Source: Rhodanobacter sp. FW104-R8
GTDB lineage: Bacteria; Pseudomonadota; Gammaproteobacteria; Xanthomonadales; Rhodanobacteraceae
Length of the DNA stretch: 64,000 nt
Reading direction: 5' to 3'
Assembly: GCF_001617365.1 (NCBI RefSeq)
Contig: NZ_LVJR01000009.1
Location: 1-64,000 of the forward strand
The first letter of the stretch is position 1. Every line of letters begins with the position of its first letter. The translations under genes were made by a program, and so were the position numbers. Under the pieces are notes generated by a model, which searched no databases, was not told the DNA's origin, and saw only the letters and a list, made by a program, of their open reading frames with translations. Below, piece by piece: positions 1-64,000 of the stretch.

Positions 1-19
1 GCCCGCTCGCGAAGGGCGG

Positions 20-511
20 TCAGCGGCATGTGGCCTCCATGAACACCGCGCACAGCGCTTCCATCCCGGCGCGGTCGTCCTCGTCGAAGCGGTCGGTGAC
101 CGGGCTGTCGACGTCCCATACGCCGAGCAGGCTGCCGTCGGGCTTCACCAGCGGCACCACGATCTCCGACTGCGAGGCGGCGTCGCAGGCGATATGCCCG
201 GCGAACGCGTTGACGTCGCGCACCAGTTGGGTCTGCCGGGTCTGCGCGGCGGTGCCGCAGACGCCGCGGCCCAGCGCGATGCGGATGCACGCCGGCTTGC
301 CCTGGAACGGGCCGACCACCAGCTCGTGGCCGTCGTACAGGTAGAAGCCGGCCCAGTTCACCTGCGGCAGGCTGTGGTAGACCAGCGCGCCGAAGTTCGC
401 CGCGTTTGCGACCAGGTCGCGTTCGCCGGCGAGGATGCCGCGCGCCTGCCGCAGCAGGTCGTCGTAGTGCTCGCGCTTGCTGGCGTAGGCATGGGTTTTC
501 AGTTCGAACAT
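20..511 (-). CDS. msrC: Free methionine-(R)-sulfoxide reductase (GAF-domain fRMsr)
   Basis: A 163-residue single GAF-domain protein, the usual size for fRMsr, which reduces free (not protein-bound) L-methionine-(R)-sulfoxide in the cytoplasm using thioredoxin. The three family cysteines are visible: Cys75 in KPACIRI, Cys85 in RGVCGTA and Cys109 in HIACDAAS, followed by the SEIVVPL strand and the GVWDVDSP motif. It is transcribed away from bioD, and the 113 bp between them would hold both promoters. The ATG is the only good start before the conserved N-terminus. Assignment rests on motif content and length. Confidence 0.9.
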   Translation of the reverse strand: MFELKTHAYASKREHYDDLLRQARGILAGERDLVANAANFGALVYHSLPQVNWAGFYLYDGHELVVGPFQGKPACIRIALGRGVCGTAAQTRQTQLVRDVNAFAGHIACDAASQSEIVVPLVKPDGSLLGVWDVDSPVTDRFDEDDRAGMEALCAVFMEATCR

Positions 512-624
512 GCGATGGGTCCGGCGCCAAAGCCCGTATTATGCGCGCAGCCATCGACAGGGAGACGCCACGTGAACTTGACCGGAGCACGCCGGAGCGC
601 CGTCGCCGTGCGGTGCGTGCAGGC

Positions 625-1305
625 ATGAGCCGCGCGGTGTTCGTCGCCGGCACCGACACCGGCATCGGCAAGACCCACGCAGCGTGCACGCTGCTGCACG
701 CGTTGCGCGCGGCGGGCCGCGGCGCCTGCGGCATGAAGCCGGTGGCCAGCGGCTGCATGGAAACACCGGAGGGCCTGCGTAGTGACGACGCGCTGGCGCT
801 GCTGGCGGCCGGCGGCGACGCGAGCCTGCCGTACGCGCTGGTCAACCCGGTGGCGCTGCGCGAGCCGCTGTCGCCGCACCTGGCGGCGGCGCACGACGGC
901 GTGGCGATTTCTCTCGCACCGCTGCGCGCGGCATTCGATCAATTGAGCGCCGGCCATCAATGCGTGGTGGTCGAGGGCGTCGGCGGCTGGCTGGTGCCGC
1001 TGGCGCCGGGGTTGCTGGCAGCGGACATCGCGAAGCAGTGGCGGTTGCCGGTGATCCTGGTGGTGGGCATGCGGCTGGGCTGTCTCAACCACGCCCTGCT
1101 CAGCGCGCGGGCGATCGTGGCCGACGGCTGCCGGCTGCTCGGCTGGATTGGCAACCGCGTCGACCCGGCGATGGACGCGCCGGAGGAAAACCTGGCCACC
1201 CTGCGCGAACTGCTGCCGGCGCCGTGCCTGGGCGTGCTGCCGCACGGCGTGGCGCCGGCGCAGGCGGCCGACCGGCTGCGTGCTGCCGTGGCGGCGTTGG
1301 ACTGA
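625..1305 (+). CDS. bioD: Dethiobiotin synthase BioD
   Basis: 226 residues. The ATP-dependent synthetase closes the ureido ring of dethiobiotin from 7,8-diaminononanoate and CO2 in biotin synthesis. The P-loop GTDTGIGKT lies at the extreme N-terminus, MKPVASGC follows, and EGVGGWLVPL supplies the Mg/ATP-site Glu-Gly-x-Gly-Gly. The open frame continues upstream to 406, but homologues start right before the FVAGTDTG strand, so I chose the ATG at 625. It is not adjacent to other bio genes here. The short gene at 1358 may be co-transcribed. Confidence 0.93.
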   Translation: MSRAVFVAGTDTGIGKTHAACTLLHALRAAGRGACGMKPVASGCMETPEGLRSDDALALLAAGGDASLPYALVNPVALREPLSPHLAAAHDGVAISLAPLRAAFDQLSAGHQCVVVEGVGGWLVPLAPGLLAADIAKQWRLPVILVVGMRLGCLNHALLSARAIVADGCRLLGWIGNRVDPAMDAPEENLATLRELLPAPCLGVLPHGVAPAQAADRLRAAVAALD

Positions 1306-1357
1306 ACTTCACATCCGGCATGCTGGGATAACCGCCTGCCCGAACACCGGAGACGCC

Positions 1358-1705
1358 ATGGCCCGCAACCACTACTACCTCTCGATCGCCGACCTGGCCC
1401 ACGCGCGCGGCGGCGATCCGCGCTTTGCCTACGACGGCGCCGGCCCGAACGACTTCGCTGCGGCACTGCAGCAGGCCTTGCGCGACGATGCCCTGTTCCA
1501 GCGCTGGCGCGCGGCGCAGCCCGATCCGGATGCGGTGGACGGCAGCCTCGGCGCCACCGATCCGGCGGCACAGGCGAGTGCGCGGGTCGCCGACCTGCGC
1601 ACCGACGTGGACCTGGTCACCGACCTGCCGATGAGCGTGGTGCGCCACCGGCTGTACCTGCTGATCGGCGCGGCGTGGCAGCTGCGCGACCTGCGCGCCG
1701 CCTGA
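1358..1705 (+). CDS. Hypothetical protein, 115 aa
   Basis: Small soluble acidic protein with no signal peptide or membrane segment. I do not recognise a domain with confidence. It starts MARNHYYLSIADLAHARG and ends in a helical segment SVVRHRLYLLIGAAWQLRDL. The composition (Ala, Asp, Leu, Arg rich, regular codon use) and a GGAGA ribosome site 5 nt before the ATG support a real gene. It lies 52 bp after bioD on the same strand, so co-transcription is plausible. Function unknown. Confidence 0.7.
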   Translation: MARNHYYLSIADLAHARGGDPRFAYDGAGPNDFAAALQQALRDDALFQRWRAAQPDPDAVDGSLGATDPAAQASARVADLRTDVDLVTDLPMSVVRHRLYLLIGAAWQLRDLRAA

Positions 1706-1808
1706 TACGCCGCGCCGCGCCCGGTTTGGAAAGTGCCCGCGCTGTCGGTACAGTCGACAGCCTCGACTACCCGCGCCCGGCGAAGGGCACGCCACCCAGG
1801 GATCTCCG

Positions 1809-4004
1809 ATGTTCCGTTTGCGCACGATTGTGATCGCCACCACGATGGCTCTGGCCGCCTGCTCGCAGCAGCCGAACGGAGCCGCCAACTCGCCCGCGCC
1901 GGCCGCCTCGGCGGCCAGCGCCGGCACCACCGCCCCGGCCGCCCCCGCGATGACCAGCAACCCGTTCTACAGTGCCAGCACGCTGCCGTTCCAGGCGCCG
2001 CCGTTCGACCGGATCAAGGATGCCGACTACCAGCCCGCGATCGAGGAGGGCATGCGGCAGCACCTGGCCGAGATCGAGAAGATCGCCAACGACCCGGCGG
2101 CGCCCACGTTCGAGAACACCTTCGTGGCGATGGAGAAATCCGGCGCCATGCTGAATCGCGTGATGGCGGTGTTCGGCGCGGTCACCGGCGCCAATACCGA
2201 CGACGCACTGCAGAAGGTGCAGGAAGACGAGGCGCCGAGGCTGGCCGCGCACCAGGATGCGATCCACCTCAACGGCAAGCTGTTCCAGCGCGTCGAGGCG
2301 ATCTACAACCAGCGCGACACGCTCAGGCTCGATCCGGAATCCGCCCGGCTGGTCGAGGTGGTCTACAAGAACTTCGTGCATGCCGGCGCCAAGCTGTCCG
2401 ATGCCGACAAGGCGAAGCTGAAGGACCTCAACAAGGAAGAGTCCACGCTGAGCACCGCGTTCACCAACAAGCTGCTGGCCGCCACCCGGGACGCCGCGCC
2501 GGTGGTCGCCGACAGGGCGAAGCTGGCCGGCCTGTCCGACGCCGAACTGGCTGCCGCCGCGCAGGCCGGCAAGGACCGCAAGCAGGACGGCAAGTACGTG
2601 CTGACCCTGCAGAACACCACCCAGCAGCCCGGGTTGCAGGACCTCACCGACCGCGACACCCGCCAGGCGCTGTTCGAGGCGTCGTGGAACCGCGCCGAAA
2701 AGGGCGACGCCAGCGACACCCGCAAGACGATCGAGCGGCTGGCGCAGATCCGCGCCGAGCAGGCGAAGCTGCTCGGCTATCCCGACTACGCCGCGTGGAA
2801 GCTGGACGACCAGATGGCGAAGACGCCGGAGACGGCGCTGAAGTTCATGCAGAACCTGGTGCCCGCGGTCACCGCCCGCGCGCAGGCCGAGGCGGGCGAC
2901 ATCCAGGCGCTGATCGACAAGCAGCACGGCGGCTTCAAGCTGGCGCCGTGGGACTGGAACTTCTACGCCGAGCAGGTGCGCAAGGCGAAGTACGACCTCG
3001 ACGCCAGCCAGATCAAGCCGTACTTCGAGCTGGACAACGTGCTGCAGAACGGCGTGTTCTACGCCGCCAACCAGTTGTACGGGCTGACCTTCAAGGAACG
3101 CCACGACATCCCGGTGTACCAGCCGGACGTGCGCGTGTTCGAGGTGTTCGACAAGGACGGCAGCTCGCTGGCGCTGTTCTATTGCGACTACTTCAAGCGC
3201 GACAACAAGAACGGCGGCGCCTGGATGGACAACTTCGTGCAGCAGTCGAAGCTGCTCGGCACCAGGCCGGTGATCTTCAACGTGGCCAACTTCGCCAAGC
3301 CGGCCGCGGGCCAGCCGGCGCTGCTCTCGTTCGACGACGTGGTCACCATGTTCCACGAGTTCGGCCATGCGCTGCACGGCATCTTCGCCGACGAGCAGTA
3401 CCCGACCCTGTCCGGCACCGCCACCGCGCGCGACTTCGTCGAGTTCCCGTCGCAGTTCAACGAGCACTGGGCTACCGACCCGAAGATATTCGCCAACTAC
3501 GCCAAGCACTACCAGACCGGCGCGCCGATGCCGCAGGCGCTGGTCGACAAGGTGAAGAAGGCCGGCAAGTTCAACAAGGGCTACGACATGACCGAGCTGG
3601 TCGCCGCCGCCCTGCTCGACATGAACTGGCACATGCTCGGCGCCGACGCGCCGCTGCAGGACGCCGACCGGTTCGAGGCCGCCGCGCTGAAGAAGGACGG
3701 CATCGACCTCGGCTACGTGCCGCCGCGTTACCGCTCCAGCTACTTCCAGCACATCTGGGGCAACGGCTACGCGGCCGGCTACTACGCCTACCTGTGGACG
3801 CAGATGCTGGCCGACGACGCGTTCGTGGGCTTCAAGGAGCACGGCGGCCTGACCCGCGGGAACGGCGACCGCTTCCGCGCGATGGTGCTCTCGCGCGGCA
3901 ACACCGAGGAGCTGGCGAAGATGTACCGCGACTGGCGCGGCCAGGATCCGCAGATCGAGCCGATGCTGGAAAACCGCGGGCTGAAGGACGCGCCGAAGCC
4001 GTAA
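1809..4004 (+). CDS. dcp: M3-family peptidyl-dipeptidase, lipoprotein (Dcp-like)
   Basis: 731-residue zinc metallopeptidase of the thimet oligopeptidase/Dcp family, which degrades oligopeptides by removing C-terminal dipeptides. The M3 zinc site is complete: HEFGH at residues 516-520 and the third ligand Glu545 in DFVEFPSQ. The N-terminus is a lipoprotein signal with lipobox LAAC (Cys18), followed by an Ala/Pro/Ser-rich linker to about residue 45. The enzyme is therefore predicted to sit in the periplasm on a lipid anchor, unlike cytoplasmic E. coli Dcp. A strong intrinsic terminator follows at 4027. Confidence 0.92.
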   Translation: MFRLRTIVIATTMALAACSQQPNGAANSPAPAASAASAGTTAPAAPAMTSNPFYSASTLPFQAPPFDRIKDADYQPAIEEGMRQHLAEIEKIANDPAAPTFENTFVAMEKSGAMLNRVMAVFGAVTGANTDDALQKVQEDEAPRLAAHQDAIHLNGKLFQRVEAIYNQRDTLRLDPESARLVEVVYKNFVHAGAKLSDADKAKLKDLNKEESTLSTAFTNKLLAATRDAAPVVADRAKLAGLSDAELAAAAQAGKDRKQDGKYVLTLQNTTQQPGLQDLTDRDTRQALFEASWNRAEKGDASDTRKTIERLAQIRAEQAKLLGYPDYAAWKLDDQMAKTPETALKFMQNLVPAVTARAQAEAGDIQALIDKQHGGFKLAPWDWNFYAEQVRKAKYDLDASQIKPYFELDNVLQNGVFYAANQLYGLTFKERHDIPVYQPDVRVFEVFDKDGSSLALFYCDYFKRDNKNGGAWMDNFVQQSKLLGTRPVIFNVANFAKPAAGQPALLSFDDVVTMFHEFGHALHGIFADEQYPTLSGTATARDFVEFPSQFNEHWATDPKIFANYAKHYQTGAPMPQALVDKVKKAGKFNKGYDMTELVAAALLDMNWHMLGADAPLQDADRFEAAALKKDGIDLGYVPPRYRSSYFQHIWGNGYAAGYYAYLWTQMLADDAFVGFKEHGGLTRGNGDRFRAMVLSRGNTEELAKMYRDWRGQDPQIEPMLENRGLKDAPKP

Positions 4005-4026
4005 GCGGCACGTTGCGCCTGCATGC

Positions 4027-4061
4027 AGATCGGGCCCGCCGCGCGCGGGCCCGATCTTTTT
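4027..4061 (+). terminator. Rho-independent terminator after dcp
   Basis: Perfect 13-bp stem AGATCGGGCCCGC / GCGGGCCCGATCT around a 5-nt loop, followed by a T tract, 22 bp after the dcp stop. It separates dcp from the antiporter gene. Confidence 0.92.
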
Positions 4062-4153
4062 CGGCAACCCCGTCGTGGAAACGCGGCGTGGTTGCCGTGG
4101 GTGCGTCCGCGGCGTGGAATAATCGGCCATACCCCGACCGGAGCGGCCCGCGC

Positions 4154-5986
4154 GTGGACAGCCATCATTTCCTGCAGACCGCGGTGGTGTTCCTGCTCGC
4201 CACGGTGATCGCGGTGCCGCTGACCAAGCGTTTCCGGCTCGGCGCGGTGCTCGGCTACCTGATCGCCGGCGTGGCGATCGGCCCGCAGCTGCTGGGCCTG
4301 GTCAGCGATACCGCGGGGGTCGCCGCGATCTCCGAGTTCGGCGTGGTGCTGATGCTGTTCGTGATCGGCATGGAGCTGTCGCCGCAGCGCCTGTGGGTGA
4401 TGCGCCGCGCGGTGTTCGGCATGGGTCTGCTGCAGGTGCTCAGCTGCAGCGTGGCGATCGGTGCGGCGGCGTATTTCCTGTTCGGCCTGCCCGGCAAGGG
4501 CGCGGCGGTGGTCGGCGGCAGCCTGGCGCTGTCGTCCACCGCGTTCGGCCTGCAGATCCTGGCCGAGCGCAAGGAGGCCGGTTCGGCCTACGGCCGCCAG
4601 GTGTTCGCGATCCTGCTGTTCCAGGACCTGGCGGCGATTCCGCTGATCGCCGCGGTGCCGCTGCTGGCGTCGGCGGCGGGGGCGCAGAGTTTCGACCTGG
4701 TCGCGCTGCTGCGCACCACCGGCGTGATCGTGGCGGTGGTGGTCGGCGGCCGCTACCTGTTGCGGCCGGTGTTCCGCTTCGTGGCGCGCGCGGATTCGGT
4801 GGAGGTGTTCACCGCCACCGCGCTGCTGGTGGTGATGGGCGTGGCCCTGCTGATGGAGATGGCCGGGGTTTCCGCCACGCTGGGCGCGTTCCTCGCCGGC
4901 GTGCTGCTGGCCGATTCGGAGTACCGGCACGAGATCGAATCCAACATCGAGCCGTTCAAGGGCCTGCTGCTGGGGCTGTTCTTCATCAGCGTCGGCATGT
5001 CGATGGACATCTCGCTGCTGTTGCACCGGCCGGGCCTGCTGCTGGGGCTGGTGGCGGCGCTGCTGCTGCTGAAGAGCGTGCTGCTGTGGCCGCTGGGACG
5101 GCTGCTGGGCGGGCTCAACCGTTCGGACACGCTGCGCCTGGTGGTGCTGCTGGCCTGCGGCGGCGAGTTCGCCTTCGTGGTGCTCAAGCAGGCGGCCGAA
5201 CAGCGCCTGGTCGGCACGGCCCAGCACGATGTGCTGGTGCTGGCGCTCACCCTCACGATGGCGCTGACCCCGCTGCTGGTGGTGCTGGCGGCGAAGGCGC
5301 TGAACGTGAAGCCGAAGAAGCCGGTGCGCGAGTTCGACACGATCGAGGCCGACACACCGCGGGTGATCATCGCCGGCTTCGGCCGGGTCGGCCAGATCAT
5401 CGCCCGGGTGCTGCGCGCGCAGGGCATCCCGTTCGTGGCGCTGGAGCATTCGGCCGAGCAGGTGGACCAGTCGCGCCGCTTCGGCAACATCAACCTGTTC
5501 TTCGGCGACCCGGCGCGGCCAGAGCTGCTGCGCGCAGCGCAGGCCGAGAGGGCCGAGGTGTTCGTGCTGGCCACCGACGATCCGGAGGCGAACCTGCGCA
5601 CCGCCCGGCTGGTGCGGCGGCAGTACCCGCACCTGAAGATCATCGCCCGCGCGCGCAACCGCCAGCACGTGTTCCGGCTGATGGACATGGGCGTGGAGGA
5701 GCCGATCCGCGAGACCTTCCACTCCAGCCTCAAGATGACCCGCAAGACGCTGGAGGCGCTGGGCCTGCCGCACGAGCTGGCGGCCGACCGGGTCGAGCGC
5801 TTCCGCCGCTACGACGAGGACCTGCTGAAGAAGCAGGCGCTGGTCTACGACGACGAGACCAAGCTGATGCAGAGCACCCGCGAGGCGATGATCGACCTGC
5901 AGCGGCTGTTCGAGGCGGATGCCGAGCGCAGCGCGGAACGCGAGCGCCAGCGCGACGCCGGAGTGCCGCTGGCCGACGGCGACTGA
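4154..5986 (+). CDS. Kef-type K+/H+ antiporter (CPA2) with C-terminal RCK domain
   Basis: 610 residues from a GTG start giving VDSHHFLQTAVVFL. The N-terminal ~385 residues form about 12 membrane helices of the monovalent cation:proton antiporter-2 family, with the family signature ESNIEPFKGLLLGLFFISVG. From about residue 400 an RCK/TrkA-N domain follows, with Rossmann motif GFGRVG, then a charged coiled-coil-like tail. KefB/KefC proteins export K+ under electrophile or glutathione-adduct control. No KefF/KefG ancillary flavoprotein is adjacent. The longer open frame reaching 1733 is only read-through opposite dcp. The membrane family is certain; KefB versus KefC versus YbaL is not. Confidence 0.88.
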   Translation: MDSHHFLQTAVVFLLATVIAVPLTKRFRLGAVLGYLIAGVAIGPQLLGLVSDTAGVAAISEFGVVLMLFVIGMELSPQRLWVMRRAVFGMGLLQVLSCSVAIGAAAYFLFGLPGKGAAVVGGSLALSSTAFGLQILAERKEAGSAYGRQVFAILLFQDLAAIPLIAAVPLLASAAGAQSFDLVALLRTTGVIVAVVVGGRYLLRPVFRFVARADSVEVFTATALLVVMGVALLMEMAGVSATLGAFLAGVLLADSEYRHEIESNIEPFKGLLLGLFFISVGMSMDISLLLHRPGLLLGLVAALLLLKSVLLWPLGRLLGGLNRSDTLRLVVLLACGGEFAFVVLKQAAEQRLVGTAQHDVLVLALTLTMALTPLLVVLAAKALNVKPKKPVREFDTIEADTPRVIIAGFGRVGQIIARVLRAQGIPFVALEHSAEQVDQSRRFGNINLFFGDPARPELLRAAQAERAEVFVLATDDPEANLRTARLVRRQYPHLKIIARARNRQHVFRLMDMGVEEPIRETFHSSLKMTRKTLEALGLPHELAADRVERFRRYDEDLLKKQALVYDDETKLMQSTREAMIDLQRLFEADAERSAERERQRDAGVPLADGD

Positions 5987-6065
5987 GCGGGATCGTCCGC
6001 GTCGCGGAGGGCAAGGGCGCCGGGCGTGTGTCAACCGGTCGCCGGCTCCGGCGTTGCCCGGCAGC

Positions 6066-7199
6066 ATGCTCCCCGATAACCGACCTGCTGCAGGCCCCGT
6101 GGTGATCCGCTTCGGCCGGCTTGGCGACACCGTCCTGCTGCAGCCGTTGCTGCACAAACTGCATTTGCGCTACGGCCGGCCGTGCCGGCTGCTGGCGCTG
6201 GGGGACTGGCCGCCCGTGCTGTATTCGGCGGCGCCCGAGGTGGCCGGGTGCATTCCCCTGGACTCGCAGTACGGGCCGCTGTGGATGCGCCCGCGGCGCT
6301 GGCGCGCGGCGCTGGCGCTGCGGCGCCTGCGCGGCGCGCCGCTGTACATCAGCGAACCGCTGGAGCGCACGCGGACCAAGGTGCGCCCGATGCTGGCGCT
6401 GGCCGGGGTGAGCGCCGGCCATTGCACGTTCATCGAGGACATGCCGGAGATCGCGGACGAGCACTGGGTCGACATGCTGCTGCGTTTCGGCGACACCACG
6501 CCGCCGGCGTTCCGCGCCTCCTGTGCGCCGCTGGCGACGCCGGTGCCGGCCGCGCCGCAGCTGCGGGCCAGCGCGGCCGAGCGCGCCGATGGCGATGCGT
6601 GGCTGCGGGCGCACGGCCTGGCGGGCCGCCCGCTGGTGCTGCTGCAGCCCGCCAACAAGCGCACGATGCGCTGGAACGGGGTGCGTGCCGCCGGGGATGA
6701 CGACAAGTCGTGGCCGGCGTCGTGCTGGGCGGCGCTGGCGCGCGCCATCGGACGCCAGCTGCCTCACGCGCAGGTGCTGTTCTGCGGCTCGCCGGCCGAG
6801 GCGAGCTACCTCGATGCGCTGATGTCGACCGTGGGCCGGGGGCTGCCCCGGATCGCTGCCGCGGCGCTGCCGCTCGGCCGCCTCAAGGCCCTGCTCGAGG
6901 TCGCGCACAGCATGGTCTCGGTGGATACCGGGCCGGGACACCTGGCCGCGGCCATGGGCTGCCCGCTGGTGGTGCTGATGGGCTCCCGCTCGCCGCGGCT
7001 GTGGACGCCGCGCAGCGGCGCGGGCAGCGACGTGGTGGTGCTGGGCGGCCTGCCGGTGGTGCGGCGCGTGGACGAGATCGCCACGTCGCAGGTGCTGGAT
7101 GCGTGGCGCTCGCTGCGCTGGCGCCACGCCGCGGCGACGGCTGCGGCGGCGGAGGATGACGCCGTGGCGGAAGCCTATTCGGCCGGCTGGGCCGGCTGA
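6066..7199 (+). CDS. Glycosyltransferase family 9 (heptosyltransferase-like)
   Basis: 377 residues with GT-B fold features of ADP-heptose:LPS heptosyltransferases. The N-terminal Rossmann start is VVIRFGRLGDTVLLQPLLHK, the C-terminal domain has the HSMVSVDTGPGHLAAAMGCP donor-site motif, and GSRSPRLWTP follows. The likely role is sugar transfer in LPS core or another cell-surface glycan on the inner face of the cytoplasmic membrane. No other LPS genes are adjacent, so the acceptor is unknown. I chose the ATG at 6066 because homologues begin a few residues before the IRFGRLGD strand. Its 3' end overlaps the convergent ankyrin gene by 25 bp. Confidence 0.85.
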   Translation: MLPDNRPAAGPVVIRFGRLGDTVLLQPLLHKLHLRYGRPCRLLALGDWPPVLYSAAPEVAGCIPLDSQYGPLWMRPRRWRAALALRRLRGAPLYISEPLERTRTKVRPMLALAGVSAGHCTFIEDMPEIADEHWVDMLLRFGDTTPPAFRASCAPLATPVPAAPQLRASAAERADGDAWLRAHGLAGRPLVLLQPANKRTMRWNGVRAAGDDDKSWPASCWAALARAIGRQLPHAQVLFCGSPAEASYLDALMSTVGRGLPRIAAAALPLGRLKALLEVAHSMVSVDTGPGHLAAAMGCPLVVLMGSRSPRLWTPRSGAGSDVVVLGGLPVVRRVDEIATSQVLDAWRSLRWRHAAATAAAAEDDAVAEAYSAGWAG

Positions 7200-10100
7200 C
7201 GCAGGGTCTGCCGCACGCTGGGGATCGCGTTGCTGCGCGTGGACAGCTCGTGCGCGATGTCGACGTAGCCCAGGTGCCGCGCCACTTCGGCGGCAGTGCG
7301 GCCGAACGCGTCCACCGCGCCGCGGTCGGCGCCGCGCGACAGCAGCACGCGCGCCGGCGGCAGCAGCGCGTGCATCGCGCAGGCGTGCAGCGCGGTGACG
7401 CCGCGCTGGTCGGCGTGGCCGACCTTGGCGCCGGCCTCCAGCAGCGGCGGCACCAGCGCGCCGATATGCGTGGCGTCGCAGGCGCTGCCGGGGCGCAGCT
7501 GCGCGCCCAGCAGCAGCAGCAGCGGGGTCTTGCCTTCGCTGTCGGCGTGGTTGATGTCGGCGCCGTGCTTGAGCAGGCTGTCGAACAGGCGGCGTGCGCG
7601 CAGGCTGTCGTTGTGCTCGAAGCCGAACTGCGCGGCGGCGTGCAGCGCGCTGCGGCCGGCGCCGTCGGCCGCATTGACGTCGGCGCCGGCGTCGAGCAAC
7701 TGCTCGGCGATTTCCGGGTAGCCCATCGCGGCGGCCACCATCAGCGCGGTGGCTTCGTTCGGCAGGCGCTGGTCGACGGTTACCTGGTGTTGCAGCAGCA
7801 ATGCCACCAGCGCTTCGCGCCGGGCGGCGACCGCGGCGGCCAGCGGCGTCACACCGCTGTGCGCGGCCAGCGAGGGATCGGCGCCGGCGTCGAGCAGGCA
7901 GGCGGCGACCTCGCGGTGCCCGGCACCGCAGGCGCGCAGCAGGGCCGAGGCGCCCTGCTCGTCGCGGGTGTCCACGGCGAAGCCCAGCTCCAGCAGGCGC
8001 TGCACCGAGGCGAGGGCGCCGGCCGAGGCCGCGGCCGGCAGGTCGGTGGCGCGCAGCGGGCGGTGCGGCCGCGGCCAGTCGCGCCAGTCCAGCCAGCGCT
8101 CCACCGCCGGCAGTTCCAGCGCCAGTCCCAGCGGCGTCTCGCCGTTCGCGTCGGCGGCTTCGGGGTTGGCGCCGTGGGCGATCAGCGCGCGCGCCAGCGG
8201 CAGCGCCTGCGCACCGTGTTCCAGCGCGGCGAACAGCGGCGTACGGCCGTCGCGGTCGCGCGTGTTCGGATCGCAGCCGCGCGCCAGCAGGGCCTGCAGC
8301 AATGCGGGCTGGGCGTGGGCCGCGGCGAGCTGCAGCGGGGTGCGCCCGCGCGGGTCCGGGCCGAACGGGTCGGCGCCGCGCTCGAGCAGTTGCAGCGGCA
8401 AGGCGGTGCCCTGCGCCGCGCCGCCCAACTGGGCCAGCGCCCGCGCCAGCAAGCCGGCGCCGGCCGGGCTGGCGCCGGCTTGCAGCAGATCCTCCAGCGC
8501 CTCGGTCGCATCCGGCAATGCCGGCAGCAGGGCGTCGAACAGGCGCTGGCCGAGCGGCGGCAGCGCCGGCGCGTCGGCGGTGTCGGGGTCGTCGGTGCGC
8601 GGCGTCTCCAGCCGTGCCTCGGCGTCGAGGCCGTGATCGAGCAGCCAGCGGCGGGCGGCGGCCAGGCCGGGTGCGGCCAGGTCCAGGTAAAGCTGTGCCA
8701 GTTGCGGCTGCGGCCATTCGCGCACGCGTTCGGCGAAGCCCGAGACGATCGCCCAGTGGCCGAAGCGCAGCGCGTCGAGCAGGTGGGCGGGCGTGTCGCT
8801 GCCCTCGGCCAGCACGTCCTGGCTGAGGCTGGCCGGCAGCGGCGTGTCGGGGTCGAGCAGGGCGACCAGGTCCCAGCGGCCCGCGGCGGCGGCGTGGTCG
8901 AGCGCGCTGCGGCCGTCGCCGCCGGCGGCCTTCGGATCGGCACCCAGCGCGAGCAGCGCGCGCACCGTCTCGACATGGGCGTGCGGCGACTGGCAGGCCA
9001 GGGTGAGCGCGTCGCGGCCGTGGCTGTCGCGTGCGCTGGCGTCGGCCTCCGCCTCGGCCAGCAGCTGCACGATGCCGCCGGCGCCGGCGCGTGCCGCTTC
9101 CATCAGCGCGGTGCTGCCGTGGCGGTCGGCCAGGTTGACGTCGGCGCCGGCGGCGCACAGCGCGCGGACGATCTGTTCGTGGCCCTCGGCGGCGGCGGCG
9201 AGCAGCGCGCTGCGCTTGCGCGCGTCCACCGCATTGACCGCGGCGCGCTGCTTGAGCAGCAGCCTGACCCCGTCGGCGTCGTCGTCGGCGATGCCGGCGG
9301 CGGCGACCAGTGCCGGCTCGCCGCCGGCGGCCGGCGCCGGCTTGGCGCCGCGCTCGAGCAGGAATTTCACCAGCGGCCAGTTGGCGGCGCGGCAGGCGGT
9401 GGCCAGCGGGCTGACGCCGGCCTTGTTCAGCGCATCGATCGGCGCGGCGGCGTCCAGCAGCATCGCCGTCACGCCGGCATCGGCGCTGAGCACGGCGCCG
9501 TGCAGCGGGGTGTTGCCTTCGGCGTCGGTGACCAGCGGGCTGGCGCCGTTGGCGAGCAGGGTCAGCACCGCCTCGGCGCGGCCGTGCCAGCTGTCGCGGG
9601 TGGCGGCCAGCAGCGGGGTGATGCCGCCGCTGGCACGGTTCACGTCGGCGCCCCTGGCGATCAGCGCGCGCAGCAGGCGGGTATCGGGCAGCAGCGCGGC
9701 CAGCATCAGCGCCGGGCGCTGGTCGCGGTCGTCGGCGAGCGGCGCGGTATCCGGGTCGGCGCCGGCCTCGACCAGCGCCAGCGCGCGCTCGACGTCGCCG
9801 CCGCGGATCGCGGCCAGCAGCGCGGCGGCCTGCTCGGGCGTGCCGGCGGCGCGTTCCTGCTCGCTCAGCACCGGGCGCGGCGCGGCGGCGCGCGGGTCAT
9901 GGTCGCCGCGCCGGCGCGGCTGGTGCCGCTCGCACAGCAGGGCGCGCAGGGTGCGGTTGGCGATGACCAGGCAGCCCAGCGGCAGCAGCACCACGCCGTA
10001 GATCGCCAGCGCGGCGATGCGCGGCTCCGGCGGCAGCACGCCGTACAGCCCGGTCAGCGCGATCGCGCCGAAGGCCAGCACCAACAGCGCGAACGCGGCC

Positions 10101-10615
10101 GGCAGGAAGTGGCTGAAGAAGCGTTCCTCGCGCGACAGGTGGCGACCGAACGCGATGCTGCGCAGGGTGGCGGTGAAGATCCACGAGCCGTCGCGCTGGC
10201 TCGGATAGGCGTCGTCCCACACGAACACCAGTCCGAACGCCGGCCACAGCCGCCACAGCGCCACCAGCGCCAGCACCATCGCCGCGGCCAGCGCCAGCGC
10301 CGCGCTGAGGCTGGCCCCATGGGTCAGCTGCAGCATCGGCCACGCCACCAGCACGAAAACCAGCGCGGTGTAGCCGGTGAACATCACCAGGTGGGCGGCG
10401 CCGCGGCGCAGCACGGTGCGACCGAAGCTGGGCTCGGGATCGAAGCCGATCGCGTGGCAGATCGCCGCCATGGTCAGCGCATTGGCCAGCAGCAGCGGGA
10501 TCAGGGTCAGCGGATGGCTGGCCAGCCCGGCGGCGGCGACCGCGATCAACCCCGGTACGAACCAGGCGAGGGCGTGCAGGAGGGGCGGGCGGCGGCGCGA
10601 TTTGGGCTGGTTCAT
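7175..10615 (-). CDS. Large membrane-anchored ankyrin-repeat protein
   Basis: 1146 residues from the ATG at 10615; 14 further codons upstream are open. Residues 1-240 hold about five hydrophobic segments (for example LHALAWFVPGLIAVAAAGLA and LVMFTGYTALVFVLVAWPML). After a short basic linker the rest is a long array of ~33-residue ankyrin repeats, recognisable by LLxxGADxNxxDxxGxTPLxxA units, some degenerate in the middle (about residues 570-650). Ankyrin arrays bind proteins. Here the array is probably cytoplasmic and membrane-tethered, because there is no export signal. The partner is unknown. It converges on the GT9 gene and is followed upstream by YcgL on the same strand. Confidence 0.85.
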   Translation of the reverse strand: MNQPKSRRRPPLLHALAWFVPGLIAVAAAGLASHPLTLIPLLLANALTMAAICHAIGFDPEPSFGRTVLRRGAAHLVMFTGYTALVFVLVAWPMLQLTHGASLSAALALAAAMVLALVALWRLWPAFGLVFVWDDAYPSQRDGSWIFTATLRSIAFGRHLSREERFFSHFLPAAFALLVLAFGAIALTGLYGVLPPEPRIAALAIYGVVLLPLGCLVIANRTLRALLCERHQPRRRGDHDPRAAAPRPVLSEQERAAGTPEQAAALLAAIRGGDVERALALVEAGADPDTAPLADDRDQRPALMLAALLPDTRLLRALIARGADVNRASGGITPLLAATRDSWHGRAEAVLTLLANGASPLVTDAEGNTPLHGAVLSADAGVTAMLLDAAAPIDALNKAGVSPLATACRAANWPLVKFLLERGAKPAPAAGGEPALVAAAGIADDDADGVRLLLKQRAAVNAVDARKRSALLAAAAEGHEQIVRALCAAGADVNLADRHGSTALMEAARAGAGGIVQLLAEAEADASARDSHGRDALTLACQSPHAHVETVRALLALGADPKAAGGDGRSALDHAAAAGRWDLVALLDPDTPLPASLSQDVLAEGSDTPAHLLDALRFGHWAIVSGFAERVREWPQPQLAQLYLDLAAPGLAAARRWLLDHGLDAEARLETPRTDDPDTADAPALPPLGQRLFDALLPALPDATEALEDLLQAGASPAGAGLLARALAQLGGAAQGTALPLQLLERGADPFGPDPRGRTPLQLAAAHAQPALLQALLARGCDPNTRDRDGRTPLFAALEHGAQALPLARALIAHGANPEAADANGETPLGLALELPAVERWLDWRDWPRPHRPLRATDLPAAASAGALASVQRLLELGFAVDTRDEQGASALLRACGAGHREVAACLLDAGADPSLAAHSGVTPLAAAVAARREALVALLLQHQVTVDQRLPNEATALMVAAAMGYPEIAEQLLDAGADVNAADGAGRSALHAAAQFGFEHNDSLRARRLFDSLLKHGADINHADSEGKTPLLLLLGAQLRPGSACDATHIGALVPPLLEAGAKVGHADQRGVTALHACAMHALLPPARVLLSRGADRGAVDAFGRTAAEVARHLGYVDIAHELSTRSNAIPSVRQTLRQPAQPAE

Positions 10616-10712
10616 GGGGACAGTATAGAAATCGTTGGAGATGCAGGCGGTAACCAAGCGTTAACGCTCGACTTGGCCCCCCCTTGCCGCATGCGGCGGC
10701 ATGGCGCGCGAT

Positions 10713-11006
10713 TCAATCGTCCCGATCGTCCCGCGGGGAATGGGTATACGCGGGATGGTTGGCGCTGGCGAGGGTCTCCTGCGGCGGCAGTTGCAGGTGC
10801 CAGCCCTGCGTGCGCAGGTGCTCGAGCACCTGGAGGGCATCCTCGACCGGCAGCTTGCGCTGCTCGTCCAGCTGCACCTCCATCACGAAGCGCAATTCGC
10901 CCAGCAGCAGGGCCAGCGGTTCGGGCAGCGGGTCGAAGCCGTCGCGCTGCGCCAGCCACAGGTAGCTGTCGGCCTTGCGCACGCTGGCATAGACGAAACA
11001 TTGCAT
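10713..11006 (-). CDS. YcgL domain-containing protein
   Basis: 97-residue YcgL-family protein, small and cytoplasmic, of unresolved biochemical function and widespread in gammaproteobacteria. The hallmark start MQCFVYASVRKADSYLWLA and the VMEVQLDEQRKLPVEDALQV segment identify it. Homologues begin at MQCFVY, so the start at 11006 is preferred to the longer open frame up to 11105. It lies 97 bp upstream of the ankyrin gene on the same strand. Confidence 0.9.
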   Translation of the reverse strand: MQCFVYASVRKADSYLWLAQRDGFDPLPEPLALLLGELRFVMEVQLDEQRKLPVEDALQVLEHLRTQGWHLQLPPQETLASANHPAYTHSPRDDRDD

Positions 11007-11170
11007 GGTGCGACTCGCTGGGCAGTGGAGGGTGGCGGCGACCGCCGGCGGGGGAGGGTAGCAGTCCCCCTCGCCGCCGGGATCAGTCTGCCCATCCGCA
11101 TGCAATAGCCGCGTTAGTATTTTGTTGCGACCGCACTTGCAACATCTTGTGCAAGAGGGCTAAGTTCCGC

Positions 11171-11214
11171 GCAGGTAGTTCAAACGCGTGTATGAATCAG
11201 TGCGTCCTACCTGC
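11171..11214 (+). other. Inverted repeat in the fadL upstream region
   Basis: GCAGGTAG at 11171-11178 is perfectly complementary to CTACCTGC at 11207-11214, about 50 nt before the chosen fadL start. It could be a 5'-UTR stem or a regulator site. Only the symmetry is seen; the function is unknown. Confidence 0.35.
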
Positions 11215-11263
11215 AGCCACCCGATAACCATCCAAGTCGCACAACAATATGCAGGAGCATGCG

Positions 11264-12763
11264 ATGCACACGTCTCTCCGTTCCCTTTCGGGCGCAACCC
11301 GTCCATTGGCGCTCGCCGCGCTGAGCATCGCGGTCGTCGGTGCGCTGGTTGCCCCTGCAAGCGCCGACGCCAGCGCGTTCCAGCTCAAGGAAAACAGCAC
11401 CAAGGGCATGGGTCGCGCTTACGCCGGTTCGGCGACCGCCGGCGGCGATGCCTCGGTGGTGGTAAACAATCCCGCGGCGATGACCGAACTGGACGGTACC
11501 TATTTCCAGGCCGATGTCACCGCCATCAATTTCAGCGCCAAGTTCAACGGCAGCGCGCACGACGTGCTGGGCCGTCCGATCTCCGGCGGCAATGGCGGCG
11601 ACGCCGGGACCACCCTGCCGGTGCCGGCGCTGTTCCTGTCCAGCAAGGTCTCGGACAAGGTGCACCTGGGCTTCGGCTTCTCGGTCCCGTTCGGTTTCCA
11701 GACCGAGTACGACCGCGACTGGGTGGGCCGCTACAACGGCGTCAAGTCCAAGTTCCAGTCGCTCGATGCCACCCTCTCGGCGTCGTACGACGTGACCGAC
11801 ACTTTTGCCCTGGGCGTGAGCGCGATTGCGCAGCGCACCTCGGCCGAGCTGACCAGCGCGATCAACTTCAACGCCGTGGGCCTGGGCATCCAGCAGGGCA
11901 TCGCGGCGAAGACTGCCGCCGGTGTCGCGCAGATCCAGGCTGCGGCTGCCGCCGGCAAGATTCCGCCGGCGACGGCTGCCGCCATGATCCAGCAGGCCGT
12001 GCAGCAGGGCCAGGCCGCCGCGGCCGGCGTGGCGGCGGTGACGCCACAGGGCGTGGATGGCTTCGCCCGCATCAAGGGCGACGATTGGGCCTACGGCTAC
12101 CAGGTCGGCGCTTTCTGGAAGCTCACGCCGAACGACAAGCTGGCGCTGAACTACCGTTCCAAGATCAGCCATCGCCTCGAGGGCACCGGCAACTTCACCA
12201 CCACGCCGGGCTACAACCTGCTGCTCGCCAATCCGGCGCTGGCCAGTTCGATCCCGCCGTTCGCCCACACCACCGGCACCGCCGGCTTCACCACGCCGGC
12301 CGTGTTCAGCGCGAGCTACTGGCACCAGGCGGAGAAGTTCGGCCTGGGCATCGACTTTGCCTACACCAAGTGGGACGTGTTCAAGGAACTGCGCGTCAAG
12401 TACGGCAACCCGGCGCAGCCCGACACATTCGAGACGTTCAACTGGCGCAACACGGTCTACGCTTCGATCGGCGGCGACTACTACCTCAACGACAAGGTCA
12501 CGCTGCGCGCGGGCATCGCGGTCGACACCACGCCGACCTACAACGCGGTGCGCGACGTGCGCGTGCCGGATTCCACCCGCAAGCTGGCGACGGTGGGCAT
12601 CGGCTACAAGGCGAGCGACCGTTTCGAGATCAACGCCTCGTATGCGCACATCTTCGTGAACCAGGCGCACATCAACAGCACCAGCTCCACGGGCGACGTG
12701 GTCACCGGCAACTTCGACGACTACGGCAACCTGCTCGGCCTGTCGGCGACGTACAAGTTCTGA
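11264..12763 (+). CDS. fadL: FadL-family outer membrane long-chain fatty acid transporter
   Basis: 499 residues. A Sec signal ends at about APASADA and the mature N-terminus is SAFQLKENSTKGMGRAYAG, matching the FadL hatch region; the C-terminus SATYKF is a typical beta-barrel end. FadL proteins pass long-chain fatty acids or other hydrophobic compounds across the outer membrane. An ATG at 11249 is also in frame, but AGGAG at 11253-11257 sits 6 nt before the ATG at 11264, so I prefer the latter. Residues ~206-262 form an Ala/Gln-rich insertion not typical of E. coli FadL. A strong terminator follows. Confidence 0.9.
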   Translation: MHTSLRSLSGATRPLALAALSIAVVGALVAPASADASAFQLKENSTKGMGRAYAGSATAGGDASVVVNNPAAMTELDGTYFQADVTAINFSAKFNGSAHDVLGRPISGGNGGDAGTTLPVPALFLSSKVSDKVHLGFGFSVPFGFQTEYDRDWVGRYNGVKSKFQSLDATLSASYDVTDTFALGVSAIAQRTSAELTSAINFNAVGLGIQQGIAAKTAAGVAQIQAAAAAGKIPPATAAAMIQQAVQQGQAAAAGVAAVTPQGVDGFARIKGDDWAYGYQVGAFWKLTPNDKLALNYRSKISHRLEGTGNFTTTPGYNLLLANPALASSIPPFAHTTGTAGFTTPAVFSASYWHQAEKFGLGIDFAYTKWDVFKELRVKYGNPAQPDTFETFNWRNTVYASIGGDYYLNDKVTLRAGIAVDTTPTYNAVRDVRVPDSTRKLATVGIGYKASDRFEINASYAHIFVNQAHINSTSSTGDVVTGNFDDYGNLLGLSATYKF

Positions 12764-12792
12764 CGCCCGGCGTGTCGTAATCGTGCAAGTGA

Positions 12793-12823
12793 AACCTCCC
12801 CGCTTCGGCGGGGAGGTTTTTTT
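12793..12823 (+). terminator. Terminator after fadL
   Basis: Perfect stem CCTCCCCGC / GCGGGGAGG with a TTCG tetraloop and a run of seven T residues. It lies between convergent fadL and calB. The A residues before the stem let it act on both strands. Confidence 0.95.
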
Positions 12824-12835
12824 GTGCAAGGGATT

Positions 12836-14251
12836 TCAACCGCGGCGCAGCAGCAGGTCGAGCATGCGCCGGAAGCGTGCGCCGTAGGGCGGGTTGAGCA
12901 GGCCGGCACCGTTCCAGCGCGCCTGGCGGAACACCGGCTTCAGATGCGAGAAGGTGCGGAAGCCGGCCTCGCCGTGGTAGCCGCCCATGCCGGAGGCGCC
13001 GACGCCGCCGATCGGCAGGTTGTGCTGGGCAAAATGGAGCAGCGTGTCGTTGACGGTGACGCCGCCGGCCACGGTGCGCGTCAGCACGTGGTCGACCAGG
13101 GCGCTGTCCTGTTCGAACAGATACAGGCCCAGCGGATGCGGGCGGGCCGTCACGTAGGCGATCGCCTCGTCCAGCGAGTCGTACGGCACCAGCGGCAGCA
13201 GCGGGCCGAAGATTTCGTCCTGCATCACCGCCATGTGGTCGCCGACCTCGCTCAGCAGCAGCGGCGAAAGCCGGCGGTTCGCCGGGTCGTCGCCGAGCGT
13301 GTCCAGCACATGCGCGCGTGCGCCGGCGGCCACGGCGTCGTCGCGCAGCACGACCAGGCGCCGGTACTGGCGGTCGGAAGCGATGCTGGCGTAGGGCGTG
13401 CCCGGTGCGGATGGCGGATACATCCGCGCCGCCACGTGCCTGGCTGCATCGATGAACTCGGTCATGCGCGCGCGCGGCAGCAGCACATAGTCCGGCGCGA
13501 CGCAGGTCTGCCCGGCGTTGACCAGCTTGCCGAGCACGATGCGTTCCACCGCGTGCTCGAAACGTGCGCCGGGGCCGATGATCGCCGGCGACTTGCCGCC
13601 CAGTTCCAGCGTCACCGGGGTGAGGTTGGCCGCGGCCGCGCGCATCACGTGGCGGCCCACCGTGGTGGAGCCGGTGAACAGCAGGTGGTCGAACGGCAGG
13701 GCGGCGAAGGCCTGGCCCACGGCGGCGTCGCCGTTCACCACCAGTACTTCGTCGGCCGGGAAATGCCACGCCACCAGTTCCGCGAACAGCGCGGAGAAGC
13801 GCGGCGTGTACTCGCTCATCTTCAGCATCGCGCGGTTACCGGCGACCAGCGCGTCGACCAGCGGACCGGCCGCCAGGAACAGTGGGTAGTTCCAGGGCAC
13901 GATGATGCCGACCACGCCGCGTGGTTGCGGTCGCAGTTCGGTGCGCGCGGGCAGGAACGGCCAGTCGGCCAGCCGCCGCCTCGGCTTCATCCAGCGCCGG
14001 CCGTGGCGCAGCGCGTGGCGCACCGCCGACAGGCTGGGGAAGATCTCCAGCAGCTCGGTCTCCTCGCGCGGGCGGTTGCCGAAATCGTCGTGGATCGCCG
14101 CGGCGATCTCCGCGCGATGGTCGGCGATCAGCGCCCGCAGCGCATGCAGGCGCCGGGCGCGGGTGCGCCAGTCGGGCAGCGGGTCACGCGCCTGGGCTTC
14201 GCGCAGGCGTCGCAAGGTGCTGGCGAGGTCGACATTTGGCGCGTCGGTCAT
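12836..14251 (-). CDS. calB: Coniferyl aldehyde dehydrogenase
   Basis: 471-residue NAD(P)+-dependent aldehyde dehydrogenase of the class-3-like/coniferyl aldehyde group. Visible motifs are VVGIIVPWNYPLFLAAGPLV (cofactor site), FTGSTTVGRHVM, ELGGKSP with the general base Glu, and the nucleophile Cys in NAGQTCVAPDYVLLP. Members oxidise coniferyl and other aromatic or aliphatic aldehydes to acids, useful in lignin-aromatic catabolism or aldehyde detoxification. No other aromatic-degradation genes are nearby, so the physiological substrate is open. It is 10 bp downstream of the Mrr-like gene on the same strand and convergent with fadL. Confidence 0.88.
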   Translation of the reverse strand: MTDAPNVDLASTLRRLREAQARDPLPDWRTRARRLHALRALIADHRAEIAAAIHDDFGNRPREETELLEIFPSLSAVRHALRHGRRWMKPRRRLADWPFLPARTELRPQPRGVVGIIVPWNYPLFLAAGPLVDALVAGNRAMLKMSEYTPRFSALFAELVAWHFPADEVLVVNGDAAVGQAFAALPFDHLLFTGSTTVGRHVMRAAAANLTPVTLELGGKSPAIIGPGARFEHAVERIVLGKLVNAGQTCVAPDYVLLPRARMTEFIDAARHVAARMYPPSAPGTPYASIASDRQYRRLVVLRDDAVAAGARAHVLDTLGDDPANRRLSPLLLSEVGDHMAVMQDEIFGPLLPLVPYDSLDEAIAYVTARPHPLGLYLFEQDSALVDHVLTRTVAGGVTVNDTLLHFAQHNLPIGGVGASGMGGYHGEAGFRTFSHLKPVFRQARWNGAGLLNPPYGARFRRMLDLLLRRG

Positions 14252-14261
14252 GGTGTTTTGC

Positions 14262-15137
14262 TCAGGATTCGCGACGGAATTCGTCGAAGAAGGGGTGGTC
14301 GATCTCGTAGACCGTCTTCGGCTTCACGCCGATCAGCTTGTCCTGGAACAGTTCGACCAGTTGCTCGCCGTCGATCAGCTCGATCGGCACCACGCCATCG
14401 CGCGTCGCTTCGACCTCGGCGTCCTGGGTGAAGCGGCCGGTGGTGATGAACACGCCTTTCTCGGCGCGGCCGAGCAGGGCATTGCGGAACTCGCCCACTG
14501 CGCTGCGCGTGACGGTGTCCCTGTAGCGCTTGGCCTGGAACGCCACGCGCAGACTCACGAACGGGCTCAGGCGCAGCAGGCCGTAGCCATCGATGCCGCC
14601 GTCGCGCGAACGCTGGGTGACCTCGACTTCCTCGAACCCGTGCTCGCGCAGCAGGCGGCCGCAGATCAGCTCGAAGCCGTAAGGCGGCAAGGACTTGAGG
14701 ATGTCGAGCAAACCGAGATCTTGCGACTCCTCGGGTGGCTCAGTGTCGGTCAGCTCAGGTTCGGCGTGAGGTTCCGTTGTCGCGTGCTTGCGCTCGGCTT
14801 GGTAGGTCTTTACCCGGTCGAGGAAGATGGTTCGTGCGGCGTTTTCGTCGAGGCGGGTCTTCCAACCCAGCGGGCTCAACGTCCAGGTGCCGCGTCTACC
14901 GTCGTCCAGCAGGCCCTGCCACACCAGATACTGGCGCGCCCACTGCACCTGGTTGTGGAAGCGATTGGCGCCCGACTTGATGGTGGGCTCTGTGATCTCG
15001 GGCGGAAGGTGCAGTTCGCGTGCAATCCAGCGGGACACTTCCTGCGGCTTGGCCGAACCGCCGAGCGCGCGCAGGCAATCGAGCAATGGTCCCATCCAGC
15101 GGGTGAACTCGGTTTGCCCTTTTCTCTGCTTTGCCAT
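14262..15137 (-). CDS. Mrr-like restriction endonuclease
   Basis: 291 residues. The N-terminal ~100 residues match the Mrr winged-helix DNA-binding region (WMGPLLDCLRALGG, ending TWTLSPLGWKTRLD). An acidic linker follows, then the Mrr catalytic domain. The PD-(D/E)xK site appears as Asp183 in RDGGIDGYG and Gln201-x-Lys203 in FQAKRY. Mrr enzymes are type IV nucleases that cleave modified DNA. No methyltransferase partner is adjacent, consistent with a stand-alone modification-dependent enzyme. It sits between putA and calB, and the upstream gap holds an inverted repeat. The ATG gives the canonical MAKQRKG start. Confidence 0.85.
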   Translation of the reverse strand: MAKQRKGQTEFTRWMGPLLDCLRALGGSAKPQEVSRWIARELHLPPEITEPTIKSGANRFHNQVQWARQYLVWQGLLDDGRRGTWTLSPLGWKTRLDENAARTIFLDRVKTYQAERKHATTEPHAEPELTDTEPPEESQDLGLLDILKSLPPYGFELICGRLLREHGFEEVEVTQRSRDGGIDGYGLLRLSPFVSLRVAFQAKRYRDTVTRSAVGEFRNALLGRAEKGVFITTGRFTQDAEVEATRDGVVPIELIDGEQLVELFQDKLIGVKPKTVYEIDHPFFDEFRRES

Positions 15138-15219
15138 GCCAACGCTCCGTGCAATGGCTCGAAACGTACTCGCTGCGTCGGCGGCATGGCAATGCCGAAG
15201 AGCTTTCCCCTCACCCCGG

Positions 15220-15249
15220 CCTCTCCCCAAGCACAGCTTGGGGAGAGGG
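15220..15249. repeat. Intergenic inverted repeat (CCTCTCCCC type)
   Basis: CCTCTCCCCAAGC / GCTTGGGGAGAGG hairpin in the putA-mrr gap, preceded by CCCCTCACCCCGGC. It belongs to the same C-rich palindrome family seen near 36.8, 56.7 and 60.2 kb. Confidence 0.7.
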
Positions 15250-15273
15250 AGGCATGCTCTCCCGGATCCGGCC

Positions 15274-18200
15274 TTACTCCCCGATGGTGAGCAGCGACGC
15301 GTTGCCGCCGGCCGCCGTGGTGTTGACGGTGAGCGTGCGTTCGCCGGCGAAGCGCAGCAGGTAGTGCGGGCCGCCGGCCTTGGGGCCGGTGCCGGAGAGG
15401 TTCTCGCCGCCGAACGGCTGCACGCCGACCACCGCGCCGATCTGGTTGCGGTTGACGTAGCAGTTGCCCACGCGCGCGTGGCTGGCGATGTAGTCGACGG
15501 TGTCGTTGATGCGGCTGTGCACGCCCAGGGTGAGGCCGTAGCCGGTGGCATTGATCTGCTCGACCACCTGGGCCAGCTCGCTGCCCTTCCAGCGGACGAC
15601 GTGCAGTACCGGGCCGAACACCTCGCGGGTCAGCGTGGCCAGCGAACCGATCTCGTAGGCGCGCGGGGCGAAGAAGGTGCCGTGGCCGGTGGCCGCCGGA
15701 TCGAGCGCGACCTCGCCGATCTTCTTCGCCTCCTTGTCCATGCGCGCGGCGTGGTCGACCAGGATCTTCTTCGCGTCCTCGTCGATCACCGGGCCCACGT
15801 CGGTGGAGAGCTGGCCCGGGTCGCCCACCTTCAGCTCGCCCATCGCGCCGGCCAGCATCGCGGTGACCTTGTCGGCGATGTCCTCCTGCACGAACAGCAC
15901 CCGCGCGGCCGAGCAGCGCTGGCCGGCGGACTGGAATGCGGAGGCGATCACGTCCTTGACGATCTGCTCGGGCAGCGCGGAGGAGTCGGCGATCATCGCG
16001 TTCTGGCCGCCGGTCTCGGCGATCAGCGCGGCGATCGGCGCGTTGCGCGCGGCCAGCGCGCGGTTGATCGCCCAGGCGGTCTCGGTGGAGCCGGTGAACG
16101 CGACGCCGGCCACGCGCGGGTCGCGGGTCAGCGCGGCGCCCACGGTGGCGCCGTCGCCGGGCAGGTACTGCAGCACGTCGAGCGGCACGCCGGCCTCGTG
16201 CAGCAGCTTCACCGCGGCATGGCCGATCAGCGAAGTCTGCTCGGCCGGCTTGGCGATCACGCTGTTGCCGGCGGCCAGCGCGGCGCTGACCTGGCCGAGG
16301 AAGATCGCCAGCGGGAAGTTCCACGGGCTGATACAGACGAACACGCCGCGGCCGTTGAGGAACAGCTGGTTGCTCTCGCCGGTGGGGCCGGGCAGCTGCT
16401 CGGGCTGGCCGAACAGGCGGCGTGCCATCGCGGCGTAGTAGCGCAGGAAGTCGGCGGCCTCGCGGATCTCGGCGATCGCGTCGGGCAGGCTCTTGCCGGC
16501 CTCGCGCACGCACAGCGCGATGAACTCGCCGCGGCGTGCCTCGAGCTGCTCGGCGGCGTGTTCGAGGATCGCGGCGCGGCTGGCCGCGGGCAGGCGATCC
16601 CAGCCGGGCTGGGCGGCGACCGCGTTGGCCAGCGCCTTGTCGACGGTGGCGCCGTCGGCGCTGACGTAGCGGCCGACGGCCTGGCGGCGGTCGGCCGGGT
16701 TGGTCACCTGCACGGTCGGGCCGCTGGCGGCGGCGCCCGGCACCAGCGGGCCGGCGGTCCACGGGCCGGCGTTCGCGTTGACCGCGTCGGCCATCGCCTT
16801 CAGTTCGTTGTCGTTGGAGAAGTTGACGCCCATGGAATTCTTCCTGGAAACAAAATTCGGATGCTGCGCCAGCGCGGCATTCTCACCGTAGAGATTGACC
16901 GGCAGCGGGATGCGCGGGTGGGGAATGGAGGCGAAGCGGCGCACCGTCTCGCACGGGTCGGCGACCAGCTCGCGCACCGGCAGCGTCTCGTCCACCACGC
17001 GGTTGACGAAGCTGGTGTTGGCGCCGTTCTCGAGCAGGCGGCGCACCAGGTACGGCAGCAGGTCCTCGTGCGTGCCCACCGGCGCGTACACGCGGCACGG
17101 CACGTTGAGGTTGTCCTTGCCGATCACCTCGGCGTACAGATCGGTGCCCATGCCGTGCAGGCGCTGGAACTCGAACGGCCGGCCGTGTGCGATGTGGTGC
17201 ACGGCGGCGATGGTGTGCGCGTTGTGGGTGGCGAACTGCGGGTAGATGAATTCGCTGCCGGCATCGAACAGCTTGCGCGCGCAGGCGAGGTAGGACACGT
17301 CGGTGTTCGGCTTGCGCGTGTATACCGGGTAGCCGGCCAGGCCCTGCTCCTGCGCGCGCTTGATCTCGGCGTCCCAGTAGGCGCCCTTGACCAGGCGCGC
17401 GTACCAGCGGCGGCCGCTGCTGCGCGCGGTCTCGATCAACCAGTCGATCACGAACGGGGTGCGCTTGGAGTACGCCTGCACCACGATGCCCAGGCCGTTC
17501 CAGCCCGCCAGCGAGGGGTGCATGAAGACGTCGCCGATGATGTCCAGCGACAGTTCGAGGCGGTCGGCCTCCTCGGCGTCGACCGACAGCGCGATGCCGT
17601 GCTTCATGGCGAGCTGCGACAGTTCCAGCAGCTTTTCGGTGAGCTGGCGCCGGGCCAGCTCGCGCTTGGCCACCTCGTAGCGCGGGTGCAGCGCGGACAG
17701 CTTCACCGAGATCGAGGGGGCATCGGTATGGTTGGCGAACGGGCCGCGCGCGCCGAGCGCGGCGATCGCGCGGCGGTAGTCCTCCTGGTAGCGCTCGGCG
17801 GTCTCGGCAGTGAGCGCGGACTCGCCCAGCATGTCGTAGGAGTAGCGGTACACCGCGTATTCCTTCTTCGCGCAGCGGTCCAGCGCCTCGTCGATGGTCT
17901 GCCCCATCACGAACTGGTGGCCCATGATGCGCATCGCCTGGCGCACCGCCAGCCGGATCGCCGGTTCGCCGGCGCGGCCGACCAGCCGCTTCAGCGCGCC
18001 GGTGAAGTCGTGGCGGGTCTCCTCGGCCAGGTTCACCAGGCGGCCGGTGAGCATCAGGCCCCAGGTGGAGGCGTTGACGAACAGCGACTCGCTCTGGCCC
18101 AGGTGCTTCTTCCAGTCGGCCTCGCCCAGCTTGTCGCGGATCAGCTTGTCGGCGGTGGCCTTGTCGGGGATGCGCAGCAGCGCCTCGGCTACGCACATCA

Positions 18201-18462
18201 GCAGCACGCCTTCCTCGGAGGACAGGTCGTACTGGCGCATGAAGGATTCGACCGCGCTCTGGTCCTTCGCGCGCACGCGCACGCGGGCGACCAGGCCGGC
18301 GGCGAGGTCGATCACCTGCTCGCGTTCGGCGGGCGGCAGGGTGGCCTGGGCGAGCAGGTCGTTGACGGCTTCGGTTTCGTCGCGCAGCCAGGCGGCGGTG
18401 ATGCGTGCGCGTGCGGGGATGTTGTCGACGGGGAGTTCGGGGCTGAGGATGGGCTGGGTCAC
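15274..18462 (-). CDS. putA: Bifunctional proline dehydrogenase / P5C dehydrogenase PutA
   Basis: 1062 residues from a GTG start ([12 protein letters not shown]). It oxidises proline to glutamate: an FAD proline dehydrogenase barrel (about residues 70-480, with [15 protein letters not shown] and [10 protein letters not shown]) feeds an NAD+ P5C dehydrogenase (about 520-1000, with [22 protein letters not shown]-type motif, ETGGQNAM and nucleophile Cys in [11 protein letters not shown]). There is no N-terminal ribbon-helix-helix domain, so this is the non-autoregulatory form. The frame stays open far upstream, but homologues begin near the chosen GTG. It is divergent from the DUF2244-cox operon. 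Confidence 0.93.
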
Positions 18463-18630
18463 GGGCAGGTCGCGAGGATCCGCGGTGGCGGAGGGGAAGC
18501 GCGGATTGTACGCCGGGCCGTCGCGGAAGCGAGCGGATCGCGGCGCCGCCTGGGGGCCGGCGAGGGTGTCGCCGGGCCGGCACTCGAGGCGGCGCACGGG
18601 GCTGATCCAGATCATCGGGGTGCGACATTC

Positions 18631-18659
18631 TTGCCCACCGCCTCGCCGCGGCCTATCAT
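18631..18659 (+). promoter_or_regulatory. Predicted sigma-70 promoter of the DUF2244-cox operon
   Basis: TTGCCC, a 17-nt spacer and TATCAT, ending 28 nt before the DUF2244 ATG. It fits consensus spacing and lies in the 225-bp divergent region with putA. Confidence 0.55.
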
Positions 18660-18687
18660 TCCAGCGTTCCAGGCACGCCGGGTCCCC

Positions 18688-19197
18688 ATGATCGTGCTTC
18701 GACCAGCTACCGCCGGCTTGCCCTGCGTGACGATGTGGCTCAAGCCCAATCGCACGCTCAGCCGGCGCGGTCTGCGTCGCTTGATCGTGGTTCTGGTGGC
18801 GCTGGTGCTGGCAACGGCCGGCCTGGGTGCGTGGCAGGGGAATGTGTTCGCTCCGCTGTTCGCCCTGGTCGAATCCGCCGCCGTGGCTGTCGCCTTGAGC
18901 GTGGCCTGGCGGGCCGGCGACCGCAGTGAGCGCATCACCCTCGACGCAGCGTCGCTGGAGGTGCAATCCCTGCCGGGCCGGCGCCGCACGCGTTTCCAGT
19001 CGTACTGGGTGCGCGTGCTGCTGGAGCCGGGTGACGGGCGTCGGCGCCTGCTGTTGTCGTCGCACGGGCGCGAGCTGGAGATCGGCGCTTTCCTGGCGGA
19101 CCAGGAACGCATCGAGCTGTCGAAGAAACTCATGGTGTTGCTGGCCGATTTCAACGGACAGCCACGCAAGCAGGTTCAACAAAGGTGCAAGACATGA
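18688..19197 (+). CDS. DUF2244 domain-containing integral membrane protein
   Basis: 169 residues of the DUF2244 family, whose members often sit next to cytochrome oxidase genes. Typical features are the LKPNRTLSRRGLRRL start, a two-helix membrane hairpin (LIVVLVALVLATAGLGAW and LFALVESAAVAVALSVAW) and a soluble C-terminal beta domain (RITLDAASLEVQSLPGRR). The stop codon overlaps the coxB ATG (ATGA), indicating translational coupling. A role in oxidase assembly is inferred from context only. Confidence 0.85.
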   Translation: MIVLRPATAGLPCVTMWLKPNRTLSRRGLRRLIVVLVALVLATAGLGAWQGNVFAPLFALVESAAVAVALSVAWRAGDRSERITLDAASLEVQSLPGRRRTRFQSYWVRVLLEPGDGRRRLLLSSHGRELEIGAFLADQERIELSKKLMVLLADFNGQPRKQVQQRCKT

Positions 19198-20105
19198 CAT
19201 CTGGCGGCATCAGGCGATCATTCACGGCAGCGGCGGCCCTCGCCCTTGCATCGTTCGGCAGCGTGGCCCTGGCCGCCCCCGGTCCGTGGCAGCTGAACAT
19301 GGAGCGCGGCGCGAGCACCTGGTCGCCGGTGGCCTACCACCTCAACAACATCGCGCTCGGCGTGTGCACCGTGATCGGCGTGCTGGTGTTCGGCGCGATG
19401 TTCGTGGCGATGTTCCGCTTCCGCAAGTCGCGCGGCGCGGTCGCCGAGAAGTGGTCGCACAACACCACGGTGGAAGTGGTCTGGACGACCATCCCGGTGC
19501 TGATCCTGATCACCCTGGCCTACCTGGCCACCGGCGGCCTCGCCAGCTGGGCCGACACCACCGGCTCGCAGATGACCGTCAAGGTCACCGGCTACCAGTG
19601 GAAGTGGCGCTACGACTACGTCGATTACCTGGGCAAGTCGATCGACAAGGTCGGCTTCATGTCCAAGCTCGACTCGCAGAGCGACCAGACCCGCCAGCTC
19701 GGTTCCGGCCTGGACCCGTTCGCGGTGAAGGTCGGCGACGAAAGCACTTACCTGCTGAACGTCGACAAGCCGCTGGTAGTGCCGGTCGACACCAAGATCC
19801 GCTTCGTGATCACCAGCGGCGACGTGATCCACTCCTGGTGGGTGCCGGCGGCCGGCTGGAAGCTCGACGCGATCCCCGGGATCATCAACGCGGCCTGGGC
19901 GAACTTCACCACGCCGGGCACCTACCGCGGCCAGTGCGCCGAGTTGTGCGGCCAGGACCACGGCTTCATGCCGATCGTGGTGGAGGTCAAGACCAAGGCG
20001 GATTTCGCCAAGTGGCTGGCCGAGCAGGAGGCGCACTCCGCCGCGCCGGCTCCGGCGCCGCAAACCGCGCAGGTCGCCGCCCCGGCCGCGGCCAAGCAGG
20101 GCTGA
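19194..20105 (+). CDS. coxB: Cytochrome c oxidase subunit II
   Basis: 303 residues. Subunit II takes electrons from cytochrome c through a binuclear CuA centre on the periplasmic side. Signal peptide to about VALAAP, two membrane helices (residues ~45-70 and ~85-110), then the CuA cupredoxin domain: His in DVIHSWWVP, and the CAELCGQDHGFM set supplying Cys, Cys, His and Met. An Ala/Pro-rich tail follows. GTG at 19185 is in frame, but the ATG at 19194 has AAGG at the right distance and overlaps the DUF2244 stop. No fused cytochrome c domain. Confidence 0.95.
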   Translation: MTSGGIRRSFTAAAALALASFGSVALAAPGPWQLNMERGASTWSPVAYHLNNIALGVCTVIGVLVFGAMFVAMFRFRKSRGAVAEKWSHNTTVEVVWTTIPVLILITLAYLATGGLASWADTTGSQMTVKVTGYQWKWRYDYVDYLGKSIDKVGFMSKLDSQSDQTRQLGSGLDPFAVKVGDESTYLLNVDKPLVVPVDTKIRFVITSGDVIHSWWVPAAGWKLDAIPGIINAAWANFTTPGTYRGQCAELCGQDHGFMPIVVEVKTKADFAKWLAEQEAHSAAPAPAPQTAQVAAPAAAKQG

Positions 20106-20169
20106 GCCCCGCCCGGCACCCGTTTCTCTCGCAGTCGCATTCAATATTCCAGGTTAGAGGTGCAAGGCC

Positions 20170-21786
<1,617 letters not shown>

Positions 21787-21843
21787 ACCTGACCGCGGGG
21801 CCCCGGCCACACCGGCCGGGACGTCGCAACGGAACGAACCGGA

Positions 21844-21987
21844 ATGACCCAGCACACCGCCAACCATCCAGCTGCCGACGACGGCGAAGGCCGCCGCAAG
21901 GGCGTGCGGCGCACCGTGACGGTGCTGGTGGCGATCGTGCTGGCGTTCTTCCTGCTGTCGTTCCTGCAGATCATGCTGATGAAATAG
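21844..21987 (+). CDS. Small cytochrome oxidase assembly protein, 47 aa
   Basis: Too short for routine ORF calling, but well placed between coxA and coxC. 47 residues: a polar N-terminus (MTQHTANHPAADDGEGRR), a basic stretch KGVRR and one membrane helix VTVLVAIVLAFFLLSFLQIM. This matches the single-span small assembly proteins found just before ctaG (COX11) in many beta/gammaproteobacterial cox operons. Here ctaG itself is not found downstream; only 115 bp separate this gene from coxC. Confidence 0.75.
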   Translation: MTQHTANHPAADDGEGRRKGVRRTVTVLVAIVLAFFLLSFLQIMLMK

Positions 21988-22102
21988 CGGTATCGCGGGC
22001 GCCACACGTTTTTCCGACCGGTCCGGCTCGACGACCGGCCTGCAGTTCCCCGGGCGGCACGACGGGGCAAAAGTCATCAAGAGAAATCCACGGGGTCTCA
22101 CC

Positions 22103-22990
22103 ATGGGTCAGCAGCACGACGCTTACTTCGTTCCAGCCAAGAGCACCTGGCCTTTCGTGGCCGCGGTGGTCATGTTCATCACCGTGTTCGGTGCCGCGCA
22201 CTGGCTGAACGCCGAGCCCGGCGACGCCGGCTTCGGCAAGACCGTGCTGAGCGTCGGCGTGATCGGCGTGCTGGGCATGTTCTTCGGCTGGTTCCGCTCG
22301 GTGATCAACGAGTCGCTGGCCGGCAGCTACAACCACCAGGTGGACACCTCGTTCCGCATGGGCATGATGTGGTTCATCTTCTCCGAGGTGATGTTCTTCG
22401 GCGCGTTCTTCGGCGCGCTGTTCTACATCCGCATGTTCTCGGTGCCGTGGCTCGGCGGCCACGGCCACGGCGTGCTGACCCATCAGTTCCTGTGGAGCGA
22501 CTACGCCGCCGCTTGGGGCGCCAATGGCGGCAACGGCCCGGAGCAGGCCGGCGGCGCGTTCCGCACCGTGCCGGCGTGGGGGCTGCCGCTGCTGAACACG
22601 CTGATCCTGCTCACCTCCAGCGTCACCGTGACGATCGCGCACCATGCGCTGCGCGCCGGCCACCGCGGCAGGATCCTGCTGTTCCTGGGCCTGACCGTAT
22701 TGCTCGGCGCCACCTTCCTGTACTTCCAGGCGCACGAGTACATCGAGGCGTACAAGGAACTGAACCTCACCCTGCACAGCGGCGTCTACGGCTCGACCTT
22801 CTTCCTGCTCACCGGCTTCCACGGCCTGCACGTGACGCTGGGCACGATCATGCTGGCGGTGATCTGGCTGCGCGTGCTGAAGGGCCACTTCAACAAGGAG
22901 CACCACTTCGGCTTCGAGGCGGTGGCCTGGTACTGGCACTTCGTCGACGTGGTCTGGCTCGGCCTGTTCATGTTCGTCTATATACTTTGA
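22103..22990 (+). CDS. coxC: Cytochrome c oxidase subunit III
   Basis: 295 residues, seven membrane helices, the non-redox core subunit that stabilises the oxidase. Motifs include MGMMWFIFSEVMFFGAFFGALFY-type helix III with the conserved Glu, QAHEYIEAYKELNLT and the C-terminal GFEAVAWYWHFVDVVWLGLF signature. Last of the core subunit genes; a palindromic element pair and a bidirectional terminator follow. Confidence 0.96.
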   Translation: MGQQHDAYFVPAKSTWPFVAAVVMFITVFGAAHWLNAEPGDAGFGKTVLSVGVIGVLGMFFGWFRSVINESLAGSYNHQVDTSFRMGMMWFIFSEVMFFGAFFGALFYIRMFSVPWLGGHGHGVLTHQFLWSDYAAAWGANGGNGPEQAGGAFRTVPAWGLPLLNTLILLTSSVTVTIAHHALRAGHRGRILLFLGLTVLLGATFLYFQAHEYIEAYKELNLTLHSGVYGSTFFLLTGFHGLHVTLGTIMLAVIWLRVLKGHFNKEHHFGFEAVAWYWHFVDVVWLGLFMFVYIL

Positions 22991-23055
22991 CGCGACATCC
23001 TGTCGCGGAAGGCGAAGGTCAAGAACCGGCCATCCGTGGCCGGACTCTTCAAAAA
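22991..23055. repeat. Palindromic interspersed element, copy A
   Basis: Two-hairpin element: CGCGACA-TCC-TGTCGCG, a GAAGGTCAAGAACCGGCC arm, then GGCCGGACTCTTCAAAAA. It begins immediately after the coxC stop. The same family recurs at 23068 and inside dnaG (33224-33290). Confidence 0.8.
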
Positions 23056-23067
23056 GGCAGGACTTCA

Positions 23068-23177
23068 CGCGACTTCCCGTCGCGGAGAGCGAAGGTCAAA
23101 AACCGGCCATCGGGCAACGGCTCCTGCGTTGCCTCAACTCGGGCATCCATGCCCTCGCCATGGCCGGACTCTTCAAA
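23068..23177. repeat. Palindromic interspersed element, copy B (expanded)
   Basis: Starts CGCGACTTCCCGTCGCG, shares the GAAGGTCAAAAACCGGCCAT arm and the ATGGCCGGACTCTTCAAAG end of copy A, but the loop carries two extra mini-hairpins (GGCAACG/CGTTGCC and GGGCAT/ATGCCC). Direct neighbour of copy A. Confidence 0.8.
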
Positions 23178-23208
23178 GAAGCCGCGCCCGGGATCGAGTT
23201 TGAGTACA

Positions 23209-23236
23209 AGAAAGCCCGCCATTCGGCGGGCTTTTC
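23209..23236. terminator. Bidirectional terminator between coxC and the twin-TM gene
   Basis: AAAGCCCGCC-ATTC-GGCGGGCTTTT: an 8-bp GC-rich stem flanked by A and T runs on the two sides, between convergent genes. Confidence 0.9.
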
Positions 23237-23273
23237 GTCTTGCGGAGGAACAGTCGCCGCCGTGCGGTTACAA

Positions 23274-23489
23274 TCACTGGCCGACGTCGTGGGGATGCAG
23301 CCAGCCCATCCAGATGCCGAACGCGACCATGGCGATGAACAGCAGCGACAGGCCGATGCGGCGGGTCAGGGCCCACACCGTGCGGCGGTCGTCGTCCTTG
23401 TCGGTCATCATGAAGTACAGCGCCTGGCCGAGGCTGAAGATCACCACCAGCAGCACCACCACCAGCGCGATTTTATAGATGGTTTCCAC
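23274..23489 (-). CDS. Twin-transmembrane protein (DUF2909 family)
   Basis: 71 residues with two membrane helices (IYKIALVVVLLVVIFSLGQALY and LSLLFIAMVAFGIWMGWL) joined by a charged DKDDDRRTVWALTRR loop, the DUF2909/twin-TM layout. It sits opposite in orientation to the surrounding cox genes, between coxC and SURF1, a conserved location in Xanthomonadales cox clusters. A role in oxidase biogenesis is inferred from that context. Confidence 0.82.
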   Translation of the reverse strand: METIYKIALVVVLLVVIFSLGQALYFMMTDKDDDRRTVWALTRRIGLSLLFIAMVAFGIWMGWLHPHDVGQ

Positions 23490-23548
23490 GTGATTGACCC
23501 GATCCAGTTCGACAAGGCGAGTATAGCGGTCGCCGGCAGGCGCCCGGC

Positions 23549-24280
23549 GTGAACGGGTTTCGCCGTCCTTCCTGGTGGGCGTTGCTGCTGACCGCGGCCG
23601 GAGCCTTGCTGTTCGTGCGTTTGGGCGTGTGGCAGCTGCATCGCGCCGACTTCAAGGAAGCGCTTCTGCGGCGGTATGCCGCATCGGCGGAGGCGCCGCT
23701 GCAGGACTTCGCCAGGGTCGCCGAAACGCCGCCGGCGGACGGCTTCCCGCGGGTGCGCGTGAGCGGCCGCTACCTGGCCGACCGGCTGTACCTGCTGGAC
23801 AACCCGAAGCACGACAGTTTCGGCGGCGTGGAGGTATTCGCGCCGCTGGCGGTGGACGGCCGGGCGCCGCTGCTGCTGGTCGACCTGGGCTTCCTGCCCG
23901 GCAACGGCAACGGCAAGACGCCGCAGCTGCCGCCGCTGCCCGACGGCGAGGTGAGCCTGCAAGGCGTGTACGTGCCGCCGCCGCCGCCCGGCTTCGAGAT
24001 GGGCGGCAATGCGCTGGCGCGGCAGGCGCAGTGGCCGAAGAGCAGCATCTTCCTGGACCCGGCGGAGATCGCCCGCGACCTCGGCCGACCGCTGTTTCCG
24101 CGGCTGCTGGCGCTGGATCCCGATCCGGCCTCGATCTACGTACGCGTGCATACCCTCGATTTCTCCGCGATGCCGCCGGCGCGGCATCGCGCCTACGCGT
24201 TCCAGTGGTTCACCTTCGCGCTTGCCGCGGTGGTGATCCTGCTGGTCGTGCATCGCAAGCGCCCACCGCGCAAGCCCTGA
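23549..24280 (+). CDS. SURF1-family oxidase assembly protein
   Basis: 243 residues with the SURF1 topology: an N-terminal helix (WWALLLTAAGALLFVRLGVW followed by QLHRADFK), a large periplasmic domain with VSGRYL and LLLVDLGFLPG motifs, and a C-terminal helix (YAFQWFTFALAAVVILLVV). SURF1/Shy1 proteins help insert heme a into subunit I. The gene starts a run of closely spaced genes (SURF1, CxxxC protein, ctaA, ctaB) and is divergent from the twin-TM gene. Confidence 0.9.
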   Translation: MNGFRRPSWWALLLTAAGALLFVRLGVWQLHRADFKEALLRRYAASAEAPLQDFARVAETPPADGFPRVRVSGRYLADRLYLLDNPKHDSFGGVEVFAPLAVDGRAPLLLVDLGFLPGNGNGKTPQLPPLPDGEVSLQGVYVPPPPPGFEMGGNALARQAQWPKSSIFLDPAEIARDLGRPLFPRLLALDPDPASIYVRVHTLDFSAMPPARHRAYAFQWFTFALAAVVILLVVHRKRPPRKP

Positions 24281-24303
24281 TTCCCCGAAGGTCGTCAAGT
24301 CCG

Positions 24304-24876
24304 ATGAAAGCCGCTGACCCCGCCACCGTGCGCAAAAGCCGAAGGTTCCTGCTGCTGGTCGCACTGGTGTTTGCCGCGCCGATGATCATCGCCGGCCTGC
24401 TCAACTGGAGCGGCTGGCAGCCGGGCGTGAAGGGCAACGGCCAGCCGATCCTGCCGCAGCGCAACTTCGTCGCCGAGCAGTTGCAGGTGCGGCTGTACGA
24501 CGGCACATCATGGCCATGGCGCGACAGCGAACCGCGATTCACCCTGATTGCACTGGCCGGCCCGGACTGCGCCGCGCAATGCTTCGAGACGCTGACCGGG
24601 ATCGCCAAGGCGCGCGTCATGCTCAACCGCAACCAGTCGCGCCTGCGCCTGCTCTACGTCGGCGTGCCGCCGGCGGATCCGGGCCGGCGCACCGCGATGC
24701 AGACCTTCTGGACGCTCGGTAGCGACGTCGATGGCAAGCTGGCCGCGTACGCGCCGGCCGCGCCGGACAGCGTCAGTGCCGTATTGGTGGAATCCAACGG
24801 CACTGCACTGTCGCTGTACCCGGCGGGCTTCGAGGTTCCCGGCCTGTTGCGGGACATGGTGAAGGTGATCAAGTGA
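24304..24876 (+). CDS. Membrane-anchored thioredoxin-fold-like protein in the cox cluster
   Basis: 190 residues: one N-terminal membrane helix ([19 protein letters not shown]) and a periplasmic domain. The segment [19 protein letters not shown] carries a Cys89-x3-Cys93 motif in the position of the SCO copper-chaperone CxxxC; the SCO His is not evident. Homologues of this length are usual between SURF1 and ctaA in this lineage and are annotated as hypothetical. A role in thiol or copper handling for CuA is inference. Its TGA overlaps the ctaA start. Confidence 0.75.
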
Positions 24877-26051
24877 TGTCGGCACGCTCCCTGAAAACCC
24901 TGCGCTGGCTGGCGCTGTTCGCAGCGGTGTTCGCGTTCGGGCTGGTGATGTTCGGCGCCTTCGTGCGGCTGTCGAACGCCGGCCTGTCCTGCCCGGACTG
25001 GCCGACCTGCTACGGCCAGGTCACCTGGCCGCAGCACGCGCAGGCGGTGGCGCACGCCGACGCGGCCTTCCCGGACCGCCCGTACGAGGCGCACAAGGCC
25101 TGGCGCGAACAGGTGCACCGCTTCCTCGCCGGCACGCTCGGGGTGCTGGTGCTGCTGCTGGCGGTGCTCGCCAGCTGGCGCCGGCGCAGCGCGCTGCTGG
25201 CGGTGCTCGCCGGCGCCGTGTTCGCGGCACTCGGGGTGGGCCTGTACATGCGCGGCGAACACCTGTGGTCGTCGTTGCTGGCGGCCTGTGCGATCGCGCT
25301 GCCGCTGCTCGCCGCAATCCGCCTGCCGCGGCCCGGTGCCTGGAAGATCTGCGTGCTGGCGCTGGCGGTGATCATCTTCCAGGCGATGCTCGGCATGTGG
25401 ACGGTGACCTTGCTGCTCAAGCCGATCGTGGTGATGGGCCATCTGCTCGGCGGCATGGCCACGTTCGCGCTGCTGGCGTACGCCGCGCTGCGCTTCGCCG
25501 GCGTGGCGGCAGCGGACGATCACTTCGCCGATTTGCGCCGGCTGGTGGCGATCGGCATCGTGCTGCTGCTGTGCCAGATCGCGCTGGGCGGCTGGACCTC
25601 GGCGAACTACGCGGCGCTGGCCTGCGGCTACGGCCCCGGTTCGTTCCCGCAGTGCCTTGGCCAGTGGGCGCCGCCCACGGATTTCCGCGAGGGCTTCGTG
25701 CTGTGGCGCGGGATCGGCGTGAACTACGAGGGTGGCGTGCTCGACATGGCTGCGCGCAGCGCAATCCAGATTGCACACCGGCTCGGTGCGCTGGTGGTGT
25801 TCTGCTACCTCGGCTGGCTGGCGACCAGGGCCGCCCGGCGCGGCATGGTCGGCTGCGGCCTGGCGATCGCGCTGGCGCTGGCGGGCCAGGTGCTGCTGGG
25901 CATCAGCAACGTGTACTTCGGCCTGCCGCTGGCGGTGGCGACCGCGCACAATGGCGTGGCCGCGCTGCTGCTGTTCACCCTGCTGGCCACGCTGGCGCGC
26001 ACGCAGCGGCGGCGCGACGAATCGATCTTCCTGCCGCCGGGACGACACTGA
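24876..26051 (+). CDS. ctaA: Heme A synthase (COX15/CtaA)
   Basis: 391 residues, eight membrane helices from two fused four-helix halves. It oxidises the heme O methyl group to formyl to give heme A. Conserved parts: [22 protein letters not shown] near the N-terminus (shown here in part as [13 protein letters not shown]), [10 protein letters not shown] and [11 protein letters not shown] with heme-ligand histidines. The ATG at 24876 overlaps the previous TGA; a GTG three bases earlier is also possible. CtaB follows 2 bp later. Confidence 0.95.
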
Positions 26052-26053
26052 CG

Positions 26054-26956
26054 ATGAGCGCCTTCCACGAGTACATGCAACTGACCAAGCCGCGCATCGT
26101 CGCCCTGCTGGTGTTCTGCGCGGTGATCGGCATGTTCCTCGCCGTGCCCGGGTTGCCGCACTGGCAGGCGCTGGTGTTCGGCACGCTGGGGATCTGGCTG
26201 GCATCGTCCTCGGCCGCCGCGTTCAACCAGCTGATCGACCAGCGCATCGACAAGGTGATGGTGCGCACCGCGCACCGCCCGCTCGCCACCGGGCACCTCA
26301 ACCCGCGCCAGGTGTTCGTGTTCGCGCTGGCGCTGGGCGTCGCCTCGATGCTGGTGCTGGTGCTGCTGGTCAACACGCTGACCGCGGTGCTGACCTTCGC
26401 CGGGCTGATCGGCTACGCGGTGATCTACACCGCCTTCCTGAAGCGCGCCTCGCCGCAGAACATCGTGATCGGCGGCCTCGCCGGCGCGATCCCGCCGGTG
26501 CTGGGCTGGACCGCGGTGACCGGCGCGCTGCACCCGTACGCGCTGCAGCTGTGCCTGATCATCTTCGTGTGGACGCCGCCGCATTTCTGGGCGCTGGCGA
26601 TCTTCCGCCGCGACGACTACTCGCGCGCCCAGGTGCCGATGCTGCCGGTGACCCATGGCGTGGTGTTCACCCGCTGGCACATCCTGTTCTACACCGTGCT
26701 GCTGGTGCTGGTGACCCTGCTGCCGGCGCTGACCGGGATGAGCGGGCTGGTCTACCTGGGCGGTGCGGCGGTGCTGGGCGGGGCGTTCCTGTATTACGCG
26801 GTGCGCCTGCTGAACCCGCCGGACGAGCTGTACGCGATGAAGGTGTTCAACTACTCCATCGTCTACCTGATGGCGTTGTTCGCGTTCCTGCTGGCCGACC
26901 ACTGGCTGGTGTCGCCGTTGCTGCAGCCGGCGGTCTCGTCGGCAGCGGTGGGCTGA
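26054..26956 (+). CDS. ctaB: Protoheme IX farnesyltransferase (heme O synthase)
   Basis: 300 residues of the UbiA prenyltransferase superfamily with about nine membrane helices. It adds a farnesyl chain to protoheme to give heme O, the substrate of CtaA. First Asp-rich motif [19 protein letters not shown] and second region [16 protein letters not shown] are complete. The start [16 protein letters not shown] is typical. Last gene of the oxidase cluster. Confidence 0.96.
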
Positions 26957-27014
26957 GCGGAACATTCCGGCCGCGTGCGCAACAACTTTCGTTCGAGCAG
27001 GGCGCTTGCCGGGA

Positions 27015-27043
27015 TTGACACTGCGGCAACGCAGCACGACAAT
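27015..27043 (+). promoter_or_regulatory. Predicted sigma-70 promoter ahead of the mgtA leader
   Basis: Consensus TTGACA (27015-27020), 17-nt spacer, GACAAT (27038-27043). It implies transcription from about 27050, giving a leader of ~225 nt to the first small ORF and ~625 nt to mgtA. Confidence 0.7.
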
Positions 27044-27114
27044 GCCCGCGCCCCCCGGCGCGTCCAGCGTCGGCGGGCTCCCTGTCCTGACTAACCAAGG
27101 CATATGGACGTTTA

Positions 27115-27275
27115 CCCTAGTCGCAACGTCGACATCCGCGAGCATCGGATGCCGGCATTGCATAACAAGCTGATGATCTGCGGCGACCGCCTGCGGTCGG
27201 CCGGCGCTTTCCTCGACTAGGGAAGACCGGCCCACCTCCTCCGGCGCTGCGGGCGCCGTAACGAGGAGATGGGCC
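27115..27275 (+). ncRNA. Candidate structured mRNA leader (riboswitch-like) upstream of mgtA
   Basis: CCCTAGTCG (27115-27123) pairs perfectly with CGACTAGGG (27214-27222), closing a ~100-nt domain that contains smaller hairpins (GCATC-G-GATGC at 27142-27152; CGACCGC/GCGGTCG at 27184-27199). A second element follows: GGCCCACCTCCTC (27229-27241) pairs with GAGGAGATGGGCC (27263-27275), 12 of 13 positions, with an inner CGGCGC/GCGCCG stem. This buries the GAGGAG ribosome site of the ATG at 27276. I cannot match it to a named family; the control function is inference from structure and from the Mg2+ transporter downstream. Confidence 0.6.
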
Positions 27276-27518
27276 ATGAAGCTCCTTCGCGATTCCGTTT
27301 TGCTGCGCATGCTGCGCCGGCTGCTGGCTGGCCGCCGCGAGGCCGTGCGCGCCACCTACACCATCACCGTGCCCGCCCCGCTGGAGCGGTCGGCCGGCAG
27401 CAACGTGGTCGAACTGCACCGCCGCGCCGACGCCGGCGGCCGCACGTCGGCGGCAACGAGGGCCCGCGGCGACGCGCTGCCATCCTCCGGCCATCTCGCA
27501 CTGGTATCCAGTCGCTGA
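27276..27518 (+). CDS. Possible 80-aa leader ORF upstream of mgtA
   Basis: Starts 7 nt after a strong GAGGAG that is predicted to be sequestered in the leader hairpin. The N-terminus MKLLRDSVLLRMLRRLLAGR is a basic amphipathic helix; the rest is low-complexity, Arg/Ala-rich and not recognised. It may be a translated regulatory leader, as mgtA operons in enterobacteria use short leader ORFs, or a small independent protein. 156 bp with no clear feature separate it from mgtA. Confidence 0.45.
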   Translation: MKLLRDSVLLRMLRRLLAGRREAVRATYTITVPAPLERSAGSNVVELHRRADAGGRTSAATRARGDALPSSGHLALVSSR

Positions 27519-27674
27519 TGGTCGCCATGACGTCATGCACGGGATGGCCTCCGCCAGTGGCGGAACCGTTCCGGCCGCATGCGCGGCCAGGCACACCGGC
27601 GCCGGCGAAGTTGGCGGATTGATTCCGCGGACTCGCACCGGCGGCAGGTATCGGCGAATTCACGGAAGCGGCTC

Positions 27675-30329
27675 ATGATCAAGCAATCCATCCAGGGCGC
27701 CCTGCCGAGGGCGGCCGACAGGGGTGCGTCGGCACCCTTGCATGTGGCGGTGGCGCAGGAGGCGTTCCGCGACAACGAGGCGCTGCTGGCCGGGCTGGAC
27801 AGCACGCCGGCCGGTCTCGACGAGGGGCAGATCGCCGAGCGGCTGGCCCGCGACGGCATCAACGAGGTCTCGCACGAGAAGCCGCCGCACTGGTCGCGGC
27901 AGCTGCTGCGCGCGTTCAAGAACCCGTTCATCATCGTGTTGCTGGTGCTGGCCGGGGTGCAGCTGTTCACCGACTCCAGCGATCTCACCGGGCCGGCCAT
28001 CATCGCGGTGATGGTGGGCATCAGCGTGCTGCTGAGCTTCACCCAGGAGTACCGCTCCTCGAAGGCGGCGGAGAAGCTGAAGGCGATGGTGCGCAACACC
28101 GCCACGGTGACGCGGCGCGCCTCCGACGGCCACAGCGAGCGCATCGAGGTGCCGGTGGGCGAGCTGGTCGCCGGCGACATCGTGCACCTGGCCGCGGGCG
28201 ACATGGTGCCCGCCGACCTGCGCCTGCTGCACGCGAAGGACCTGTTCATCAGCCAGGCGATCCTCACCGGCGAGTCGCTGCCGGTGGAGAAGGCCGCGCC
28301 GGGAGCGCACGGCGCGGCCGAGGCGGACCACACCAATCCGCTGGACCTGCCGACGATCTGCTACATGGGCACCAACGTGGTCAGCGGCACCGCCACCGCG
28401 GTGGCGGTGGCGACCGGCCCGCGCAGCTATCTCGGCTCGCTGGCGCACAGCATCGTGGGCCAGCGCGTGCAGACCAGCTTCGACCGCGGCGTGAACAGCG
28501 TCAGCTGGCTGCTGATCCGCTTCATGGCGGTGATGGTGCCGGTGGTGTTCCTGATCAACGGCTTCGACAAGCACGACTGGCTGCAGGCGTTCATGTTCGC
28601 GCTGTCGGTGGCGGTCGGCCTCACCCCGGAGATGCTGCCGCTGATCGTCACCGCGAACCTGGCCAAGGGCGCGCTGGCGATGTCCCGGCGCAAGGTGGTG
28701 GTGAAGCGGCTCAACGCGATCCAGAACTTCGGCGCGATGGACGTGCTGTGCACCGACAAGACCGGCACGCTCACGCTGGACAAGATCGTGCTCGAGCGGC
28801 ATCTCGACCTGCACGGCGAGGAGTCCGACGAGGCGCTGGAGTACGGCTACCTCAACAGCCGCTTCCAGACCGGCCTGAAGAACCTGATGGACAAGGCGGT
28901 GCTGGCGCATCGCGACCTGGAGCCGACCGCGGCGCACTACCGCATCGTCGACGAGATCCCGTTCGACTTCCAGCGCCGGCGCATGTCCGTCGTGCTCGGC
29001 AACGGCGACGGTCACGACCTGATCGTGTGCAAGGGTGCGGTGGAGGAGATGCTGTCGACCTGCGCCTGGGCGAAGACCGGCGACGAGATCGTGCCGATGA
29101 CCGACGCGCAGCGCGACGAGATCAAGGAGATGACGCGCGGGCTCAACGAAGACGGCCTGCGCGTGCTGGTGGTGGCGGTGAAGCAGCAGCCGCCGGCCGG
29201 GCGTCCGTACGGCGTCGCCGACGAGAGCGGGCTGACCGCGGTGGGTTGCCTGGCCTTCCTCGATCCGCCGAAGGATTCGGCAGCCACCGCGATCGCCGCG
29301 CTGCATCATCATGGCGTGCAGGTGAAGGTCATCACCGGCGACAACGAGGCGGTGACGCGCAAGATCTGCCGCGAGGTGGGGCTGGACGTGGAGCATTCGG
29401 CGCAGGGCCGGCACATCGAGCCGCTGGACGATGCGGCGCTCGACGAGCTGGTCAAGCGCACCACGGTATTCGCCAAGATGTCGCCGCTGCAGAAGGCGCG
29501 CGTGGTGAAGTCGCTGCAGCGCCAGGGCCACACGGTGGGCTTCCTCGGCGACGGCATCAACGACGCGCCGGCGCTGCGCGAGGCGGATGTGGGCATCTCG
29601 GTGGATACCGCCACCGACATCGCGAAGGAATCGGCCGACATCATCCTGCTCGAAAAGAACCTGATGGTGCTGGAGGAGGGCGTGATCGAGGGCCGCATCA
29701 CGTTCGGCAACATCATCAAGTACATCAAGATGACCGCCAGCTCGAACTTCGGCAACATGTTCTCGGTGCTGGTGGCGAGCGCGTTCCTGCCGTTCCTGCC
29801 GATGCTGCCGCTGCAGATCCTGGTGCTGAACCTGCTGTACGACATCTCGCAGCTGTCGATCCCGTTCGACCGCATGGACGACGAGTACCTACGCAAGCCG
29901 CGCAAGTGGGACGCCAGCGACATCGGCCGCTTCATGGTGTGGATCGGCCCGGTCAGCTCGATCTTCGACATCACCACGTTCCTGCTGCTGTGGTACGTGT
30001 TCGGCGCGAATTCGACGGCGCACCAGCCGTTCTTCCAGTCCGGCTGGTTCATCGAGAGCCTGCTGACGCAGACGCTGATCGTGCACATGATCCGCACGCG
30101 CCGGATCCCGTTCCTGCAGAGCATCGCCTCGGCGCCGGTGCTGGCGCTGACCACCGCGGTCATCCTGGTCGGCCTGTTCATACCGTTCACTGGAATCGGC
30201 GCCAAGATCGGCATGGTGCCACTGCCGACGGTGTTCTTCGGCTGGGTCGCGCTGACCGTGCTGACCTACTGCGTGCTGACCCAGCTGATGAAGCTGATCT
30301 ACATCCGTCGTTACGGACGCTGGCTGTAG
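27675..30329 (+). CDS. mgtA: Magnesium-importing P-type ATPase (MgtA/MgtB, P3B)
   Basis: 884 residues. P3B ATPases import Mg2+ into the cytoplasm and are made under Mg2+ limitation. Domain order: N-terminal cytoplasmic part, two helices, actuator domain with TGES (in ILTGESLPVEK), helices with VGLTPEMLPLIV (ion-site motif of the family), phosphorylated Asp361 in DKTGTLTLD, nucleotide domain with KGAVEEM, hinge GDGINDAPALREADVG, then six C-terminal helices. The sequence resembles Salmonella MgtB closely throughout. Start ATG at 27675 has GGAAG upstream. The promoter and structured leader at 27015-27275 probably control it. Confidence 0.95.
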   Translation: MIKQSIQGALPRAADRGASAPLHVAVAQEAFRDNEALLAGLDSTPAGLDEGQIAERLARDGINEVSHEKPPHWSRQLLRAFKNPFIIVLLVLAGVQLFTDSSDLTGPAIIAVMVGISVLLSFTQEYRSSKAAEKLKAMVRNTATVTRRASDGHSERIEVPVGELVAGDIVHLAAGDMVPADLRLLHAKDLFISQAILTGESLPVEKAAPGAHGAAEADHTNPLDLPTICYMGTNVVSGTATAVAVATGPRSYLGSLAHSIVGQRVQTSFDRGVNSVSWLLIRFMAVMVPVVFLINGFDKHDWLQAFMFALSVAVGLTPEMLPLIVTANLAKGALAMSRRKVVVKRLNAIQNFGAMDVLCTDKTGTLTLDKIVLERHLDLHGEESDEALEYGYLNSRFQTGLKNLMDKAVLAHRDLEPTAAHYRIVDEIPFDFQRRRMSVVLGNGDGHDLIVCKGAVEEMLSTCAWAKTGDEIVPMTDAQRDEIKEMTRGLNEDGLRVLVVAVKQQPPAGRPYGVADESGLTAVGCLAFLDPPKDSAATAIAALHHHGVQVKVITGDNEAVTRKICREVGLDVEHSAQGRHIEPLDDAALDELVKRTTVFAKMSPLQKARVVKSLQRQGHTVGFLGDGINDAPALREADVGISVDTATDIAKESADIILLEKNLMVLEEGVIEGRITFGNIIKYIKMTASSNFGNMFSVLVASAFLPFLPMLPLQILVLNLLYDISQLSIPFDRMDDEYLRKPRKWDASDIGRFMVWIGPVSSIFDITTFLLLWYVFGANSTAHQPFFQSGWFIESLLTQTLIVHMIRTRRIPFLQSIASAPVLALTTAVILVGLFIPFTGIGAKIGMVPLPTVFFGWVALTVLTYCVLTQLMKLIYIRRYGRWL

Positions 30330-30393
30330 CGGCGGCACATGCCGGTGCCTTGCACCTGCGGGAGCGTCGTGGGCGGCGCTTCCGCGGGTCGCC

Positions 30394-31395
30394 TCAGTCG
30401 GCCTCGCGGCTGTCTTCGGCGGTGATGCGGTCGCCCCGCACGGCGTAGCGCCGCGCCACCACCGCGCACACCATCAGCTGCAGCTGGTGGAAGATCATCA
30501 GCGGCAGCACCAGCGCGCCGAGGCCGCCGAGCTGGCCGGCGAACAGGATCTTGGCCATCGGGATGCCGCTGGCCATGCTCTTCTTGGAGCCGCAGAACAC
30601 GATGGCGATCTCGTCCCCGCGCGGGAAGCCGAGCCGGCGCGCGGTCCAGGCCAGCGTCGGCATCACCAGGGCCAGCAGCAGCGCGCACATCGCCAGGGTG
30701 GCGAGCAGGGCGGAGAGCGGCGTGTCGCGCCACAGGCCGCCGACCACCGCGGCGCTGAACGCGGTGTACACCACCAGCAGGATCGTGCCCTGGTCGGTAT
30801 AGCCGAGCAGCGGCCGGTGGCGGTCGACGAAGCCGCCGATCCAGCGCCGGGCCGCGTGGCCCAGCACGAACGGCAGCAGCAGCTGCAGCACGATGTCCAG
30901 CGCGCCCCGCCAGGAGGCGCCGCCGCCGTGGCCGGCCAGCAGCAGGCCGACCAGCAGCGGGGTCAGCACGATGCCGAGCAGGTTCGACATCGACGCGCTG
31001 ACCACCGCGGCGGAGACGTTGCCGCCGGCGATCGAGGTGAACGCGATCGACGACTGCACCGTGGACGGCAACGTGCACACGAACAGCACGCCGAGGTACA
31101 GCCCGGGCGTCAGCAGCGCGTGGCCGACCGGCTGCAGCGCCAGCCCCAGCAGCGGGAACAGCACGAAGGTGCTGGCGAGCACGGTCAGGTGCAGCCGCCA
31201 GTGGGTGAGGCCCTGCATGATCGCCGCGCGCGGCAGCTTGGCGCCGTGCAGGAAGAACAGCAGCGCGATCGCGCCGTCGGTGATCGCGTCGAACGCCCGC
31301 GCCGCCCCGCCCCGGCACGGCAGCAGCGAGGCCAGCGCCACGGTGGCGAGCAGGGCGAGCGTGAAGTTGTCGGGACCGGCGCGGCGCGACGACAT
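30394..31395 (-). CDS. Bile acid:sodium symporter-like membrane transporter (SBF-like)
   Basis: 333 residues, about nine or ten hydrophobic helices, of the SBF-like/DUF4137 branch. Recognisable segments are LLFFLHGAKLPRAAI, CTLPSTVQSSIAFTSIAGGN (the unwound ion-binding crossover) and CGSKKSMASGIPMAKILF. Family members are Na+-coupled transporters of organic anions; the substrate here is not predictable. It starts 9 bp after the dedA stop on the same strand, suggesting one transcript. Confidence 0.85.
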   Translation of the reverse strand: MSSRRAGPDNFTLALLATVALASLLPCRGGAARAFDAITDGAIALLFFLHGAKLPRAAIMQGLTHWRLHLTVLASTFVLFPLLGLALQPVGHALLTPGLYLGVLFVCTLPSTVQSSIAFTSIAGGNVSAAVVSASMSNLLGIVLTPLLVGLLLAGHGGGASWRGALDIVLQLLLPFVLGHAARRWIGGFVDRHRPLLGYTDQGTILLVVYTAFSAAVVGGLWRDTPLSALLATLAMCALLLALVMPTLAWTARRLGFPRGDEIAIVFCGSKKSMASGIPMAKILFAGQLGGLGALVLPLMIFHQLQLMVCAVVARRYAVRGDRITAEDSREAD

Positions 31396-31404
31396 GCCGG
31401 CGGC

Positions 31405-32025
31405 TCAGTCCAGCCCACAGCGCGTGCGGCGCCGGCGCCGCCACCACAGCATCAGCGCGGTGAACACGAGGATGCCCAGCAGCACCCACAGGCTGCTCTG
31501 GCCGCGGTGTATCCACTTCGCCAGCCACTCGTGGTTGTCGGCGCCGAAATAGCCCAGGTAGACCCAGATCGGCACGCTGATCAGCGCGGCCAGCGTGTCG
31601 ATCAGCAGGAAGCGCAGGAACGACACCCGGTGGGTGGTGCCGGCGGTGAGGTAGACGGTGGTGCGCATGCCGGGCAGGAAGCGCGCGAAGAACAGCATGC
31701 GGTTGCCGTACTGGTCGAACTTCTCCTGCACCTTGACGTAGCGCTCCGGCGTCAGCACGCGCGCCACGAAGCGCCATTGCAGGATGCGTGCGCCGTAGTG
31801 GTGGCCGAGCAGGAAGATGGCGCAGTCGCCCAGCAGCACGCCGGACATCGCCAGCGCGAACATCGCGTGCACGTTGGCGTAGCCCAGGCCCGCGATCACG
31901 CCGCCGGCGACCAGGGTGACGTCCTCCGGCAGCGGCAGGCCGGCGCCGCAGATCATCAGCGCGATGAACACCGCGACATAGCCGTTTTCGGCGAAGATCG
32001 TCACCAGTTGCTGCAGCAGGTCCAT
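31405..32025 (-). CDS. DedA-family inner membrane protein
   Basis: 206 residues with the DedA/SNARE-associated domain. The hallmarks are ENGYVAVFIALMICGAGLPLPEDVTL with its Glu/Asp, the conserved FARFLPGMRTTVYLTAG arginine motif and several membrane helices. DedA proteins are implicated in membrane lipid (undecaprenyl phosphate or phosphatidylethanolamine) translocation and in membrane homeostasis. It precedes the SBF-like transporter and follows dnaG by 130 bp on the same strand; that gap shows no feature. Confidence 0.9.
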   Translation of the reverse strand: MDLLQQLVTIFAENGYVAVFIALMICGAGLPLPEDVTLVAGGVIAGLGYANVHAMFALAMSGVLLGDCAIFLLGHHYGARILQWRFVARVLTPERYVKVQEKFDQYGNRMLFFARFLPGMRTTVYLTAGTTHRVSFLRFLLIDTLAALISVPIWVYLGYFGADNHEWLAKWIHRGQSSLWVLLGILVFTALMLWWRRRRRTRCGLD

Positions 32026-32155
32026 CAGTGTCCTTGCGCTTCAGACGGGGGCCGCCGGGCCGCAGCCGGGCATGTTCCCACAGTCGGGCGCCGGCCGATG
32101 GCCGATGGGGCGGCATGACGCAGGGCGCACGCGGGCAGACGGCGGCTCGTCATGC

Positions 32156-33943
32156 TCAGGCCGAGGCCACCGGCGGCCGTGCGCGGGCGGCCAGCAGTTC
32201 GCGCAATTCGGCTTTCTCGGCGGAGTCCAGCCGGCCTTCGCGGCTCTTCGCGGTCAAGGCGTCGCGGCGCTGGGTGCAGGCCTGGTCCTCCATCCGCGCC
32301 AGCGCGTCGAAGAATTCGGTGCGCTGGCTTTCCGGTTCGCCCACCGACATCGCCGCCATCAGTTTCTGCAGCGAGGGGTATTCCGGCCGCTCGGCGAAGT
32401 GCTCCACCAGCATCGCGGAATTGATGCCGGGGCGGGCGCGGGCCAGGTCGAGCAGTTCGGCCAGCAGCTCCACGCCTGGCTTGTCCAGGCGCAGGAAGCG
32501 GTAAGGCCTTTCCACTTGGTCGGCCATGCCTGGCTGCGCCAGCAGCAGCGAGATCGCGCTGCGCACCAGGCTGCGCTGCACCGCCACCGGCCGCTGCACA
32601 GCGCGGTGCACGGCCGGATCGGCCTGCAGCAAGGCGCGCGCGCCGCTGCGCTTCTCCAGCTCCTGCCCCATCAGGTCGCGGAACGCGCCATCGGGCAGTT
32701 TCGCGATCAGCGGGCGGGCGCGCTCGGCCAGCCGGGCGCGGCCATCGAGGCTGGCCATGTCGACATCGTGCGACAGCTCGTTGAAGAAGTAGTCCGACAG
32801 CGGCATCGCTTCCCGGATGCGCTTTTCGAAACCCTCCTTGCCTTCCTTGCGCACCAGCGTGTCCGGGTCCTCGCCGTCGGGCAGGAACAGGAAGTACGCC
32901 TGGCGGCCGTCGCGCAGGCGCGGCAGCGCGGATTCCAGCGCCTTCCACGCCGCGGCGCGGCCGGCGCGGTCGCCGTCGAAACAGAACACCACGTCCGGCG
33001 CGGCGCGGAACAGCACCTCGGTGTGCTCGGGCGTGGTCGCCGTGCCCAGCGTGGCCACCGCGATCGGCAGCCCGGCCTGGTGCAGCGCGATCACGTCCAT
33101 GTAGCCCTCGACCACCACGATCCGCTGCAGGTTCGCGTTCGCCTGCTTCACCTGCCACAGCGCGAACAGCTCGCGGCCCTTGTGGAACAGCGGGGTCTCC
33201 GGCGAGTTGAGATACTTGGGGCCTTCACTCTTGCGCGCGTCCTGCGCGCGAGGATCAAGAACCGGCGATCCCTCGCTGGACTTTTGGATAACCCTCCCGC
33301 CGAACGCGATCACCCGCCCGCGGCGGTCGAGGATGGGGAACATCAGCCGCTCGCGGAAGCGGTCGTACTTGCTGCCGCGTTCGCTGGAGGCGACCATGCC
33401 GGCCTCGTTCAGCAGCTCCATCCGCCGCGGGCTGTTGCCCAGCGCCTTGATCACCCCGTCGTAGCCGGCCGGCGCCCAGCCGAGGCGGAAGCGCTTGATC
33501 GTTTCCGCGTCCAGCCCGCGCTTGCCGCAGTACGCCTGGGCGTCGGCGCTGCGCGGCAGCTCGCCTTCGTACCAGCTGGCGGCGGCGTCGAGCAGGGCAT
33601 ACAGGTCGGTCTTGTCCTCGCGCGGGCGCTCGTCGCGGCCGCCCTCGCGCGGCACGGTGAGGCCCACCGTCTGCGCCAGCTCCTCCACCGCGTCCGGAAA
33701 CTCCAGCCGCTCGTAGTCCATCAGGAACTTCACCGCGCTGCCGTGCGCGCCGCAGCCGAAGCAGTGGAAGAACTGCTTGGCCGGGCTGACGTAGAACGAG
33801 GGCGTGCGCTCGTTGTGGAACGGGCAGCAGGCGGTCCACTCGCGTCCGGCCTTCTTCAGCGGCACGCGCCGCTCGATCACGTCGACGATGTCGACGCGGG
33901 CAAGCAGTTCATCGATGAAGCTGTCGGGAATCAGGCCGCGCAT
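32156..33943 (-). CDS. dnaG: DNA primase DnaG with in-frame palindromic insertion
   Basis: 595 residues. DnaG makes RNA primers for replication. CHC2 zinc finger: Cys40, His43, Cys61, Cys64. The polymerase core follows with VVEGYMDVIALHQAG and VFCFDGDRAGRAA TOPRIM motifs, and then a C-terminal helicase-binding region. Between GGRVI and GPKYLNSPETP, where homologues have only a few residues, 21 extra residues (220-240) are encoded by bases 33224-33286, which are a copy of the palindromic element found after coxC. The frame is kept. Part of an rpsU-yqeY-dnaG arrangement, but rpoD does not follow. Confidence 0.96.
   Translation of the reverse strand: MRGLIPDSFIDELLARVDIVDVIERRVPLKKAGREWTACCPFHNERTPSFYVSPAKQFFHCFGCGAHGSAVKFLMDYERLEFPDAVEELAQTVGLTVPREGGRDERPREDKTDLYALLDAAASWYEGELPRSADAQAYCGKRGLDAETIKRFRLGWAPAGYDGVIKALGNSPRRMELLNEAGMVASSERGSKYDRFRERLMFPILDRRGRVIAFGGRVIQKSSEGSPVLDPRAQDARKSEGPKYLNSPETPLFHKGRELFALWQVKQANANLQRIVVVEGYMDVIALHQAGLPIAVATLGTATTPEHTEVLFRAAPDVVFCFDGDRAGRAAAWKALESALPRLRDGRQAYFLFLPDGEDPDTLVRKEGKEGFEKRIREAMPLSDYFFNELSHDVDMASLDGRARLAERARPLIAKLPDGAFRDLMGQELEKRSGARALLQADPAVHRAVQRPVAVQRSLVRSAISLLLAQPGMADQVERPYRFLRLDKPGVELLAELLDLARARPGINSAMLVEHFAERPEYPSLQKLMAAMSVGEPESQRTEFFDALARMEDQACTQRRDALTAKSREGRLDSAEKAELRELLAARARPPVASA
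33224..33290. repeat. Palindromic interspersed element, copy C, inside dnaG
   Basis: Plus-strand GCGCGCGTCCTGCGCGCG, then ATCAAGAACCGGCGATCC and TGGACTTTTGGATA, aligns to copy A at 22991-23055 (shared TCAAGAACCGGC core, same stem position, same GGACT-TT end). It contributes 21 sense codons to dnaG. Confidence 0.8.
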
Positions 33944-34136
33944 AGACCGTCTAGTCTAGTCGGTCGCCGCCAGGGAGGCTCGGGCGGATTGCGCCGACCT
34001 GAGGCGAAATGCCGCGGTGAAGAGCCGCGCACCGTCGGGAGGCGCGCTTTCGCCCCGCCCGCCGCGATGGCCGTCGTGCGGTCAATCCGCCGCTCCGGTC
34101 AGGACGCCGGCCTGAATCGCCGCTGGAACAGCTTGG

Positions 34137-34307
34137 CTAGAACAGACTGATCACGCCGATCAGCGCCAGTACGGCCAGCAGGAACAGGATCGCGAAGCAC
34201 ACGAACAGCACCTTGGCGATGGTGGCAGTGGCGCCGGAGACACTGCCGAAACCGAGCCAGCCGGTGACCAGCGAGATGATGGCGAATATGAGGGCCCACT
34301 TCAGCAT
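34137..34307 (-). CDS. DUF1328 small membrane protein (YtjA-like)
   Basis: 56 residues, two membrane helices ([20 protein letters not shown] and [20 protein letters not shown]). The start [14 protein letters not shown] and the loop [11 protein letters not shown]-like (here [11 protein letters not shown]) fit DUF1328. An AGGAGA site lies 7 nt upstream of the ATG. Function unknown; homologues are often stress-associated. It lies between dnaG and the 34462 gene. Confidence 0.88.
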
Positions 34308-34461
34308 GTGCTTCTCCTGCGGCGACGATCGCCCGCGCGGCAAGGTGTGCGGCGGGACACGGCGTTTGTAGCGGGGCGGCCGTGAACGCGATGCATCGCG
34401 CCGCTTGCCAGTGGCGGTGTGGGGCGGCAAGCTTCCGAGGGTATTCCGGGAGCGGCAAGCC

Positions 34462-34776
34462 ATGGTGATCAGCGCGGTGATGATGATCAAGCAGCGCGCG
34501 ATCGTGCGCGCATTCGAGCGGGCTGCCGCGACCGCGGCGGCGACCGCCTGCACGGCGGAGCAACTGGGCCTGAAACCGGGCATGGCCTGGTACCAGCTGG
34601 TAAGCCATGCGGTGCTGCGCTGCCCGGGCGAGGGGCGCTATTTCCTCGACGTGGCGAACTGGCAGCGGCTGCGCCGGCGCCGCCATCGCATCGCGCTGGC
34701 CGTGGTCGCCGGCATGCTGGTGCTGCTGGGGCTGCTGTTCGTGGCCGGCACGCTCAGCCGGCCAGGCGCGCCTTGA
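34462..34776 (+). CDS. Hypothetical membrane protein, 104 aa
   Basis: Not recognised. An N-terminal soluble helical part ([20 protein letters not shown]), a middle [25 protein letters not shown] segment (read here as two short pieces) and one C-terminal membrane helix [20 protein letters not shown] after a basic RRRRHR stretch: tail-anchored layout. A GGAG lies 9 nt before the ATG. Its 3' end overlaps the convergent yqeY-like gene by 23 bp. Codon use looks normal. Confidence 0.6.
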
Positions 34777-35200
34777 TCCGGGCCGAAACCACGCCCATGT
34801 CGGCGCGGCCGGCGGCCTTTTCCTTCACCGCGGCCACCACCTTGCCCATGTCGCGCGGCGAGCTGGCGCCGGTGTCGGCGATCGCGGCGCTGATCAGGGC
34901 GTCGATCTCGGCGTCGCCGAGCTTGGCCGGCAGGTAGCCCTCGATCACCGTCATCTCGGCGCGCTCCACGTCGGCCAGGTCCTCGCGGCCGGCCGCGGCG
35001 TACTGGCTGACCGAGTCCTTGCGCTGCTTCAGCATCTTCTCCAGCACGCTGAGCACCTGCATGTCGTCCAGCTCGATCCGCTCGTCCACCTCGCGCTGCT
35101 TGACCGCCGCCAGCATCAGCCGGATCACGCCCAGCCGGTGCTTGTCGCCGCCGCGCATGGCGGTCTTCATGTCTTCGGTGATCTGCTGCTTGAGGGTCAT
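34754..35200 (-). CDS. GatB/YqeY domain protein
   Basis: 148 residues of the YqeY family, related to the tRNA-binding tail domain of GatB. Typical start TLKQQITEDMKTAMRGGDKH and the core VIEGYLPAKLGDAEIDALI. The exact role is unsettled; tRNA binding is inferred for the fold. The gene lies between rpsU and dnaG as in many proteobacteria, on the same strand, about 190 bp after rpsU with a hairpin between. Confidence 0.92.
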   Translation of the reverse strand: MTLKQQITEDMKTAMRGGDKHRLGVIRLMLAAVKQREVDERIELDDMQVLSVLEKMLKQRKDSVSQYAAAGREDLADVERAEMTVIEGYLPAKLGDAEIDALISAAIADTGASSPRDMGKVVAAVKEKAAGRADMGVVSARIKARLAG

Positions 35201-35240
35201 GGCGAAGGCCTCGGGGTCGGGTGGCTGATTCTACGGAAAC

Positions 35241-35276
35241 GACAAAGCCGGCGTTGCCCTGGGGGACAACGCCGGC
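35241..35276 (-). terminator. Hairpin after rpsU, possible attenuator
   Basis: GCCGGCGTTG / CAACGCCGGC, a perfect 10-bp stem, read on the minus strand after rpsU and followed by TTTGTCGTTT. The T run is interrupted, so it may be a partial terminator setting the high rpsU to low yqeY-dnaG ratio. Confidence 0.6.
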
Positions 35277-35390
35277 CCATGTCGAATCCGGAGTGCTTGC
35301 GGCGGCTGCGAGAACCCGCGCCGACCGTGTTTCCTGCATGCGCAGCGTGAAGACGCTGGCGGGCCCGCCGACGGGCGGCGAGCGGGAAAC

Positions 35391-35606
35391 TCAGTACAGG
35401 CGGACCTTGCGCGAAACGTCGCGCGACAGGCGGCGCAGGTGGCGCTTCACCGCGGCGGCGCGCTTGCGCTTGCGTTCCTGGGTCGGCTTTTCGTAGAACT
35501 CGCGCTTGCGCGTTTCAGCCAGGACGCCGGCCTTTTCGCAGGTACGCTTGAAACGACGCAGTGCGATCTCGAACGGCTCGTTCTCGCGAACTTTTACGTT
35601 GGGCAT
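35391..35606 (-). CDS. rpsU: 30S ribosomal protein S21
   Basis: 71 residues, the normal length. S21 is a basic small-subunit protein needed for translation initiation. Full-length match: [20 protein letters not shown] start, single Cys in RTCEKAGVL, and the basic tail [13 protein letters not shown]. It heads the rpsU-yqeY-dnaG direction and is divergent from tsaD, as in E. coli. Confidence 0.97.
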
Positions 35607-35666
35607 GGAAACTCCGAGTGGTAATCTGCCCGCTGGTACGGGACTGTCAAATAGGGCGAGCCGCGA

Positions 35667-35696
35667 ATTATACCGTGGATACCACAGAATTTTCAA
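35667..35696 (-). promoter_or_regulatory. Predicted rpsU promoter
   Basis: On the minus strand TTGAAA (35696-35691), 18-nt spacer, perfect TATAAT (35672-35667). The -35 box lies inside the first codons of tsaD. The predicted 5' UTR is about 55 nt. Confidence 0.7.
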
Positions 35697-36736
35697 AGCC
35701 GGCGAACAAGCCCGTGCTGGGCATCGAAACCTCCTGCGACGAGACCGGCGTGGCCCTGCTGCGCTGGGAGCCGGATGCGCCGGGCCGCGGCCTGTTGGCG
35801 CACACCCTGTACAGCCAGATCAAGCTGCACGCCGACTACGGCGGCGTGGTGCCGGAACTGGCCAGCCGCGACCACGTGCGCAAGCTGCTGCCGCTGATCC
35901 GCGAGGCGCTGGCCGAGGCCGGGCTGACCGTGCACGACCTCGGCGGGGTGGCCTACACCGCCGGGCCCGGCCTGGTCGGCGCCCTGCTGGTCGGGGCTTC
36001 CGCCGGACGTGCGCTGGCCTGGGCGCTGGGCGTGCCGGCGATCGGGGTGCACCACATGGAGGGCCACCTGCTGGCGCCGCTGCTGGAAGAGGATCCGCCG
36101 GAGCCGCCGTTCGTGGCTCTGCTGGTCTCCGGCGGCCATTCGATGCTGGTCGAGGTGCAGGCGATCGGCCGCTACACGATCCTGGGCGACACCCTGGACG
36201 ACGCCGCCGGCGAGGCGTTCGACAAGACCGCCAAGCTGATGGGCCTGCCGTACCCCGGCGGCCCGGCGCTGGCGAAGCTGGCCGGGCAGGGCACCGCCGG
36301 CGCGTTCCGCTTCTCGCGCCCGATGACCGACCGGCCGGGGCTGGATTTCAGCTTCTCCGGCCTGAAGACCCAGGTGCTGCTGGCGTGGCAGCAATCCGAC
36401 CAGGGCGAGCAGACCCGCGCCGACATCGCCCGCGCGTTCGAGGAGGCGATCGTCGACACGCTGGTCATCAAGTGCCGCCGCGCGCTCGAGGCCACGGGCA
36501 CGCAGCGGCTGGTGATCGCCGGCGGCGTGGGCGCGAACCGCCACCTGCGCAGCGAGCTGGCCAGGGCCGGCGAGAAGGACGGTTTCCGGGTGTATTTCCC
36601 GCGGCTGGACTTCTGCACCGACAACGGCGCGATGATCGCGCTGGCCGGCGCGATCCGCCTGGCCGGCGGCCAGCATCAGGACGCAACCGTGCAGGTGCGT
36701 CCGCGCTGGGATTTGCAGAGCCTGCCGGCTGCCTGA
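35675..36736 (+). CDS. tsaD: tRNA N6-threonylcarbamoyladenosine transferase TsaD
   Basis: 353 residues from a GTG start. TsaD, with TsaB and TsaE, transfers threonylcarbamoyl to A37 of ANN-decoding tRNAs. ASKHA ATPase motifs: [17 protein letters not shown], the metal-binding HHMEGH (in [12 protein letters not shown]), [10 protein letters not shown] and [12 protein letters not shown]. The 13 residues before the conserved GIETSCDET are extra relative to E. coli; a longer reading from 35561 would overlap rpsU and is unlikely. Confidence 0.95.
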
Positions 36737-36751
36737 GGCTTGCCGGTGCCA

Positions 36752-36844
36752 CTCCCCCCTGCTTGCAGGGGAGGGTTGGGGTTGGGTGCTTTACGGCAAG
36801 AGCCTCACCCCCTCCCAGCCTCCCCCTGCAAGCAGGGGGAGGAG
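36752..36844. repeat. C-rich palindrome pair between tsaD and rluF
   Basis: CTCCCCCCTGCTTGCAGGGGAGG and, 50 bp on, CCTCCCCCTGCAAGCAGGGG plus GAGGAG: two hairpins that are also inverted copies of each other, filling the gap between convergent genes and serving as a possible terminator substitute. Confidence 0.75.
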
Positions 36845-36848
36845 AGAA

Positions 36849-37568
36849 TCACCACTGCGTGCGGCCGGGCAACAGGCCCTTCAGCTCGGCCTCGGTGAGG
36901 TTGCGCCACTGGCCGACCTTGAGGTGGCCGAGCTTCACGTTGACGATGCGCACGCGGCGCAATTGGGTGACGCGGTAGCCGAACGCTGCGGCCATCAGGC
37001 GGATCTGCCGGTTCAGGCCCTGGGTCAGCACGATGGCGAAGCCGAACTTGGCGATGCGGCGGGTGCGGCAGGGTTTCGTCATCTGGCCGTGGATGCGCAC
37101 GCCCTTGGCCATGCCGGCCAGGAACTCGTTGGTGACCGGCTTGTTCACCGCCACCAGGTATTCCTTCTCGTGGTGGTTCTCGGCGCGCAGGATCTCGTTG
37201 ACGATGTCGCCGTTGCTGGTCAGCAGGATCAGCCCCTCGGAATCCTTGTCCAGCCGGCCGATCGGGAAGATCCGCTGCGGGTGGTCGATGAAATCCACGA
37301 TGTTGCCGTCCACGCCGCGCTCGGTGGTGCAGGTGATGCCGACCGGCTTGTTCAGCGCGATATAGACCGCCTTTTTCGCGGCCGGCGTGGCGGCGAGGAT
37401 GCGCGCCTTGACGACCTCGCCGTCCACGCGCACCTCGTCGCCTTCCAGCGCCTTGGCGCCGGTGCTGACCACCTCGCCGTTGATGCTGACGCGCCCGGCG
37501 AGCAGCAGCTCGTCCGCCTCGCGGCGTGAGCACAGGCCGGCTTCGCTGATGTATTTGTTGACGCGCAT
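36849..37568 (-). CDS. rluF: 23S rRNA pseudouridine synthase (RluF-type)
   Basis: 239 residues: S4 RNA-binding domain (MRVNKYISEAGLCSRREADE), then the RsuA/RluB/E/F catalytic domain with the nucleophile Asp in GRLDKDSEGLILLTSNGD. RluF modifies U2604 (and U2605) of 23S rRNA. The HHEKEYLVAVNKPVT segment and the C-terminus QGLNRQIRLMAAAFGYRV fit RluF better than RluB or RluE. The gene is convergent with tsaD. Confidence 0.87.
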   Translation of the reverse strand: MRVNKYISEAGLCSRREADELLLAGRVSINGEVVSTGAKALEGDEVRVDGEVVKARILAATPAAKKAVYIALNKPVGITCTTERGVDGNIVDFIDHPQRIFPIGRLDKDSEGLILLTSNGDIVNEILRAENHHEKEYLVAVNKPVTNEFLAGMAKGVRIHGQMTKPCRTRRIAKFGFAIVLTQGLNRQIRLMAAAFGYRVTQLRRVRIVNVKLGHLKVGQWRNLTEAELKGLLPGRTQW

Positions 37569-37580
37569 TTCGACCCTCGA

Positions 37581-37656
37581 TGTAGGAGCGCACCCTGTGC
37601 GCGATAGCTCTTTGCCATGTCACGCAAGAGCATCGCGCACAGGGTGCGCTCCTACA
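37581..37656. repeat. GTAGGAGC-type REP pair
   Basis: TGTAGGAGCGCACCCTGTGC plus GCGAT, and its exact inverted copy 26 bp later: 25-bp perfect arms. It fills the gap between rluF and the ABC permease. Confidence 0.9.
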
Positions 37657-37662
37657 GTGTTG

Positions 37663-38442
37663 TCAGGATCGCAGCCCGACGCCGCGCTTGAGCAGCTGCA
37701 GCGCCACGACCGACAGCGCGGCCACGAAGCCGAGCATCACCACGAAGGCCCAGCCCACGTGCACGTCGCTGATGCCGAGCACGCCGTAGCGGAACGCGTT
37801 GACCATGTACAGGATCGGGTTGGCGCGCGAGATCGCCTGCCACGGCTCGCCCACCATGTTGATCGAGTAGAACACGCCACCCAGGTAGGTCAGCGGGGTG
37901 AGGATGAAGGTGGGCACCAGCGCGATGTCGTCGAACTTCTTCGCGTACACCGCGTTGACGAAGCCGGCCAGCGAGAAGATGGTGGCGCCCAGCAGCACCG
38001 AGGCGAACGTGATCAGCGGGTGCATCACGTGCAGGTCGGTGAAGAACAGTGCGATGACCAGCACCAGCAGGCCGACCACCAGGCCGCGCACCACCGCGCC
38101 GGCGACGTAGCCGGCAAGGATCACCCAGTTCGGCATCGGCGACACCAGCATCTCCTCCACCGCGCGGCTGAACTTGGCGCCGAAGAACGAGCTGGAGATG
38201 TTGCCGTAGCTGTTGGTGATGATGCTCATCATCACCAGGCCCGGCACGATGTACTGCATGTAGGTGAAGCCGCCCTGGATGCTGCCGATGCGGCTGCCGA
38301 TCAGCTTGCCGAAGATCACGAAGTACAGCGTCATGGTGATTGCCGGCGGGATCAGCGTCTGCGTCCAGATGCGCATGATGCGCACGATCTCGCGGCGCAC
38401 GATGGTGTTGAGGGCGACCAGGTTGGCGGCGGCGTTGCTCAT
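37663..38442 (-). CDS. ABC-2 type transporter permease (YadH-like)
   Basis: 259 residues, six membrane helices with the ABC-2 permease pattern (LIPPAITMTLYFVIFGKLIG, YMQYIVPGLVMMSIITNSYG, TPLTYLGGVFYSINMV). Pairs with the ATP-binding protein encoded just upstream, whose stop overlaps this ATG (ATGA). The YadG/YadH pair is an uncharacterised exporter in E. coli; the substrate is unknown. Confidence 0.9.
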   Translation of the reverse strand: MSNAAANLVALNTIVRREIVRIMRIWTQTLIPPAITMTLYFVIFGKLIGSRIGSIQGGFTYMQYIVPGLVMMSIITNSYGNISSSFFGAKFSRAVEEMLVSPMPNWVILAGYVAGAVVRGLVVGLLVLVIALFFTDLHVMHPLITFASVLLGATIFSLAGFVNAVYAKKFDDIALVPTFILTPLTYLGGVFYSINMVGEPWQAISRANPILYMVNAFRYGVLGISDVHVGWAFVVMLGFVAALSVVALQLLKRGVGLRS

Positions 38443-39404
38443 GCGGCCTGCTCCTGATGGTTGCCGTTGCGCCCGCCTTCCACCAGCCGCACGAACAGCT
38501 CTTCCAGCCGGTTGGTCTTGTTGCGCATCGAGGTCACCGCGATGCCGTGCGCGGACAGCGTCGCGAACAGCGAGTTGAGGTCGTGCGAGCGGGCCATCTC
38601 GGCCTCCAGCGTGTGTTCGTCGCGGCGGCGCAGGGTGACGTTGGGGATGCTGGGCAGCCCGGCCGGGATGGCGGCCACGTCGAGCACGAAGGTCTCCACG
38701 TCCAGCGTCGCCAGCAGGCGCTTCATGCTGGTGTTCTCGACGATGGTGCCGTGGTCGATGATCGCGATGTTGCGGCACAGCGACTCGGCTTCTTCCAGAT
38801 AGTGCGTGGTGAGGATCACCGTGGTGCCGGCCGCGTTGATGGCGCTGACGAACTGCCACATCGAGCGGCGGATCTCGATGTCGACGCCGGCGGTGGGCTC
38901 GTCGAGGATCAGCAGCCGCGGCTCGTTCATCATCGCGCGGGCGATCATCAGCCGCCGCTTCATGCCGCCGGACAGCGTGCGCGCCTGCATCTGCGCCTTG
39001 TCCCACAGGCGCAGTTCCTTCAGGTACTTCTCCGCGCGCTCGGCGGCGGTCTTCCGCGGGATGCCGTAGAAGCCCGCCTCGTTCACGCAGATGTCGAACG
39101 GCTTCTCGAACTGGTTGAAGTTGATCTCCTGCGGCACCAGGCCGATCAGCCTCATCGCCTCGCTGCGCTGCCGGTTCACCGAGATGCCGAACACCCGCGC
39201 GTCGCCGGAGGTGGAATTCACCAGCGAGGACAGGATGCCGATCAGGGTGGACTTGCCGGCCCCGTTCGGGCCGAGCAGGGCGAAGAAGTCGCCGGGCTGC
39301 ACGGTGAGGCTGATGCCCTTCAGGGCCTCGACGCCGTTGCCGTAGGTTTTGCGCAGGTTGTCGACGACAAGCGCCGGGGCCGTATCTTGGGACTGCGGGG
39401 ACAT
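38439..39404 (-). CDS. ABC transporter ATP-binding protein (YadG-like)
   Basis: 321 residues. Walker A GPNGAGKST, Q-loop VPQEINFNQFE, signature LSGGMKRRLMIARAMM and Walker B LLILDEPTAGVD are all present. The C-terminal extension (about residues 220-310) is the YadG/NatA-like regulatory part. A GTG at 39413 is in frame, but the ATG at 39404 suits family starts better. Operon partner of the permease. Confidence 0.9.
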   Translation of the reverse strand: MSPQSQDTAPALVVDNLRKTYGNGVEALKGISLTVQPGDFFALLGPNGAGKSTLIGILSSLVNSTSGDARVFGISVNRQRSEAMRLIGLVPQEINFNQFEKPFDICVNEAGFYGIPRKTAAERAEKYLKELRLWDKAQMQARTLSGGMKRRLMIARAMMNEPRLLILDEPTAGVDIEIRRSMWQFVSAINAAGTTVILTTHYLEEAESLCRNIAIIDHGTIVENTSMKRLLATLDVETFVLDVAAIPAGLPSIPNVTLRRRDEHTLEAEMARSHDLNSLFATLSAHGIAVTSMRNKTNRLEELFVRLVEGGRNGNHQEQAA

Positions 39405-39496
39405 GGGCTGCACCGAGGGGGTTAGCCCTTATTATAGCGGGCTACCCCCGCCGTCCGGCCCTGCCGGACGGCACACACCGTTTCCGGAAACCCTCC

Positions 39497-40243
39497 ATGG
39501 CCGACCACTTCCAGCTCCGTCTCGTCGACAGCCGCATGCTCGCGCCCGCGGTGCGCCACCTGGTGTTCGAGCGCGTCGACGGCCAGCCGCTGGCGTTCCA
39601 GCCCGGCCAGTTCCTGCAGGTGCATTTCCATTACGACGATGGCACGGCGACCAAGCGCAGCTACTCGGTGGCGACCATCGGCGACGGCCACTCGCCGGTG
39701 CGGCGCATCGAGATCGCGGTGAGCTACGTCGAGGGCGGCGCCGCCACCAAACTGCTCGGTGAACTGCCGCCGGGCGGCGTGATCGACGCCAGCGGTCCGT
39801 ACGGCCGCTTCTGCCTGCAGGAAACCGACAGCCACCCGCGCTACCTGCTGCTGGCCACCGGCACCGGCGTCACCCCGTACCGCGCGATGCTGCCGCAGAT
39901 CGAGAAGTTGCTGGCGAAGGGCGGCCGCGAGGTGGTGCTGCTGTACGGCGCCCGCAGCGAGGCCGAGCTGCTCTACGGCGAGGAGTTCGAGGCATTCGCG
40001 CAGGCCCACCCTGGCTTCGCCTTCCACGGCTGCCTCAGCCGCGAGGCCCGCGCCGTGCCGCGCCCCGGCGACCGCCTTGGCCACGTGCAGCACGCGCTGG
40101 CCGAACTCGGCCCCCGCGCCGACCGTGACATCGCCTACCTGTGCGGCAACCCCAACATGGTCGATGCCGCGTTCAACGCGCTGAAGGAATTCGGCCTGCC
40201 GGTGCCGCAGATCCGGCGCGAGAAGTACATTTCGTCGCGCTGA
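39497..40243 (+). CDS. Ferredoxin/flavodoxin-NADP+ reductase family protein
   Basis: 248 residues of the FNR superfamily: FAD-binding beta barrel with the flavin motif KRSYSVATI, then the NAD(P) domain with GTGVTPYRAMLPQI and the CGNPNMVDAAF C-terminal pattern. Likely transfers electrons between NADPH and ferredoxin or flavodoxin in the cytoplasm (Fpr-like). The partner is not encoded nearby. A perfect TGGCCGGC-GAT-GCCGGCCA hairpin lies at 40261-40279, just after the stop, but without a T run. Confidence 0.85.
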   Translation: MADHFQLRLVDSRMLAPAVRHLVFERVDGQPLAFQPGQFLQVHFHYDDGTATKRSYSVATIGDGHSPVRRIEIAVSYVEGGAATKLLGELPPGGVIDASGPYGRFCLQETDSHPRYLLLATGTGVTPYRAMLPQIEKLLAKGGREVVLLYGARSEAELLYGEEFEAFAQAHPGFAFHGCLSREARAVPRPGDRLGHVQHALAELGPRADRDIAYLCGNPNMVDAAFNALKEFGLPVPQIRREKYISSR

Positions 40244-40400
40244 GTGGGGCCGGTGCGTCGTGGCCGGCGATGCCGGCCATCCGCCGTGATGCATGGCGGG
40301 GCCGCCGTTCACCGATATGTCACGGCCAATTCACCTGCCGAAGGCTAAAAGGCCGAGGCGGGTAACGAGCGGCGGGCTTTCAATCCCGACTCTCCCCGTC

Positions 40401-40420
40401 AATGTGATGGACGTCACATT
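40401..40420. promoter_or_regulatory. Perfect CRP/Clp-type palindromic site
   Basis: AATGTGA-TGGACG-TCACATT, an exact fit to the TGTGA-N6-TCACA consensus for CRP and for Xanthomonadales Clp. It lies 106 bp before the pilin-like ORF at 40526. In this lineage Clp is a c-di-GMP-responsive regulator; binding here is inference. The rest of the 40244-40525 gap shows only a hairpin at 40261. Confidence 0.75.
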
Positions 40421-40525
40421 TACGGCAACGGCTTCGCCGGAATCGATCAAGGTCGAATGGATCGGGCCGATGACCCGCTAGGAGGCTCCGCATAGGCGGG
40501 GTCGTACCTCGATGAGGTGAGCGGT

Positions 40526-40870
40526 ATGAGCGGTCCGCTTGGTATTGCGTTGGCAGGTCTGGCCATGCTCGTGGGGGTCTCGAGCGCGTACGCGGCGGGC
40601 GGTCGGGTCGTGTTCTCGGGCGCGGTGGTCGAGCCGACCTGTCCCGCGGCGGGTCCGGATGAGGTTGGAGCTTATTCCCGTGCCGGCGCCGCCCCGCAAC
40701 GCATGAGCTGCGGCAACACCGCCACCGACCCTGGCCGCCCCTATTCGCGCGTGGTGGTCGACTTGGCCACGGCGAATCGGAACCACGACCGGTTGCTCGA
40801 CTATTTCGCCGGCTACGCCACGACTAGTGGCGAGGCCGCGGCGAAGGTCGTCATCCACACCTACGACTGA
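40526..40870 (+). CDS. Small secreted pilin-like protein, 114 aa
   Basis: Signal peptide (LGIALAGLAMLVGVSSAYA) then a short mature domain beginning GGRVVFSGAVVEPTCP, which looks like the first strand of a chaperone-usher pilin with its first Cys. A second Cys is in RMSCGN, and the C-terminus VVIHTYD has the penultimate Tyr typical of pilins. It is shorter than a full pilin (~150 aa mature). It faces the fimbrial operon convergently. Ribosome site GAGGTG precedes the ATG; GTG at 40517 is an alternative. Possibly a minor or terminator subunit; not proven. Confidence 0.65.
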   Translation: MSGPLGIALAGLAMLVGVSSAYAAGGRVVFSGAVVEPTCPAAGPDEVGAYSRAGAAPQRMSCGNTATDPGRPYSRVVVDLATANRNHDRLLDYFAGYATTSGEAAAKVVIHTYD

Positions 40871-40903
40871 CGCCGGCCGTCGCAGGCGCCGTCTGACTGC
40901 CGC

Positions 40904-41875
40904 TTATTGATAGAAAATGTCGAAGGTCACGGTGGCCTTGACCGGGCCGCTGGTGACCGCCGCCGCGGTCTGGAAATACTGCGCGTAGTAGGGGATCGAC
41001 GTGGTGGCCGCCGGAGTCACTACGGCCTGCGTCTCGAACGTCACCGCGTTCGAGTTGCCGTCGAGAATCTGCACGCCGACGCCGGCCGCATAGCCGGCAC
41101 CGGCCGGCGCCACCACGCCGGTGTGGCTGTCGGGGAACGCGGCGTGCATGGTGATCGCGGACACCGCGGTTCCCGGCGGGCAGGACAGCTGGATCTGGAA
41201 GGGCGTCTTGCCCGAGGTCGCGCCGACCCCGGTGAAGGCGCTGCCGAGCGCCTTGGGCAGGACGACGTTGATCGGGTTGGCGACGATCGTGCAGCTCGGC
41301 GTGGTGAAGGTGATGGAGTTGCCGAGCCAGAACGTTTCCGGGAACAGGTTGTTTCCTCCCGCGTCGGTCCATTGCCAATCACCCAGCTTGCCCGCCGCCA
41401 GCGTGCCGCCGGAGGTGATCGGGCCGGTCTTGACCAGTTCCAGGCCGGAGCTCACTTTGAACGTCGCCTGGCTGACGGATTGGCTGTTGAGCGGATACGC
41501 CGTCAGGTAGGCGCGCGGGTGCGTGATGCGGTAGCCGATGCCCGGGATGCCGCTGTCATAGGTGTAGTTGTCCGCCAGGTATCCGCCGCGGGCATTGGCG
41601 ACGCCGTAGGTCATCGTCTCGGCCTGGACCTTCCAGTTGCTGCTGTTGCCGTTGTAGTAGCCGCAGGTGATGGTGGGTGGATTGGCGGGTGAGGCCTGTG
41701 CCGAGGTGGCAAGCACCGTGCCGTTGGGCGTGTTCGCCGCGATCGAGATGGTGGTAGGCAGCGCGAAGCTGACCGTGGTATTGCCGCCGGACAGGTAGCG
41801 GCATACGGCATGGGCGCCCGGCGCCGCCAGGAGCAGCAGCAACAGCGTGGTCCACCGGATCGCAGTGCGCGTCAT
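40904..41875 (-). CDS. Fimbrial tip adhesin (two-domain, FimH-like)
   Basis: 323 residues: signal peptide ending at AHA, an N-terminal receptor-binding-like domain (about residues 25-185, CRYLSGGNTTVSFALP) and a C-terminal pilin domain (CTIVANPINVVLPKAL onward) ending in the chaperone-recognised strand TVTFDIFYQ with penultimate Tyr. This two-domain layout is that of tip adhesins. Last gene of the operon; its start overlaps the usher stop (ATGA). Ligand unknown. Confidence 0.85.
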   Translation of the reverse strand: MTRTAIRWTTLLLLLLAAPGAHAVCRYLSGGNTTVSFALPTTISIAANTPNGTVLATSAQASPANPPTITCGYYNGNSSNWKVQAETMTYGVANARGGYLADNYTYDSGIPGIGYRITHPRAYLTAYPLNSQSVSQATFKVSSGLELVKTGPITSGGTLAAGKLGDWQWTDAGGNNLFPETFWLGNSITFTTPSCTIVANPINVVLPKALGSAFTGVGATSGKTPFQIQLSCPPGTAVSAITMHAAFPDSHTGVVAPAGAGYAAGVGVQILDGNSNAVTFETQAVVTPAATTSIPYYAQYFQTAAAVTSGPVKATVTFDIFYQ

Positions 41876-44655
41876 GTTCCGCTCCCGGCGACCTGCGCCG
41901 CGTGGTGGGGCTGTTCGCAGGCCGCGTCGATCTGCTCGATGGCACCGGCGCCCTGCCGCTCCCCGGCGCGGGCCTTCAACCGGTACGGGAACGAGCAGGT
42001 GCGGGTGGCGTCCCGATCCTGCCATTGCACGCTCAGGCGTCCGGCTTCGCGGGCGGTACGCACCATGATGCGCCCGGCCTGGCCGACCACGCCGATCGAC
42101 CGGCCTCGCTCATCGGTGACTTCCGCGCCGAACGGCAGCGTCGCGCCGCCCGGCAGGCGTGTCTGGATCAGCACGAAGTGCCCGCTCTCGCTCTTGAACT
42201 TCACCAGCACCACGGCACCGGCGCGCGGCGCCACCTGGGTGCTGGTGTTGTCGAGCTGCACGTCCAGCGGCAATCCGGTGGGGTCGATGCTGATCGTGTT
42301 GAGGATGTAGGGCGTGATGTACGGCACCAGCGCGTAGCCGGCGCGGTCGATGCGCACGCCGGCCGCGTTGCCGACGCGCGCGCCCGCGGCGTCAGGTGCC
42401 TGCACGATGGCCACGGTGTCGCCCATCGGCTGGCCGAAGGTGATCCCGCCCGGATGCGCGACGATGCTGCCGGTCACGCCCAGCGAGGACTGCGAATAGC
42501 CGCTGCCCGCGCCGAAGCCGGCGCTGAATTGCGCATGGCTGCCGCGGTAGCCCGCGTTGATGCTGCCGGTACTGCCCGTGTTGCCGTAGCTGGCGTTGCC
42601 GCCGCTGTCGCGGGTAGCGGTCACGCCGTAATTGAAGCGGTCGTCGACGCCGGCGGTGCCGCCCAGGGTGGCCTGTTCCTGCATGGCGCCGTGGCTGTCG
42701 CGGGTCAGCGTGCCGGTGAGGGTCGCGGCGTGCTGGCCGCTGCCCAGCGGGATGGTGACGTTGACCATGTAGCGGTTGTCGCTGCGCCCGAACGGGTCGC
42801 GCTCGCGGCTGGCCGAGAGGTTGTAGTTCATCCGATGGAACGAGTTGTTGTAGCCGACCTGGAACTGCGTGTCGCTGCCGCTGCGGTTCCAGTAGTCGCG
42901 GGCTGAGCCGTTGATGTAGAGCGAGCCGCCGCGCGCGCCCAGCCGCTGGCTGAGGGTGAGGCTGAAGTTGTCGCGCTGGCGGTCCACGCCGGCCGGCACC
43001 AGGTAGTTGCGGTAGTCGCCGCCGGCCAGCGCCGCCTGCTGTGCCGGCGTGAGCAGGTCCGACACCGGCACGCCGTTGATCGTCAGCGGCCGGGCCGGTC
43101 GGCCCGTGGCGAACACGGGCAGGCCGCGGCGCGCATAGTCGCGCGCCCGCGCGGCGTCGCCCAGGGCGAGGTAGCCGCTGGTCGAATAGCGGTACGCGGC
43201 CACGGTCAGCGAAGTGCCGGTCTGCGCCAGCATCTTGCTGTAGCTCAGGCGCACGCTCTGGCCGGACAGCGTGTCCATGCCGGGGATGTGCGTGCGCGCG
43301 GCGGTGATGTCCATGGCGAACGCGCCATGGCTCGTGTTCAGCGCGCCGCCCAGCAGCACCGCGCCGTAGCCCGACGAGCCGAGTACGCCGGCGTAGCCGG
43401 TGAGCAGGTTGGAGAAGCCTCGCTGCACGGTGGCCTGGGCCACGTCCGGCTTGTGCACGATCGTCTCGTCGCGCAGCTGGCCGGCGGCCATGCTGAAGCG
43501 CACGGCGCCCGGCCGCAGCAGCTGCGGCACCGAGGCGTAGGGCACCGAGAACGTGTGCACGCGGCCGTTGGCCTCGGTCACGCCGACCTCGAGGTCGCCG
43601 CCGTAGCCGGTGGCGTAGAGATCGTCGATGGCGAACGGGCCGGGGGCCACCGTGGTCTGGTAGATCACCATGCCGTTCTGGCGCACGGTCACTTTGGCGT
43701 TGCTGTCGGCGATGCCGCGCACGGTCGGCGCGTAGCCGCGCAGCGACTGCGGCAGCATGCGGTCGTCGGTGGCGAGTTGCACGCCGCGCAGGCCGAAGCT
43801 GTCGAAGATCTCGCCGCTGGTCCAGGAATCGCCCAGGGTCAGCTGGGCGTGCAGCTGTGGCAGGTCGTGCTGCACGTAGCTGGCGATGTTCTGCCAGTGG
43901 CGGCTGGAACGCACGCCGCCGACCCCGGATTGCCAGTTCAGCGAGGAAACGTGCCGCAAGTGCCACGACCCCAGGTTCAGTCCGGCGGTCAGTCCGAGAT
44001 ACGACGAGGTCTGCGCCACGCCACCGCTGCGGGTGCGATAGCTGTTGAGGTTGTAGTTGAGCAGGCCGGCGTTCACCCCGGCGTCCCAGTACTTCGGATC
44101 GACGTAGCCGCGCGCCAGCTGCCCCAGGTAGGCCTGCGGCACGCTGGTGTCCAGGCGCAGGTCGGACATCGCGAAGCTCATGCTGGCGCCGGGAATCACG
44201 CTGGCGATGTCGACGCAAGCGTGGTCGTCGGTCAGCTCCGCCATGGTGCGGGCCGACAGCTTGTCCGGGTGCAGCTCCAGCCGCTCGAGCAGGGCCGGGG
44301 TCACGCAGGGGGTGGCGCTGGCGTCGGCCGATGCGGCGGCGAAGCGCACGTCGGTGCGGCCGGCGGATCCGCCGTTCAGGAAGAGGTCGACGCTGTAGGT
44401 ACCCGCCGGGATGAAGTCGCCGCGCTCGAAACGGGACAGGTCGGTGGTGTTCTGGCCGGCGCCGGAAAGCAGGCTGCGGTCGAAGCTGGCATCCACGGCG
44501 TCAGCCGCCGGAGCGTTCGCATCCGCGCCCGCGGTGGCCGCGGCGGCGTGGCCGCCCCCGCCGCACAGCGCCAGGCCGACCAGGGCCGACAGCAGCCGGC
44601 GGCGGGCGACGGGCCCGCTGGCGGCAAGCGTGGCGCTGGCGCTGGCCGGATTCAC
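41872..44655 (-). CDS. Fimbrial outer membrane usher (FimD/PapC family)
   Basis: 927 residues from GTG. The usher is the outer membrane pore that assembles chaperone-pilin complexes. Visible parts: the N-terminal chaperone-binding region (DLSRFERGDFIPAGTYSVDL), barrel strands, plug-region signature QNGMVIYQTTVAPGPFAIDD with DLEVGVTEANG, and C-terminal domains ending in the conserved CSFPYRL. Signal sequence within the first ~40 residues (LLSALVGLALCGGG). GTGA overlap with the chaperone gene and ATGA with the adhesin gene. Confidence 0.95.
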   Translation of the reverse strand: MNPASASATLAASGPVARRRLLSALVGLALCGGGGHAAAATAGADANAPAADAVDASFDRSLLSGAGQNTTDLSRFERGDFIPAGTYSVDLFLNGGSAGRTDVRFAAASADASATPCVTPALLERLELHPDKLSARTMAELTDDHACVDIASVIPGASMSFAMSDLRLDTSVPQAYLGQLARGYVDPKYWDAGVNAGLLNYNLNSYRTRSGGVAQTSSYLGLTAGLNLGSWHLRHVSSLNWQSGVGGVRSSRHWQNIASYVQHDLPQLHAQLTLGDSWTSGEIFDSFGLRGVQLATDDRMLPQSLRGYAPTVRGIADSNAKVTVRQNGMVIYQTTVAPGPFAIDDLYATGYGGDLEVGVTEANGRVHTFSVPYASVPQLLRPGAVRFSMAAGQLRDETIVHKPDVAQATVQRGFSNLLTGYAGVLGSSGYGAVLLGGALNTSHGAFAMDITAARTHIPGMDTLSGQSVRLSYSKMLAQTGTSLTVAAYRYSTSGYLALGDAARARDYARRGLPVFATGRPARPLTINGVPVSDLLTPAQQAALAGGDYRNYLVPAGVDRQRDNFSLTLSQRLGARGGSLYINGSARDYWNRSGSDTQFQVGYNNSFHRMNYNLSASRERDPFGRSDNRYMVNVTIPLGSGQHAATLTGTLTRDSHGAMQEQATLGGTAGVDDRFNYGVTATRDSGGNASYGNTGSTGSINAGYRGSHAQFSAGFGAGSGYSQSSLGVTGSIVAHPGGITFGQPMGDTVAIVQAPDAAGARVGNAAGVRIDRAGYALVPYITPYILNTISIDPTGLPLDVQLDNTSTQVAPRAGAVVLVKFKSESGHFVLIQTRLPGGATLPFGAEVTDERGRSIGVVGQAGRIMVRTAREAGRLSVQWQDRDATRTCSFPYRLKARAGERQGAGAIEQIDAACEQPHHAAQVAGSGT

Positions 44656-45395
44656 CGTGCGATCGTGCCCTGGTAGGACGCCGGGGCGCCGAAATCATTG
44701 AGGACGGTGTAGTCGATCACGGTACCCGCCGCCGGCGCGCGGCGGAGGTTCTTGATCGGCAGGCGCAGCGTCGACAGCGGCGCGACCATGCCGTTGCCGG
44801 GCGCGTATGCCACGTGGTCGACGCTCAGCGACAGCTGGCTGAACGTGATGTGGTACGGCGTGGGGTTGTGCGCCACCAGCGCATAGCCCGCGCCGTCGGC
44901 GGCCACCGTCCAGGTGACCTGCCGGGCGGCGCCGAGCGGGTCGCCGGCCAGATGGGGCGGGCGGAAGAAAAGCTTCAGCCGCGAGCGCACGGCGAACTGC
45001 AGCGTGTTCTGCTCCTCGCCGGGTTTCGCCGCGGGCCTGGGCGGGATCTCCAGCACGTTCAGCCAGAACAGCGATTCGCGGTCCTTCGGCAACGACTGGT
45101 TGGTGTAGACGATGCGCAGGCTCTGGCCCTTGCCCGCATCCATGCGGAACAACGGCGGCGTGATGAGGAACGGCACTTTCGCCGTGTCGGGCGTGGACGC
45201 GGGGTTGCCGTCGTCGATCCATGCTTCGACCAGGGCCGGCTGGCTGCCGTCGTTGTTCAGGCGCACGGTGGTCTCGCCGGCCGCGGCGGAAAACACCACG
45301 CGGGTGCCGGCGATCACGACGCTGGCGTGGGCGTTGCTCAGGACCAGGCAAAAGGCCAGCAGCCCCGTGCCGAGAGCACAGGCGAGTCTGTTCAT
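44652..45395 (-). CDS. Periplasmic fimbrial chaperone (PapD/FimC family)
   Basis: 247 residues with signal peptide (CALGTGLLAFCLVLSNAHA) and two Ig-like domains. Domain 1 has VVIAGTRVVFSAAAGETTVR with the Arg of the subunit-binding cleft, FLITPPLFRMDAGKGQSLRI (G1 donor-strand region with alternating residues), and ESLFWLNVLEIPP; domain 2 follows, ending FGAPASYQGTIAR. It caps pilins in the periplasm before transfer to the usher. The ATG at 45395 is preferred over an upstream in-frame ATG because it begins the signal peptide. Confidence 0.95.
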   Translation of the reverse strand: MNRLACALGTGLLAFCLVLSNAHASVVIAGTRVVFSAAAGETTVRLNNDGSQPALVEAWIDDGNPASTPDTAKVPFLITPPLFRMDAGKGQSLRIVYTNQSLPKDRESLFWLNVLEIPPRPAAKPGEEQNTLQFAVRSRLKLFFRPPHLAGDPLGAARQVTWTVAADGAGYALVAHNPTPYHITFSQLSLSVDHVAYAPGNGMVAPLSTLRLPIKNLRRAPAAGTVIDYTVLNDFGAPASYQGTIAR

Positions 45396-45459
45396 TGGGA
45401 TGGCGGGTTCCGGGTGGAAGGCGGCCGCGTCGGCGATGCCGGCCACGGCCGCAAACGGC

Positions 45460-46014
45460 TTACAGGTAGTTCATCGTGAATTCGACGCTGGTGTTCGCCG
45501 CGCCTGCGCCCGCCGCGCCGCCGACAGCGATGTACTGCGCCGAGTAGTTCATGGTGGCGGCGCCGCCCGAGAGCGCGACCACCTGGGAGTTCTGCGCCGT
45601 CGCGGTGCCGCCGTTCAGGGGCATCACCTGGTTGCTGGCATTCAGCAGCTGGATTTCCACGTTGGTGGCGGTGCCGGTGCCGGTGAGCTTCAGGTTGCCG
45701 GTGACCGAGTCGATGTTGGCGCCCGAGAACTGGGTCTGCACGGTGCTCAGGGCCGGGTCGCAGCCGGTGATGCTGAGGCTGAACGGGGTCTTGTTGGCCG
45801 TGTTGCCGGCGGCGTTCAGCACCGGCGCCAGCACCAGCGGCAGGGCCACGTTCTTGGTGGCCTGGGTACCGAAGGCGGTGCCTTCGACCTTGCAGGTCTG
45901 GCCCACGACCTGGCCGGTGATGTTGATGGTGCCGTCAACCGCCTGGGCGGTCGGGGCGAAGCCGATGGCGGCCATGGCGGCGAGCAGTGCGGTGGGCAGC
46001 AGGAGCTTGTGCAT
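45460..46014 (-). CDS. Major type 1-like fimbrial subunit
   Basis: 184 residues: signal peptide ending at TAQA, mature start VDGTINITGQVVGQTCKVEG (donor-strand region and first Cys), second Cys in ITGCDPALS, and the C-terminal beta strand EFTMNYL with penultimate Tyr. Ala/Thr/Gly-rich, typical of the structural pilin. First gene of the operon, 64 bp ahead of the chaperone. A GAGGA ribosome site lies 9 nt before the ATG. Sigma-54 promoter at 46186-46200. Confidence 0.92.
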   Translation of the reverse strand: MHKLLLPTALLAAMAAIGFAPTAQAVDGTINITGQVVGQTCKVEGTAFGTQATKNVALPLVLAPVLNAAGNTANKTPFSLSITGCDPALSTVQTQFSGANIDSVTGNLKLTGTGTATNVEIQLLNASNQVMPLNGGTATAQNSQVVALSGGAATMNYSAQYIAVGGAAGAGAANTSVEFTMNYL

Positions 46015-46185
46015 TATGGTTTTCCTCGTGGTGTCGACTGGTATGGACTTGCGTGACTGATACAGGGGGGCGACGACCGGGAAGCGGCAGGTGATGCTGC
46101 GGCCCGGCGCGTAGGGTCGTGCACTTGCAGGCGTCCCCCCGGACGGATGGCTGGCGCGGGTTCCGCCAAGGCTGGTACGCAATAG

Positions 46186-46200
46186 GCAAAAAGCGTGCCA
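46186..46200 (-). promoter_or_regulatory. Sigma-54 (RpoN) promoter of the fimbrial operon
   Basis: On the minus strand TGGCACG-CTTT-TTGC, an exact match to the -24/-12 consensus TGGCACG-N4-TTGC. The predicted start is near 46174, giving a ~160-nt 5' UTR before the major pilin ATG. Confidence 0.85.
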
Positions 46201-46440
46201 TATCTTCCGTGTAAACGGTTACTCCGAGTGCTGGTGCCGATCACGGAACGGTGGAATTCGAGGCAGGGCAACGGTTCGTTGACGATTTATCGGACTTACC
46301 TGACAAATTATGGCACGAAAAAACTGCGAACCACGTCACTTAAAACGTATGGAAGGTACCGTGTGAACGGAGGAGTTGGCGAGGGTCATGGACATGCTTG
46401 TAAAGTTCGCTTGACATGGGACAAGCTGATTCCCTACGCT
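46201..46440. other. AT-richer divergent regulatory region
   Basis: No ORF of coding quality. By eye it is clearly richer in A and T than anything else in the window (for example ACAAATTATGG and TTAAAACGTATGG). It lies between the sigma-54 promoter and the 46441 palindrome. Enhancer sites for an RpoN activator would be expected here; I could not define one. Confidence 0.5.
46411..46440 (+). promoter_or_regulatory. Predicted promoter of the 46486-51389 operon
   Basis: TTGACA (46411-46416), 18-nt spacer, weak -10 TACGCT (46435-46440). The -35 lies in CTTGACATG, which is also a half-site of the adjacent palindrome. Confidence 0.45.
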
Positions 46441-46468
46441 GCTCATGTCAAGTTGACTTGACATGAGC
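46441..46468. promoter_or_regulatory. Perfect 28-bp palindromic operator
   Basis: GCTCATGTCAAGT-TG-ACTTGACATGAGC: 13-bp perfect arms. It begins right after the predicted -10 box and ends 17 bp before the first start codon. The natural candidate binder is the XRE regulator encoded third in the same operon; that link is inference. Confidence 0.8.
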
Positions 46469-46485
46469 GGATCAAGGGAGTCGTC

Positions 46486-47109
46486 ATGCGTGTGCCACGA
46501 ACCACCGAAAAGCAATATCGCCAGCGGCTGTCGCTGGCCATGACGGTCTATGTGGGCGTGATGTTGCTGGCATGGCCGCTGGTCCGCACCGCGGACGACA
46601 CGCTGTTGAAGGTCGCGCTGGCGCTGACGCCGGTGCTGCCGGTGCTGTACGTGGTCTGGCTGATGGTCCGGCGCGTGCTGCAGGGTGACGAACTGGAGCA
46701 GCGCACGCACCTGATCGGCCTGGGCGTATCCACCGTGGTGGTCGGCGTGCTCAGTCTGGTCGGCGGCTTTCTTGCCGCGGCGCGCGTGCTGACGCTGCAG
46801 GGATCGGTGCTGATCTGGGTGTTTCCGGTGTTGCTGATCGGCTACGACGCGACGCGCTGGTGGGTGGCGCGCCGTTACGGCACGGGCACCCTGTGTGGCG
46901 GCGACGGCCGCATGCCGGTGTGGCGGGCCTGCCTGCTGGGCGCGTCCGTGATGGGGCTGCTTGCGCTGGCGATGCTGCTGCGCCAGCAGCTTGATGGCGC
47001 GCGCGCCTTGGCGCTGCTGGCGCTGGCGCTGGCGCTGGCTGCGATGGTGGCCGGAGCCCTGCGCTGGCGGCGCGTGCGGAGCGGCACATCGGCGGAGGAT
47101 GCGCCATGA
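46486..47109 (+). CDS. Hypothetical integral membrane protein, 207 aa
   Basis: About six hydrophobic helices (for example MTVYVGVMLLAWPLV, TPVLPVLYVVWLMVRRV, GSVLIWVFPVLLIGYDATRW). A cytoplasmic loop after helix 2 carries GDELEQRTHLIGLG, closely similar to DQDELERRIDLEAIA in the next gene, so the two look paralogous. No recognised domain beyond that. AAGGGAG ribosome site 5 nt before the ATG. First gene of the seven-gene overlapping operon; its stop overlaps the next ATG. Confidence 0.75.
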   Translation: MRVPRTTEKQYRQRLSLAMTVYVGVMLLAWPLVRTADDTLLKVALALTPVLPVLYVVWLMVRRVLQGDELEQRTHLIGLGVSTVVVGVLSLVGGFLAAARVLTLQGSVLIWVFPVLLIGYDATRWWVARRYGTGTLCGGDGRMPVWRACLLGASVMGLLALAMLLRQQLDGARALALLALALALAAMVAGALRWRRVRSGTSAEDAP

Positions 47110-47513
47110 CGCTGCGCGCCGTACACCGCCGCTACCTGCGCGAGTTCCTCCCGGCGATGCTGGCCTACGTGGTGCTGATCGTGTTGTACGGCGTGCTGGT
47201 GCCGAGGATCGGAAGCCTGCCGTGGCGGATCGTGCTGGCGTTGCTGCCGTTGCTGCCCATCGTGCTGGTGATCCGTGCGATCGTGCGGGTGATCCGCGAC
47301 CAGGACGAACTGGAGCGGCGCATCGACCTGGAGGCGATCGCGATCGCGGCGATGTCGGCCGGCTTCGGCTACTTCAGCTTCGGCCTGCTGCTCAGCGCGG
47401 GCGTCGGCTGGGCGGTGGACCCGGCGGCCGTGGCGATCTGGGTGATGCCGTGCCTGTTCGCCGGTTTCGGCGTGGCCAAGCTGCTGGTTGCCAGGCGCTA
47501 CCGCGGGCGATGA
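47106..47513 (+). CDS. Hypothetical integral membrane protein, 135 aa
   Basis: Four predicted helices (MLAYVVLIVLYGVLVP, ALLPLLPIVLVIRAIVRVI, AAMSAGFGYFSFGLLLSAG, VAIWVMPCLFAGFGVAKLLV). It shares the helix-2, acidic-loop and helix-3 pattern of the previous protein but lacks that protein's last two helices. Its ATGA overlaps on both sides tie it to the 207-aa gene and to the XRE regulator. Membrane-protein and XRE pairs of this type are common, and the membrane protein may sense a signal; function unknown. Confidence 0.75.
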   Translation: MTLRAVHRRYLREFLPAMLAYVVLIVLYGVLVPRIGSLPWRIVLALLPLLPIVLVIRAIVRVIRDQDELERRIDLEAIAIAAMSAGFGYFSFGLLLSAGVGWAVDPAAVAIWVMPCLFAGFGVAKLLVARRYRGR

Positions 47514-47707
47514 ACAACCACGTGCGCGAACTGCGTGGCGAGCACGGCTGGTCGCAGGCCGACCTGGCCGCGCGGCTGGACGTGTCGCGGCAGACCGTCA
47601 ACGCGATCGAAACCGGCAAGTACGACCCCAGCCTGCCGCTGGCGTTCCGGATCGCGAGGCTGTTCGGCCGTCCGATCGAATCGATCTTCGTACCGGGTGA
47701 GGAGTGA
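47510..47707 (+). CDS. Small XRE-family transcriptional regulator
   Basis: 65 residues, essentially one Cro/CI-type helix-turn-helix: VRELRGEHGWSQADLAARLD followed by VSRQTVNAIETGKYDPSLPL and IARLFGRPIESIF. This is the YozG/minimal-XRE form without a sensor domain. It overlaps the preceding membrane gene by 4 bp. The perfect palindrome at the operon promoter is its likely operator (inference), giving autoregulation. Confidence 0.9.
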   Translation: MNNHVRELRGEHGWSQADLAARLDVSRQTVNAIETGKYDPSLPLAFRIARLFGRPIESIFVPGEE

Positions 47708-47711
47708 GGGA

Positions 47712-49289
47712 ATGGCAATGAAGGGACGTACCGCGATCCGCATCGGTGCCGTGGTCGTGGGCCTGGGTTTCCTGGCCTGGAACCAGTGGCGCGCGCGGGA
47801 GCCGGCCGCGGTGGCCGCCGCGCCGGCCGGGGCTTCGAGCGCCGCGGCAAAACCGTTGCCGCCGGCGCCGGCGGCGACCTGGCAACTGGGTTCGCTGACG
47901 CTGACCGCATGCGAACTGGCCCAGCCGAACAGCGGGCTGAGCACCGCGGCGTGGTGCGCCGAGTTCCCGGTGCCGGAAAACCGCGACGACCCGCACGGCC
48001 GCACGATCAGGCTGAAGCTGGCGGTACTGCGTTCGCGCGCGCAGGTGGCCAGCCCCGACATGCTGGCGTTCCTCGCCGGCGGTCCCGGCCAGGCGGCAAC
48101 CGACTCGGCCGGCACGGTGGCGTCGGTGCTGCAGCCGCTGCTGGCGCATCGCCACGTGCTGCTGCTGGACCAGCGCGGCACCGGCGGCTCGAATGCCCTC
48201 GGCTGCAAGCACGTCGACGAGCGCGCCGCGCCCGGCGACGACGGCACGCTGGACGCGGGCAAGCTGCGCGCGGCGGCCGCCGAGTGCCTGCGCCAGCTGG
48301 CCGGCCACGCCGACCCGCGCTACTACACCACCACGATCGCGGCGCAGGACCTGGAAGACGTGCGCAAGGCACTCGGTTCGCCGCCGTTCGACCTGCTCGG
48401 TGTGTCGTACGGCACGCGGATGGCGCAGCAGTACCTGAGGCGCTTCCCGGACGCGGTGCGCAGCGTGGTGCTGGACAGCGCGGTGCCGAATGCGCTGGCG
48501 CTGGGCGAGGATTTCGCGCGTAACCTGGACGATGCGCTGAAGGCGCAGTTCGCCCGCTGCACCGCCGAGCCGGCCTGCAAGGCGAAGTTCGGCGACCCGG
48601 ACCAGACCCTGTACCAGCTGCGCGACGCGCTGCGCGCGAACCCGCACGAGGTGAGCTTCCGCGACCCGCAGAGCTACCAGACGGTGAAGCGGATGCTGGA
48701 CGAAGACTCGCTGGCCAGCGTGGTGCGCATGTTCGCGTATACGCCGGCCACCGCCGCGCTGCTGCCGCTGTCGATCGATGCCGCCGCGCACGGCGACGTC
48801 GGCCCGCTGCTGGGCCAGGCCAAGCTGCTGTCCGGCGAGCTGTCCGACCTGATGGGCAGCGGCATGCAGTATTCGGTGATCTGCAGCGAGGACGCCGACC
48901 TGCTCACGGCGCGCCCGCAGGATGCGCAGACCATCCTCGGCACGCGCATGGTCGACGCGCTGAAGGCGGTCTGCTCGGCATGGCCGAAAGGCGCGCGTCC
49001 GGCCGATTTCCACCAGCCGCTGAAGACCGCCAAGCCGGTGCTGCTGCTGGCCGGCCAGTACGACCCGGTGACTCCGCCGCGCTACGCGGAGGAAGTGGCG
49101 AAGGGCCTGCCGAACGCGCGCGTGCTGGTGCTCGAGGGGCAGGCGCACAGCGTGATGGCGGCCGGCTGCACGCCGCAGCTGATCCAGCACTTCGTCGAGA
49201 AGCCCGACCCGAAGGCGCTGGACGCGAGCTGCCTGGACCGGCTGCGGCCCACGCCGATCTTCATCGACTTCAACGGAGCCACGCCATGA
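47712..49289 (+). CDS. Exported alpha/beta hydrolase (prolyl/tripeptidyl aminopeptidase type)
   Basis: 525 residues. An N-terminal hydrophobic segment (IRIGAVVVGLGFLAW) acts as anchor or signal, followed by an Ala/Pro linker. The hydrolase core has LAGGPGQAATDS (oxyanion region), LLLDQRGTGGSN, nucleophile Ser232 in GVSYGTRMAQQYLRRF, Asp in LLLAGQYDPVTPP and His in EGQAHSVMAAGC, plus the C-terminal TAP-like domain. Members cleave N-terminal residues from peptides, often proline-containing, in the cell envelope. It starts 4 bp after the XRE gene and overlaps the next ORF (ATGA). Confidence 0.85.
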   Translation: MAMKGRTAIRIGAVVVGLGFLAWNQWRAREPAAVAAAPAGASSAAAKPLPPAPAATWQLGSLTLTACELAQPNSGLSTAAWCAEFPVPENRDDPHGRTIRLKLAVLRSRAQVASPDMLAFLAGGPGQAATDSAGTVASVLQPLLAHRHVLLLDQRGTGGSNALGCKHVDERAAPGDDGTLDAGKLRAAAAECLRQLAGHADPRYYTTTIAAQDLEDVRKALGSPPFDLLGVSYGTRMAQQYLRRFPDAVRSVVLDSAVPNALALGEDFARNLDDALKAQFARCTAEPACKAKFGDPDQTLYQLRDALRANPHEVSFRDPQSYQTVKRMLDEDSLASVVRMFAYTPATAALLPLSIDAAAHGDVGPLLGQAKLLSGELSDLMGSGMQYSVICSEDADLLTARPQDAQTILGTRMVDALKAVCSAWPKGARPADFHQPLKTAKPVLLLAGQYDPVTPPRYAEEVAKGLPNARVLVLEGQAHSVMAAGCTPQLIQHFVEKPDPKALDASCLDRLRPTPIFIDFNGATP

Positions 49290-49455
49290 AAAAACCGTAC
49301 GCGACGGCAAACGCCGTGCTGTGGGCTGCGGCCGTCATCGCCGCCGCCGTGCTTGATGCGCCGCCTGTCATCGGGCAGATCCTGTTGCCGTGGCTGGCCG
49401 TGATTTCCGTGTTGAGCACCGGGCCGGATGCCTGCTTCATGCGGAGTAATCGGTC

Positions 49456-49459
<4 letters not shown>
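49286..49459 (+). CDS. Small membrane protein, 57 aa
   Basis: Overlaps the hydrolase stop (ATGA) and the ABC ATPase start (GTGA), so translation is coupled on both sides. MKKPYATANAVLWAAAVIAA begins a first hydrophobic helix; a second follows (IGQILLPWLAVISVLST). The C-terminus ends in MRSNRS. No family recognised. It is probably a small subunit or regulator of the exporter, by position only. Confidence 0.65.
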
Positions 49460-50186
<727 letters not shown>

Positions 50187-50190
<4 letters not shown>

Positions 50191-51389
50191 CCACGACTCC
50201 ACCGAAAACCCGGCGCGGCGCCTTCCTCACCGTGTTGTTGAAGGAGGTGAAGGAGAACCTGCGCGACCGCCGCACCCTCGTCAGCGCCTTCCTCACCGGT
50301 CCGCTGCTGGGGCCGCTGCTGTTCGTGATGCTGATCAACCTCACCCTCAACCGCGAACTGGACAAGGCCGAGAAGTCGCTGCCGGTGCCGGTGATCGGCG
50401 CCGAGCACGCGCCGAACCTGGTCGCCGCGCTGAAGGCCGGCGGCGTGGTGCCGGGTGCGTCGGTGGCCGACCCGGCCCAGGCGGTGCGCAAGCAGGACGC
50501 CGACGTGGTGTTGCGCATCGCGCCCGGTTACGGCAAGGCCTGGCGCGAAGGCGAGCCGGTGCAGGTGGAGCTGTTCTACGACTCCTCGCAGCGCGACGCG
50601 AACACCTCGGTGGAGCGGGTCACCCAGCTGGTGGAAAGCTATGCGCGCCAGCAGGGCGCGATGCGGCTGGTGGCGCGCGGCCTGTCGCCGGGCACGGCCT
50701 GGCCGCTGCAGGTGGCCAAGCGCGACCAGGCCACGCCGCAGTCGCGCGCGGTGCTGATGTTCGCGATGCTGCCGTACTTCTTCGTCATCACCATCTTCAT
50801 GGGCGGCATGTACCTGGCGATCGACCTCACCGCCGGCGAGCGCGAGCGGCAATCGCTGGAACCGCTGTTCGCCAACCCGGTGCCGCGCTGGAAGATCCTG
50901 TGCGGCAAGCTGGCGGCGATCTGTGCGTTCTCCCTCGCCAGCCTGCTGGTCACCCTGCTGGCGTTCGCCGTGGTGGGGCAATTCATCCCCGCCGGGAAGA
51001 TCGGCATGGAACTGGACCTCGGCCTGCACTTCGCCATCCATGTGCTGCTGCTGATGCTGCCGCTGGTGCTGCTGCTGGCCGCGCTGCAGTCGATGGTGGC
51101 CGCGTTCGCCAAGAGCTACCGCGAGGCGCAGACCTACATCTCGCTGCTGATGCTGGTGCCGATCATCCCCAGCCTGCTGCTGTCGTTCATGCCGATCAAG
51201 GCGCAGGCATGGATGTACGCGGTGCCGCTGCTGGGCCAGAACCTCGGCATCATGCAGCTGCTGCGCGGCGACGGCGTCAGCGCCGGGCAACTCGGCCTGT
51301 GCCTGGCCGGCAGCGCGGCGGCGGCGCTGCTTGCGGTACTGGCGACGGTGCAGCTGTACCGCTCCGAGAAGCTGGCGATTTCGGCCTGA
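50187..51389 (+). CDS. ABC-2 permease (NatB-like)
   Basis: 400 residues: one N-terminal helix (RRTLVSAFLTGPLLGPLLFV), a large extracytoplasmic domain (about residues 55-200, DADVVLRIAPGYGKAW), then five C-terminal helices beginning VLMFAMLPYFFVITIFMGGM with the ABC-2 motif GERERQSLEPLFANPV. This is the NatB architecture. NatAB in Bacillus exports Na+; related pairs export other cations or peptides, so the substrate here is uncertain. Last gene of the operon; repeats follow. Confidence 0.9.
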
Positions 51390-51422
51390 CGCACGGGTTA
51401 TCCCCCCTCCCGGCTGCGGTTT

Positions 51423-51444
51423 TGTAGGGCGGGCACTGCCCGCC
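51423..51444. repeat. GTAGGGCGGGC-type REP, single hairpin
   Basis: TGTAGGGCGGGCACTGCCCGCC, a solitary half of the element seen as a full pair at 55391-55467. Confidence 0.7.
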
Positions 51445-51478
51445 GCTTTGCGCCACCTCGCCAAAAGCCGAAGGCCTG

Positions 51479-51556
51479 TGTAGGAGCGCACCCTGTGCGC
51501 GATGTTCTTCGTTCCGATGACACATCAGAGCATCGCGCACAGGGTGCGCCCCTACA
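51479..51556. repeat. GTAGGAGC-type REP pair
   Basis: TGTAGGAGCGCACCCTGTGC plus GCGAT, inverted copy 28 bp later with one mismatch (GCGCCCC for GCGCTCC). It lies between the convergent natB-like and EF-hand genes. Confidence 0.9.
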
Positions 51557-51571
51557 CCTTCCCCAGGGGTA

Positions 51572-51904
51572 TCAACGCGGCGGCGCGGTCAGTTCCTGCG
51601 CGTCGAGGTAGCCGCGATGGTGGCGGTCGAGCTTGTGGAACTGGCGGCGCAGGTTGTCCTGGTATTCCCGCAGCGTGATCGGGCGGCCGCGGCCGCCGGG
51701 CAGTTCGTCGGTTTCGAGGATGCCGTCGCCGTTGCGGTCCATCGCCTGGAAACCGCGGCTCATGTACGCGACGTACTCGGCCTCGCTGACGCGGCCGTCG
51801 CCGTCGCTGTCGAACATCTGCAGGTAGGCCGACCGCGTGTCCTGGGCCAGCGTGGCCGATGCCGCCAGCAGCAACGCCAGCGCGGTGGCCAGGCGTGCGT
51901 TCAG
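51572..51904 (-). CDS. Exported EF-hand protein with probable CTG start
   Basis: 110 residues: signal peptide [20 protein letters not shown], then three EF-hand loops: [13 protein letters not shown] and [13 protein letters not shown] are canonical calcium loops, [13 protein letters not shown] is degenerate. No ATG, GTG or TTG start gives a whole signal peptide. The CTG at 51904 overlaps the folE stop as CTGA, so I infer non-canonical initiation by coupling. The alternative is a start far upstream inside folE. Probably a periplasmic Ca2+-binding protein. Confidence 0.7.
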
Positions 51905-52503
51905 CGGTGGCCGCCGTGGATGCCGATGAACTGCAGGAACTCGGCGCGCGTGCGTGCGTCGTCGCGGAAGGTGCCCAGCATCTGGCTGGTCACCATCGAC
52001 ACGCCACGCTTGTGCACGCCGCGGGTGGTCATGCACTCGTGGCTGGCGTCGACCACCACGGCCACGCCGGCCGGCTTCAGGGTTTCCTGGATGCACTGCG
52101 CGATTTGCGCGGTGAGCTTCTCCTGCACCTGGAAGCGGCGCGCGAAGCCGTCCACCACGCGGGCCAGCTTGCTGATGCCGACCACCCGGTTGGTCGGCAG
52201 GTAGCCGACGTGGGCGCGGCCGATGATCGGCGCCATGTGGTGCTCGCAGTGGCTCTCGAACTCGATGTCGCGCAGCACCACCATCTCGTCGTAGCCGTTC
52301 ACTTCCTTGAAGGTGCGGCGCAGGTAGTCGCCCGGGTCGGATTCGTAGCCGGAAAACCAGTCGCGATAGGCCTTCACCACCCGCTTGGGCGTGTCCAGCA
52401 GGCCTTCGCGCGAAGGATCCTCGCCGGCCCAGCGCAGCAGCGTGCGCACGGCTTCTTCGGCCTGTTCCTGGCTGACGTCGTTCGGATGGGGCTGGTCGCT
52501 CAT
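51901..52503 (-). CDS. folE: GTP cyclohydrolase I
   Basis: 200 residues. It converts GTP to dihydroneopterin triphosphate, the first step of folate (and pterin) synthesis. Zinc ligands: Cys and His in [20 protein letters not shown] and the later Cys in [13 protein letters not shown]. The decamer-forming core [20 protein letters not shown] is intact. Its stop overlaps the CTG start of the EF-hand gene. Confidence 0.96.
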
Positions 52504-52582
52504 GCGGATGCCTTTGGGGTTGCGGGTCGGGTCAGTTTAACGGCAGCGTCCACCCAGCGCAGGCGCGGGCATGGCGGGGCGC

Positions 52583-54025
52583 TCAGGCTTCCGGGTCGTC
52601 GCCCTCGTCCGGCGCGGGCACGTCGTCACCCAGCAACTGCTGGGTGACTTCGCCCGGTGCGGTTTCCACGCTGCGCAGTTTGCGTTCGATCGCGCGGGTG
52701 CGCGCGCCGGTCGCGTCGATCTGGTTGCTGGCCTGGTCGAGATTCTTCTTGACCTTGTCCAGCACCACGCCGAACTTGCCGAATTCCGTCTTGACCGCGC
52801 CCAGCAGCTGCCATACCTCGCTGCTGCGTTTCTCGATCGCCAGCGTGCGGAAGCCGGCCTTGAGGCTGGTCAGGATCGCCGCCAGCGTGGTCGGTCCGGC
52901 GACCGTGATGTGGTGGTCGCGCTGCAGCGACTCGAACAGGCCCGGCCGCCGCAGCACTTCGGCGAACAGGCCCTCGGTGGGCAGGAACAGGATGGCGAAA
53001 TCCACCGTGTGCGGGGGCACCACGTATTTGCTGCGGATGCGCTTGGCCTCGTCGCGCACACGCCGCTCCAGCGCGTTGGCGGCGTCCGCCGCGGCGTTGG
53101 CGTTGGCGTTTTCCTGGGCTTCCTGCAGTCGCTGGTAGTCCTCGAGCGGAAACTTGGCGTCGATCGGCAGCCACAGCGCGGCACCATCGACGCCGTTGGG
53201 CATGTGGATGGCGTATTCCACCCGCGCGTCGGAGTTGGGCACCACGGCCACGTTGACGGCGTATTGGTCGGGCGTCAGCAGCTGTTCGAGCAGCGCGCCG
53301 AGCTGGGTTTCGCCCAGTACGCCACGCGTCTTCACGTTGCCGAGCACGCGCTTGAGGTCGCCCACGCCGGTGGCCAGGCTCTGCATCTCGCCCAGGCCGC
53401 GCTGCACCGCTTCCAGGCGTTCGGAGACCAGCTTGAAAGACTCGCCCAGGCGGGTTTCGAGGGTGGCGTGCAGTTTCTCGTCGACGGTGGCGCGCATCTG
53501 CTCGAGCTTGGCCGCGTTGTCCTGCTGGATCGCGCCGAGCTTGGCCTCCAGCGTGGCGCGTACTTCGCCCATGCGCTTCTCGTGCTCGGCGCTGAGCGCG
53601 CTGAAGCGCTGTTGCTGCTGCTCGCCGAAATGGTTGAGCGCGAGCGTGGTTTCCTCGCGGCTCTTGCGTGCGTCGTCGGCGAGGCGTTGCGCCAGCGCCT
53701 GCAGGCCGGCGTCGGTTCGCTCGGTGAGCAGGTGCAGGCGCTGCCCGAAGCCGTCGATGCGCTCGGCCTGCTGCTGCGACGTGCCGCTGAGCTGTTCGCC
53801 GAGATGGCTGCGGAAACGGTCGAAGCCCTGCTGCAGTTCCTCGCGCCCGGCGCGCTGCTCCTCGCGCAGCGTGCGCTCGACGCGGGCGCTGTCGTCCTTC
53901 AGCGCGTCCAGCTTCGCGCCCAGGCCGGGGTCGCCGCGCCCGCGCAGCAGCGCGGCGATCTGCAATAGCAGCACCAGCGCGGCGAGGATGACGAGGACGG
54001 TCAGCAGGGTCTCGGTGAGCGGCAT
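52583..54025 (-). CDS. rmuC: DNA recombination protein RmuC
   Basis: 480 residues: N-terminal membrane helix (LLTVLVILAALVLLLQIAAL), a long coiled-coil (about residues 40-200, rich in Glu, Gln, Ala), and the RmuC nuclease-like domain with LKRVLGNVKTRGVLGETQLG, VDAKFPLEDYQRL-type (here PIDAKFPLEDYQRL) and VDFAILFLPTEGLFAEVLR motifs. RmuC limits recombination at short inverted repeats, of which this window has many. Monocistronic by position. Confidence 0.93.
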   Translation of the reverse strand: MPLTETLLTVLVILAALVLLLQIAALLRGRGDPGLGAKLDALKDDSARVERTLREEQRAGREELQQGFDRFRSHLGEQLSGTSQQQAERIDGFGQRLHLLTERTDAGLQALAQRLADDARKSREETTLALNHFGEQQQQRFSALSAEHEKRMGEVRATLEAKLGAIQQDNAAKLEQMRATVDEKLHATLETRLGESFKLVSERLEAVQRGLGEMQSLATGVGDLKRVLGNVKTRGVLGETQLGALLEQLLTPDQYAVNVAVVPNSDARVEYAIHMPNGVDGAALWLPIDAKFPLEDYQRLQEAQENANANAAADAANALERRVRDEAKRIRSKYVVPPHTVDFAILFLPTEGLFAEVLRRPGLFESLQRDHHITVAGPTTLAAILTSLKAGFRTLAIEKRSSEVWQLLGAVKTEFGKFGVVLDKVKKNLDQASNQIDATGARTRAIERKLRSVETAPGEVTQQLLGDDVPAPDEGDDPEA

Positions 54026-54148
54026 GGAACGTTTTCCCGGGTCGATGCATCCAGTGTACGTCCAGCCGTCTCATCGGCTGCGCCTATTTCACGTCGCCGT
54101 TGCTGCAGCGGTGCATCATGGGCCGATCCGTCGGCCCGGGAGACAGAC

Positions 54149-55342
54149 ATGGAGCACATTCACGATTACCTGATCATCGGCGGCGGCATGGCTGCCGATG
54201 CTGCCGCCAAGGCGATCCGCGAGGTCGATGCCGCGGCGAACGTGGGCGTCGTCGGCGCCGAGGCGCAACCACCGTACAAACGACCGCCGCTGTCGAAAGC
54301 GCTGTGGAAGGGCGACAAACCGGTGGCCGACATCGACCTGGCCACCGCGGCCAGCGGCGCCGTGCTGCATCAGGGCCGGCGCATCGAGGCGCTGGACCGC
54401 GTGGCCCATGTGGCGCGCGACGACCGCGGCGACAGCTACCGTTACCGCCGCCTGCTGCTGGCTACCGGCGCCACCCCGCGGCAGCTGCCGTTCGAGGGCG
54501 GCGAGCGGATCATCCATTTCCGCACGCTGGACGATTACCAGGCTTTGCGGCGTTACGCCAAGCCCGGCGCCTTCATCGCGGTGATCGGCGGCGGCTTCAT
54601 CGGCTGCGAGCTGGCGGCGTCGCTGTGCAGCCTCGGCTGCAAGGTGACCTTGCTGTTTCCCGGCGCGACGATCGGCGCGGGGCGCTACCCCGATGGCCTG
54701 GCGCACTACCTCGACGACTACTACCGCAGCCGCGGCGTGGATGTGCGCAGCGGCGCCCGCGTGCAGGGCAGCAACCCCACCGACGGCGGGGTGGAGCTGG
54801 TGCTGTCCGACGGCAGCCTGCTGCGCGTGGAGGCGGCAGTGGCCGGCCTCGGCGTGACGCCGAACACCGCGCTGGCCGAACAGGCCGGCCTCGCCGTCGA
54901 TGACGGCATCGTGGTCGATGCCCGCCTGCGCAGCAGCGACGCGGATATCTGGGCCGCCGGCGACGTGGCCAACTTCTACAACCCGGCACTGGGCCGGCGC
55001 CTGCGCGTGGAGCACGAGGACGCGGCGGTGAGCATGGGCCGCCACGCCGGCCGCGCGATGGCTGGGGTTGCCGGGGAATACATCGCGCTGCCGTTCTTCT
55101 ATTCCGATCTGTTCGACCTCGGCTACGAGGCGGTCGGCCTGCTCGATACACGGCTGCAGGTGGTTGAGGACTGGCGCGAACCGAACCGCGAGGGTGTGGT
55201 GTACTACCTCGAAGGCGGTCGCGTGCGCGGCGTGCTGCTGTGGAACGTGTGGGATCAGGTGGATGCCGCGCGCGAGCTGATCGCCGAGCCCGGCCCGTTC
55301 GATGCCGTGTCGCTGCGCGGGCGGTTGCCGCGCAGCGCGTAA
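54149..55342 (+). CDS. FAD-dependent NAD(P)H oxidoreductase (AIF / ferredoxin-reductase-like)
   Basis: 397 residues: FAD motif YLIIGGGMAADAAAKAIREV, central NAD motif IAVIGGGFIGCELAASLCSL, second FAD motif DADIWAAGDVANFYNP, and a C-terminal AIF-type domain with PFFYSDLFDLGYEAVG. Close in layout to putidaredoxin reductase-like and AIF-like enzymes. The electron acceptor is unknown, and no ferredoxin gene is adjacent. Divergent from rmuC. Confidence 0.88.
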   Translation: MEHIHDYLIIGGGMAADAAAKAIREVDAAANVGVVGAEAQPPYKRPPLSKALWKGDKPVADIDLATAASGAVLHQGRRIEALDRVAHVARDDRGDSYRYRRLLLATGATPRQLPFEGGERIIHFRTLDDYQALRRYAKPGAFIAVIGGGFIGCELAASLCSLGCKVTLLFPGATIGAGRYPDGLAHYLDDYYRSRGVDVRSGARVQGSNPTDGGVELVLSDGSLLRVEAAVAGLGVTPNTALAEQAGLAVDDGIVVDARLRSSDADIWAAGDVANFYNPALGRRLRVEHEDAAVSMGRHAGRAMAGVAGEYIALPFFYSDLFDLGYEAVGLLDTRLQVVEDWREPNREGVVYYLEGGRVRGVLLWNVWDQVDAARELIAEPGPFDAVSLRGRLPRSA

Positions 55343-55390
55343 ACAACCACTACCGCAGATGAAGCTGGCGGTCCCATCCACCCGGCAGCC

Positions 55391-55467
55391 TCGTAGGGCG
55401 GGCACGGCCCGCCGGCTTTGGTTTTCGCAGACGTGAGGTAGAGCGGCGGGCCGTGCCCGCCCTACGA
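55391..55467. repeat. GTAGGGCGGGC-type REP pair
   Basis: TCGTAGGGCGGGCACGGCCC plus GCCG at 55391-55414 and the exact inverted copy at 55444-55467: 24-bp arms. It lies in the gap between convergent genes. Confidence 0.9.
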
Positions 55468-55510
55468 AATACCCTCGTTGTCGAGGTTCAAGCTCGGAGG
55501 CCCGGGAGTT

Positions 55511-56683
55511 TCAATCCACCCGGCAGAACACCGCCTTCAGGTAGCGGCCTTCCGGCACGTCGGTGCGGAACGGGTGGTCGGCGCCGGCACCGCGCACTTC
55601 CAGCACCTGGATCTCGCGGCCGGCGTTGAGCGCCACCCGGCGCAGCATCTCCAGGAACTCGCTTTCGCCGACCAGGCCGGTGCACGAGCAGGTCAGCAGC
55701 AGGCCGCCGGGCGGGATGATGTCCAGCGCCATGCGGTTCATCGCGAAGTATTTCTTCAGCGCGTCCATCACCTTGCTGCGATCGCGGGTGAGCTTGGCCG
55801 GGTCGAGGATCACCGCGTCGTAGCGCTCGCCGCGCGCTACCGCCGCGCGCACCCAGTCGAAGATGTCGGCCTGCTCGAATGTCACCGCGACGTTGTTGGC
55901 GGCGGCATTGGCGCGGGCGACTTCGAGGATGCCGGCGTCGAGATCCACGCCGACCGCCGCGCGCGCGCCGGCCGCCATCGCGTGCACGGCGAAGCCGCCG
56001 GCGTTGCAGCACAGGTCGAGCACACGGCGGCCCTTCGCCAGTTCGGCGAAGCGTTTGCGGTTGTCGCGCTGGTCGGCGAAGAAGCCGGTCTTGTGGCCCA
56101 GGCCGGGCGCGGCGTGGAAGCGCAGCCCGTGCTCATGCACCTCGAACGGCGCGGGCACCTCGGGGCTGCGGCAGTCGAACGATTCCTGCTTCTGCACGTG
56201 CGACTCGGCGAACCAGTAAAGCTGCGCGTCGGGAAAGTGCGCCAGCAGGGCGGCATGGATCGCCTCGCGGAAACGCCACATGCCGGCGGCGAAGTATTCG
56301 ATCACCAGGACGTCGGCGTAGCGGTCGACGATCAGGCCGGACAGGCCGTCGCCCTCGCTGTGCACCACGCGCCAGGCGTCGCTGACGGCATCCAGTCGCA
56401 GCCAGTCGCGGCGCAGCTGCACGGCGCGGGCAAGGCGCGCGGAGATCCAGTCGGCATCGATGCCGGCGTCCGGATGCGCATCGAGCAGGCGCAGCGCGAT
56501 GCGCGCGTGGCCGTTCCAGAACGCGCGGCCGACGAAACGGCCCTTCGCATCGTGCACCGCGACCAGGCTGCCCGGCGGCAGCTTCTGCTCCGGCTTGTGC
56601 AGCTGCGCCGACCATACCCACGGGTGGCCGGGGCTGCGGTCGGATTTCAGGCGGATGACGGGGAGCGCGGCGGGTATGTTCAT
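55511..56683 (-). CDS. rlmI: 23S rRNA m5C1962 methyltransferase RlmI-type
   Basis: 390 residues: N-terminal PUA domain (IRLKSDRSPGHPWVWSAQLH, GRFVGRAFWN), central EEHEAD-like domain and C-terminal Rossmann methyltransferase with VLDLCCNAGGFAVHAM, VGVDLDAGILEVARANA, and the catalytic-region DPAKLTRDRSK and LLTCSCTGLV. Methylates C1962 of 23S rRNA with SAM. Ends at a canonical FCRVD tail. Strong family match. Confidence 0.9.
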   Translation of the reverse strand: MNIPAALPVIRLKSDRSPGHPWVWSAQLHKPEQKLPPGSLVAVHDAKGRFVGRAFWNGHARIALRLLDAHPDAGIDADWISARLARAVQLRRDWLRLDAVSDAWRVVHSEGDGLSGLIVDRYADVLVIEYFAAGMWRFREAIHAALLAHFPDAQLYWFAESHVQKQESFDCRSPEVPAPFEVHEHGLRFHAAPGLGHKTGFFADQRDNRKRFAELAKGRRVLDLCCNAGGFAVHAMAAGARAAVGVDLDAGILEVARANAAANNVAVTFEQADIFDWVRAAVARGERYDAVILDPAKLTRDRSKVMDALKKYFAMNRMALDIIPPGGLLLTCSCTGLVGESEFLEMLRRVALNAGREIQVLEVRGAGADHPFRTDVPEGRYLKAVFCRVD

Positions 56684-56708
56684 CCGCGCATGATAGCCGG
56701 TGCTTTGC

Positions 56709-56814
56709 TCCTCCCCTGCTGCGCAGGGGAGGCCGGGAGGGGTTGCTCGAGCTGGCGTGGAAGATCAAGAGTGAACCCCACCCCAGCCATCCCCTGCTTC
56801 GCAGGGGATGGAGC
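56709..56814. repeat. C-rich palindrome pair
   Basis: CTCCCCTGCTGCGCAGGGGAG and, 70 bp on, CATCCCCTGCTTCGCAGGGGATG: two hairpins of the family also seen at 36752-36844. It occupies the gap between rlmI and the 56823 gene. Confidence 0.8.
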
Positions 56815-56822
56815 AGAGCGCA

Positions 56823-57260
56823 TCAGCGCAGGCGCAGCACCAGCCACGACAGCAGCGCCAGCAGGTTGAGGCCCAGCCGCGACACGGCCGGTCCGGCCAT
56901 CGCCAGCACGAAGCCCTGGCTGCCGAAGTGCCAGTCGATGCCCAGCCGCGGCGCGGCCTGCAGGGTGGCGTACACGTTGACGAAGGCGCCACAGTGCAGC
57001 GCGTAGCTGAAGATGGGCGTGGCGATCAGCGGCAGCTGAAGCAGCTGCGCCCAGCGCGACAGCCGCACGCCGCCTTCGCCGCCTTCCAGCAGCAGCACGC
57101 CGGCGACCAGTACGAAGCCGTACAGGAGCAGGCCGATCAGCGCGAGGATGCTGTCGTGGGTCGAGCCCAGCGGCAGCAGGCGGCGCAGCATCACCGCTAC
57201 GCCGTACAGGCCGCCGGCGACTTCGAGGATGCCGATCAGGCGAAAGAGAAAATTGCGCAC
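56823..57260 (-). CDS. Hypothetical integral membrane protein, 145 aa
   Basis: Four predicted helices (LFRLIGILEVAGGLYGVAVM, ILALIGLLLYGFVLVAGVLL, LLQLPLIATPIFSYALHCGA, LGLNLLALLSWLVLRL). No recognised family or catalytic motif. Single gene on its strand between rlmI and the ygiC homologue. Function unknown. Confidence 0.7.
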   Translation of the reverse strand: MRNFLFRLIGILEVAGGLYGVAVMLRRLLPLGSTHDSILALIGLLLYGFVLVAGVLLLEGGEGGVRLSRWAQLLQLPLIATPIFSYALHCGAFVNVYATLQAAPRLGIDWHFGSQGFVLAMAGPAVSRLGLNLLALLSWLVLRLR

Positions 57261-57351
57261 GCGTGGCCCCGTTCAAAAGACGCAAGCTTAGCCGAGCAGG
57301 GCCGGCGTGATTTGCGTGGGCGTCGCGATTTTCCGCGAATGGCGAGGCGGC

Positions 57352-58533
57352 TCAGGCGATCAGCACGCCGCGCGCTTCCTCGACGATGGCATGTGGCACG
57401 AAGCGGGCGCTGTCCCGGGTGACCAGCGAATCGTCCTCGCGGATGCCGATGCCGCAGGCACGGTCGCCGACGACCCAACTGCCGATCAGCGGATAGTGGC
57501 CATCGAAGCCGGGCAGCGGGTGGCAGGCCTGGCGAATGCACGGGCCGTCGCGGTACGGACCGTCGGTGCGCAGTTCGCGGCCGTCGTCCAGGTGCATCGT
57601 GATGTTGGCGCCTTCGCGCGAGTGCAGCGGCTTGCGCACCCAGCCGCGCGGCAACTCGCCGCCGCCGTCGAACTCGGCCGGCAGCAGGTTCGGGTGGTCG
57701 CGATGCGCCTCCCACAGCAGCGGCAGGATGCCCTTGTTGCTGAGCAGCGCCTTCCACGGCGGCTCGATCAACTGCAGGCCGGAGCGCGGCAGGCAGGCGC
57801 CGAACGATTCGCGGAACATGTCCTCCAGCGGATACAGCTTGAACAGGCAGCCGATCACCTGGTCGTCGAGGTCGGTGAAACGGCCGTCGGCGGACACGCC
57901 GATGTCCTCGATGGCGAGGGTGCCGCAGTCGATGCCCGCCTGCAGCGCGCAATCGCGCAGGTAGGCGACGGTGCCCTGGTCTTCCGCCGAATCGCGCACG
58001 GCGGCGAAGTGGAACGGCCGCGCGATGCCGCGCGCGATGGTGCCGAACGCCTCCACCAGTGACTCGTAGATCGAGTTGAACTGATCGCTGCCGGCCGGCA
58101 GCTGGCCGCGCGCTAGCTGGTCCTCCAGCCATTGCCACTGGAAGAACGCGGCCTCGAACAGCGAGGTGGGCGTGTCGTAGTTCAACTCATAGAGCTTGGC
58201 CGGGCCGTTGCCGCCGTAGGCAAAGTCCATGCGGCCGTACAGGTGCGGCTGGCGCTCGCGCCAGCTCTGCGCGATCCAGTCGCGATACGGCTCGGGGATC
58301 GCCAGCTGCTGCATGTGCTGCTCGCTGCCCACGATGCGCTCGACCATGTCCAGTGCCATCGCGTGCAGTTCCTCGGTGGGCGCCTCGATGCCGTCCTCGA
58401 TCTCGCGCAGGGTGAACGCGTAGTACGCCGACTCGTCCCAGTACGGCGCGTCGTCGATGGTGTGGAAGCCGAAGCCGCAGGCGGCGGCCTTCGCGCGCCA
58501 GTCGGGGCGTTCGGCCGTGGCGATGCGGCGCAT
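57352..58533 (-). CDS. ygiC: Glutathionylspermidine synthase-like ATP-grasp protein (YgiC)
   Basis: 393 residues, the length of YgiC, i.e. the C-terminal synthetase half of glutathionylspermidine synthase without the amidase. Motifs: YWDESAYYAFT, GRMDFAYGGNGPAKLYELNY-like core, NYDTPTSLFEAAFFQW, and the ATP-grasp loop RKPLHSREGANI with late IGSWVVGDRACGIGIREDDS. The true reaction of stand-alone YgiC is not established. ATG overlaps the ygiB stop by one base, and the ygiB-ygiC pairing is conserved. Confidence 0.88.
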   Translation of the reverse strand: MRRIATAERPDWRAKAAACGFGFHTIDDAPYWDESAYYAFTLREIEDGIEAPTEELHAMALDMVERIVGSEQHMQQLAIPEPYRDWIAQSWRERQPHLYGRMDFAYGGNGPAKLYELNYDTPTSLFEAAFFQWQWLEDQLARGQLPAGSDQFNSIYESLVEAFGTIARGIARPFHFAAVRDSAEDQGTVAYLRDCALQAGIDCGTLAIEDIGVSADGRFTDLDDQVIGCLFKLYPLEDMFRESFGACLPRSGLQLIEPPWKALLSNKGILPLLWEAHRDHPNLLPAEFDGGGELPRGWVRKPLHSREGANITMHLDDGRELRTDGPYRDGPCIRQACHPLPGFDGHYPLIGSWVVGDRACGIGIREDDSLVTRDSARFVPHAIVEEARGVLIA

Positions 58534-59072
58534 CAGCCGCCGATGCCGCGGCTGCTGCCGGAGCTGCCGAAGCCGGAACGGCTGACCGTGACCGCGCGGT
58601 TCGGCGTGGCGTTGACCGGCACCATCGCGGTGCCGGTGCCGCCGCGGTAGACGCCGCCGGCACCGGCGGCCGGGCGCTGCCAGCCGCCGTTGCTGTCGCG
58701 GAACGCCGGCGCGCTGTTGAAGCCGTTGGCGGCCACGCCGTTGCGCGACATCATCTGCGACAGGAAGAAGCCGGTCATCAGCGGGCCGAAGAACGAATGA
58801 TTGGCGCCGTCGCTGCGTTCGGCGCACTGCTCCTTGCCGTAGCTGGCCTCGCACGCCTCGCGGTTGGCGAAGCGCGGCGCGCTGGCCGTCGCATCCTGCT
58901 GCGCCTTGGCGAACGCCTGCCGGCAGGTGGCGCTGTCGTTGGTCTGCGCCACGCAGGCCTCGACCGAGGTGTACAGGCCCTCGCGCGACGCGCTTTCGCT
59001 GCGATCGCAGGCGGTCAGCAACAACGGAGCCGTGCTCATCAGCAGCAGGGCGGCGGTGCGGGATCGTTTCAT
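58533..59072 (-). CDS. ygiB: DUF1190 lipoprotein (YgiB)
   Basis: 179 residues: lipobox LLLTAC (Cys22), then the DUF1190 domain with SVEACVAQTNDSATCRQAFA and REACEASYGKEQCAERSDG disulfide-type Cys pairs, and a Gly/Ser-rich tail SRSGFGSSGSSRGIGG. Predicted outer or inner membrane lipoprotein of unknown function, co-transcribed with ygiC. The ATG at 59072 (MKRSRT) is preferred to one five codons upstream. Confidence 0.87.
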   Translation of the reverse strand: MKRSRTAALLLMSTAPLLLTACDRSESASREGLYTSVEACVAQTNDSATCRQAFAKAQQDATASAPRFANREACEASYGKEQCAERSDGANHSFFGPLMTGFFLSQMMSRNGVAANGFNSAPAFRDSNGGWQRPAAGAGGVYRGGTGTAMVPVNATPNRAVTVSRSGFGSSGSSRGIGG

Positions 59073-59157
59073 GGGCACGCTCGGCAAGGTATCCGGCCAA
59101 GCATGCCTGCTTGCGCGGGCGGAAGGAAGTTCTTGCGGATACCCGGAACGGAAACGG

Positions 59158-59243
59158 TAGGAGCCCGCTCGCGGGCGATGCTCCTGTTTCGATGATTCGG
59201 GCGAAGATCAGAACAACAGCATCGCCCGCGAGCGGGCTCCTAC
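59158..59243. repeat. GTAGGAGCCCGCTCGCGGGC-type REP pair
   Basis: GTAGGAGCCCGCTCGCGGGC plus GATGCT and an inverted copy ending at 59243: 26-bp arms. It shares the GTAGGAGC head with other pairs, but the stem body differs. Confidence 0.88.
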
Positions 59244-59267
59244 GGATATGTCTCCGGCGCACCGGGC

Positions 59268-60215
59268 CTAGCCGAGCGCGTCGGCCAGCTCATGCAGGTC
59301 GGCGACGTGCTGTTCCCACCAGCGCGATTCGGCGGCGAACGGGAACGCGGCGGGGAAGGCCGGGTCGTGCCAGCGCGCGGCGATCCAGCCGGCGTAGTGC
59401 AGCTGGCGCATCGCGCGCAACGCCGGGACCAGTGCCAGCTCGGCGTGGTCGAACGGGCGGAACTGCCGGTAGCCCTCGAGCACGGCGTCCATCGCGCGTT
59501 CGTCGTTGGCGAGCATCCACAGGTCCTGCACTGCCGGGCCGCTGCGCGCGTCGTCGAAATCGACGAAGTGCGGGCCGGCGTCGGTCCACAGCACGTTGCC
59601 GGGATGGCAGTCGCCGTGCAGGCGCAGCTGCCGCACCGGGCCGACCGCTTCCAGACGCGCGGCGATCGCCGCATCCAGCCGCGTCGCCGCGGCGTGGTAA
59701 TTCGCCTGCAGCGAGGCCGGCAGCAGGGACGAATCGAGCACCGCGCGCATCGGCTGCCGCACCATCGTGTCGCGGTCGAGCCGGTCGCGATGCGCGAACG
59801 GCTGCCGGCCGCCGATCAGGTGCAGGCGCGCAATCAGCCGGCCCAGCCATTGCAGTTGGTCCAGTGCCTCCAGTTCCGGGGCGCGGCCACCGCGGCGCGG
59901 GGTCAGCGCATAGCGGAAGCCGCCATGCTGCAGCAGGGTGCGGCCGCCGAAGGCGAGCGGCGCCACCACCGGCAGCTCGGCGTCGGCCAGTTCCTGCGTG
60001 AACGCATGTTCCTCGATGATCGCCGCATCACTCCAGCGGCCGGGTCGGTAGAACTTCGCGATCACCGGCGAAGCGTCTTCCAAGCCCACTTGCCACACCC
60101 GGTTCTCGTAGCTGTTCAGCGCCAGCAGCCGGCCGTCCGGCCACAGGCCGCAGGTGCCGACCGCGTCGAGCACCAGGTCGGGGGTGAGGCTGGCGTACGG
60201 CGTGTCGGCTGCCAT
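59268..60215 (-). CDS. srkA: Stress response kinase SrkA (YihE/RdoA)
   Basis: 315 residues of the choline-kinase-like fold. YihE-type Ser/Thr kinase active in envelope-stress survival. Motifs: N-terminal YENRVWQVGLEDASPVIAKF with nucleotide-binding Lys, catalytic LRLHGDCHPGNVLWTD (HGDxHxxN), and metal-binding FVDFDDARSGPAVQDLWM. In E. coli the gene precedes dsbA; no dsbA is adjacent here. Confidence 0.92.
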   Translation of the reverse strand: MAADTPYASLTPDLVLDAVGTCGLWPDGRLLALNSYENRVWQVGLEDASPVIAKFYRPGRWSDAAIIEEHAFTQELADAELPVVAPLAFGGRTLLQHGGFRYALTPRRGGRAPELEALDQLQWLGRLIARLHLIGGRQPFAHRDRLDRDTMVRQPMRAVLDSSLLPASLQANYHAAATRLDAAIAARLEAVGPVRQLRLHGDCHPGNVLWTDAGPHFVDFDDARSGPAVQDLWMLANDERAMDAVLEGYRQFRPFDHAELALVPALRAMRQLHYAGWIAARWHDPAFPAAFPFAAESRWWEQHVADLHELADALG

Positions 60216-60240
60216 CAGGTACCGTGCCTTTTGTGGTTGC

Positions 60241-60295
60241 CTCCTCTCCCTCCGGGAGAGGATTGTGACCGGAGGAAATCCCCTTGCGGGAAGGT
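60241..60295. repeat. Intergenic C-rich inverted repeats
   Basis: CCTCTCCCTCCGGGAGAGG hairpin (60243-60261) followed by CCGGAGGAAATCCCCTTGCG and GGGAAGGTGAGGG, a degenerate member of the C-rich palindrome family in the gap between srkA and the thioesterase gene. Confidence 0.6.
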
Positions 60296-60326
60296 GAGGG
60301 AGCGGGTTTTCGCAGAAAAACCACGC

Positions 60327-60767
60327 TCAACGTACGCCCATGCCGCGTGCCGGGATCACCGCCATGGTGATGCGCGAGATGCACACCAGCGCGCCTTCCT
60401 CGTTCTCGATGCGGATCTCCCACACCTGGGTGGTGCGGCCGATGTGCAGCGCCCTCGCGGTGCCGGTCACGGTGCCGCTGCGCACGCCGCGCACGTGGTT
60501 GGCGTTGATATCGAGCCCGACTGCCAGTTCCTTCCCGGGGTCCAGCGTGAGCATCGCCGCGGTGCTGCCCAGCGTCTCGGCCAGCGCCACCGAGGCGCCG
60601 CCGTGCAGCAGGCCGTACGGCTGGTGGGTGCGCGAATCGACCGGCATGCTGCCGGCCAGCCAGTCGTCGCCGACCGCGGTGATGCGGATGCCCAGCGTCT
60701 CCATCATGGTGTTGGCGCTCCAGCCGTTGAGGCGGGCGAGGTCGGTGGGTTGTTTCCAGAGGCTCAT
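60327..60767 (-). CDS. Hotdog-fold thioesterase (PaaI/MenI/EntH-like)
   Basis: 146 residues. Catalytic helix signature PYGLLHGGASVALAETLGS with the HGG motif and the Glu of YbgC/PaaI-type enzymes, plus the NANHVRGVRSGTVTGTAR strand. Hydrolyses acyl-CoA or aryl-CoA esters; length and LARLNGWSANTMMETLGI start suit the YdiI/EntH group. Divergent from the ferredoxin-reductase fusion gene. Confidence 0.88.
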   Translation of the reverse strand: MSLWKQPTDLARLNGWSANTMMETLGIRITAVGDDWLAGSMPVDSRTHQPYGLLHGGASVALAETLGSTAAMLTLDPGKELAVGLDINANHVRGVRSGTVTGTARALHIGRTTQVWEIRIENEEGALVCISRITMAVIPARGMGVR

Positions 60768-60821
60768 CGTTGATTCCTTCGGTGCGAGGCCGCATTGTTG
60801 TCCGCTGCGATCGCCGCGACA

Positions 60822-61883
60822 ATGCACCTGGTGTTTACCGTCACCCTCAAATCTTCCGGCCGCCGGTTCTCGGTGGCCCCCGGCGAAACCGTGCTGGAAG
60901 CGGCGCAGCGCGCCGGCGTGGCGTTGCCGTATTCGTGCCGGGCCGGCGTCTGCGGCAGCTGCAAGGCGATCTTGCTGGAGGGGCGCTGCGACTACCCGCG
61001 CAACCCGCCGCGGGCGCTGGATGCGGGCGCACTGGCGCAGCATGCGGTGCTGCTGTGCCAGGCGGTGCCGGCCAGCGACCTGCTGCTGGAGGCGCGCGAG
61101 GTCCCCTCGGTGGAGGACATCGCGCGACGCCAGCTCGACATGGTGGTGGCGGAGAAATGGCGGCTGGCGAACGAAGTCATCGGCCTGCGCCTGCTGCCGG
61201 CCCACGGCGAGCGCCGGCTGAAGCGGCTGCCGGGGCAGTACGTGGACGTGCTGCTCGACGACGGCCGGCGCCGCCCGTTCTCGGTCGCCAACGGCCCGCG
61301 CGACGACGGCATGATCGAACTGCACGTGCGGCACGTCGCCGGCGGCGGCTTCACCTCGTGGGTCAGCGACCGGCTGCAGGTGGGCGACCGGCTGCGCATC
61401 GAGGGGCCGCTGGGCACCTTCGTGCCGCGCGAGGATTCCGAGCGGCCGATGATCTTCATGGCCGGCGGCACCGGCTTCGCCCCGGTCAAGGCGATCGTGG
61501 AGCACTTCATCGCGCTGGGCACGCGCCGGCCGATGCGGGTGTACTGGGGCGCACGCAGCGCAGCCGGGCTGTACCTGCGCACGCTGGCCGAATACTGGGC
61601 GCGCGAGCTGCCGAACCTACGTTTCTGCCCGGTCGTTTCCGACCCGGCGCGGGCCGACGGCCTGCGTACGGGACTGGTGCACGAAGCGGTGCTGCTGGAC
61701 CAGGCCGACCTGTCCGGCCACGACCTGTACATGAGCGGCCCGCCGGTGATGATCGACGCCGCGCATCCGCGATTCCTCGCTGCGGGCCTGCCGGAGGAGC
61801 GGCTCTACTACGACTCGTTCGAATACGCGCCGGACGTGCTGGCGCAGATCCTCGCCGGGCGCGCCGGCATCCACGACCGGTAG
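60822..61883 (+). CDS. 2Fe-2S ferredoxin / FAD-NAD(P)H reductase fusion
   Basis: 353 residues. N-terminal plant-type ferredoxin domain (about 1-95) with CRAGVCGSCK and the distal Cys in AVLLCQAV; then the FNR module with RPFSVANGP (FAD), AGGTGFAPVKAIVEHF (NAD(P)) and the YDSFEYAPD C-terminus. Homologues are annotated as CDP-6-deoxy-delta-3,4-glucoseen reductase (AscD-like), but they serve several oxygenase or reductase partners. No sugar-pathway gene is near, so the partner is unknown. Its TAG stop lies inside the REP arm. Confidence 0.87.
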   Translation: MHLVFTVTLKSSGRRFSVAPGETVLEAAQRAGVALPYSCRAGVCGSCKAILLEGRCDYPRNPPRALDAGALAQHAVLLCQAVPASDLLLEAREVPSVEDIARRQLDMVVAEKWRLANEVIGLRLLPAHGERRLKRLPGQYVDVLLDDGRRRPFSVANGPRDDGMIELHVRHVAGGGFTSWVSDRLQVGDRLRIEGPLGTFVPREDSERPMIFMAGGTGFAPVKAIVEHFIALGTRRPMRVYWGARSAAGLYLRTLAEYWARELPNLRFCPVVSDPARADGLRTGLVHEAVLLDQADLSGHDLYMSGPPVMIDAAHPRFLAAGLPEERLYYDSFEYAPDVLAQILAGRAGIHDR

Positions 61884-61952
61884 GAGCGCACCCTGTGCGC
61901 GATGGCTCTTTTGCGAGGCAAAGAGCCATCGCGCACAGGGTGCGCTCCTACC
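61879..61952. repeat. GTAGGAGC-type REP pair overlapping two stop codons
   Basis: Arms of about 34 bp, GGTAGGAGCGCACCCTGTGC... and inverted copy, loop CGAGG. The TAG in GGTAGGAG (61881-61883) is the stop of the reductase gene, and the mirror TAG (61950-61948) is the stop of the rhodanese gene. Confidence 0.93.
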
Positions 61953-62391
61953 GGCCCTTGGCCACCGGCAGCTGCGCCGCGTGCCAGGCCAGCACGCCGC
62001 CGCCCAGGGTGTAGACCTTGCCGAAGCCGGCCTTAATCAGGCGCTGCGAAGCCTTCAGCGAGTTGCCGCGGCCGTCCTTGTCCATCACCACCACCGGCAG
62101 TTCCTTCGCCTTGGCCAGGTCCTTGTGCTCCGGGTCGAACTGGCTCATCGCCACGTGCCTGGCGCCGGGCACGTGCATCTTCTCGAACTCGGCGATCGCC
62201 GACAGGTCGATCAGCAGCGGGCTCTCGCGGTTGATCAGCTGGGTCAGGCCGGCCGGGCTCAGCTCCTTCACCTTGCTGAACAGCGTGCTGACCTGGATCA
62301 CGATCAACGCCAGCAGCAGGATCACGAACAGGGCCGACAAGGCCGCATGGTTGCCGACAAATTCGGGCAGCTTGTGCAGGAAATCGTTCAT
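61948..62391 (-). CDS. Membrane-anchored rhodanese-fold protein, probably inactive
   Basis: 147 residues: N-terminal membrane helix (ALSALFVILLLALIVIQV) then a rhodanese domain (ELSPAGLTQLINRESPLLID, HVPGARHVAMSQFD, AGFGKVYTLGGGVLAWHAAQ). This matches the YibN architecture. The active-site loop reads VVVMDKDGRGNS, residues 101-111, with no Cys at the catalytic position, so sulfur transfer is unlikely. Cys is absent from the whole mature domain. The role may be structural or binding. Confidence 0.87.
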   Translation of the reverse strand: MNDFLHKLPEFVGNHAALSALFVILLLALIVIQVSTLFSKVKELSPAGLTQLINRESPLLIDLSAIAEFEKMHVPGARHVAMSQFDPEHKDLAKAKELPVVVMDKDGRGNSLKASQRLIKAGFGKVYTLGGGVLAWHAAQLPVAKGR

Positions 62392-62486
62392 CGTCAGTCC
62401 ACTTCGCGCGCGCGGCGCCGATCCGGGTAAACCGGCGATTATACGGGTATGCCGCGGCCGCCGCGGCCCGGCGCCTGTCCGGGCGC

Positions 62487-62903
62487 TCAGTCCTGCGTGA
62501 TGTCCGGCAGCCCGCTGGTCAGCCACCAGTGCTTGGTCTTCTCGTCGTAGTGCCAGGTCTGGCGGTCGACGACGCTGCGCTCGGACTGGGTGTGGACGTT
62601 GATCAGGTTGATCAGCACCGTCTGCTGCACGTCGAAGTCGCCGCTCGGCACCGGGCCGGCGCCGTCGTCGTACTCGCTTACCCGTACCTGCTGGTAGCGC
62701 GCCAGGTCGAGCGTGCTGAGCGGGTGGGCGGCGCGGCGGGACGGTTCGATGAACTGCGCCGCGCTGCGGAAGTCGCCCCAGCGCAGCGTGCTGCCATAGG
62801 CCTTCAGCGTGGTGGTCAGCTCGTCGCTGCGGGTCTTGGTGGCGCAACCGGCCAGCGCCGGCAGCATGGACAGCGCGACAAGCAGGCTCAGGATGCGGCG
62901 CAT
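62487..62903 (-). CDS. Hypothetical lipoprotein, 138 aa
   Basis: Signal with lipobox LAGC (Cys19 region of MLPALAGCATKTRSDELTTT). The mature part is a small alpha/beta domain with RWGDFRSAAQFIEPSRRAA, and conserved-looking aromatic end TKHWWLTSGLPDITQD. Similar small lipoproteins occur across Xanthomonadales with no known function. ATG at 62903 chosen because it starts the signal; an upstream ATG is in frame. Confidence 0.8.
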   Translation of the reverse strand: MRRILSLLVALSMLPALAGCATKTRSDELTTTLKAYGSTLRWGDFRSAAQFIEPSRRAAHPLSTLDLARYQQVRVSEYDDGAGPVPSGDFDVQQTVLINLINVHTQSERSVVDRQTWHYDEKTKHWWLTSGLPDITQD

Positions 62904-62958
62904 GGTCTTCCTCCCCGATGGATATCCGGCCATTCTGCCCCAAGTGGCGGCGGACGAC

Positions 62959-63432
62959 TCAGGCACGCCGCTTGGCGACGAAGCGGGCGGCCAGGGTGGC
63001 GGCGGGCCGGCCGTCGTCGTCGGGCACCACGCAGTCCACGCCGATGCGCGCCTTGCCGCGGGCGGCCAGCGTGTCGAAGAAGGTGGCCCAGTCGGCGTGT
63101 GCGGCGAGCCGCGCCTCGCTGTGGAAGTCCCGCCACAGCGGCGCCAGGTAGCGCACGGCCGACTCGGCCACGAACACGTCGCAGTCGAGGCCGCGCCGGC
63201 GCAGCGCCAGTTCCACCAGCGCCCAGCCGCTCAGGGTCATCAGGCTGACCAGGCTGCCGCCGAACGCGCAGCCCTTGTCGTTCACGTTCGGCGCCAGCGG
63301 CGCGCGCAGGCCGAGGAAATCGTCTCCGCAGCCGGCCAGCTGCAGGTCCATCGCGTGGGCCAGCGGGATCTCGTTGCGGATGAATGCGATCAGTTGTCGG
63401 GCAGGTGTCGCGTCGTCGTCGAGGGTACTCAC
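62959..63432 (-). CDS. Thioesterase-domain protein (YiiD C-terminal type)
   Basis: 157 residues, hotdog fold of the YiiD_C family: NVNDKGCAFGGSLVSLMTLS with the family's central helix and ESAVRYLAPLWRDFHSEARL strand pair. No N-terminal acetyltransferase domain, unlike E. coli YiiD (FabY). Substrate unknown. Divergent from hemD by 88 bp. Confidence 0.8.
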   Translation of the reverse strand: MSTLDDDATPARQLIAFIRNEIPLAHAMDLQLAGCGDDFLGLRAPLAPNVNDKGCAFGGSLVSLMTLSGWALVELALRRRGLDCDVFVAESAVRYLAPLWRDFHSEARLAAHADWATFFDTLAARGKARIGVDCVVPDDDGRPAATLAARFVAKRRA

Positions 63433-63520
63433 GTGATCGGGGATTCGCGGGAAGGGAAGCCCGTCAGTGTAGGGCCACCGCTACACTGGGGCCATCACAG
63501 TGAAGGGACGCGGTGCGCGG

Positions 63521-64000
63521 ATGCAGCGGCAATCCTCCGGAAAACCCCGGCTGCGCGGCCGGACCGTGGTGATCACGCGTCCGGCCGGCACCGCCTCGGC
63601 GCTGGCGCGGCGGGTGCGCGCGCTCGGTGGCGTGCCGCTGTTGCTGCCGGGCCTGGCGCTGCGCGGCGCGGCGGACGAGGTGGCCGCGCGCAACGGCCTG
63701 CGCATGGCGCTGGCGGACGAATTGCTGGTGTTCACCAGTCCCGCTGCGGTGCGTTACGCCGCGGCGCTGCTGCCGCTCGAAACGGCGGCAGTGGTGCTGG
63801 CGGTGGGCCGGGGCACGGCACGCGCCTTGCGTCGGCACGGCGTTGCCGCGCCGCTGGTGCCGCGCGGCATGCAGGACAGCGAAGGCCTGCTCGAACATTC
63901 CGCCCTGCGCGACCTGCGCGGCCGCCGGGTCGCGCTGGTCGGCGCGCCCGGCGGCCGCGGCGTGCTGCGCGAACAGCTCGCCGCGCGCGGTGCGCGGCTG
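63521..64000 (+). CDS. hemD: Uroporphyrinogen-III synthase HemD (5' part, cut by window end)
   Basis: 160 codons are present without a stop; the gene runs off the window. Translation begins MQRQSSGKPRLRGRTVVITR and continues with RVRALGGVPLLLPGLAL, LVFTSPAAVRYAA and VLAVGRGTARALRRHG, then RVALVGAPGGRGVLREQLAA, the HemD pattern of two Rossmann-like lobes. The enzyme inverts ring D and cyclises hydroxymethylbilane in heme synthesis. Start codon chosen upstream of the conserved VVITRP strand. Confidence 0.88.
   Translation, partial: MQRQSSGKPRLRGRTVVITRPAGTASALARRVRALGGVPLLLPGLALRGAADEVAARNGLRMALADELLVFTSPAAVRYAAALLPLETAAVVLAVGRGTARALRRHGVAAPLVPRGMQDSEGLLEHSALRDLRGRRVALVGAPGGRGVLREQLAARGARL

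Follow-up and report, generated by a model that had tools for sequence, protein, structure and literature searches.

The dnaG Gene and Its Insert

The window, meaning the whole stretch of 64,000 nucleotides of Rhodanobacter sp. FW104-R8 that was analysed, carries on its minus strand, at 32156..33943, the gene dnaG for a DNA primase of 595 aa, whose assignment is based on Pfam and on alignment with 1dd9 and whose ORF runs uninterrupted across the insert described here. Pfam recognises the Zn_ribbon_DnaG, DNAG_N, Toprim and DnaB-binding domains. When DnaG is aligned with the E. coli primase 1dd9 (E 2.8e-103), 18 DnaG residues directly after FGGRV remain unmatched. The codons of the extra residues (...IQKSSEGSPVLDPRAQDARKSEG...), delimited by translation and by an alignment of 28 DnaG proteins, occupy 33224..33290 on the minus strand, and the insert is flanked by R217 and K243, both invariant among the 28 aligned proteins. 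In the E. coli primase, the equivalent positions are R221 and K229, which are basic residues of the active site. An earlier reading of the letters (the sequence-only reading) had placed the extra residues exactly between GGRVI and GPKYLNSPETP; this needs a correction, as the codons that directly follow GGR vary together with the element, VL following GGR in 62/62 empty alleles vs 4/44 filled alleles of the relatives compared below.

Within this segment, at 33231..33288 on the plus strand, lies a palindromic element, which is matched by the covariance model R1 with 59.1 bits and a whole-genome E of 4.7e-12. Since the element is on the plus strand while dnaG is on the minus strand, dnaG reads the reverse complement of the element, which is called orientation A. 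Hairpin 1 (GCGCGCGTCCTGCGCGCG, 33233..33250, plus strand) is seen in the sequence and in the pairing and covariation of the family, and hairpin 2 (CCGGCGATCCCTCGCTGG, 33262..33279, plus strand) is seen in the sequence and corresponds to helix 2 of the family; where the sequence-only reading had noticed one self-complementary stem, the element has two hairpins. The shared core that had been pointed out, the 12-bp TCAAGAACCGGC, does occur in exact copies at 23019 and 33255, but alone it is weak, as 10 places with at most two mismatches are found vs 5.2 expected, and 6/100 shuffles reach 10. A BLAST search of the same genome with 111 bp around the dnaG insert found 33 places at E ≤ 10, the seven best beyond the query itself having E values of 2.4e-6 to 0.03. 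In the window, no Rfam family matched at the gathering score, and no tRNA was found.

The Repeat Family in the Genome

The genome to which the window belongs is a 3.72 Mb draft in 124 contigs. R1 was built from 8 aligned copies of this genome, all outside dnaG, and describes a two-hairpin repeat about 59 bp long, in which the hairpins have 6 and 7 bp. In these 8 copies, both sides have changed in 5/13 pairs and 92.3% of the cells pair, vs a shuffled mean of 80.8%; the observed covariation score was reached by 0/500 shuffles. At E ≤ 1, the genome has 69 R1 matches; 58 of them, including that in dnaG, reach E ≤ 0.01, a number that may be low, since the scoring covered only 150 of 1462 first-look candidates. 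As R1 was modelled without dnaG and nevertheless finds the dnaG segment among its 58 matches, the segment is a dispersed repeat encoded in frame in dnaG. The central claim of the sequence-only reading, a palindromic repeat inside dnaG with the frame open throughout, is thereby confirmed, and the covariance search that it had proposed gives an element that is not unique to dnaG.

Two intergenic copies lie behind a gene identified as COX3 (E 3.2e-58), whose stop ends at 22990: one at 23000..23052 (plus strand, R1 E 3.8e-8) and a second in the same direction at 23080..23176 (plus strand, R1 E 3.0e-4), which has a longer hairpin 2. Both are found by R1, in agreement with the likeness previously noted between the dnaG segment and the element after coxC. 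Same-direction pairs of copies, with starts about 60–70 bp apart, also occur elsewhere in this genome, at C23:89630/89699, C16:74466/74529, C28:164706/164773, C4:32399/32461 and C23:83148/83210. The element consensus is nTGCGnTCGTCCCTGAnCGCGAGG...CACTCTTCAA; a terminal GTAG or CGTC tag is absent from both of its ends, CGTC being confined to the loop of hairpin 1. As for the hallmarks of MITEs, judged by eye only, the consensus ends are unlike mutual inverted repeats, the junctions are variable and there is no clear target duplication.

With regard to a candidate mover, the Y1/RAYT transposase family (PF01797) has no match in the window's genome, for which RAYT mobilisation is rejected on this ground. 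Transposases of the Y1/RAYT type are found in 36/45 genomes of the genus (96 matches). In the 10/96 loci examined, no significant element stands beside the transposase, and one locus has two weak matches (E 0.19 and 0.35).

Other Genes Carrying the Element

In addition to dnaG, in-frame copies are found in the same genome in mutS, recJ (twice), gcvP, pheT, ppsA, dapE and an ABC-F-like gene, giving nine copies in eight genes; the proposed search for other proteins with the same insert thus yields eight in-frame copies in seven further genes. Of the 58 matches, 57 were checked for coding, 55 by script and the two beside COX3 by direct reading. The screen is a codon-composition heuristic that may miss cases; a stricter census missed the mutS of genome G001, and a looser one also lists antisense and doubtful ORFs. 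Antisense and doubtful ORFs were kept only where the gene could be named from a solved homologue or from Pfam, and nine therefore counts the identified cases and not all possible ones. The orientation of in-gene copies was taken from peptides and strand comparison.

Compared with the best solved homologues, MutS has about 18 residues more over the aligned stretch, PheT 17 and PpsA 18 extra residues; GcvP has 10 extra residues where its homologue has a shorter loop, and in DapE the query residues 91–110 stand between two aligned blocks. For RecJ, the alignment with the solved homologue is broken at the first insert and gapped at the second and is hence less clear, though the inserts are clear against relatives. 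The ABC-F-like gene, an ATPase with two ABC domains, is named from Pfam only, without an empty-homologue comparison. Two closed relatives were also screened and have in-frame copies in mutS (two adjacent copies, G001) and recJ (G044), and the dnaG of G001 is also filled. At the G001 mutS locus (L269), the adjacent copies are both in frame and read RALVPDRENQEAGVASAIIPDRGNQKAAIHGRTLQ.

Within the genus, the mutS site is filled in 9/30 loci read (one from DNA only) and empty in 21/30. RecJ has three polymorphic sites, with empty alleles in the majority at each: site 1 is filled in 8/30, site 2 has orientation B in 5/30 and A in 3/30 plus three shortened B-like forms, and site 3 is filled in 4/27 readable loci. 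Since dnaG and recJ site 2 are each filled in A and B, two sites bear both orientations. The recJ of the window's genome has at site 2 (L338) a third, diverged A-like insert, GEHTKGRALVDTGDQDDRKS, outside the nine counted copies. By eye, the PDLS codon following recJ site 2 (L338–L367) is mostly CTT in filled alleles of both orientations and mostly CTG in empty ones, a difference that would possibly mark a short linked tract.

Reading Frame and Predicted Peptide

A single frame is used per orientation in 11/11 in-gene copies examined, which, being mutually related, are not 11 independent trials. The five antisense copies encode a peptide of the type EECGxGSPLLDxRAQDAR, and the six sense copies encode DREDQEAAIHGRTPQ. 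Each of the 11 also has one or more other open frames. In eight of them, the sole other open frame is less hydrophilic than the used one, and in three (mutS and gcvP of the window's genome, and pheT) a third, more hydrophilic open frame is left unused. The insert residues would be present in the proteins as made, given the open frames. The insert peptide, of about 16–21 residues, is hydrophilic and, according to the models, probably disordered: AlphaFold predictions of DnaG give pLDDT < 50 at 221–259 in orientation A and at 222–243 in orientation B, although the models are modest (mean pLDDT 74, pTM 0.45 and 0.50) and the low stretch of A extends past the insert. Minority letters at the three codon positions number 42/23/70 in 13 orientation-A dnaG inserts and 38/32/42, with little bias, in 12 orientation-B inserts; in three B-type 39-residue sites the variable insert columns are at third positions in 6/6.

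The dnaG Site in Rhodanobacteraceae

A total of 106 dnaG loci were read, 45 from the genus and 61 others, the latter mainly the best among matches in 190/197 family genomes; Rhodanobacter, Dyella, Frateuria, Fulvimonas and Luteibacter are among the named relatives of the window's dnaG, which places the lineage in Rhodanobacteraceae. With site states assigned from peptide patterns, 62 loci are empty, 17 have the element antisense (A, as in the window), 19 have it sense (B) and 8 have other inserts (O), which are short, decayed, mosaic or unlike the element. The stretch FGGR..YLNSP has 18 residues in the 62 empty loci and 23 to 47 in the other 44, whose inserts have 10 different lengths and are in frame in 44/44 cases. 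In the genus only, the short 18-residue form is present in 28/45 genomes, and the alignment with relatives that had been set as a test for the sequence-only reading therefore finds that the extra residues are not common to all. Depending on the species, the same place in dnaG is filled in one orientation or the other, and mutS and three recJ sites likewise vary between filled and empty by species; that reading had noticed neither point.

R1 recognises the element at the dnaG site at E ≤ 0.0031 in 32/100 loci (six empty loci left out), namely in 32/44 filled and 0/56 empty ones, leaving 12/44 inserts unrecognised at this threshold. The matches are 15 A and 17 B by strand, with zero conflicts with the peptide pattern; seven weak R1 matches (E 0.06–0.93) lie elsewhere in the fetched dnaG loci. 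Among the named loci, 50/80 are empty, and each of the names Rhodanobacter, Dyella and Frateuria includes filled loci of both orientations.

Some individual loci stand apart. The insert of L132 (dnaG of G066) has a mosaic look, its first half resembling B and its end (TQDARKSDG) resembling A, which suggests recombination between alleles of opposite orientation. In L092 (G011:C27:120903-122587), a dnaG of the genus is in two pieces, query 1–256 and 277–594, with the break downstream of an empty site; a frameshift, an assembly error or decay may each account for it. The dnaG match of L134 (G045:C29:21615-23393) has one in-frame TGA.

Distribution of the Family

R1 matches at E ≤ 0.001 in 45/45 genomes of the genus, with 3 to 54 matches each. 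An order-wide search of 200 genomes under stricter filters, with scoring limited to 27 candidates per genome, gave 51 genomes with a match at E ≤ 0.001 and 149 without. Among them, 35/52 listed genomes of the same family match at E ≤ 0.001, and so do 16 genomes of other families, none of them with more than two matches (best E 2.5e-11). The repeat is chiefly one of Rhodanobacteraceae, located mostly between genes and also within protein-coding genes.

Origin and History of the Inserts

A quick dnaG tree, built without the insert and with some long branches, needs 35 changes for the four site states, vs a shuffled mean of 40.5, a value as low in 1/200 shuffles; for empty vs the rest it needs 26 changes, of which at least 18 are forced by starred branches. 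For instance, L042 (A) and L053 (B) are well-supported tree neighbours, and L040 (empty) is placed together with L034 (B), from which it diverges by 4.0%. Whole-gene transfer of a filled dnaG is rejected on account of this scatter of the states over the tree of the remaining gene. Inserts of the B type in genera g22 and g6 are 94–95% identical, even though their dnaG genes differ by about 17%.

The nearest relative of an in-gene copy is a copy at the same site and in the same orientation in 62/65 cases; dnaG copies were nearest another dnaG copy in 36/36 cases when compared with 94 non-dnaG copies of three genomes and, after more recJ and mutS copies were added, in 35/36, one being nearest a mutS copy. 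Some host codons at the ends favour same-site matches in this comparison, and its intergenic copies come from three genomes only. Given these 62/65, the in-gene copies resemble old alleles that can be exchanged and that decay more than they resemble fresh insertions. Synonymous codons flanking the insert have a mean z of 0.99 with respect to its state at -9..+9, compared with a gene median of 0.48 and a best window elsewhere of 1.46; long linked tracts are rejected, as the association of flanking third positions with the state does not stand out there. No clear linkage of the flanking synonymous codons to the insert state was seen, though exchanged tracts should leave some. Some close pairs of unlike state appear to have extra SNPs within seven codons, and an empty–empty pair also has 4/21 on one side.

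These observations are probably best explained, with good confidence in the reading as a whole, by the dnaG segment being a copy of a non-autonomous mobile two-hairpin repeat that entered both ways and whose alleles have been exchanged and are decaying. Such a repeat would insert in genes and add a short loop; the same dnaG loop would have been entered at least twice, once per orientation, or the insert would have been turned round in place. The dnaG alleles would then have spread among species, most likely via very short recombination tracts, and filled alleles would decay through in-frame deletion. With moderate confidence in the exchange step, the sequence comparisons point to a few old insertions whose alleles were exchanged on very short tracts and then decayed; the repeat family, its in-frame position, the two orientations at one site, the empty sites of close relatives and the site-specific sequence lineages are direct observations, and the number of entries, the short-tract recombination and the original transposition are put here as a reconstruction.

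Recurrent fresh insertion, in which an active enzyme moves the intergenic copies of each genome into a few permissive loops, would also account for states scattered on the gene tree, for both orientations and for differences between close species, and Y1-type transposases are indeed present in 36/45 genomes of the genus; at G044 recJ site 2 a copy of the own genome reaches 0.84 vs 0.83 for the best same-site copy, and in the mutS of G000 the values are 0.83 and 0.84, respectively. It is nevertheless unlikely, as for 62/65 in-gene copies the closest match is at the same site in another species, the dnaG copy of the window has a best same-site copy at 0.89 and a best own-genome copy at 0.72, and the window's genome is without a Y1 match, and the 10/96 Y1 loci examined are without a significant element. 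Ordinary indels in a disordered DnaG loop, with the likeness to the repeat a GC-rich coincidence, would fit the variability of the loop and the 8/106 alleles with short or unrecognisable inserts, but the match at E 4.7e-12 from a model without dnaG, the presence of both hairpins in the right order, the occurrence of the element in seven further genes and the 149/200 genomes of the order without a match at E ≤ 0.001 (stricter filters) make this scarcely credible, and for the window copy it is refuted.

It is also conceivable, though improbable, that the insert has been selected as a functional part in DnaG, RecJ and MutS, such as a regulatory or partner-binding loop, derived from the repeat by chance. 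The third-position excess of orientation A (70/135 minority letters), the 6/6 variable columns at third positions in the three B-type 39-residue sites and the recurrence of replication and repair genes (dnaG, mutS, recJ), as for the REPs described in PMC3733652, would agree with selection. On the other side, empty alleles make up 62/106 at dnaG, 21/30 at mutS and the majority at every recJ site, two unrelated peptides serve one site, decayed forms persist and disorder is predicted; the insert peptide appears to be tolerated rather than useful. As to an over-representation of replication and repair genes, eight genes are too few to judge. A bolder reading would make the palindrome an exchangeable cassette at fixed loops (dnaG, mutS and three recJ sites) throughout a bacterial family, swapped between empty, forward and reverse on very short tracts; by swapping cassettes in replication and repair enzymes, species would let the element alter the fidelity or recombination machinery on which it depends, thereby aiding its persistence, and this is regarded as a long shot. 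The preferred reading remains that of old, exchanged and decaying copies of a mobile repeat.

Comparison with Known Systems

Rickettsia offers the best-known palindromes read in frame, and some other bacteria have REP cases, so that the kind of element is already known. Rickettsia palindromic elements (RPEs) are described as dispersed palindromic repeats lying in frame within unrelated genes and thought to be tolerated (PMC10969869, PMC6649704). Similarly, the present family is scattered in and between the genes of one genome (58 matches, nine in genes), and its copies are in-frame insertions absent from homologues, such as the 44/44 dnaG inserts in frame. The likeness to RPEs drawn in the sequence-only reading is therefore apt in the sense that the two work alike, as a likeness of kind. 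RPEs are about 150 bp as first reported and belong to an intracellular alphaproteobacterium (PMC10969869), whereas the present element has 59 bp and two hairpins and belongs to a mostly environmental gammaproteobacterial family, in which one essential-gene site is filled both ways.

REPs, which are GTAG- or CGTC-tagged, have been reported within replication and repair genes of several bacteria, and in recB of two Xanthomonas species different REPs are described at about the same site (PMC3733652). The present element differs from them in being without a terminal GTAG/CGTC tag and in that no RAYT was found in its genome, and dnaG, mutS and recJ are not named among the REP genes in sections 6 and 15 of PMC3733652. 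PARCELs are protein-encoding palindromic DNA likely spread by horizontal transfer (PMC2996958); unlike the present element, they are described as tandem arrays of 25-residue units in ORFs to which no function is assigned, and membrane-targeting sequences are present in many. The enterobacterial repeats RU-1/RU-2/RU-3 of the ERIC type are intergenic and also intragenic with open frames (PMC2759123), and are set apart by their description, as they are longer (103–168 bp) and belong to another lineage.

Among the top-ranked results in open-licence papers, no report of the present family was found, nor of dnaG, mutS or recJ inserts in the lineage. The sequence-only reading knew of no such case described for this lineage, and within these papers this stands for the element itself, but in-frame REPs have already been reported in genes of Xanthomonas and Stenotrophomonas, as described in PMC3733652. 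Since no report was found in the open-licence literature, the repeat is called a new family, and what is new is that one essential-gene site is filled both ways across the family.

Significance

Close species of this largely environmental family, for which many genomes exist, offer one and the same loop of an essential enzyme for comparison in its empty, forward and reversed forms. This comparison makes an old question testable, namely whether in-frame palindromes are merely tolerated and how they arrive in frame, are exchanged and are lost.
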